From Anaerolineales bacterium (GTDB lineage: Bacteria; Chloroflexota; Anaerolineae; Anaerolineales; Villigracilaceae), in contig JAEURE010000001.1 of assembly GCA_016789485.1 (NCBI GenBank), positions 1-27,781 of the forward strand: 27,781 bases of DNA. The letters are read 5' to 3'. The notes below the pieces were generated by a model. That model was not told the DNA's origin. It saw only the letters and a list, made by a program, of their open reading frames with translations, and did no database searches. Each line of letters opens with the position of its first letter. Position 1 is the first letter of the stretch. A program made the translations under genes and the position numbers. Positions 1 through 27,781 of the stretch are shown here, piece after piece.

Positions 1-459
1 CAATTCGGCATATTTTTCATCGATACGTTTGGAAGTGGCATACGGTGACAACTGGCGAAGCGGAGTCTCTTCCGAAAGTGGATAGGCTTCTGAGTCTCCA
101 TACACCGCAGCGCTGGAGGCAATCACCACCCGCTTCACACCTGCCTTGCGGGCGGCTTCGAACAAAATGGATGTGCCTGTCACATTTACATCCAGACATT
201 CCAACGGCTTTTCCATTGACTCAGGGACCGAGACAAAGGCTGCTTCGTGGAAGACGATGTCCATGCCTTTGACGGCTTCCGCAACCTTGGAAGCGTCGCG
301 CAAATCCCCTTCAATTAATTCGATATCCAAACCCTTCAAGTTCTCGCGTTTGCCCGAAGAGAAATTATCCAAAATACGGACTTGATTCCCGCGTTCCAAA
401 AGGGTGCGCGTGATGTGGGAACCGATGAATCCTGCGCCGCCTGTTACTAAATATTTCAT
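1..459 (-). CDS. NAD-dependent sugar epimerase/dehydratase, C-terminus outside window
   Basis: Extended short-chain dehydrogenase/reductase of the nucleotide-sugar epimerase family (UDP-glucose 4-epimerase-like); it would interconvert or modify a UDP-sugar for surface polysaccharide synthesis in the cytoplasm. My reading of the minus strand gives 153 codons with no stop before the window edge. The protein starts MKYLVTGGAGFIGSH, the Rossmann NAD-binding motif, has an acidic DNFSSG segment after beta-2, and near residues 115-147 shows SSAAVYG and YATSK, the Ser and Tyr-x3-Lys catalytic elements. The ATG shares one base with the TAA stop of the upstream sugar transferase (TAATG), so the two are probably translationally coupled. 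The substrate cannot be fixed without the C-terminal half. The family call is firm; the exact epimerase activity is inference. Confidence 0.9.
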   Translation of the reverse strand, partial: MKYLVTGGAGFIGSHITRTLLERGNQVRILDNFSSGKRENLKGLDIELIEGDLRDASKVAEAVKGMDIVFHEAAFVSVPESMEKPLECLDVNVTGTSILFEAARKAGVKRVVIASSAAVYGDSEAYPLSEETPLRQLSPYATSKRIDEKYAEL

Positions 460-1901
460 TATCTACCTGTCCTTCTTAAGACTGTTCCAATTGTTCGTAA
501 CACGATGTTTATGTCCATGTTCAACGTACGGTGCTTAATATAGTAGAGATCGTACTCAAGTTTAACCACAGTCTCTTTAATTGTGGCAACATATCCATAA
601 TTGATTTGAGCCCAGCCTGTGAGGCCTGGTTTCACCAGCAGCCTTGCGCGGTAAAAGGGAATTTGCTTCTGGTATTCTGCAACCAGCCTCGGTCTTTCTG
701 CACGCGGACCAACAAGACTCATCTCACCCTGCAACACGCTTAGAAATTGGGGCATTTCATCCAGGCGAGTCTTCCGCAGGAAATTACCAACACGGGTCAC
801 CCGCGGATCATTTTCCACAGCGGCTTTGGCTTCTCCGTCCGCTTCTGCATCCTGCTTCATGGTGCGGAATTTATAGATCCGAAAAATACTGCCGCCCTTG
901 CCAAGCCTGTTCTGGGAGTAAAAGATCGGGAAACCACTTTCAACCAGGATTGCAAACGCAATGATCGGGAAAAGAAACATAAAAGCAAGCGTTCCAATGA
1001 ATCCGCCTATTATATCCATAGTGCGTTTGGAAAGCTCGTACAAACCACTGACCCGTACCTGATCTACGAAAGACCGAATGACCCAATCAGATTCGAGATG
1101 CTCGATGGGTACCCGCTGCGTTAACTCCTCGTACATGATCGGCATACGGGAAATTTCGACGCCGCGCTCCTGGGTATCCAAAATGGTCTGAAAGGTCTCG
1201 CCCTTGATCTCGCCATTAATGGCAACCACAATGTCTGAGACACGATATTCCTCGATAATCTCAAGCAGGTGTTCGCTTGTCCCGAGGACGGCAAAACCGT
1301 AATAGGATTTGCCTTTTTTACGCAGGTCATCATCAATAAAGCCAAGCAGAATGAACGGCGGCGGACTGAGTTTGCGGTAAATGTCCGCAAGAGAGTGGCC
1401 AGCCTTGCCAGCCCCCACGATCAGGATACGGCGCATCAACCCTGATGAAGTGTAGAGTCGAATAAAGATGGCGCGCCAGCCCAACGTTAAGAATGAAGCG
1501 AGAACAAGGAAGGCGCCCACCGCAATACGCGGCAGGGAGTTCGGGTCAAGATTGATCGTAAACAGCAGGGAGTATGCCAGCAAACCAACAATCGGCGCCA
1601 CTGCAATTCCGCGCAAAGTTTTGCGCCAATTTCCAGCGGAGTGCGAATCGTATGATTCGACCATCAAAAGCAGCCAAACCAAAGGAAGCAGGTAAAACCA
1701 AAAAGGAACCTCGACTGTTACCAGGCGTTCCGCCCGCGCCTGCGACAAACCGCTGTCCACCAATTTATAAAGGGAGTATTGATACCAAAAAAAGATGGCG
1801 CCGCCCATGGCGCTGACTGATGCAACAAAGTCGCCCACTAACAGGATGGTGCGTTGTTCGCTGGGTCTTAATCGTAATGAGGGTCGGTATATATCAGCCA
1901 T
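459..1901 (-). CDS. Polyprenyl-phosphate sugar phosphotransferase (exopolysaccharide initiating enzyme, WbaP type)
   Basis: Initiating membrane enzyme that transfers a sugar-1-phosphate from a nucleotide sugar to undecaprenyl phosphate, starting an exopolysaccharide or O-antigen repeat unit. Its 480 aa match the usual 460-500. Order seen: four to five hydrophobic segments (about 18-150); a Rossmann-like CoA-binding_3 domain opening with IVGAGKAGHS (161-170); a membrane re-entrant helix (about 293-320); and the C-terminal bacterial sugar transferase domain, with FRTMKQDAE (345-353), the catalytic Asp-Glu pair in RLDEMPQ (D381, E382), SLVGPRAERP and KPGLTGWAQINYG. The start overlaps the end of the upstream glycosyltransferase by 8 bp, and the stop overlaps the next start by one base. 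Sugar specificity is not readable from sequence. Confidence 0.93.
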   Translation of the reverse strand: MADIYRPSLRLRPSEQRTILLVGDFVASVSAMGGAIFFWYQYSLYKLVDSGLSQARAERLVTVEVPFWFYLLPLVWLLLMVESYDSHSAGNWRKTLRGIAVAPIVGLLAYSLLFTINLDPNSLPRIAVGAFLVLASFLTLGWRAIFIRLYTSSGLMRRILIVGAGKAGHSLADIYRKLSPPPFILLGFIDDDLRKKGKSYYGFAVLGTSEHLLEIIEEYRVSDIVVAINGEIKGETFQTILDTQERGVEISRMPIMYEELTQRVPIEHLESDWVIRSFVDQVRVSGLYELSKRTMDIIGGFIGTLAFMFLFPIIAFAILVESGFPIFYSQNRLGKGGSIFRIYKFRTMKQDAEADGEAKAAVENDPRVTRVGNFLRKTRLDEMPQFLSVLQGEMSLVGPRAERPRLVAEYQKQIPFYRARLLVKPGLTGWAQINYGYVATIKETVVKLEYDLYYIKHRTLNMDINIVLRTIGTVLRRTGR

Positions 1902-2907
1902 TTTTCTTGAACAAACTTAAAATGCCGCTCCCCAAAAATCCAGCGCCCCATGAAATGTGCATGGTGGCAATCGCTAACGGCAACCCCCAAAGTAAAAAAC
2001 CTTTCCTTTTATTAATTGCAAGCTTTAATCCAGCCGATCCCAAAACTGCAAAATAAATGAATACCTGTGCTGCAAGCAGATAGCGTGCAAGCACAATCCA
2101 CAAGGATAACACAATCAGGATAAAGAGACTTAATACAAATGCAGGTGGTAATGCCTGCCGCCACCGCAACGTGTGCGGATAGCGTTTTAGCATTTGGAAC
2201 TTCCAAAACCCATAGCGCCAATATTGAGTTGCCAACTTGCCGAACGTGCTTCTTGAAAAATAAACTGTGCGAATGGACGGATCCAGCCAGACAGCGCCGC
2301 CTGCTTCGCGTACGCGAGTGTTAAACTCATAGTCCTCGTTTGCGAGCAGGGTTTCGTCGAATGCGCCAATTCTTTCGATCAATGCATGACGGAAAGAACC
2401 AAACGGAACGGTATCGACCGCGCCTTCTTTTGCGTTGAGGCGATACATCGCGTCCCCAACCCCCAATGGATGCGCCGCCGCAAATGAAATTGACTCAGCA
2501 ACCCGTGTGCCTGCACCCGGGCGAATCTCCCACACGCCGCCTACATTGTCTCCCTTGCCAGCCTGAATTGCCGCGACGCAACGTTCCACATATTCAGGAA
2601 TGGGCATCGAATGCGCATCCAAGCGGACGATAATCTCGCCTCTTGACTCACGAATGGCTTGGTTCAGTCCTGAAGGAATCGTTCTCACTGAATTATCCAC
2701 CACGCGCACGGACAAGTCCTTGTGTTCCGTTTGGAAAACAGCAATCACATCCCGTGTATGGTCTGTGGACATGCCGTCCGAGATAACAAGTTCCATCTGC
2801 CCGCGCGGATAGGTTTGCGCAAGTACAGCATCCAGCAAGTGGCGGATGGTGGCTTCCTCGTTATAACAAGGAACGATAATGGAAACAAAGGGTTGGGCGG
2901 ATGTCAT
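1894..2907 (-). CDS. Family 2 glycosyltransferase with C-terminal membrane segments
   Basis: GT-A fold glycosyltransferase (family GT2, ExoA/succinoglycan-like), expected to add a sugar to a lipid-linked intermediate at the inner face of the membrane. The 337 aa show the N-terminal SIIVPCYNEEATI signature (about 9-21), a nucleotide-binding Asp in ISDGMS (D44), a metal-site RLDAHS (D97, a DxH version of the usual DxD), and NEDYEFNTRVREAGG near residue 190, which supplies the acceptor-base region. From about residue 250 three to four hydrophobic helices follow, as in polysaccharide-type GT2 enzymes. No good Shine-Dalgarno is visible; the start lies 50 bp after the sensor kinase stop, and the gene overlaps the next by 8 bp. 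Donor and acceptor are unknown. Confidence 0.92.
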   Translation of the reverse strand: MTSAQPFVSIIVPCYNEEATIRHLLDAVLAQTYPRGQMELVISDGMSTDHTRDVIAVFQTEHKDLSVRVVDNSVRTIPSGLNQAIRESRGEIIVRLDAHSMPIPEYVERCVAAIQAGKGDNVGGVWEIRPGAGTRVAESISFAAAHPLGVGDAMYRLNAKEGAVDTVPFGSFRHALIERIGAFDETLLANEDYEFNTRVREAGGAVWLDPSIRTVYFSRSTFGKLATQYWRYGFWKFQMLKRYPHTLRWRQALPPAFVLSLFILIVLSLWIVLARYLLAAQVFIYFAVLGSAGLKLAINKRKGFLLWGLPLAIATMHISWGAGFLGSGILSLFKKNG

Positions 2908-2927
2908 TTCAATAATTCAGGCAAGGA

Positions 2928-2951
2928 TTCGCCGCCCAAAAAGGCGGCGAA
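2928..2951 (-). other. GC-rich intercistronic hairpin between kinase and glycosyltransferase genes
   Basis: A perfect 9-bp inverted repeat (TTCGCCGCC at 2928-2936, GGCGGCGAA at 2943-2951) with a 6-nt loop sits just after the kinase stop codon. In the direction of transcription it is not followed by a U-run, so I read it as an RNA-stability or partial-attenuation hairpin rather than a full terminator. It could lower or protect expression of the downstream polysaccharide genes relative to the regulators. The structure is seen; the role is inferred. Confidence 0.5.
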
Positions 2952-2957
2952 AAAAGT

Positions 2958-4367
2958 TCACTTTTTACGAGTTATTGTCTTAGCAGTTCCTGGAACAAGG
3001 GGCAGTATCACTTGAAAAACTGCTCCCTCCCCTTCCCTGCTGCGGACGCTAATTCTACCACCATGAGCCTGCACAATCTCATACGCGATCGCCAAACCCA
3101 GGCCTGCGCCGTGTTGTTCGCCACCCTTGCGGGCAGTATCCGCCTGATAAAACCTTCCAAAGATATGCGCCTGCGCCTCCTCCGGTATACCTGCGCCCGT
3201 ATCTGTCACCGAGACAAGCATCTCATTATCTTCAACCGACGCCCGCAAAGAAATCAACCCACCAGGCGGAGTGAACTTCAGTGCATTGTCCACCAAATTG
3301 GTAAAGACTTGAGCCATGCGGTCACCATCTGCAGTGACACTTGGCAGGTTGGGCGAAACATTCACTTCAATATTCACACCCGTTCTTTGCAACTGCGGCG
3401 AGAATTTTTCCGCAATTGCATTCAACAGCGCAGGCATATTCACAGGACCCATCGTAATATCGGCCGTCCCCGCATCGAGCCTGGCCAGGTCGAGCAAATC
3501 CAAAACCATGCGGTGCATGCGCCCGGATTCAGTGTAAATCACCTGAGCCGCTTGTTCACGCGACGCATCCGTGTCCGCAGTGCCATCCAAAATCGCCTGA
3601 GCAAATCCTTGAATGGATGTGAGCGGTGTCTTCAGTTCATGCGAAACGTTCGCTACAAACTCACGCTGCGATTTTTGACTCGCCTGCATTCGCGCGATCA
3701 TTGCATTGAATGCCCGCGTCAATTCCTGGACTTCATGCGGGCCGCTGGTTTCCACAGCTTTTATCTCCGCTGATGGAAGGGAACGTGCCGCAGTTACCAC
3801 TTTTTGCAGAGGGTCGGCGATCCAACGCGCAAAAAGGAATGCCACCACAAGAGAAAGAAGCAAAGCAAAAATCCCACCCTGCAAAATGAGCGGCAGGAAC
3901 TCATCAAACACGTTCAATATGGAAATACGCGGACGCGGTGAAGCCACCATCAAATAACTGCCGTCTGAGAGCTGCTCCAATGAATAGAGCCAGGCAACCT
4001 TATTTGTATCACGCACAATCGGAATCGCATTTCGTCTAAAAATTTTTCGTTCAGGAGGGAACGGAAGAGCAGTTCCCTGACCGGAATAGGTATCCAAAAC
4101 AAGCTGCTTATCTTTTGAGAATAATAAGACGCGCACATTAAAGATGAGAGAAGCCTTCTCGGCCGAAACGGCAATGGACCGGGAGGGCGGCACATTTTCC
4201 CGCTCTGCCACGATAGTCCGCACAGCCTGCAGTCTCTCTAATGTTTGACGATACGAAATGGGGTTACGCAGCAGATATAAGAACAAAATCATCGCCACAA
4301 CACCTAATGCTGTGACGATGATGAAGGCATAACTTAGCCAGAGTCGGGAACGAAGGGATGAAAACAT
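2958..4367 (-). CDS. Membrane sensor histidine kinase (HAMP, HisKA, HATPase)
   Basis: Membrane sensor kinase of the PhoR/BaeS/ResE class. Of its 469 aa, TM1 is about 10-33, followed by a ~120-residue extracytoplasmic sensing region with no recognised fold, TM2 about 158-181, a HAMP linker (about 180-232), and HisKA with FVANVSHELKTPLTS (phospho-acceptor H243). The ATPase domain carries the N box (NLVDNALKFTP), G1 (DTGAGIP), F box (FGRFYQ) and G2 (GAGLGLAI). It is encoded 68 bp after an OmpR-type regulator, its obvious partner. The upstream 68 bp hold an 8-bp direct repeat and no clear ribosome site. Because the pair lies upstream of, and colinear with, polysaccharide genes, it probably controls cell-surface or envelope functions. 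The signal is unknown. Confidence 0.94.
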   Translation of the reverse strand: MFSSLRSRLWLSYAFIIVTALGVVAMILFLYLLRNPISYRQTLERLQAVRTIVAERENVPPSRSIAVSAEKASLIFNVRVLLFSKDKQLVLDTYSGQGTALPFPPERKIFRRNAIPIVRDTNKVAWLYSLEQLSDGSYLMVASPRPRISILNVFDEFLPLILQGGIFALLLSLVVAFLFARWIADPLQKVVTAARSLPSAEIKAVETSGPHEVQELTRAFNAMIARMQASQKSQREFVANVSHELKTPLTSIQGFAQAILDGTADTDASREQAAQVIYTESGRMHRMVLDLLDLARLDAGTADITMGPVNMPALLNAIAEKFSPQLQRTGVNIEVNVSPNLPSVTADGDRMAQVFTNLVDNALKFTPPGGLISLRASVEDNEMLVSVTDTGAGIPEEAQAHIFGRFYQADTARKGGEQHGAGLGLAIAYEIVQAHGGRISVRSREGEGAVFQVILPLVPGTAKTITRKK

Positions 4368-4373
4368 AGGAAG

Positions 4374-4400
4374 GTGATTACGTCATTATGATGTGATTAC
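4374..4400. repeat. Direct repeat GTGATTAC, 19-bp period, ahead of the kinase start
   Basis: GTGATTAC occurs at 4374-4381 and again at 4393-4400, immediately upstream of the kinase start in the gap after the response regulator gene. OmpR-family regulators bind direct repeats, and a spacing near two helical turns would put both copies on one face of the helix. The repeat is seen; a binding role is a guess. Confidence 0.3.
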
Positions 4401-4435
4401 TGCGGGCTATGACCGAAAGCATCCACACAATGACA

Positions 4436-5116
4436 TCAGGCGATCAACTTATATCCCACGCCAGTGACAGTTTCAATTTTCACACTTCCTCCATCCAGTT
4501 TTTTACGGAGGTGAGCAATGTGTACATCCACTGTGCGTGTTTGACCGTAATAGTCAAATCCCCAGGCAAGCTGGAGCAATTGTTCACGGGTGAACACACG
4601 GCCTGGCTGCTCTGCCAAAGTGAGTAAAAGGTCAAATTCCTGGGTGCGCAGGTCAAGGGTCCGCGAAGCGAGGCGGGCTTCCCGTGTGACGGGGTCAATG
4701 CTCAAATCACCGTGATGGACAGATTTTTCATCTACCCGTTTTTTATGATCTCCTCTGCGAAGGATCGCCTTCACACGAGCGATCAACTCACGCGGATTGA
4801 AGGGCTTGGTGAGGTAGTCATCCGCGCCGAGTTCAAGACCAAGTATCTTGTCGATATCCTCATCCCGCGCGGTCAACATGATGATGGGGGTCTGGTCTCC
4901 GCCTGCGCGCAATGTGCGGCAGACTTCGAAGCCATTCAGTTTGGGAAGCATCACATCCAGCACGATGAGCGCAGGATGTTGTTTCGCAACAGCCTCAAGC
5001 GCTGATTCGCCATCTGAAATTTCCTGCACGCGAAATCCATCGCGCTCAAAATACATGCGCGCAAGTTGAATAATGGAAGGTTCATCGTCGACCAGCAGGA
5101 TCAATTCAGAAGACAT
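4436..5116 (-). CDS. OmpR/PhoB-family response regulator
   Basis: DNA-binding response regulator of the two-component pair with the kinase encoded just downstream. The 226 aa comprise a receiver domain (about 5-117) with the acidic pocket DDE (10-12), phospho-acceptor D54 in VLDVMLP, conserved T/A in MLTARDE and K104 in LTKPFNP, then a winged-helix domain (about 128-225) ending in TVDVHIAHLRKKLDG and VTGVGYKL, the recognition helix and C-terminal hairpin. The start lies 3 bp after the ridA stop with no own Shine-Dalgarno, which suggests translational coupling to ridA. The target genes are unknown; the neighbouring polysaccharide genes and its own operon are the natural candidates. Confidence 0.95.
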   Translation of the reverse strand: MSSELILLVDDEPSIIQLARMYFERDGFRVQEISDGESALEAVAKQHPALIVLDVMLPKLNGFEVCRTLRAGGDQTPIIMLTARDEDIDKILGLELGADDYLTKPFNPRELIARVKAILRRGDHKKRVDEKSVHHGDLSIDPVTREARLASRTLDLRTQEFDLLLTLAEQPGRVFTREQLLQLAWGFDYYGQTRTVDVHIAHLRKKLDGGSVKIETVTGVGYKLIA

Positions 5117-5119
5117 GGA

Positions 5120-5503
5120 TCAGGCAATCAATGCAACCGCTTCAATTTCAACCATTCCACCTTTAGGCAAACCGGCAACTGCAATGGTGCTTCGCGCGGG
5201 TGGATTCTCACCGAAGTATTCTGCATAGACCGTATTCATTTTTGGAAAGTCGTTCATGTCTTTCAAAAAGACAGTGGTCTTGACAACATGCTCAAGGCTT
5301 GAGCCTGCTGCTTCCAAAACGTTGCGGAGATTAGTGAGCACCTGACGAGTCTGTTCTTCGATCCCGCCTGCCACCAATTCCATTGTGGCAGGGTCAAGCG
5401 CGATCTGTCCTGCAGTATAGATCATCGCATCGGTGCAGATGGCTTGGGAGTAGGGTCCGATCGCCTTTGGAGCTTTATCCGTTTGAACAACTTTCTTATG
5501 CAT
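5120..5503 (-). CDS. ridA: RidA-family reactive enamine/imine deaminase
   Basis: Cytoplasmic RidA (YjgF/YER057c/UK114) protein. The family hydrolyses reactive 2-aminoacrylate-type enamines/imines released by PLP enzymes and works as a trimer. The 127 aa match the usual length. Landmarks are IGPYSQAI (Y18), GQIALDP, the mid-region EEQTRQVLTNLRNVLEAAG, and the C-terminal substrate-binding NPPARSTIAVAGLPKGGMVEIEA with R104 and E119, so the RidA subgroup with the active arginine is likely. A clear ribosome site GGTGAGG lies about 6 nt before the ATG. It is the first gene of the run through response regulator, kinase and glycosyltransferases; this company is unusual and probably reflects read-through rather than shared function. 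Confidence 0.95.
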   Translation of the reverse strand: MHKKVVQTDKAPKAIGPYSQAICTDAMIYTAGQIALDPATMELVAGGIEEQTRQVLTNLRNVLEAAGSSLEHVVKTTVFLKDMNDFPKMNTVYAEYFGENPPARSTIAVAGLPKGGMVEIEAVALIA

Positions 5504-5624
5504 GGTTACCTCACCAGATGATTAAATTTTTGGGTATTCACGAAACTATGAGAGTTTCTTATTTTAATGCAGATTCGACCTGACGGCCAAAGGCAGTCCA
5601 AATTAATCATTTGAGTGAGGACAC

Positions 5625-5665
5625 AAGCGGCAGGCAAGACATATCAAAATGCCAACCTGCCGCTT
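5625..5665 (-). terminator. Hairpin after the small secreted-protein gene, possible terminator
   Basis: A perfect 10-bp GC-rich inverted repeat (AAGCGGCAGG at 5625-5634, CCTGCCGCTT at 5656-5665) with a 21-nt interior that can form a further 4-bp GGCA/TGCC helix. It begins 12 bp after the stop of the secreted protein and precedes ridA. No U-run follows in the transcribed direction, so intrinsic termination is uncertain; a 3'-end stabilising structure is the alternative. The 174 bp from 5504 to 5677 contain no gene. Confidence 0.45.
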
Positions 5666-5677
5666 CTACATTTCAAA

Positions 5678-6211
5678 TTAAGGTCTTGGCTCAACAGGTC
5701 GATATAAATCGCGAAAGGCCTTAAGAGCTTCGTGCAGCGCCTTGAATGTACCTCCCATTGTGGATTTTATTTCCTGCAGTTTCGTGCGTACCTGCTCCAC
5801 AGTAGATTTTGCCTGTTCGGCATCCATAACTTTGCCATTCGCGTCAAAGCCTGCATGCGTGTCTACAATCCCTGCAAGGCTGGAATACATCGGCTGGGCG
5901 GCATTCAACGCAGCTTTGTAGGCATCCAACGCAGACTGCAAGGAGGAGACATCCTTCCCGTTTTCGGCAGCTTTGTCAATGCGCTCCTGAAATCTGGCAG
6001 TGTGTGCATCAACATCCGCAAATGCTCTGCTAATCTTTGCATATATTCGTAATTGACGCGCCCAAACTCTTTCAAGCCTTTCATTCGTCATTTCACCCGC
6101 AACAGGTGGAGCTTCATCTGCAGCAAAAGCGCTGGTGACGGGGAACGCCGCAAAGACAAGCGCGGCTGCGGAAAAAGCCAGGAGCAATTTCTTAATCATG
6201 AATTTCATCAT
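5678..6211 (-). CDS. Small secreted alpha-helical protein of unknown function
   Basis: I do not recognise a family. The 177-aa product has a signal peptide: basic MIKK, a hydrophobic core LLLAFSAAALVFAAF, and a probable signal peptidase I site after the AFA at about residue 30. The mature part is about 145 residues, highly charged, nearly all predicted helix, without cysteine, and ends in a Pro-rich tail. It probably sits outside the membrane, like small periplasmic helical bundle proteins, but shows no CpxP/Spy motif. A strong GGAGG ribosome site is 3 nt from the first ATG and 6 nt from the second (6208), so the second is the better start. Both ATGs lie in the hairpin at 6201-6238, suggesting translational control. 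The gene appears monocistronic. Confidence 0.8.
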   Translation of the reverse strand: MMKFMIKKLLLAFSAAALVFAAFPVTSAFAADEAPPVAGEMTNERLERVWARQLRIYAKISRAFADVDAHTARFQERIDKAAENGKDVSSLQSALDAYKAALNAAQPMYSSLAGIVDTHAGFDANGKVMDAEQAKSTVEQVRTKLQEIKSTMGGTFKALHEALKAFRDLYRPVEPRP

Positions 6212-6238
6212 AAACCTCCTTCAGGTTATGATGAAATT
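6201..6238 (-). promoter_or_regulatory. Hairpin enclosing ribosome-binding site and start codons
   Basis: A perfect 13-bp inverted repeat (AATTTCATCATAA at 6201-6213; its complement at 6226-6238) flanks a 12-nt segment containing the Shine-Dalgarno AAGGAGG. In the mRNA both candidate AUGs (6211, 6208) fall in the 3' arm, and three further pairs (CCU/AGG) can extend the stem across one bulged base. The main stem is AU-rich, with only two G-C pairs. Such an arrangement can block translation until it is melted or bound, as in RNA thermometers or protein-controlled leaders. It could equally be a DNA operator. The structure is directly visible; its regulatory role is inference. Confidence 0.6.
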
Positions 6239-6309
6239 TTAGAGGCAGGGAGTTAAATGTATATGGCTGGGATGTAAAAAAGTTGTAAATTCTCTGCGGC
6301 GGAAAAATA

Positions 6310-7974
6310 CTACGGCAACACAATCGGTGTAAGCGTGACGGTTGGCTGCGGAATGGGAGTTGGCAGCAAAGGCATCCACCCGCTATACGAGAAATATTCC
6401 GAGAGAAACTGCGTGCGCTCTTGCTCATTCATTGGGCGTGGACGTGAAAAATCCTCCAGCATGGCAGTCAGCAATTCCACACCCAGATATTTGCCGTCAT
6501 AGAAAACATGGCGGTCAATAAATTCGCGGCGGGTTCCATCTATGACATTGCCATCGGGCAATTCGTACGTCATTTGGTCGAAGAAGAGGTTGCCCAGACC
6601 AAAATGAATAAATGAGTCGCCGCGAAATTCCAACAAATGCGGAAAGTGCGCCTGACTGCCGCTCACAACCGTTGCGCCTGCATCTGCAACAGCGTGGAAA
6701 CCTGCTTCATGCTGATAACATGGGCCGTAGTGATAGCACTCCTCATGCTGAAACGTAAAAATGACCATATATCCTTGAGCGGCCACGTCCTTTATTTGCT
6801 GAGTGAAAAATTTGTAGTCACAATTTGCGGCGCCGGGAGCATAATCGGTGGCTTTTACGAATAAATAGGAAATCTTTCCGTTGCAGCCCATGAACGCAAT
6901 CTTATTTCCGTTCACCTCCATCAACAAAGGTTTGCGCGCCTCGGTCTCATTTGCACCGCCGCCATAATACGGCAGATTATTTTGTTTGTACATTTCCAGT
7001 GTATCGAGCATGGCTTGCGTACCGCGATCTGCAAAGTGATCGCCAGTCAACTCCACAACATCGGTGCCAACATATTGCAGAAGCTCAAAATATTTTGGGT
7101 CGCTGCACAAAATGAAATTTTTATGCCCGGGTTCCGGGAAGGGACAATTCGGGTCAAACGGCACTTCATTGCTGATGTGAGTGACGTCAGCATTATGCAG
7201 CCAATCATAGATCAACTCGCCGGGGCGGGTGACGCCTTTCGTTTCCATCGTGAATGCAGTGGCGCGAACAAGAGCAGTCACACCTGTCAAAACGACAGTA
7301 GCCAGCTTCGATGGGTCGCGGTTGGATTCGGGCAATGCAAATTCTTCAGGATTTGTTAAATCGAAATTTATTTTGAGAGGATATGCGTCCGCGTTGAAAT
7401 CCTTATGAAGGGGAGATTGCCCATCCACACTTAGCACTTTCCATTTTGGCTGAATCTCTTCAAACGGGATGATAGCCCAACTGGACAGATCTTCCCAGGC
7501 GGTATCCAACAGCTGGTCAGATGAAACGACTCTCACCGCGCTCGAAGCTGGCTCACCCCAAAGGGCAGTGAACGCCTCCAGAGTGGATTCCGCCATGAGT
7601 AAATCGTGCCCAGCCAACGGTCCGGAAGATGAAGCGCTTTTCCAGGCGGAGGATAAGTCTTCGTAGGTAACACTATCTGTCACAGTGGGAAATGGAGCCA
7701 CAAGAGCATAAATCCACAAAGCGCCTGAGTCAGAGACATCCAGTTTTTGTGTGGCGAGTGCGGCATCCTTAACTAGCGGAATGTCCCATGTTTGAATAAT
7801 GGCACGAAGATCATCGGGCACAGCGGGGCTCACCCACAACCCAGGCACCGCAGGGATGGGTGTTGCAGTTGAAATTGGCGGCGGGGTTAATGTGGAAGGG
7901 ATGATCACTTCCGTTGCGGGGGCGCAGGCTGTGAGAATGAAAACACAAATCAGCAAACTACATATTTTTTTCAT
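6310..7974 (-). CDS. CapA-domain lipoprotein
   Basis: Lipoprotein with a PGA_cap/CapA domain (PF09587), a metallophosphatase-like fold known from poly-gamma-glutamate capsule systems and widespread in proteins of unknown activity. The 554 aa open with MKKICSLLICVFILTAC, a lipobox with acylated C17, then a Thr/Pro-rich linker. The CapA part runs from about residue 228 to 500: ALVRATAF, THISNEVPFDPNCP, LTGDHFADRGTQAMLDTL, FTFQHEECYHYGP and SGSQAHFPHLLEF...HFGLGNLFFDQ. Residues about 45-215 form an extra domain; its segment IIPFEEIQPKWKVLSVDGQ followed by a YPL motif resembles phosphate-binding (PstS-like) proteins, which is my inference. No capB/capC genes are near, so polyglutamate synthesis is not implied. 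The gene stands 84 bp after the enolase-superfamily gene. Confidence 0.9.
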   Translation of the reverse strand: MKKICSLLICVFILTACAPATEVIIPSTLTPPPISTATPIPAVPGLWVSPAVPDDLRAIIQTWDIPLVKDAALATQKLDVSDSGALWIYALVAPFPTVTDSVTYEDLSSAWKSASSSGPLAGHDLLMAESTLEAFTALWGEPASSAVRVVSSDQLLDTAWEDLSSWAIIPFEEIQPKWKVLSVDGQSPLHKDFNADAYPLKINFDLTNPEEFALPESNRDPSKLATVVLTGVTALVRATAFTMETKGVTRPGELIYDWLHNADVTHISNEVPFDPNCPFPEPGHKNFILCSDPKYFELLQYVGTDVVELTGDHFADRGTQAMLDTLEMYKQNNLPYYGGGANETEARKPLLMEVNGNKIAFMGCNGKISYLFVKATDYAPGAANCDYKFFTQQIKDVAAQGYMVIFTFQHEECYHYGPCYQHEAGFHAVADAGATVVSGSQAHFPHLLEFRGDSFIHFGLGNLFFDQMTYELPDGNVIDGTRREFIDRHVFYDGKYLGVELLTAMLEDFSRPRPMNEQERTQFLSEYFSYSGWMPLLPTPIPQPTVTLTPIVLP

Positions 7975-8058
7975 GCAAATCTCGATACTGTTTCAAAATA
8001 AAAGCACGAAGCAAGTAACACGCCTCGCGCTTGCAATACAACCAAAAGAAATGATGGG

Positions 8059-9171
8059 CTAAATCTTATCTAATTTTACTTGAGCCAGAGTAAAAGATTT
8101 CAACGCATCTGAATTGACGGTCACACCCAAACCAATACCGTTCGGACCATCGATGGTGGAGTCAGGGTTCAGGACAAAACGTTCGTTGGTGATATCCTGA
8201 GTGTAATATCTATCAGAAGCGGAAACATCGCCGGGCAAAATAAAATTAGGGAGAGATGCGAGCGCGAGATTGGAAGCGCGCCCAATGCCGGTCTCCAACA
8301 TGCCCCCACACCAGACCGGCATATTGTTTTGCTGGCACAGATCATGCACCATGACGCCTTGACTCAAACCGCCCAACCTGCCCGCCTTGATGTTGATGAT
8401 CTTGCAGGCTTTCATTTCAATGGCATAACGCGCATGGCGCGGTGTAATGATGCTCTCATCCAAACAGATGGGCGTTTCAAATTCAGCCTGGAATTTATGA
8501 TGATCCCAAATATCATCTTCGAACAAAGGCTGTTCGATGAGCAAAAGGTTCAGCTTGTCCAATGGTTTAAGGCCGGGAGCGTCATCCATAGTGAATGCGG
8601 AATTTGCATCCACTTGCAGGCGCAGGTTTGGGAATTCCTTGCGGACAGCAGCAGCGACTTCCACATCCGTGCCAGGTTTGATCTTGAGCTTCGCGCGTCC
8701 ATAACCTTGCTTGACAAAATCCGCTACGGTTTCGACCATCTTCGCGGGAGATGATTGAATCCCGATGGAAACACCGACTTCGACCTTGTCTCGCACACCG
8801 CCGAACAAATCACGCAACGACTTGCCGGCACGCTTGCCCAGCAAATCCCAAATAGCCATTTCAACGCCTGCCTTGGCAAGGTGATGTCCGCGAATGCTGG
8901 TTATTTTTTCCTGAAAATCTGCGGCGTCTTTTACGTCTTTGCCGAGGATCAATGGGGAAACAAAATCCCTGAGAATATGCATGGATGTGCCGGTGGTCTC
9001 ATAGTTGTAACCAGGGTCATAAGTTGCAACGCACTCGCCATATCCAACAAGTCCCTCGGAATGGATTTCAATGATGACACATTGACGGTCTGTCTCGCGG
9101 CCAAAAGAGGTTTCGAACGGGGCAATTAATGGCATGGATATGTGATACAGGGTGATCGATTCTATTTTCAT
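8059..9171 (-). CDS. menC: Enolase-superfamily enzyme, o-succinylbenzoate synthase / N-acylamino acid racemase type
   Basis: Member of the muconate-lactonizing subgroup, closest in pattern to the OSBS/NSAR family: o-succinylbenzoate synthase makes an aromatic menaquinone precursor, and relatives racemise N-succinylamino acids. The 370 aa show the N-terminal capping domain (APFETSFGRE, 17-26), the KLKIKPG lysine motif (161-167), metal ligands D188 (VDAN), E213 (EQPL) and D238 (LDES), base K262 (IKAGRLGG), and the C-terminal CGGMLETGIGRA typical of the NSAR/OSBS group. All catalytic residues are present. No other menaquinone gene is in the window and the neighbours are membrane proteins of unknown role, so OSBS versus racemase cannot be decided here. 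It starts 36 bp after the upstream two-TM protein and is probably co-transcribed. Confidence 0.9.
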   Translation of the reverse strand: MKIESITLYHISMPLIAPFETSFGRETDRQCVIIEIHSEGLVGYGECVATYDPGYNYETTGTSMHILRDFVSPLILGKDVKDAADFQEKITSIRGHHLAKAGVEMAIWDLLGKRAGKSLRDLFGGVRDKVEVGVSIGIQSSPAKMVETVADFVKQGYGRAKLKIKPGTDVEVAAAVRKEFPNLRLQVDANSAFTMDDAPGLKPLDKLNLLLIEQPLFEDDIWDHHKFQAEFETPICLDESIITPRHARYAIEMKACKIINIKAGRLGGLSQGVMVHDLCQQNNMPVWCGGMLETGIGRASNLALASLPNFILPGDVSASDRYYTQDITNERFVLNPDSTIDGPNGIGLGVTVNSDALKSFTLAQVKLDKI

Positions 9172-9207
9172 GTTTTATCCAATACTTCGTATGAAGTTAC
9201 CCCTTCT

Positions 9208-9735
9208 CTATTTTCCCTTTGATACAAATTCAACCGAGAGGATTTGCCTTGTCGTCTTTGTGTAGTACACGGAATATACCTCGCCCTGCATGATATCGAT
9301 CAAGGCCGGATTTGCATTGCCAAATGCCACTCCCCCCACCCGCATTTCGTAGCTTGAGACCGTCGTGCGGCTGGATGAAGGATCGGTGGCTGAACCAGTT
9401 TGCTTTTCAACTTTCACAAACTGGACTTCGCCCTCCGTCTTTTCAACCGAATTATCCACATCGGTTCGAACTCCGCGAAAAGCCCAGCCGGTAACCAATA
9501 ACATAATGACAGTCCCTACCCACAAACCAATACTTGTCATTTCGGAAATAGCACGATACCCCAAAAATAAAGTGACCGCCAGAAATACAAGGAAGAGCCC
9601 CAGCACAAACCGGTGGGCAAATTGGTCAACTTCCTTGAAGCGTTTCACCTGTTTTTCTGAAAGCCTGCCATTTCGATTTGCGTTCAAATCGCTGTCATCG
9701 AAAGCAAAATAGCCTTTTAGTTGATTTTCATTCAT
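9208..9735 (-). CDS. Two-TM membrane protein of unknown function
   Basis: Not recognised. The 175 aa have a polar N-terminus (about 40 residues, with basic SEKQVKRFKE just before the membrane), two hydrophobic helices (about 44-62 and 70-88) joined by a short turn, and a C-terminal soluble part of about 85 residues predicted as beta strands (GEVQFVKVEKQTG, SSYEMRVGGVAFG, EVYSVYYTKTTRQILSVEFV). The C-terminal portion resembles small beta-barrel domains that follow paired TM helices in membrane proteins, a weak impression only. It lies 21 bp after the zinc-ribbon protein and 36 bp before the enolase-superfamily gene, so the three form a likely operon. Confidence 0.75.
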   Translation of the reverse strand: MNENQLKGYFAFDDSDLNANRNGRLSEKQVKRFKEVDQFAHRFVLGLFLVFLAVTLFLGYRAISEMTSIGLWVGTVIMLLVTGWAFRGVRTDVDNSVEKTEGEVQFVKVEKQTGSATDPSSSRTTVSSYEMRVGGVAFGNANPALIDIMQGEVYSVYYTKTTRQILSVEFVSKGK

Positions 9736-9756
9736 AGCAGTCTATACCGCAATTCA

Positions 9757-10278
9757 TTATTCAACTTTGACATCATCCTGGTCTTCATTCATTTTCATAC
9801 TTCGCAGGGCATTATCCATGCTGGTGGATTCCAACCTCATACCGGGTGCAGGTGTTCCACAATACGGGCAAAGATTCCAAGAGAGTTCCATGAACTTTGA
9901 GCAGTTGTGGCACGTTTTCTTTAATTTGGTGTGACAGTTGGGACATATTTGCCAATCTTCCTTTACGCGGCGCTCACAACCCGGGCAAAGCGGAAGGTCT
10001 TCCAGTGCTTGAAGCAGAGCTTCCTCTTCAAGCGTGCGCTGATATTCTTCTTCCAGTGTCCGCGGCGGGCGCAAGATAAGATAGACCAATACGCCAGGCA
10101 GATTCAAGACCGCCACGAGCAAAGCTGCCAACGTCTGCACCAATGGATCTCGAGCGCGGGCACGAATGTCACGATACGTCCACACAACGAGGCTGATCCA
10201 TAAGGCGGCAAGAAAAGCCCCACCGAATGCGGTGAGTACGAGGGTCAGGCTGCTAAGAAAAACGGGGTCAAAAGTCAT
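9757..10278 (-). CDS. Membrane-anchored double zinc-ribbon protein
   Basis: The 173-aa protein has TM1 about 10-33, a basic cytoplasmic loop (TYRDIRARARD), TM2 about 47-69 and then a cytoplasmic tail with a double zinc ribbon (DZR-like): C98-x2-C101, C112-x2-C115, C123-x2-C126 and C137-x2-C140, enough to bind two zinc ions. A Glu-rich helix (74-94) connects membrane and ribbons; the tail ends acidic. Such proteins probably act as adaptors or interaction platforms, and no enzymatic motif is seen. A ribosome site GGAG stands 5 nt before the ATG. The DUF3048 gene ends 51 bp upstream with no visible terminator, so this may be the second gene of a five-gene unit. Confidence 0.85.
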   Translation of the reverse strand: MTFDPVFLSSLTLVLTAFGGAFLAALWISLVVWTYRDIRARARDPLVQTLAALLVAVLNLPGVLVYLILRPPRTLEEEYQRTLEEEALLQALEDLPLCPGCERRVKEDWQICPNCHTKLKKTCHNCSKFMELSWNLCPYCGTPAPGMRLESTSMDNALRSMKMNEDQDDVKVE

Positions 10279-10329
10279 GGATGCTCCGTATAAAACGGGG
10301 ATATATTTATTCTAATCCATTAACAAGTC

Positions 10330-11643
10330 TTAAGGAGTTTGGAACTTAAAGCGCCAGTTCGTGCCGTCCTGCGTATATGTGGAGGTTGTTCCCATAACCT
10401 GATAAAAGGTTCTGCCCGGGCGCATGTAGATCGGGGTTCCATCCAAATTCGTCAATAGGATGGGTTGATCCATTTCAGTACGGTTCCAGTATGCGGGAAT
10501 CGCCAGTCCATCACGGAATACAATTGCCTTTCCAAAATCGATCAGGTCAATATTGTAGACCTCGTCTTCGGCATTATATGGGTTTGCAAATATATGCGGA
10601 ACAAACAGGGTAACCACGTTCGCAGCGGTGACCGGCAGTTCCGTCTGCGCGTCGGTAAGAGGAGCATACGCTTCCACCTTACCCTTGTCCATATCCTGCG
10701 ATTCCTGATAGCGGAAGTAGTTATTTGTGGAAGGGTCATACTCCCAATAATTGTAACTATAAACGGAATAAAAGGAATAAATCCGCGTTGCCTGCAATTG
10801 ACTTTCCGGCAGATCTGTTGAGAAAAAACCGCCGCTGATGGTTTGCGGGGAATTGTCCAATCCTTTTTTTATGGTGCAAGCAGCCCATTTTGTCGTATTG
10901 AAAAATACGTTGTTATAGGAATCGCGTTTGTATGGACCAATAAAATACGGCGGACAGGAACCAATTCCAACAATAATAAGAAAATCGCTGAGGTCCGTGC
11001 TGTGCAGATAGTTTAATTCGCGCGGGTCGGCGCCTTTGAACATAAGAAAGGCGTGATACATGCGGGCAACATGCTCATCCATAAATCTTCCAGAACGTAC
11101 CGGCCCCACCATGGGAGAATCATTGCTATAAAAGACAGCAATGAAACGGGTATCACCCCATTCAATGTAATATTCATAAACAACATCTGCCAGGGTTAAC
11201 CCGGATTGCGGACGGACATAATCCGGGGAATTGCCGATTTTAATGGCAAGCGGTCGGCGCAGCAGAAGAGATGGGTCGGCAACGGGCAATCCTGTCAACG
11301 GGTTGTTGACAATGGAAATTGTCGTGTCAACAGACGGAATGGCATCTACCGGCGTGGGCAGCCCATCTCCGGAAACGTACTTTGTCGGGTAGGGCGTATA
11401 GGTTGGCAAAGGCTGCAGGGTTGCCAAAGAGAGATAGGGGTCCGGAGATGCGGCGGACAAAGGCTGAAAAGGCGTCAGGGTAGGTTGAATGTCTGAGGAA
11501 ACAGAAACAGGTTGCGGGGAAGGGAGAAGCGCTGCGTCTTCTGAAGGGGAAGCAGCAGGGGCGGCACAGGATGCGATCAGGATAATTGTTAAAATCGAGA
11601 GGGCAGTCTTTTGCACAACAAATCTGCGATGGCGATAAATCAT
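10330..11643 (-). CDS. DUF3048-domain lipoprotein (YerB-like)
   Basis: Exported lipoprotein with the DUF3048 N- and C-terminal domains (Bacillus YerB family; molecular role unknown, surface-located). I start it at ATG 11643, giving 437 aa that open with MIYRHRR, a hydrophobic core and lipobox ASC at about residue 27; a longer reading to 11790 adds unlikely sequence crossing the divergent promoter. After a Pro/Ser-rich linker, the family signature NNPLTGLP, RRPLAIKIGN, PQSGLTLADVVYEYYIEWGDTRF and VGPVRSGR occurs at about 112-200, and the C-terminal domain follows (about 300-435, FVPHIFANPYNAED, DGLAIPAYWNR, GRTFYQVMG). No Shine-Dalgarno is visible; a TACAAT -10 lies just upstream, so the mRNA may be leaderless. 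An in-frame GTG at 11616 is a possible alternative start. Confidence 0.88.
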   Translation of the reverse strand: MIYRHRRFVVQKTALSILTIILIASCAAPAASPSEDAALLPSPQPVSVSSDIQPTLTPFQPLSAASPDPYLSLATLQPLPTYTPYPTKYVSGDGLPTPVDAIPSVDTTISIVNNPLTGLPVADPSLLLRRPLAIKIGNSPDYVRPQSGLTLADVVYEYYIEWGDTRFIAVFYSNDSPMVGPVRSGRFMDEHVARMYHAFLMFKGADPRELNYLHSTDLSDFLIIVGIGSCPPYFIGPYKRDSYNNVFFNTTKWAACTIKKGLDNSPQTISGGFFSTDLPESQLQATRIYSFYSVYSYNYWEYDPSTNNYFRYQESQDMDKGKVEAYAPLTDAQTELPVTAANVVTLFVPHIFANPYNAEDEVYNIDLIDFGKAIVFRDGLAIPAYWNRTEMDQPILLTNLDGTPIYMRPGRTFYQVMGTTSTYTQDGTNWRFKFQTP

Positions 11644-11650
11644 GCACGGG

Positions 11651-11656
11651 ATTGTA
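11651..11656 (-). promoter_or_regulatory. Putative -10 box for the DUF3048 lipoprotein gene
   Basis: TACAAT on the minus strand (11656 to 11651) ends 7 nt before the ATG at 11643, so transcription would begin at or next to the start codon. No convincing -35 is seen. It faces the plus-strand promoter 40 bp away across a divergent region. Confidence 0.4.
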
Positions 11657-11696
11657 CCAAAAGCAAACGGGGAAAGTGTCTCAGCAATAAAACTGA

Positions 11697-11702
11697 TACA
11701 AT
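11697..11702 (+). promoter_or_regulatory. Putative -10 box for the NuoL/K/N-like cluster
   Basis: TACAAT at 11697-11702 lies 11 nt before the chosen ATG (11714), giving a leader of only a few nucleotides; there is no Shine-Dalgarno. No clear -35 is present. It is the mirror of the minus-strand TACAAT in the same divergent gap. Confidence 0.4.
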
Positions 11703-11713
11703 TGTGCACTCCC

Positions 11714-13264
11714 ATGTTGATTTTGATCTCCTGCCTTTTACTATTTGTCACAGCGCTGACATTGATCATTTTGCGCGTGCTGCAGCCCACTGCCCGCTAT
11801 ACATGGCTGGTGGCTGCAAGCGGCGGCATTCTATCCTTGTTGAGTGTATTTCTGTGGCTGACGCAAATGCCCTTCGAATTTGTCCTGCCTGCCTGGCAGC
11901 CGGTTTCCTTGTTTGCAACCCCGATCTTATTTCGTGCAGATGAAATTTCCTGGCCTTTCTCAATAAGTATTGCCGCGTTGACTTTGGCTACGGTCTTGAC
12001 GGCTTCTGCGCGCCCGGTCTTTGTTAATGATTTTGCATGGATGGGTGCACTTGCCTTGGGCGGAGTTGGAATTTTGGCGGTAACGGCAGATAATCCGCTC
12101 ACATTATTGCTGGTATGGGCTTTTCTGGATTTGACCGAACTGCTCACGCAATTGCGTTCTGTTGATGGAAAAGCCAACAACGAAAAAGTTGTGATTTCAT
12201 TTTCAACCCGCGCGTTTGGGCTTGCGCTCTTATTGTGGGCAAATATTGTGAGCGCTGGAGAAGGAAGTACAGTCAACTTTCAATCCATGTCGGCAAGTTC
12301 CGGCTTGTTCCTGGTTGCCGCAGCAGGTTTGAGACTGGGAGTGTTCCCCTTGCATCTGCCTTACTCCTCCGAATCGACACTGCGGCGCGGGTTCGGCACG
12401 TCACTCCGTTTGATTTCTGCTGCATCCAGCATGGTGGTATTGGCACACACCCCGGTCGAAAGCTTGAATTCCATTATTACCCCGTTTCTGATAACCCTGG
12501 CATTGATCGCATCCGTTTATGGCGGCTGGATGTGGCTGCGTGCTCCCGATGAGTTGAACGGCCGCCCCTATTGGATCATCAGCCTCGTATCGTTATCCAT
12601 GGTTTCAGCTCTCAGCGGCAACCCAACAGGTGTAATCGCATGGGGCTGCGCATTGATCCTCGTTGGAGGAGCGCTCTTCCTTACTTCAGTACAAATTACC
12701 TGGTTAAATCGTGTCATGCTGATAAGTGTGTGGAGTCTTTCAACATTGCCGTTTTCATTAACGGCAAGTGCGTGGTTGGGCAGGCTGGGAATATTCACTC
12801 CATTTGTCATTGCAACACAAGCATTAACCGTAGCCGGGTTTATCCGCCATGTCGTACGTCCGCCTGAGCGCGAATTGCTCGATACACAACCAGGCTGGGC
12901 ACGTGCTGTGTATCCCACGGGCATTTTTCTTTTGATTATTATGCAGGTGACATTAGGGTTGATCGGCTGGAACGGAGCGCTACAGGTCGGCGCATGGCTG
13001 CAAGCCCTCATCGCTTCTCTCCTGACCTTTGGGCTGGTCTGGGCAACACCACGTTTCCGCATCCTCAACCCGATCCGAGCCCACTGGGTCACTTCCACAG
13101 CATCGCGTTTGAACGGGATCTATCAAGGGTTCTGGACGTTGTACCGTGTACTGGCAAGGCTCAGTCAAGCGATCATCGTCACGCTGGAAGGGGAAGGCGG
13201 CATCATGTGGACATTGCTCTTTCTCGCCCTCTTCGTTTCCATATTAACTCAAGGTTCTCCATAA
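11714..13264 (+). CDS. NuoL/NuoM-like proton-channel family membrane protein
   Basis: Divergent member of the proton-conducting membrane transporter family (NuoL/M/N, MrpA/D, HyfB), the antiporter-like part of complex I and related machines. I start at ATG 11714 (516 aa); an earlier ATG at 11642 adds soluble sequence that runs through the divergent promoters. About 14 hydrophobic segments are visible. Family marks: FRADEISW (73-80, the position of FRVDGLS) and AAGLRLGVFPLHLPYSSE (203-220, the GKSAQFPLHTWLP region). The key TM5 Glu seems replaced in WAFLDLTELL (no WE; D139 and E142 nearby), and the TM7 Lys aligns with R207. Charge-relay chemistry may therefore be altered. It is the first of three tightly packed genes. 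Confidence 0.82.
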   Translation: MLILISCLLLFVTALTLIILRVLQPTARYTWLVAASGGILSLLSVFLWLTQMPFEFVLPAWQPVSLFATPILFRADEISWPFSISIAALTLATVLTASARPVFVNDFAWMGALALGGVGILAVTADNPLTLLLVWAFLDLTELLTQLRSVDGKANNEKVVISFSTRAFGLALLLWANIVSAGEGSTVNFQSMSASSGLFLVAAAGLRLGVFPLHLPYSSESTLRRGFGTSLRLISAASSMVVLAHTPVESLNSIITPFLITLALIASVYGGWMWLRAPDELNGRPYWIISLVSLSMVSALSGNPTGVIAWGCALILVGGALFLTSVQITWLNRVMLISVWSLSTLPFSLTASAWLGRLGIFTPFVIATQALTVAGFIRHVVRPPERELLDTQPGWARAVYPTGIFLLIIMQVTLGLIGWNGALQVGAWLQALIASLLTFGLVWATPRFRILNPIRAHWVTSTASRLNGIYQGFWTLYRVLARLSQAIIVTLEGEGGIMWTLLFLALFVSILTQGSP

Positions 13265-13265
13265 T

Positions 13266-13877
13266 ATGTTGTCCGATACCATTTCCTGGATTGCTGTTGG
13301 GATGATCCTCGCAACATCCACAACCATTCTGATTAATCGCGACTGGCGCATAAGTCTCGGGGCATTGGCTGTTCAGTACGTTTCTGTTTTTTGGCTGGTC
13401 TCACGCCATCTTCCTTTTGTAATGGGCTCGGTCAAACTCATCGCCGGTTGGATGGTCGTAGCCGCACTCGGCATGACCCGCCTTGGATTGACCGATCTTG
13501 ACAATGAAAAAGAAGATACCTTCTGGCCTCGCGGGCAATGGTTCCGATTAATCCTTATCTTTATCGTTGCGCTAGTCACAGCAGGTGCAACCTCACGAAT
13601 CGAAAGCGCCATTCCAGGGCTGGGATTTCCAGTCATTGCAGGCGGTTTATTATTGATTGGTACCGGCGTTGTCCATTTAGGTGTCACTTCAGATCTTTTA
13701 CGCGTAACACTGGGTCTTCTTACCATGCTGGCAGGATTTGAGATCATTTATGCAGCAGTGGAAAGCTCCATCCTCGTTACAGGTTTCCTAGCTCTTACAA
13801 ATTTAGGGCTGGGAATTGTGGGATCCTACCTCCTCGTTGCAGGTTCAACCCCGCTTGAAAGCGAGGAAGAGCTATGA
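13266..13877 (+). CDS. NuoK/MrpC-like small membrane subunit
   Basis: A 203-aa membrane protein with six or so hydrophobic helices. The C-terminal part (about 121-192) has the shape of NuoK/MnhC: a first helix, DLLRVTLGLLTMLAGFEI with a membrane-buried Glu (E159), a second acidic residue E166 and a final helix FLALTNLGLGIVGSYLL. NuoK uses two buried glutamates in the proton path of complex I. The N-terminal ~70 residues (three helices) plus a polar loop (71-95) are extra relative to NuoK, which is about 100 aa. It starts 1 bp after the previous stop and overlaps the next gene by 4 bp (ATGA). The family link is by pattern and position; similarity is weak. Confidence 0.7.
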   Translation: MLSDTISWIAVGMILATSTTILINRDWRISLGALAVQYVSVFWLVSRHLPFVMGSVKLIAGWMVVAALGMTRLGLTDLDNEKEDTFWPRGQWFRLILIFIVALVTAGATSRIESAIPGLGFPVIAGGLLLIGTGVVHLGVTSDLLRVTLGLLTMLAGFEIIYAAVESSILVTGFLALTNLGLGIVGSYLLVAGSTPLESEEEL

Positions 13878-15268
13878 GTGCGCCTCTTCTGTGGATTGTT
13901 GTTCCTTTCCTTGGCGGGGTCTTGATCCTGCTCCTCTTGCGTGAACGTTATTCAGCTTGGGCAGGAGGCGCGTTATCAGCCGTCCTTGCATTGATCGCAT
14001 TGATATTTCCAATAGACACAGCCCTTCTGCTTGGTACGGTCTCACTGAAAATATCCCCATCGATTCAGTTTTTTGGCCGCAGCTTCGAATTCGCCAAGGC
14101 TGATGGTCCTCTGTTAGCGATCATCTATGGGGTGGCTGCATTATGGTTTTTTGGCACGGAAGCGTCCGGTACGGCAAATCGGTTCGTGTCACTTGGCCTT
14201 ATGATCGTATCATTATTAACAGCATCCATCGCCGTTGAGCCGTTTTTGTTTGCCGCACTCCTGCTTGAAATTGCAGCAATGCTTGTGATTCCTCTGCTTG
14301 TGCCGATGTATCAAAAACCCGGCCGAGGCGTCGTGCGCTTTCTCATCTATCAAACGCTTGCCATGCCTTTCATTCTCTTCTCCGGGTGGATGTTGGCCGG
14401 CGTGGAAGCCAGCCCCGGTGATCTAGGCACCACCACACAGGCAGGCACAATGCTTGGGCTGGGATTTGCGTTTCTGCTGGCGGTTTTTCCTCTCTACAAT
14501 TGGATTCCCATGTTGATGGAAGAATCCTCCCCATATGCGACAGGCTTCCTGCTTTGGGCACTACCTACGTTTACAGTCGTTTTCGCGCTCGGCTTTCTGG
14601 ACCGTTATACATGGTTACGCACGACCCCGCAGCTTGCCAGCGCCATTCAATTTGCAGGGATTGTCATGGTCGCAAGCGGCGGCATTTTTGCTTCCCTGCA
14701 GCGTCATATTGGACGAATGCTGGGATACGCAACAATTGCTGAAACAGGGTTATTGATCCTAATCATGGGATTAAGATCATCAGAGATCGTCAACCTTACC
14801 TTTCTTATCCTCATCCCGCGCGGACTGGCTCTGGCAGTTTGGGCGCTGGCGCTATCCATCATCAAACGAAAATCCTACTCCCTGCTTTTCAGTGAAGTAC
14901 AGGGACTTGCCCGCAGTTACCCAATTACGGTTGCCGCGCTTATCCTTGCTCACTTATCCATGGCAGGGTTTCCGCTGCTGGCTGGCTTTCCCGCACGTCT
15001 GGCAATTTGGCAGGAACTGGCGGGGCAATCTTTAAGCACCACTGTATGGGTCTTCGTTGGAATGTTGGGGCTGCTGGTTGCAGCCATTCGCACGCTGGCT
15101 GTCTTTGTCATGGTGGAAGAGCAAAAATGGGGAATAAACGAGTCCTGGGTGCAAATAGCCATGCTTGGGCTGGGAGTGATCGGGCTTTTCATCCTAGGAA
15201 TGTTCCCGCAAATATTACAGCCATTTCTGGCAGACTTGCCTTCCCTCTTCAATCGCCTTGGTCAATGA
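13874..15268 (+). CDS. NuoN/MrpD-like proton-channel family membrane protein
   Basis: Second antiporter-like subunit, 464 aa with about 13-14 helices, resembling NuoN/MrpD. Seen: ASIAVEPFLFAALLLEIAAML with the conserved TM5 Glu (E132), GLGFAFLLAVFPLYNWIPMLMEESSPYATGFL (about 195-226), which matches the FK-x-S-x-x-PFHLWTPD region, and ATIAETGLLILIMG. The TM7 Lys of active subunits aligns with L201, so it appears lost, while Glu is kept; the first subunit shows the opposite pattern. The two could complement each other or work by another route. Start overlaps the previous stop by 4 bp, so the three genes are coupled. No hydrophilic redox or hydrogenase subunit is nearby. Confidence 0.82.
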   Translation: MSAPLLWIVVPFLGGVLILLLLRERYSAWAGGALSAVLALIALIFPIDTALLLGTVSLKISPSIQFFGRSFEFAKADGPLLAIIYGVAALWFFGTEASGTANRFVSLGLMIVSLLTASIAVEPFLFAALLLEIAAMLVIPLLVPMYQKPGRGVVRFLIYQTLAMPFILFSGWMLAGVEASPGDLGTTTQAGTMLGLGFAFLLAVFPLYNWIPMLMEESSPYATGFLLWALPTFTVVFALGFLDRYTWLRTTPQLASAIQFAGIVMVASGGIFASLQRHIGRMLGYATIAETGLLILIMGLRSSEIVNLTFLILIPRGLALAVWALALSIIKRKSYSLLFSEVQGLARSYPITVAALILAHLSMAGFPLLAGFPARLAIWQELAGQSLSTTVWVFVGMLGLLVAAIRTLAVFVMVEEQKWGINESWVQIAMLGLGVIGLFILGMFPQILQPFLADLPSLFNRLGQ

Positions 15269-15281
15269 GCCTCCCTGTGCG

Positions 15282-15290
15282 TGCTATAAT
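15282..15290 (+). promoter_or_regulatory. Extended -10 promoter for the coiled-coil protein gene
   Basis: TGCTATAAT (15282-15290) is a full-consensus extended -10. No good -35 is present at 17 bp, as is common for extended -10 promoters. It begins 14 bp after the NuoN-like gene stop and would give an 86-nt leader containing the ribosome site GGAG placed 6 nt before the ATG at 15384. Confidence 0.65.
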
Positions 15291-15383
15291 TTTATAAAAC
15301 ATCGCCCATGTATCGAACTCAACAATCGCGTTTTAACAGAAGAGATGAGCATTGGAATTTTCTCATAAACAGCGGAGATCACT

Positions 15384-16574
15384 ATGGAATTTGAACAAAT
15401 CGTCAAACGACTCGACTTTCTGGAAAAACAACAGCGTGAAAACAAGGAAACCCTCGGCATATTAAGTGAGCGTTTGACCTCCTTCGAATCCTCGGTTGGT
15501 GTCGTTTCCAAGCAGATCAAATCGATCAGCAAACAGGTAACAGATATAACCCCCGCCACCAAGCGGGTGGAACAGTTCGAAGCCATGCTGACCAAGCAGC
15601 GCAACGAATTGCTCAAACTGATCGAGGAAAAAGAGAAGACGCACACAAAGGCAGAGCGCGATCTGGAAAAAAACTTCCAAACTGAATTTACCGAGGTCAA
15701 CAAAGCTGTTGCCCAATTAAAAACCACCACAGATTTAACCGAGATCAAAAAACAACTCAAGCAGCGGGCGGATGAACTACAACGCCTGGTAAATAACTTC
15801 GCAGACTTAAAAGCGCGCATGGACGAAGTCAAACATACCAACGAAGATGTTCAACATGCCTTGCGGGCTTCTGACGAAGCCCGCAAGAATGACCTGAAAC
15901 GGGTGGCGGATGTTCAAGGCGAGTTAACCTCCCTTCGTAAAAGAATTGACGAGAACCGCGAAAAAACAACCATTACCGCCGACAGCATACGCAACGTTGA
16001 AAACCGTTTCACAGAACTGATCGCATCCGAATTGGAGCGCAAGCAGGCACAAAACGCCTTCATCGAACAACAAGCCGTGGCACAAATTGACCGTGACCGC
16101 GCCTGGAAAGAGTGGAAGGAAAAGTATGAATCCTTCCAAAAAGAAGCCGAGGGTCTTGACGTCCACATCCAAAAATTGGACGAAGCACTTCGCGGCGCAA
16201 AGAAAGCCCAGGATACCTACCTCGAACTCAACACCAAACTGGAACGCCGCATTAACGAAGTAACCGAAATGCAGCGACTGGCTGAAGACCGGTTAAGGCA
16301 GGAATGGATCAGCTTCAAAGCCGATGACCAAAAACGCTGGACAGGGTACAGCCTCTCCGCCGAAGAATCCTTCCGCGACATTCGCAAGGAAGTCCAAAAA
16401 TATGATGACCGCATCACGCCCCTGAACGATATCACCCAGGTCCTGCAAGACCAGATGCACCAAACCACCGACACGACCGAAAAACAATTGCAAGAGTTAA
16501 TGAATGTGGTGCACGAATGGATGACATCCTATCAACGCATCATGGGACACGGCAAGAAGACAACAAAAAAATAA
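15384..16574 (+). CDS. Long coiled-coil protein of unknown function
   Basis: No family recognised. The 396 aa are soluble, highly charged and almost entirely heptad-rich helix, with repeated Leu/Ile at a/d positions from residue 1 (IVKRLDFLEKQQRENKETL) to about 380, and a basic tail HGKKTTKK. There are no TM segments, cysteines, ATP-binding or SMC hinge motifs; few Gly or Pro interrupt it apart from short linkers (for example near DITPA). It could be a filament, scaffold or DNA-associated protein; the Lys-rich C-terminus suggests contact with nucleic acid or membrane lipids, a guess. It has its own extended -10 promoter, a ribosome site (GGAG, 6 nt) and a strong terminator, so it is transcribed alone. 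Confidence 0.85.
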   Translation: MEFEQIVKRLDFLEKQQRENKETLGILSERLTSFESSVGVVSKQIKSISKQVTDITPATKRVEQFEAMLTKQRNELLKLIEEKEKTHTKAERDLEKNFQTEFTEVNKAVAQLKTTTDLTEIKKQLKQRADELQRLVNNFADLKARMDEVKHTNEDVQHALRASDEARKNDLKRVADVQGELTSLRKRIDENREKTTITADSIRNVENRFTELIASELERKQAQNAFIEQQAVAQIDRDRAWKEWKEKYESFQKEAEGLDVHIQKLDEALRGAKKAQDTYLELNTKLERRINEVTEMQRLAEDRLRQEWISFKADDQKRWTGYSLSAEESFRDIRKEVQKYDDRITPLNDITQVLQDQMHQTTDTTEKQLQELMNVVHEWMTSYQRIMGHGKKTTKK

Positions 16575-16591
16575 CGAACACCAGCTTTCTG

Positions 16592-16630
16592 AAACAAGTG
16601 GAAATCATTATAGTTTCCACTTGTTTATTT
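16592..16630 (+). terminator. Intrinsic terminator after the coiled-coil gene
   Basis: Perfect 13-bp stem (AAACAAGTGGAAA at 16592-16604 with its complement at 16614-16626), 9-nt loop, followed by ATTTT. It lies 17 bp after the stop. Its 3' arm begins TTGTTT, which may double as a -35-like element for selB. Confidence 0.75.
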
Positions 16631-16638
16631 TCAAAGTG

Positions 16639-16647
16639 TGGTTAAAT
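16639..16647 (+). promoter_or_regulatory. Extended -10 promoter giving a leaderless selB mRNA
   Basis: TGGTTAAAT (16639-16647) fits an extended -10; exactly 6 nt separate it from the selB ATG at 16654, so transcription should start on or beside the A of the start codon. No Shine-Dalgarno is present. A TTGTTT at 16621-16626 is 15 bp upstream, short for a -35. Confidence 0.5.
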
Positions 16648-16653
16648 TGAAGC

Positions 16654-18549
16654 ATGAGAGTTATTGGTACAGCAGGCCACGTAGACCATGGCAAGTCAAC
16701 ACTAATCGAAGCGCTTACCGGCACACATCCAGACCGCCTAAAAGAAGAACAAGCCCGCGAGATGACCATTGAACTTGGTTTCGCGTGGCTGACACTCCCC
16801 AACGGTGAGGAAGTCGGCATTGTGGATGTGCCCGGGCACCGTGACTTCATCGAGAACATGCTCTCAGGTATTAGCGGGATCGATGCGGCATTGCTGGTTA
16901 TCGCCGCCGATGAAGGAATCATGCCGCAGACGAAGGAACATCTGGCAATTTTGGATCTATTGCAGATTCCCGCCGGATTGATCGTCATGACAAAAATAGA
17001 CCTCGCTTCAGACTCAGGGTGGCTTGACCTGCTCGAAGCAGACATTCGCTCCGCTGTGAGCCATACCGTTTTCAAAAATGCGCCGGTAGTCAGAGTCTCT
17101 GCCAGAAATAAAACAGGGCTCAACGAATTAATTTCCTCCCTGGAAAAAATAGTACAGGAGAAACCTGCACGGCTCGACCTAAATCGTCCGCGCCTGCCCA
17201 TTGACCGCGTCTTCAGCATCAGCGGATTCGGCACCGTGGTCACAGGCACGCTTAATGACGGACATCTCTCCATTGGCGATGAAGTGGAAATTCTGCCAAG
17301 CGGGTTGAAAGGCAGGATTCGCGGGCTTCAAACCCATAAGAAAAAAGAAGAAAGAGCAGTTCCCGGCTCACGTACAGCAATCAATATCTCGGGCGTGGAC
17401 ACTGATCTAATTCGGCGCGGCGAAGTCGTCATTCACCCAAATCAATATCAACCCACCCGCAGAATTGATGCACGCTTCCGTTTGCTTAACGATGTTGAAC
17501 TAACCATCAAGCACGGTGATGAAGTGAAATTCTTTGTTGGCGCAAGCGAGACAATGGCAACTTTACGTTTGCTTGGCACGGAAGAATTGAAGGCAGGCGA
17601 AGAAGGCTGGATCCAACTCGAACTGCGCAATCCACTCGTCACAGTACGCGGTGACCGCTATATCCTGCGCCGCCCGTCACCCAGCGAAACCCTGGGCGGC
17701 GGTGCAGTTGTTGACCATCAACCCAAAGGCAGACACAAGCGTTTTGATCAGAGCGTGATTAAATCTTTGGAATCGCTTTCGCAGGGTTCTCCTGCCAGTG
17801 TGTTGATGGAAGCGGCGCTGGCATTGAACGTCTCCTCGTTGAAGGAAGTTATCGCCAAATCCAGGCTGGATACTGCCACGGCTGAAACCGCGCTAAAGGA
17901 ATTATTGGAGAACGGCCAACTTCTCGTTTTGGAAGAAGGCAAGACAGACACAAAAAGTGATGTGCTTGCCATCGCGCTCCCCTTTTGGAACGACCTGCGC
18001 GAGCGCATTGAAACTACTCTTGACATCTTCCATAAACAATTTCCATTGCGGCGTGGCATTCCGCGTGAAGAGTTGAAGAGCAGGCTAAAACTCACGCCGC
18101 GTATTTTCAATGCAGCCGTCAAAAAGCTCGTGGAATCGAACATCCTGACGGATGTGCGGGGAGTTGTATCCCGCCCGGGGCATGAGATCAAGTTCGATGC
18201 CAGTCAGCAGGCCAAGGTCCAGGAGTTGATGCGAAAATTCGCAAAGACTCCGTATGCCACGCCCAGCGTCAAAGAATGTCAGGCGGAGGTTGGCGAGGAA
18301 ATCGTCAACGCGCTGGTTGAAACGGGAGAAATGGTGGCGGTCTCGCAGGATGTTATTTTCCGCAAGCAGGATTATGACAGGATGGTGGAAAAAATAAAAT
18401 CTGCCATTCAGCAAAAAGGACAGATTACGCTTGGCGAAGTGCGCGATATGCTTGATACAACCCGCAAATATGTTCAGGCTTTATTGGAGCACTTGGACTC
18501 AATCGGTGTGACCATGCGAGATGGGGATGCAAGAAAGTTGAGAAAGTAA
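16654..18549 (+). CDS. selB: Selenocysteine-specific translation elongation factor
   Basis: SelB brings selenocysteyl-tRNA(Sec) to UGA codons marked by a SECIS hairpin. The 631 aa contain an EF-Tu-like GTPase: G1 GHVDHGKST (8-16), switch region REMTIELGF, G3 DVPGH (58-62) and G4 TKID (113-116; SelB often has T for N). Beta-barrel domains 2 and 3 follow (RVFSISGFGTVVTGTL near 191; RGDRYILRRPSPSETLGGG near 330), then C-terminal winged-helix repeats (about 370-631) that bind the SECIS RNA. Length fits the family. It implies that the organism makes selenoproteins, although selA, selD, tRNA-Sec and any recognisable selenoprotein lie outside the window. The sensor kinase begins at the base after its stop codon. 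Confidence 0.96.
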   Translation: MRVIGTAGHVDHGKSTLIEALTGTHPDRLKEEQAREMTIELGFAWLTLPNGEEVGIVDVPGHRDFIENMLSGISGIDAALLVIAADEGIMPQTKEHLAILDLLQIPAGLIVMTKIDLASDSGWLDLLEADIRSAVSHTVFKNAPVVRVSARNKTGLNELISSLEKIVQEKPARLDLNRPRLPIDRVFSISGFGTVVTGTLNDGHLSIGDEVEILPSGLKGRIRGLQTHKKKEERAVPGSRTAINISGVDTDLIRRGEVVIHPNQYQPTRRIDARFRLLNDVELTIKHGDEVKFFVGASETMATLRLLGTEELKAGEEGWIQLELRNPLVTVRGDRYILRRPSPSETLGGGAVVDHQPKGRHKRFDQSVIKSLESLSQGSPASVLMEAALALNVSSLKEVIAKSRLDTATAETALKELLENGQLLVLEEGKTDTKSDVLAIALPFWNDLRERIETTLDIFHKQFPLRRGIPREELKSRLKLTPRIFNAAVKKLVESNILTDVRGVVSRPGHEIKFDASQQAKVQELMRKFAKTPYATPSVKECQAEVGEEIVNALVETGEMVAVSQDVIFRKQDYDRMVEKIKSAIQQKGQITLGEVRDMLDTTRKYVQALLEHLDSIGVTMRDGDARKLRK

Positions 18550-20613
18550 ATGCACATGGGCGCCATCATAAAAAAATTACTAACACCTCCACAGTATGCA
18601 AATGAAGAGGATTCATATAAGGCGTATTTATTGCATCTCATTCTGTGCGGGTTGATCCTTGTCCCCATTCCTTATGTATTGTATTTTGTAATCTTTGACC
18701 CACAGGAATCTTTGCTGGCGGTGCTGCAAGGCGGGATCGGCGAGATCATCAACATTATCTTGCTGGTTTTATTATGGCGGGGATACGTCCGCTTCGCATC
18801 CATAGCTCAAGTAACTGCATTTTGGCTTTTTCTTACCATCTCTGCCTTCATCGGGTACGGAGTGTTGGGTGAAGCCTATCTCTTGGGGTATCCGCTTGCG
18901 ATCGTGATCGCAGGGGTTCTGCTGGGCGGCACCGCAACACTTATTGTGACGATCCTTTCCCTGCTTTCAGGTTTGGTCATGTTGTACGCGCAAAACCAGG
19001 GAATGCTTCTTCCTGCCAGTGAGCGTTCTTCCATCGTGGCGTGGATTCTCAGTCTCGCCATTTTTCCAATGGGAGCGGCGCTGCAATATCTCTCTTCACG
19101 CACGGTAAAAAAAGCTATGGAACGGATTCACCTCAGCGAGGAAAAATATAGATTAATATCCAGAGTGAGTTCAGACTACACCTTTGAAAGCATGGGGGAT
19201 GAAAATGGAAATGGAGCTTTAGTCTGGGTAGCGGGCGCCTTTGAAAAAATGACCGGGTACACCTATGAAGAATATGTAGCCAAAGGCGGCTGGCTTGGAC
19301 ACGTCCATCCCGATGATCTTGAAAAAGATGCCCAGGACATGGAAAAGTTAATGAGAAACGAGGATGTCGTCAATTCCGAGATTCGTACATTTACAAAAAA
19401 TGGTGAAATCCGCTGGGAACGTATTTTTGCCCATCCTGTATGGGACAAAAAGAAGAACCGGCTGATCGGAATTGTAGGCGCAGTACAGGATGTGACAGTC
19501 CAAAAGGAAGCCGAGGACATGCTAAAGGAAACTCTCTTGCGGCAAAACGCCATTCTCGACAACATTCCGGACATGGCCTGGCTGAAGGATGTGAACAGCC
19601 GTTACATTGCTGTCAACGAACAATTCACATTAACAAGCGGACACAAAACAGAAGATATTATCGGCAAAACAGATCACGACATTTGGGAAAAAAGTTTTGC
19701 AGATAAATACCGTCAGGACGATTTGGAAGTGATGCAAAGCGGTCTGCGCAGGCAGATGGAAGAACCTCAAGCTGACAGTACGGGCAGGGAATACTGGGTG
19801 GAAACCATTAAGACTCCCATCCGAAATTCGTTCGGAGAAATCATCGGCACTACCGGCATCGCCCGCGAGATCACCGAAAGAAAAAAAGCCGATCTTGAGC
19901 GCGAAAAATTGATTTCAGAGCTGGAAGCAAAGAACGCTGAACTGGAAAGATTTACGTACACGGTCTCACACGACCTAAAATCGCCGCTGGTTACCATTAC
20001 AGGATTTCTCAGCTATCTCGAAAAAGACGCGCGCAGCGGGAACTTCGAGAGTTTCAACAAGGATATCAGCCGCATTCAACATGCTGTCCAAAAAATGCAG
20101 GAACTTTTAAAAGACCTGCTCGAACTATCGCGCATCGGCAGGATCATGAATGAACCGGTCGAAGTACGCTTTGGCGACCTTGTAAAGGAGGCGCTAACAG
20201 CTCTCGAAGGGCAGATCACAGCCGGGCGCGTCAATCTTGAATTCGCAGATGATGATCAAAAAATCCAGGGCGATCATATGCGTCTGGTGGAAGCCATGCA
20301 AAACCTGATAGATAACGCCATCAAATTCATGGGAGATCAGCCTGATCCGAATATCAAAATCGGCACGATCCTGGATGCGCAGAATGACCCAACTTTCTTT
20401 GTACAAGACAATGGCATCGGCATAGACCCGCAATATTGTGAGCGCATCTTCGGGTTGTTCAACAAACTGGACACAAATACACAAGGTTCTGGCGTAGGCC
20501 TGACCATCGTTAAGCGCATCATTGAAGTACATGGCGGCAGGATCTGGGTTGAGTCGCAACCCGGCAAAGGTTCCACCTTTTACTTCAAACTAAATAAGCA
20601 CACATCTTTTTAA
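18550..20613 (+). CDS. PAS-domain membrane sensor histidine kinase, orphan
   Basis: A 687-aa kinase. Five to six TM helices (about 25-190) form a membrane sensor module, followed by PAS 1 (about 198-320, with FEKMTGYTYEEYVAKGGWLGHVHPDD and the PAC segment), PAS 2 (about 330-455, NIPDMAWLKDVNSRYIAVNE and YWVETIKTPI), a short coiled coil, and HisKA with FTYTVSHDLKSPLVTI (H474). The ATPase domain has NLIDNAIKFMG, DNGIGID, FGLFNKLD and GSGVGLTIVKRII; the HDLKSPL and FNKLD forms are typical of phytochrome/cyanobacterial-type hybrid-like kinases. No response regulator is adjacent. Its ATG follows the selB TAA directly, with only a weak purine-rich ribosome site; a second ATG at 18556 is an alternative. 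Confidence 0.94.
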   Translation: MHMGAIIKKLLTPPQYANEEDSYKAYLLHLILCGLILVPIPYVLYFVIFDPQESLLAVLQGGIGEIINIILLVLLWRGYVRFASIAQVTAFWLFLTISAFIGYGVLGEAYLLGYPLAIVIAGVLLGGTATLIVTILSLLSGLVMLYAQNQGMLLPASERSSIVAWILSLAIFPMGAALQYLSSRTVKKAMERIHLSEEKYRLISRVSSDYTFESMGDENGNGALVWVAGAFEKMTGYTYEEYVAKGGWLGHVHPDDLEKDAQDMEKLMRNEDVVNSEIRTFTKNGEIRWERIFAHPVWDKKKNRLIGIVGAVQDVTVQKEAEDMLKETLLRQNAILDNIPDMAWLKDVNSRYIAVNEQFTLTSGHKTEDIIGKTDHDIWEKSFADKYRQDDLEVMQSGLRRQMEEPQADSTGREYWVETIKTPIRNSFGEIIGTTGIAREITERKKADLEREKLISELEAKNAELERFTYTVSHDLKSPLVTITGFLSYLEKDARSGNFESFNKDISRIQHAVQKMQELLKDLLELSRIGRIMNEPVEVRFGDLVKEALTALEGQITAGRVNLEFADDDQKIQGDHMRLVEAMQNLIDNAIKFMGDQPDPNIKIGTILDAQNDPTFFVQDNGIGIDPQYCERIFGLFNKLDTNTQGSGVGLTIVKRIIEVHGGRIWVESQPGKGSTFYFKLNKHTSF

Positions 20614-20629
20614 CTAAAAAGGAGCATCC

Positions 20630-21301
20630 ATGTGCGGACGTTTCACACTCACTGTTGACCCTTCTGAATTACAGGAAGCATTTGGCGAGTTCACATTCCC
20701 ATCCCAATTTGCGCCGCGCTTTAATATTGCGCCGTCGCAACCCATTCTCGCCATCCCGAATGATGCAAAGAACAAAGCTGACTTCTTTTCATGGGGATTG
20801 ATCCCCTCCTGGTCCAAAGACCCCACCATTGCAAACCGCCTCATCAATGCCCGCGGTGAGACCATCGCTGAAAAACCATCCTTTCGCGGAAGTCTCAAAT
20901 ACAAACGCTGTCTCATCCCCGCAGACGGATTTTATGAATGGAAAGCGCAAGGCGGCGAAAAAACAAAAGTCCCATACTTCATCCACATGAAAGACCGCTC
21001 TCCATTCGCCTTCGCAGGCTTGTGGGATGAATGGCACTCCCCCGATGGCGGCACACTGCGCACATGCACCATCATCACCACCGAACCAAACGAATTGATG
21101 GCAACCCTGCACAACCGCATGCCGGTGATTCTGAATCAAAAGGATTATGCCCAATGGCTTGATGCCGCGCCTCAGACTCCTAATCACCTGCTTCACCTCA
21201 TCAAGCCTTTCCCAGCTGACAAAATGTCCGCCTATCCCGTTTCCACATTGGTAAACAAACCGGGCAACGACCGTCCTGAATGCGTTGTACCTGCGTCATA
21301 G
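20630..21301 (+). CDS. SRAP-family abasic-site DNA-protein crosslinking protein (YedK/HMCES type)
   Basis: SOS-response-associated peptidase family protein; it protects single-stranded abasic DNA by linking Cys2 covalently to the lesion. The 223 aa begin MCGRFTL, and Cys2 is exposed after Met removal. Other hallmarks: FNIAPSQ (31-37), WGLIPSWSKD, NARGETIAEKPSF (N73), CLIPADGFYEW (E103), FAGLWDEW and TLHNRMPVIL (H161), so the full active-site set of Cys2, Asn, Glu and His is present. The ribosome site AAGGAG is 5 nt before the ATG. It lies 16 bp after the kinase and 3 bp before the MFS gene. No LexA-like box is visible upstream. Confidence 0.96.
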   Translation: MCGRFTLTVDPSELQEAFGEFTFPSQFAPRFNIAPSQPILAIPNDAKNKADFFSWGLIPSWSKDPTIANRLINARGETIAEKPSFRGSLKYKRCLIPADGFYEWKAQGGEKTKVPYFIHMKDRSPFAFAGLWDEWHSPDGGTLRTCTIITTEPNELMATLHNRMPVILNQKDYAQWLDAAPQTPNHLLHLIKPFPADKMSAYPVSTLVNKPGNDRPECVVPAS

Positions 21302-21304
21302 AAA

Positions 21305-22564
21305 ATGCGTCCACTGAAAAACTGGCTGACCACTCACTTCCCTGCTCTTTCCTCACGTGATTATGTCCTATTCCTGATCGGGCAATTCGTCTCCGTCATT
21401 GGCACATGGATGCAAGCCACCGCCCTGCCCTATCTTGCCTATCGCATCTCAGGCCGCCCTTTGGATCTGGGAATCATCGGATTCTCGAACACATTACCTA
21501 CATTGTTATTTGCACTTCCCGCAGGGGTATTGGTCGAACGCTGGGATAAACGCAAGACGGTTATCATTTTCCAGGCCATTATGTCGATTCAGGCATTTGG
21601 GTTGGCATATCTTGCATGCACAGGTCAAATCCAGATCTGGCACATTGTCACATTGGCATTTTTCTACGGTTCCGCCGTCTCCGTGGAAGTGACTGCCCGT
21701 CAGGCAATGCTTATTGAGTTGGCAGGACGCGAGGCGCTGCCCAGCGCCATTGCCTTGCAAACCACTGCATTCAACCTCGGGCGTGTACTCGGTCCATTAA
21801 GTGCGGCATGGCTAATTTCGGCAACAGGCAGCGAAGGCAGCGTCTTTTTGGCGAATGGTGTTAGTTTCGTCTTCGTGATCATCGGTCTGTTTTTCGCCCG
21901 AACCAGATTCAAAGTCGAGGGAGAAGCGACCGAATCCCAAGGCATGGGAAGTCAATTCAAGGAAGGGCTTGTTTACATCCGCCAAAACGCGGTTGTTTTG
22001 TCCGCTATCTTAATGTCGGCATTGCTTGGATTCTTTGGCATGCCGCTGCTTCAACAAATCCCTGCCCTTGCCCGAGACGTTTTAAAAACCATAATGGACA
22101 CAGAACCGATGATCGCCGCACGGACAAGCAGTTTATATACTGCGCAGGGCATAGGCGCCGTAGCAGCAGCCTTCCTCGTAGCGTATCTTAGCCTAGCAAA
22201 TAAAAGCAAAATGTTGTTATGGGGTCAAATCGCCTTTATTTTTCCGGTCATCATCATGGGCATCACAACCAACTTAAATCTCGCGTTGATTCTGCTGGTC
22301 TTAATAGGCTGGGGAACGGTCACTCAACTGGTAACCATGAATACGATGATTCAAATGGAAGTGCCGAACGATCTGCGCGGACGGGTATTTAGCATCTACT
22401 TTTGGGCATTACAGGGTGTGGCACCATTCGGAAGCATTGTGGTCGGCTGGCTGGCACAGACCTGGAATGTGCAAACTGCTATTGTGACAGGCGGAGTTGC
22501 ATGTTTGATCGGGGTCATTTTTGTTCGTCTGTTTTTCCTGCAAAAAAGCCGAATTACGGCTTAA
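21305..22564 (+). CDS. MFS exporter (EntS-like / MFS_3 family)
   Basis: Major facilitator efflux protein of 419 aa with 12 predicted helices. The loop 2-3 signature appears as GVLVERWDKRKTVII, and the N-terminus RDYVLFLIGQFVSVIGTWMQ is typical of the enterobactin-exporter-like MFS group, as are ALPSAIALQTTAFNLGRVLGP and the central polar loop (about 197-220). The C-terminal half contains TQLVTMNTMIQMEVPNDLRGRVFSIY, the matching signature. Substrates of this group are varied (siderophores, macrolides) and none can be deduced here. The ATG is only 3 bp after the SRAP stop and lacks a ribosome site, suggesting coupling. Confidence 0.92.
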   Translation: MRPLKNWLTTHFPALSSRDYVLFLIGQFVSVIGTWMQATALPYLAYRISGRPLDLGIIGFSNTLPTLLFALPAGVLVERWDKRKTVIIFQAIMSIQAFGLAYLACTGQIQIWHIVTLAFFYGSAVSVEVTARQAMLIELAGREALPSAIALQTTAFNLGRVLGPLSAAWLISATGSEGSVFLANGVSFVFVIIGLFFARTRFKVEGEATESQGMGSQFKEGLVYIRQNAVVLSAILMSALLGFFGMPLLQQIPALARDVLKTIMDTEPMIAARTSSLYTAQGIGAVAAAFLVAYLSLANKSKMLLWGQIAFIFPVIIMGITTNLNLALILLVLIGWGTVTQLVTMNTMIQMEVPNDLRGRVFSIYFWALQGVAPFGSIVVGWLAQTWNVQTAIVTGGVACLIGVIFVRLFFLQKSRITA

Positions 22565-22590
22565 GCCGGGATGAGTATTTTCAGCCCAGC

Positions 22591-22619
22591 TTGATACGTT
22601 TTTTTACCCATGTTATGAT
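22591..22619 (+). promoter_or_regulatory. Sigma-70-type promoter giving a leaderless M23 peptidase mRNA
   Basis: TTGATA (22591-22596), a 17-bp spacer, then TATGAT (22614-22619), which also carries the extended TGT. This is the best housekeeping promoter in the window. The -10 ends 7 nt before ATG 22627, so the transcript should begin at or within a base or two of that ATG. Two in-frame ATGs (22615, 22618) overlap the -10 and are poor start choices. Confidence 0.75.
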
Positions 22620-22626
22620 GACGGAT

Positions 22627-23835
22627 ATGCAAAAAGACTTCAATGAAGACGCCCCAAACCCTGTTGAGGGCCGCGGAAAAAAGGGTCAAGACTCATCGAT
22701 CGATTCTCCCCTGAAACAACGCAGCTTTCTCAGCCGATGGATGAACAGCCTTGTGGACATAGGGCTTGGCGAGCCGCTCTTACGAATTGGTACAAATCTG
22801 TTTTCGATCATCGCAATTGGAATTGTGATAGTGCTCGTGCAGGTCTTTTTCCGTCAGCTAAATTCCCCGCTCTCAGAAAACAGCGTGCAGGCTTCAGGTC
22901 CCGCTGTGAGCGCAGCAATTGTATCCACTCCTGCGTTGGATAATCCCGTTATCGAAGGAATAACCCGCTCCGCGCAAATCCATACGAATATCCCCAGCCG
23001 CCCGCGCAACGAGATCACCAAGTACACCGTGCAGGAAGGGGATACTGTTTTTGGCATTGCTGAAAAATATGGATTGGAACCGCAGACAATTTTATGGGGA
23101 AATTATGAAATCCTTTTGGACGATCCCCATTCGCTGCGCCCCGGCCAGGAATTGAACATCCTGCCGGTTAATGGAGTGTACTGGCAATGGCTGGGCGGCC
23201 TGAGCTTTGGCTCATGGGCTGAGTTTTATGGTGTGACTGCTGCCGATATTATCGAATACCCCGCTAATAATATTGACGCCAAATCGATTGGCGACTATGA
23301 AAACGCAAACATCCCTGTTGAGACGTGGCTGATCATTCCCAACGGAAAAAGGGAATTCGTTAGTTGGAGTGCGCCGCTTGGTGTGACTCGCGAGAATCCC
23401 GCTTCAGCTCGTGTGCTCGGTGCGGGCGCGTGCGACCCAGTCAGCGGCGGCGCTGTTGGATATGGCTACTATGTCTATCCCACCAACAAACATTATCTTT
23501 CAGGCTTTGATTATTCGACAAAAACAAACCATCTCGGCATTGACCTGGCCGGCAACGAAGGAGAAGGCGTGTATGCTGCGGACGCAGGTGTGGTCGTTTA
23601 CTCGGGCTGGAACGATTATGGCTACGGTAACATGGTCATGATCGATCATGGCAATGGGTTTCAATCCCTGTATGCGCACTTGAGCGCATTCAACGTGGGG
23701 TGTGGACAAAGCGTTGGGCAGGGAGAAGTGATCGGCGCTGTCGGTTCTACGGGTCGCTCCTCAGGTCCGCATCTGCACTTTGAATTGATGGCAGGCATGA
23801 AAGTCAACCCCTGGGATTATTTACCGCCGCCCTAA
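22627..23835 (+). CDS. Membrane-anchored LysM/M23 peptidoglycan endopeptidase
   Basis: Cell-wall metallopeptidase (lysostaphin/LytM type) expected to act outside the membrane. With the start at 22627, the 402 aa comprise a polar cytoplasmic N-terminus (1-50), one TM helix (about 55-76), a low-complexity linker, LysM 1 (about 132-180, YTVQEGDTVFGIAEKYGL), a degenerate second LysM-like repeat (about 190-238), and an M23 domain with zinc ligands H302 and D306 (NHLGIDLAG), H384 (PHLHFEL) and active-site H351 (YAHLS). All catalytic residues are present, so it should be active rather than an EnvC-like pseudoenzyme. C269 and C359 could form a disulfide. The 62-bp gap after the MFS gene holds its own promoter. 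Confidence 0.93.
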   Translation: MQKDFNEDAPNPVEGRGKKGQDSSIDSPLKQRSFLSRWMNSLVDIGLGEPLLRIGTNLFSIIAIGIVIVLVQVFFRQLNSPLSENSVQASGPAVSAAIVSTPALDNPVIEGITRSAQIHTNIPSRPRNEITKYTVQEGDTVFGIAEKYGLEPQTILWGNYEILLDDPHSLRPGQELNILPVNGVYWQWLGGLSFGSWAEFYGVTAADIIEYPANNIDAKSIGDYENANIPVETWLIIPNGKREFVSWSAPLGVTRENPASARVLGAGACDPVSGGAVGYGYYVYPTNKHYLSGFDYSTKTNHLGIDLAGNEGEGVYAADAGVVVYSGWNDYGYGNMVMIDHGNGFQSLYAHLSAFNVGCGQSVGQGEVIGAVGSTGRSSGPHLHFELMAGMKVNPWDYLPPP

Positions 23836-23838
23836 TAC

Positions 23839-23867
23839 TTGCCAAAGCCGAAAGGCTATACTATAAT
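23839..23867 (+). promoter_or_regulatory. Promoter of the tRNA-Val gene
   Basis: TTGCCA (23839-23844), exact 17-bp spacer, TATAAT (23862-23867). Predicted initiation near 23874 leaves a leader of about 8 nt before the mature tRNA. The spacer contains a small GCC/GGC dyad. Confidence 0.8.
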
Positions 23868-23881
23868 CTCGGTCGCTTTCT

Positions 23882-23955
23882 GGTCGCATAGTTCAGCTGG
23901 TTAGAACATTCGGTTCACATCCGAAAGGTCACAGGTTCGAGTCCTGTTGCGACCA
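23882..23955 (+). tRNA. tRNA-Val, anticodon CAC
   Basis: Full cloverleaf by eye: acceptor GGTCGCA/TGCGACC (7 bp), D stem GTTC/GAAC, anticodon stem TTCGG/CCGAA with loop TTCACAT (anticodon CAC, reads GUG), variable loop AGGTC, T stem ACAGG/CCTGT with loop TTCGAGT. The discriminator base is A, and the CCA end is not encoded. The gene stands alone with its own promoter and terminator. Confidence 0.97.
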
Positions 23956-23957
23956 CA

Positions 23958-23988
23958 AAAAACTGCCCAGAAAGCAGTTTTTATTTTT
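23958..23988 (+). terminator. Intrinsic terminator of the tRNA gene
   Basis: Nine-bp stem AAAAACTGC (23958-23966) with GCAGTTTTT (23974-23982), 7-nt loop, then ATTTTT. It starts 3 bp after the tRNA. Confidence 0.85.
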
Positions 23989-24038
23989 AACCGGCTTCCC
24001 GTCCAACCTATCAAAAAGTCTCATACTTTCATAAGAAT

Positions 24039-24068
24039 TTGGTTTCCCGCCGAATTCTCTTTTATAAT
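24039..24068 (+). promoter_or_regulatory. Promoter of the ECF sigma gene, near-leaderless
   Basis: TTGGTT (24039-24044), an 18-bp spacer and a full-consensus TATAAT (24063-24068). The ATG at 24078 is 9 nt beyond the -10, leaving only 2-3 nt of leader, and there is no ribosome site. A housekeeping-type promoter implies the sigma gene is not solely self-driven. Confidence 0.65.
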
Positions 24069-24077
24069 CAACCCACA

Positions 24078-24716
24078 ATGACAACAAGGACAAACGAAGC
24101 CTGGCTGGCAGACCTGCGAGACTCAGGCATAAACCATACAGAAGCATTGAATGACCTGCGCGATATCATCCAAAAGGGCCTCCCCTACGCCCTCTCACGC
24201 TGGCTTTCATCCGATGACCCTCTCTTTCAACCCCTCGTGGAAGAAGTCACGCAGGAGACCCTGCTGCGCGTTCTGGATCAACTCAATACCTTCGAAGGCC
24301 GCAGTCTCTTCACCACCTGGGTACACAAGATCGCCATCCGGATCGCGCTCACCGAACTGCGCCGCAAACGCTGGCGCGATGCCTCTCTCGACGAACTGAC
24401 AGAGAATGAAGACACTCCCCCTCCCCCCGGCCTGCTGGCTGACCCCCAGGCATCTCCCGAAACTTCGGCAGAACGATCGGACATGCTCGTCCGCGTCCGC
24501 CGCATTCTGGAAGAAGAGCTCACTGCCAAACAACGCGAAGCGCTCGTTTTACTAGGCTTGCAAGACATGCCAATGGAAGAGGCCGCCAAACGCATGAAAA
24601 CCAACCGCAATGCTCTATACAAGTTGCTCCATGATGCCCGTCTAAGGTTAAAAAGACGCCTCGCCCTCGAAGAACTCACTCCGCAGGATCTGCTAACTGC
24701 CTTCGAGCAAAAGTAA
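24078..24716 (+). CDS. ECF-type RNA polymerase sigma factor
   Basis: Group 4 (extracytoplasmic function) sigma factor, 212 aa from ATG 24078; an earlier in-frame ATG at 24039 would run through the promoter. Region 2 spans about 24-97, with EEVTQETLLRVLDQLNTFEG and SLFTTWVHKIAIRIALTELRRKR, the -10-binding segment. A Pro-rich acidic linker follows (about 105-132), then region 4 (about 138-195), with LTAKQREALVLLGLQDMPMEEAAKRMKTNRNALYKLLHDARLRLKRRL, the helix-turn-helix for the -35. The next gene, 33 bp on, encodes a small zinc-binding anti-sigma protein, its probable partner. Target promoters are unknown. Confidence 0.94.
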   Translation: MTTRTNEAWLADLRDSGINHTEALNDLRDIIQKGLPYALSRWLSSDDPLFQPLVEEVTQETLLRVLDQLNTFEGRSLFTTWVHKIAIRIALTELRRKRWRDASLDELTENEDTPPPPGLLADPQASPETSAERSDMLVRVRRILEEELTAKQREALVLLGLQDMPMEEAAKRMKTNRNALYKLLHDARLRLKRRLALEELTPQDLLTAFEQK

Positions 24717-24735
24717 GATTAATATTTTATTAATC
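24717..24735. repeat. Inverted repeat between sigma and anti-sigma genes
   Basis: GATTAATA (24717-24724), a 3-bp centre TTT, then its exact complement TATTAATC (24728-24735), starting right after the sigma stop codon. It could be an operator or a weak AU-only hairpin that lowers anti-sigma output; no U-run follows. The anti-sigma ATG is 15 bp further on without a clear ribosome site. Confidence 0.4.
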
Positions 24736-24749
24736 GTCACAACTCTAGC

Positions 24750-25049
24750 ATGAACATAAAAAATTTCATTCAACGTATTCAAAATACATTTACCCCGCAA
24801 CAAGAAGAATTGGAACTCCAGGATGAGGTGGTTCTTAAGTTCCTACGCGTACTTGAAAATGCCCGCGAAGAGGAACTATCCTGCAGCGAAATGTACGCCC
24901 GTCTTGATGAATTCGTGGAAAACGAAGTCCAGAGCAAGGATTCGGAAAAACTCGCCCCGCTTATCCACGAACATCTGGATATGTGCCCTGAATGCTGCGA
25001 AGAATACGAAGCGCTTCTGACAGTGCTCGAGCACACAAAAAAGGAATAA
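24750..25049 (+). CDS. Small soluble zinc-binding anti-sigma factor (ZAS/zf-HC2 type)
   Basis: A 99-aa acidic protein without membrane segments. The motif H75-x3-C79-x2-C82 (EHLDMCPECC) together with C45 (ELSCSEMYARLDEFVE) matches the zinc anti-sigma fold, in which four ligands organise helices that wrap around sigma regions 2 and 4. Most relatives continue into a TM and sensor domain; this one ends about 15 residues after the motif, so it resembles the soluble redox-responsive kind (RsrA-like) in layout. C83 next to C82 is extra. The pairing with the upstream sigma is by position. The zinc motif is clear; the redox role is inference. Confidence 0.85.
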   Translation: MNIKNFIQRIQNTFTPQQEELELQDEVVLKFLRVLENAREEELSCSEMYARLDEFVENEVQSKDSEKLAPLIHEHLDMCPECCEEYEALLTVLEHTKKE

Positions 25050-25082
25050 AAAAAATGACGGGTTTCTACCCGTCATTTTTTT
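25050..25082. terminator. Bidirectional terminator between convergent genes
   Basis: Stem ATGACGGGT (25055-25063) with ACCCGTCAT (25068-25076), TTCT loop, flanked by an A-run on the left and T7 on the right, so both directions end in U. It serves the anti-sigma gene and, from the other side, the DUF1684 gene that stops at 25086. Confidence 0.9.
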
Positions 25083-25085
25083 ATT

Positions 25086-25592
25086 TTAAGCATGGAATAT
25101 TTTCTCGCCCGCGCGAATCGCGACCTTTAACCGATTCTCAGCCGGTGTGATTGGACATGACCACATCTCGTTGTATGCGCAATACGGGTTATAAGCGACA
25201 TTGAAATCCACAATAAAATATCCCCCCGGCAAAGGCTCGGGGTCGAGATACCTGCCTGCCGGATAGGTTTCTTTCCCAGCCAATGTATCAACAAAGGGCA
25301 GGAAGAACCCATGCTGGCTTCGATAGATCGTCAACTCCGCTTCATTACCATCCACCAAAAAACGGAATTTCCCAAACTTCTCGTACACCTGAACATCTCC
25401 TGTGGAAGTTTGCATTTCAAATGTTTGTTTGTCTTCGAACTCTTCCACCTTCACTTCCAAACGCAGTGCATCGTTCTCGGGAAAATACTGCAGCCCACGA
25501 AAATCCATTCGCTGCTCGCGAGTCAACGGACTCTGCGGGTGACTGCCAAAAAATTCATCTTTCTCTGCGCGAAACGCATCCAACTCAGACAT
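25086..25592 (-). CDS. DUF1684-family protein
   Basis: Member of DUF1684 (PF07920), a family of unknown function. The 168 aa (start ATG 25592, GGAGG 4 nt upstream; the in-frame extension to 25619 has no ribosome site) show the family landmarks: FRAEKDEFFGSHPQSPLTREQR at the N-terminus, FRGLQYFPENDALRL, a beta-rich centre (VYEKFGKFRFLVDGNEAELTIYRS), GKETYPAGRYLDPEPLPGGYFIVDFNVAYNPYCAYNEMWSCPITPAENRL and the end AIRAGEK. The DFN-x-AYNP-x-CAY-CP-NRL block is the conserved core, with two cysteines. It is a single gene, cytoplasmic (no signal peptide). Confidence 0.93.
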   Translation of the reverse strand: MSELDAFRAEKDEFFGSHPQSPLTREQRMDFRGLQYFPENDALRLEVKVEEFEDKQTFEMQTSTGDVQVYEKFGKFRFLVDGNEAELTIYRSQHGFFLPFVDTLAGKETYPAGRYLDPEPLPGGYFIVDFNVAYNPYCAYNEMWSCPITPAENRLKVAIRAGEKIFHA

Positions 25593-25673
25593 TTTGCCTC
25601 CATTATCGATTATGCACAATAGACTGTAACAACGCTGGAATTCTTACGAAATCATAACCAAATCCACAACCCC

Positions 25674-25702
25674 TTGTCATTTCATCTGCTTTATGCTATT
25701 TT
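25674..25702 (+). promoter_or_regulatory. Promoter of the response regulator-thpR-rsfS operon
   Basis: TTGTCA (25674-25679), 17-bp spacer, TATTTT (25697-25702) preceded by TGC, giving an extended -10. Initiation is expected near 25709, and AGAGGA before the ATG at 25722 supplies a ribosome site. Confidence 0.65.
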
Positions 25703-25721
25703 TAGTCAGAGGACAAATTGA

Positions 25722-26108
25722 ATGGCTTCAACACAAAAAACCGTAATGATTATCGAAGATGAACCCGATGCCGCCGAATTATTTTCAGAAATGATGCGCC
25801 TCAACGGATTCCGCGTTATCAAAATGTTCTCCAGCGCCCCAGCCATTCCAATGATCTCGCAGGAAAAGCCGGATGTCATTCTTCTGGATATCATGATGCC
25901 CGATATTTCCGGGCTGGAAGTCCTGCGCTACATGCGCCGCGAGCCAGATCTTGCCAACATCCCGGTCATCGTAGTGTCTGCCAAAAGCATGCCCGGCGAT
26001 ATAAAAATGGGTCTCGAAGCAGGGGCATCCATGTATCTCACCAAACCTGTTGGCTTTCTCGATCTAAAAGAAGCTGTGGAAAAAGTATTACACAATCACG
26101 ACACATGA
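25722..26108 (+). CDS. Single-domain response regulator
   Basis: CheY-like stand-alone receiver, 128 aa, with the acidic pair in IIEDEPD, phospho-acceptor D56 in LLDIMMPDISG, S in VVSAKS and K108 in YLTKPVG. No output domain follows, so it must act by protein contact or as a phosphate relay. No kinase is adjacent; the orphan PAS kinase at 18550 is a conceivable partner, unproven. Its stop overlaps the next start by 4 bp (ATGA), placing it in an operon with RNA-metabolism genes. Confidence 0.94.
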   Translation: MASTQKTVMIIEDEPDAAELFSEMMRLNGFRVIKMFSSAPAIPMISQEKPDVILLDIMMPDISGLEVLRYMRREPDLANIPVIVVSAKSMPGDIKMGLEAGASMYLTKPVGFLDLKEAVEKVLHNHDT

Positions 26109-26689
26109 GTTTGCTACGCACCTTTATTGCCATCGAGCTTCCTGAACAAATTCAAAATGCGCTCGAAAAACAGACCGCCCGCCTGCGCCAACCCCTGGGG
26201 GACGACTTGGTGCGCTGGATTCCCACACAAAATATGCATTTGACCTTAAAATTCATCGGGAATGTTGCCGCTTCCCACATGGAATTCCTCAAACAGCTTA
26301 TTTCGCAAACAGCAGATTCCCATTCACAGTTTAACCTGCAAATCAGCGGCATCGGCTCTTTCCCAAACTCAAAACGGGCACGTGTACTCTGGGCAGGCAT
26401 CCACGCCCCGGCAGAACTAACCTCCCTGCAAAAAAGCATTGAGGCAGGCACAACCCGTTTGGGCTATGAAAAAGAAGAACGCCCCTTCTCCCCTCATCTA
26501 ACCCTGGGGCGCGTCCGTCAAAACATTGACCAGGCAGGTCTGCAAAAAATCCGCACAACAGTAGATGCAATTCAGCTAGGCAATATTGGATCTGCCAGAG
26601 TAGACTCCATTCACTTGTATAATAGTGAATTGCACTCCAACGGCTCGATTTACACAAAACTATTTTCCGCACCATTGAAAAAAACATAA
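26105..26689 (+). CDS. thpR: RNA 2',3'-cyclic phosphodiesterase (2'-5' RNA ligase family)
   Basis: 2H phosphoesterase that opens 2',3'-cyclic phosphates on RNA. The 194 aa contain both catalytic motifs, MHLTLKFIG (about 45-53) and PHLTLGRVR (about 129-137), with the symmetric two-lobed pattern and FIAIELPEQI at the start. Length is standard. It overlaps the response regulator by 4 bp and is followed after a short gap by rsfS, so RNA/ribosome functions share one transcript. Confidence 0.95.
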   Translation: MSLLRTFIAIELPEQIQNALEKQTARLRQPLGDDLVRWIPTQNMHLTLKFIGNVAASHMEFLKQLISQTADSHSQFNLQISGIGSFPNSKRARVLWAGIHAPAELTSLQKSIEAGTTRLGYEKEERPFSPHLTLGRVRQNIDQAGLQKIRTTVDAIQLGNIGSARVDSIHLYNSELHSNGSIYTKLFSAPLKKT

Positions 26690-26701
26690 CTGAGGTGAAA
26701 T

Positions 26702-27046
26702 CTGAACGCACTAGAACTTGCTCGTGAAATCGTAAACTCGCTTGAAGACAAAAAAGGAGAAGATATCGTCCTGATCGACTTGAAAGATATCGTGTCATTT
26801 ACCGACTATTTCGTCATCTGCACCGGCACCAGTGACCGCATGATCGATGCTCTCGCAAAGTCTGTCATTGAAGATATTCGTTCCAAATTCAAGAAAAAAG
26901 GCAAACAACAGGGATTCTCCCGTGATGGCTGGGTGATCGTGGACTTTGGTGACATCATCCTTCACCTGTTCTCGCCGGACCAAAGGGATTTCTATCAACT
27001 TGAAGAGCTATGGGAAGACGGCAAAGTCCTCCTCAGATTACAGTAA
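26702..27046 (+). CDS. rsfS: Ribosomal silencing factor RsfS, probable CTG start
   Basis: RsfS binds ribosomal protein L14 on the 50S subunit and blocks subunit joining when nutrients fall. The protein shows the full domain: ALELAREIVNSLEDKKGEDIVLIDL, FTDYFVICTGTSDRMIDAL, GWVIVDFGDIILHLFSPDQRDFYQLEELW. In frame, the TGA at 26696-26698 closes the upstream side, and no ATG, GTG or TTG occurs before a TTG at 26780, which would remove 26 conserved residues. CTG at 26702 lies 4 nt after AGGTG and gives 114 aa, the normal length. I therefore start at CTG. A sequencing error is the alternative, although the homology runs right to this point. Confidence 0.88.
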   Translation: MNALELAREIVNSLEDKKGEDIVLIDLKDIVSFTDYFVICTGTSDRMIDALAKSVIEDIRSKFKKKGKQQGFSRDGWVIVDFGDIILHLFSPDQRDFYQLEELWEDGKVLLRLQ

Positions 27047-27089
27047 AAAAAAGAATTCCGCAGGTGAAATCTGCGGAATTCTTTTTTTT
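27047..27089. terminator. Strong bidirectional terminator after rsfS
   Basis: A 17-bp stem (27047-27063 with 27071-27087, core GAATTCCGCAG/CTGCGGAATTC), 7-nt loop GTGAAAT, A-run on the left and T8 on the right. It begins directly at the rsfS stop and also faces the minus-strand gene ending at 27118. Confidence 0.92.
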
Positions 27090-27117
27090 ACTCCTTATAT
27101 TGCCTGAAAAAATCAAC

Positions 27118-27781
27118 TCATTGATTATATTCGTAGTGATTGGTTAATGTGTAGGTAATGTAATTGACCCAGAGCGGCTGTACTTTATCCCACTCGTAAT
27201 CGTGAGACGAGAAAGTCTGAATCACCATACGCCCGTCTAAACACACTGCCAGCACGCCATAATCCGACTTGCGATTTTGGTGAAGGCCACCCACCAGCAC
27301 CGCATCTCCACCGGAACTCAATTCCAACAGATCCCCAGCGTCAGTAAACCAGACTGGATATGGATATGAAGGCGCCTGCACGATATTGGGCGTGGAGAGC
27401 AGCGGATGGGATTTATCCAGCCAATAGATTGAGAAATCGAACGGGTCATATTGATAGTTTCGCGTCCAGTCACGGAAGAATTTAACACCGCACTTGCTTA
27501 ATATTGGAGCAATCTTGCCGCTGGCAATCTTATCCAGATGCCAGGCTTCGATGATGACCGCGCCTCCATCGTCGATGTGATCATATAGCATTTCGAACAT
27601 TTCCCCGCTGAAGCCGGATCGAAACTCCGACGCCACGATGATTAAATCCCATGAAGTGGCGGAATTGGCATATTCCTTGAAGGTTCCAAGACCATCACCC
27701 GCATTCACGATCCTGCCGCCAGAAAAACCCATGGAATTGATAGTGTTGTCAACAATTGGCAGCAAGGATGCATCCCCCGCG
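27118..27781 (-). CDS. Unrecognised protein, N-terminus outside window
   Basis: Open to the right edge: the frame continues past a TTG at 27765 (codons for AGDAS just upstream) with no stop or ATG, so at least 220 C-terminal residues are seen. It has no hydrophobic segment here. The pattern of alternating strands and helices, with GRIVNAGDGLG, WDLIIVASEFRSG, DDGGAVIIEAWHLD and a late GDAVLVGG...GRMVIQTFSSHDY, recalls class I glutamine-amidotransferase-like (ThuA/DUF4350) folds that sense or bind rather than catalyse; no Cys-His triad is evident. This is fold-level impression only. It is the convergent neighbour of rsfS across a strong terminator. Confidence 0.75.
   Translation of the reverse strand, partial: AGDASLLPIVDNTINSMGFSGGRIVNAGDGLGTFKEYANSATSWDLIIVASEFRSGFSGEMFEMLYDHIDDGGAVIIEAWHLDKIASGKIAPILSKCGVKFFRDWTRNYQYDPFDFSIYWLDKSHPLLSTPNIVQAPSYPYPVWFTDAGDLLELSSGGDAVLVGGLHQNRKSDYGVLAVCLDGRMVIQTFSSHDYEWDKVQPLWVNYITYTLTNHYEYNQ

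What the first reader, a model, noticed from the sequence alone, without database searches (positions are those of the whole stretch)
11714..15268. Orphan three-gene NuoL/K/N-like cluster with altered charge residues
Three tightly coupled genes (1-bp gap, then a 4-bp overlap) encode two antiporter-like subunits and one NuoK/MrpC-like subunit, but no quinone-, NADH-, hydrogenase- or carbonate-linked (DabA) partner is present. By my eye alignment, the first subunit lacks the TM5 Glu but has Arg (R207) at the TM7 Lys position; the third keeps the Glu (E132) and has Leu (L201) at the Lys position. The NuoK-like protein carries about three extra N-terminal helices. This may be a stripped ion-translocating module with an unknown energy source or a cation transporter, and is the best candidate here for an undescribed system.
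Basis: partly seen in the sequence, partly recalled or inferred. Interest (0 to 1): 0.72.

Follow-up and report, generated by a model that had tools for sequence, protein, structure and literature searches.

The report
Stand-alone complex I-like membrane trio
Three neighbouring genes encode a complex I-like membrane module that is widespread in one class of bacteria and is kept even in a genome without the electron-transfer parts such modules normally need, so its power source and cargo are open questions.

The parts
11714..13264 (+). Gene A: NuoL-type antiporter-like subunit, 516 aa, with an amphipathic helix and a terminal TM helix
12128..12130 (+). A D139 (TM5), one helical turn after the lost canonical Glu position (A136)
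   Evidence: D in 60 of 60 homologues; acid at position 136 in 0 of 60.
12332..12334 (+). A R207, aligned with NuoL K229 (TM7)
   Evidence: R in 60 of 60; mapping.
13082..13261 (+). A residues 457-516: about 36-residue helix (lateral-helix-like) plus terminal TM with the LEGEGG..W motif
   Evidence: Helices 457-492 and 494-512 in the model; blocks of ten at pLDDT 51-77, residues 458-465 under 50. W499 60 of 60, E492 56 of 60.
13266..13877 (+). Gene B: N-terminal MbhD/NuoJ-like part plus a C-terminal half that may be NuoK-like, 203 aa
13434..13436 (+). B K57 (third helix)
   Evidence: K in 50 of 58.
13740..13742 (+). B E159 (GFE motif); with E166 the conserved acids of the C-terminal half
   Evidence: E 42 + D 8 of 58; E166 51 of 58.
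13874..15268 (+). Gene C: NuoN/NuoM/MrpD-like antiporter subunit, 464 aa
   Evidence: PF00361 52.7 bits. Profile hits 6u8y_X 1.4e-26 and NuoN 8e9g_N 3.9e-26.
14267..14269 (+). C E132 (canonical TM5 Glu)
   Evidence: E in 32 of 49.
14474..14476 (+). C L201 at the canonical TM7 Lys
   Evidence: Lys/Arg in 0 of 49; L 34 of 49.
15384..16574 (+). Coiled-coil soluble protein next door; frequent neighbour, not shown to be a subunit
   Evidence: Directly downstream of C in 40 of the 69 co-linear loci; not found in the fetched stretch in 24 of 69.

Best explanation
The trio encodes one autonomous membrane complex, A-B-C, of the complex I / Mrp / group-4-hydrogenase superfamily. A is a NuoL-type subunit whose lateral helix could clamp the assembly. 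B (MbhD/NuoJ-like part plus a possibly NuoK-like half) would link the two antiporter-like subunits. C is a NuoN/MrpD-type subunit. Shown: homology of A and C, fold of A, conserved gene order, presence in a closed genome without NuoH, NuoD or other PF00361 proteins, invariant D139/R207 in A, loss of the TM7 Lys in C. Inferred: the three assemble; the complex is driven by an ion or proton gradient instead of electron transfer; it exchanges or conducts an ion through a rearranged charge path (A D139-R207, B K57/E159/E166, C R281/R375). Because TM7 has Arg in A and mostly a hydrophobic residue in C, a canonical Lys-relay proton pump is unlikely.
For: Co-linear A-B-C in 69 of 74 fetched A loci, in varied contexts. 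B in 197 of 247 class genomes, 4 of them with two matches. G295 (1 contig, 99% complete) carries the trio (L115) with no PF00146 and no PF00346 hit, and C is its only PF00361 hit. G347 (95% complete) also has only C as PF00361 hit. In the other 8 of 9 genomes, NuoH and NuoD genes number two each, three each in G020 and G048, as two complex I sets plus a hydrogenase-4-type set would need. Fold of A. Residue invariance across homologues as low as 17% identical. Isolated complex I antiporter modules conduct protons in liposomes (PMC11496545, abstract and passages).
Against: No transport was shown. Arg at 207 is a poor proton carrier and C lacks its central base, so the trio may not transport at all. 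The Glu of MrpA that I take for its essential E706 aligns with Gly61 of B (9 bits; E706 equivalence recalled). Outside the class most fetched relatives do carry a HyfG/NuoD-like gene (9 of 13). In G025 a NuoCD-type gene (2468189) lies away from both fetched nuo clusters; I assign it to complex I only by inference. In 4 of 74 loci A lies apart from B-C, and in L113 another gene lies between B and C, which weakens the case for an obligatory co-translated complex. Single-chain models cannot show assembly.
Confidence: 0.5

Rival explanations
1. A gradient-consuming conduit, like DAB: the trio lets protons or ions flow inward to drive an unlinked or unknown soluble partner. The downstream coiled-coil protein is a weak candidate.
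For: DabB2 likewise has a NuoL-like fold with a short lateral helix and lacks the regulatory ion pairs, and is described as part of a pmf-driven system (PMC13144422, passages). The coiled-coil gene is next door in 40 of 69 loci.
Against: DabA absent in 10 of 10 genomes. The coiled-coil gene was not found in the fetched stretch in 24 of 69 co-linear loci, and in 4 loci it sits with SelB away from the trio. No constant partner was seen in the 47 loci laid out.
Confidence: 0.25
2. A redox-driven group-4-hydrogenase, Ehr or complex I-type enzyme whose catalytic subunits are encoded elsewhere or borrowed from complex I.
For: Outside the class a HyfG/NuoD-like gene is in 9 of 13 fetched loci, and 6 of those 9 keep both CxxC pairs; L148 also has a NuoB-like gene. 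Class genomes carry complex I and sometimes a group-4 complex, and in G025 one NuoCD-type gene lies apart from the fetched nuo clusters.
Against: G295 has the trio but no PF00146 and no PF00346 hit. In the other 8 genomes the gene numbers leave no spare NuoH or NuoD. The Pfam models do detect the divergent HyfG and NuoB-like proteins of L148, so a miss is informative for NuoD; PF01058 was not searched genome-wide and a strongly diverged NuoH could be missed.
Confidence: 0.12
3. A degenerate, non-transporting relative kept for a structural, regulatory or assembly role.
For: Canonical TM7 Lys lost in C (0 of 49 Lys/Arg); canonical TM5 Glu lost in A (0 of 60 acidic at 136).
Against: D139, R207 and W499 invariant in 60 of 60. 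B in 197 of 247 class genomes. Kept in G295, which has no NuoH or NuoD hit, so not a complex I assembly factor there.
Confidence: 0.13

Closest known systems
Group-4 [NiFe]-hydrogenase-type complexes and their Ehr relatives (Hyf, Mbh, Mbx)
   Same: Antiporter-like A and C. B's N-terminal part matches MbhD and B is co-linear with HyfE, weakly. Outside the class, 9 of 13 fetched B-C loci carry a HyfG/NuoD-like gene.
   Different: No catalytic, NuoB-like or NuoH-like subunit beside the trio in the class loci laid out (with L119 as noted), and no PF00146/PF00346 hit in G295.
Mrp (CPA3) cation/proton antiporter
   Same: Redox-free. In L156, outside the class, a stand-alone trio has an A whose best NCBIfam score is to an MrpA model (131.6 bits, cut-off 937), with canonical E136 and K207.
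   Different: No MrpB/E/F/G counterpart seen next to the trio. MrpA's Na+ path Glu aligns with Gly61 in B (weak). No TM7 base in C; Arg instead of Lys in A.
Complex I membrane arm (NuoJ, K, L, N)
   Same: A folds like the complex I antiporter subunits, with NuoL-like length; C's profile hits NuoN among its best.
   Different: Two antiporter-like subunits and one small subunit; no NuoH, NuoA or peripheral arm beside it.
DAB (DabA/DabB)
   Same: Antiporter-fold protein with a short lateral helix and lost ion pairs, no redox part (PMC13144422, passages).
   Different: No DabA in 10 of 10 genomes; two antiporter-like proteins plus B instead of one DabB.

Membership tests
Complex I (membrane arm) | NuoH and NuoD/B present for quinone and redox coupling | tested here: not met
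   Not beside the trio (L119 exception). G295 has the trio with no PF00146 and no PF00346 hit. PF01058 not searched genome-wide.
Complex I (membrane arm) | TM5 Glu and TM7 Lys in each antiporter-like subunit | tested here: not met
   A: position 136 acidic 0 of 60, 207 Arg 60 of 60. C: 132 Glu 32 of 49, 201 Lys/Arg 0 of 49.
Complex I (membrane arm) | Antiporter-subunit fold; lateral helix as in NuoL | tested here: met
Mrp (CPA3) antiporter | Operon with MrpE, F, G and B parts | tested here: not met
   No further membrane subunit conserved next to the trio. A separate Mrp operon exists in G025 (L106).
Mrp (CPA3) antiporter | Essential MrpA-C Glu (E706) of the Na+ path | tested here: inconclusive
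Mrp (CPA3) antiporter | Na+(K+)/H+ exchange activity | not testable with these tools
   Needs an assay.
Group-4 hydrogenase / Ehr complex | HyfG/NuoD-like large and HyfI/NuoB-like small subunit | tested here: not met
   Not beside the class trios laid out; PF00346 absent from G295. Outside the class: large subunit in 9 of 13 fetched loci, small in 1 of 13.
Group-4 hydrogenase / Ehr complex | MbhD/NuoJ-like and NuoK-like small membrane subunits | tested here: inconclusive
DAB inorganic carbon system | DabA (PF10070) | tested here: not met
   0 of 10 genomes; the control rang in B. subtilis and H. volcanii.

The most novel reading that the evidence does not exclude
An undescribed membrane machine, widespread in one bacterial class, made of a NuoL-fold subunit, a small J/K-type subunit and a NuoN-type subunit. 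It runs with no electron transfer and no carbonic-anhydrase partner, and uses an invariant Asp-Arg pair instead of the canonical Glu-Lys pair: a new kind of gradient-driven transporter that in some organisms is the only antiporter-like system in the genome.
Probability: 0.4. Interest if true: 0.8.

Novelty: new variant of a known kind. Interest (0 to 1): 0.6.

Why it matters
[quoted passage not shown] Here such a module is found without its redox engine in about four fifths of the class genomes searched, with the canonical charge pairs rewired. That is a natural test of which residues a stand-alone module needs. It may also reveal a new transporter family in Anaerolineae-type bacteria, including one closed genome with no sign of complex I's NuoH or NuoD.

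Full report
WHAT IS THERE. Three co-directional genes at 11714-13264 (A, 516 aa), 13266-13877 (B, 203 aa) and 13874-15268 (C, 464 aa), separated by 1 bp and then overlapping by 4 bp. Upstream and divergent lies a DUF3048 gene; downstream a coiled-coil protein gene and a SelB gene (TIGR00475, 361.9 bits, cut-off 242). Pfam and NCBIfam recognise only C (PF00361, 52.7 bits; the NCBIfam scores are far below their cut-offs) and give nothing for A or B at E <= 1.

RESIDUES. In one search, NuoL E144, K229, K305 and K399 fall on E132, L201, G280 and R375 of C; E144 and K229 fall on A136 and R207 of A. Counts: A136 acidic 0 of 60; D139 60 of 60; R207 60 of 60; W499 60 of 60. C: E132 32 of 49; position 201 Lys/Arg 0 of 49 (L 34, W 6, others 9, one of them His); R281 42 of 49; R375 38 of 49 plus K 4 and H 3. 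B: K57 50 of 58; E159 42 plus D 8 of 58; E166 51 of 58. It lacked D139, which sits one helical turn from the canonical Glu and could pair with R207 (inference). Arg is a poor proton shuttle (general knowledge), so a classic Lys relay in A is unlikely, and C lacks the middle base.

HOW CONSERVED IT IS. With the single A protein, 49 of 61 genomes (own, genus and order) match. Among 74 fetched loci with A (the window and 73 others), 69 have A, B and C in order on one strand; in one of these, L113, another gene lies between B and C. L040 is cut by a contig end. In L127, L128, L131 and L134 A lies alone; B is found elsewhere in the same four genomes, with C next to B in the three of them fetched (L143-L145). 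An order-level A profile finds 59 of 296 class genomes at 1e-10. The wider B profile finds 197 of 247 at 1e-5 (163 of 209 good-quality genomes; 122 of 151 genera).

IS IT REALLY ALONE? In the 47 loci laid out the flanks differ with no constant partner. Exceptions to tell: L119 has ordinary complex I NuoCD and NuoI genes on the opposite strand nearby. L043 and L044 have an MrpA-like gene (by eye) several kb away on the opposite strand. The coiled-coil gene follows C in 40 of 69 loci; it was not found in the fetched stretch in 24. In nine genomes searched for NuoH and NuoD, six have two genes of each, G020 and G048 three of each, and G295 (one contig, 99% complete) none. C is G295's only PF00361 protein. 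G347 (110 contigs, 95%) also has only C; it was not searched for NuoH/NuoD. G311, G285 and G304 in the same search have 12, 4 and 4 PF00361 matches, so absence of complex I is not general. I checked by neighbourhood only the NuoH genes of G025 and the hydrogenase-type sets of G020 and G048; one NuoCD gene of G025 lies apart from the fetched nuo clusters, and its assignment to complex I is inference. DabA is absent in 10 of 10. Pfam models detect the divergent HyfG- and NuoB-like proteins of L148, a positive control for those two; a strongly diverged NuoH could be missed.

RELATIVES WITH A REDOX PART. A phylum search with B found 65 of 301 genomes. Of 13 fetched loci outside the class (L148-L160), 9 have a HyfG/NuoD-like gene (L148-L154, L157, L160), 1 a NuoB-like gene (L148) and 7 an unassigned 7-TM protein. 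The A-like gene between HyfG and B was read in six of the nine (L148, L149, L152-L154, L157). Six of the nine HyfG-like proteins keep both CxxC pairs of the hydrogenase large subunit; L151, L152 and L153 have lost one cysteine of the first pair. So these relatives look like group-4-hydrogenase-type large subunits, some on the way to the Ehr kind, which lacks the metal ligands (Ehr as described in PMC6349859, passages). L155, L156, L158 and L159 show no HyfG in the stretch fetched. L156 is a stand-alone trio whose A keeps E136 and K207 and scores best with an MrpA model. The C tree separates canonical subunits (100/100), puts the five redox-linked sequences used in one clade (100/100) and places L156 next to the class trios (96/83). 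L158/L159 fall on the canonical side, so whether the redox part was lost or gained is open.

MECHANISM. Best reading (0.5): an autonomous A-B-C transporter powered by a gradient. Isolated complex I antiporter modules do conduct protons (PMC11496545, abstract and passages). Mrp shows that the superfamily can exchange ions without redox chemistry (PMC7419157, passages), and DAB that a NuoL-fold protein without the regulatory ion pairs can serve a pmf-driven system (PMC13144422, passages). Shown: homology of A and C, fold of A, linkage, presence without NuoH/NuoD in one closed genome. Inferred: assembly, transport, ion, direction.

NOVELTY. Seven paper searches (open-licence PMC papers only, listings read) showed no description of such a trio. 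This does not exclude subscription papers. I rate it a new variant of a known kind.

Noticed in passing
window 15384-16574 and 16654-18549: A soluble coiled-coil protein and SelB follow the trio in many same-order genomes; in L034, L038, L119 and L136 the coiled-coil gene sits with SelB away from the trio.
   Followed up: partly
L127, L128, L131, L134 and L143-L147: In two families A is separated from B-C in the genome; in L128 and L131 A is followed by a different membrane protein that looks like DUF2085 (by eye).
   Followed up: partly
L148-L154, L157, L160: HyfG/NuoD-like genes next to A-B-C homologues, 6 of 9 with both CxxC pairs and 3 with one cysteine lost, and a NuoB-like gene found in only 1 of the 9: possibly a degenerating hydrogenase-type complex.
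   Followed up: partly
L148, L149, L154, L157 (272-286 aa ORF near C): A conserved 7-TM protein of unknown family, found in 7 of 13 outside-class loci; in the four read, what look like ABC transporter genes lie beside it (by eye). Not recognisable as NuoH.
   Followed up: partly
L048 (G016:C2:1966785-1968322): Gene A is split over two frames in one genome, a frameshift or assembly error.
   Followed up: no
L103-L106 (G025, G020): Same-genus genomes also carry two complex I gene clusters (one with two NuoM-like subunits), an Mrp operon and, in G020, a hydrogenase-4-like set.
   Followed up: no
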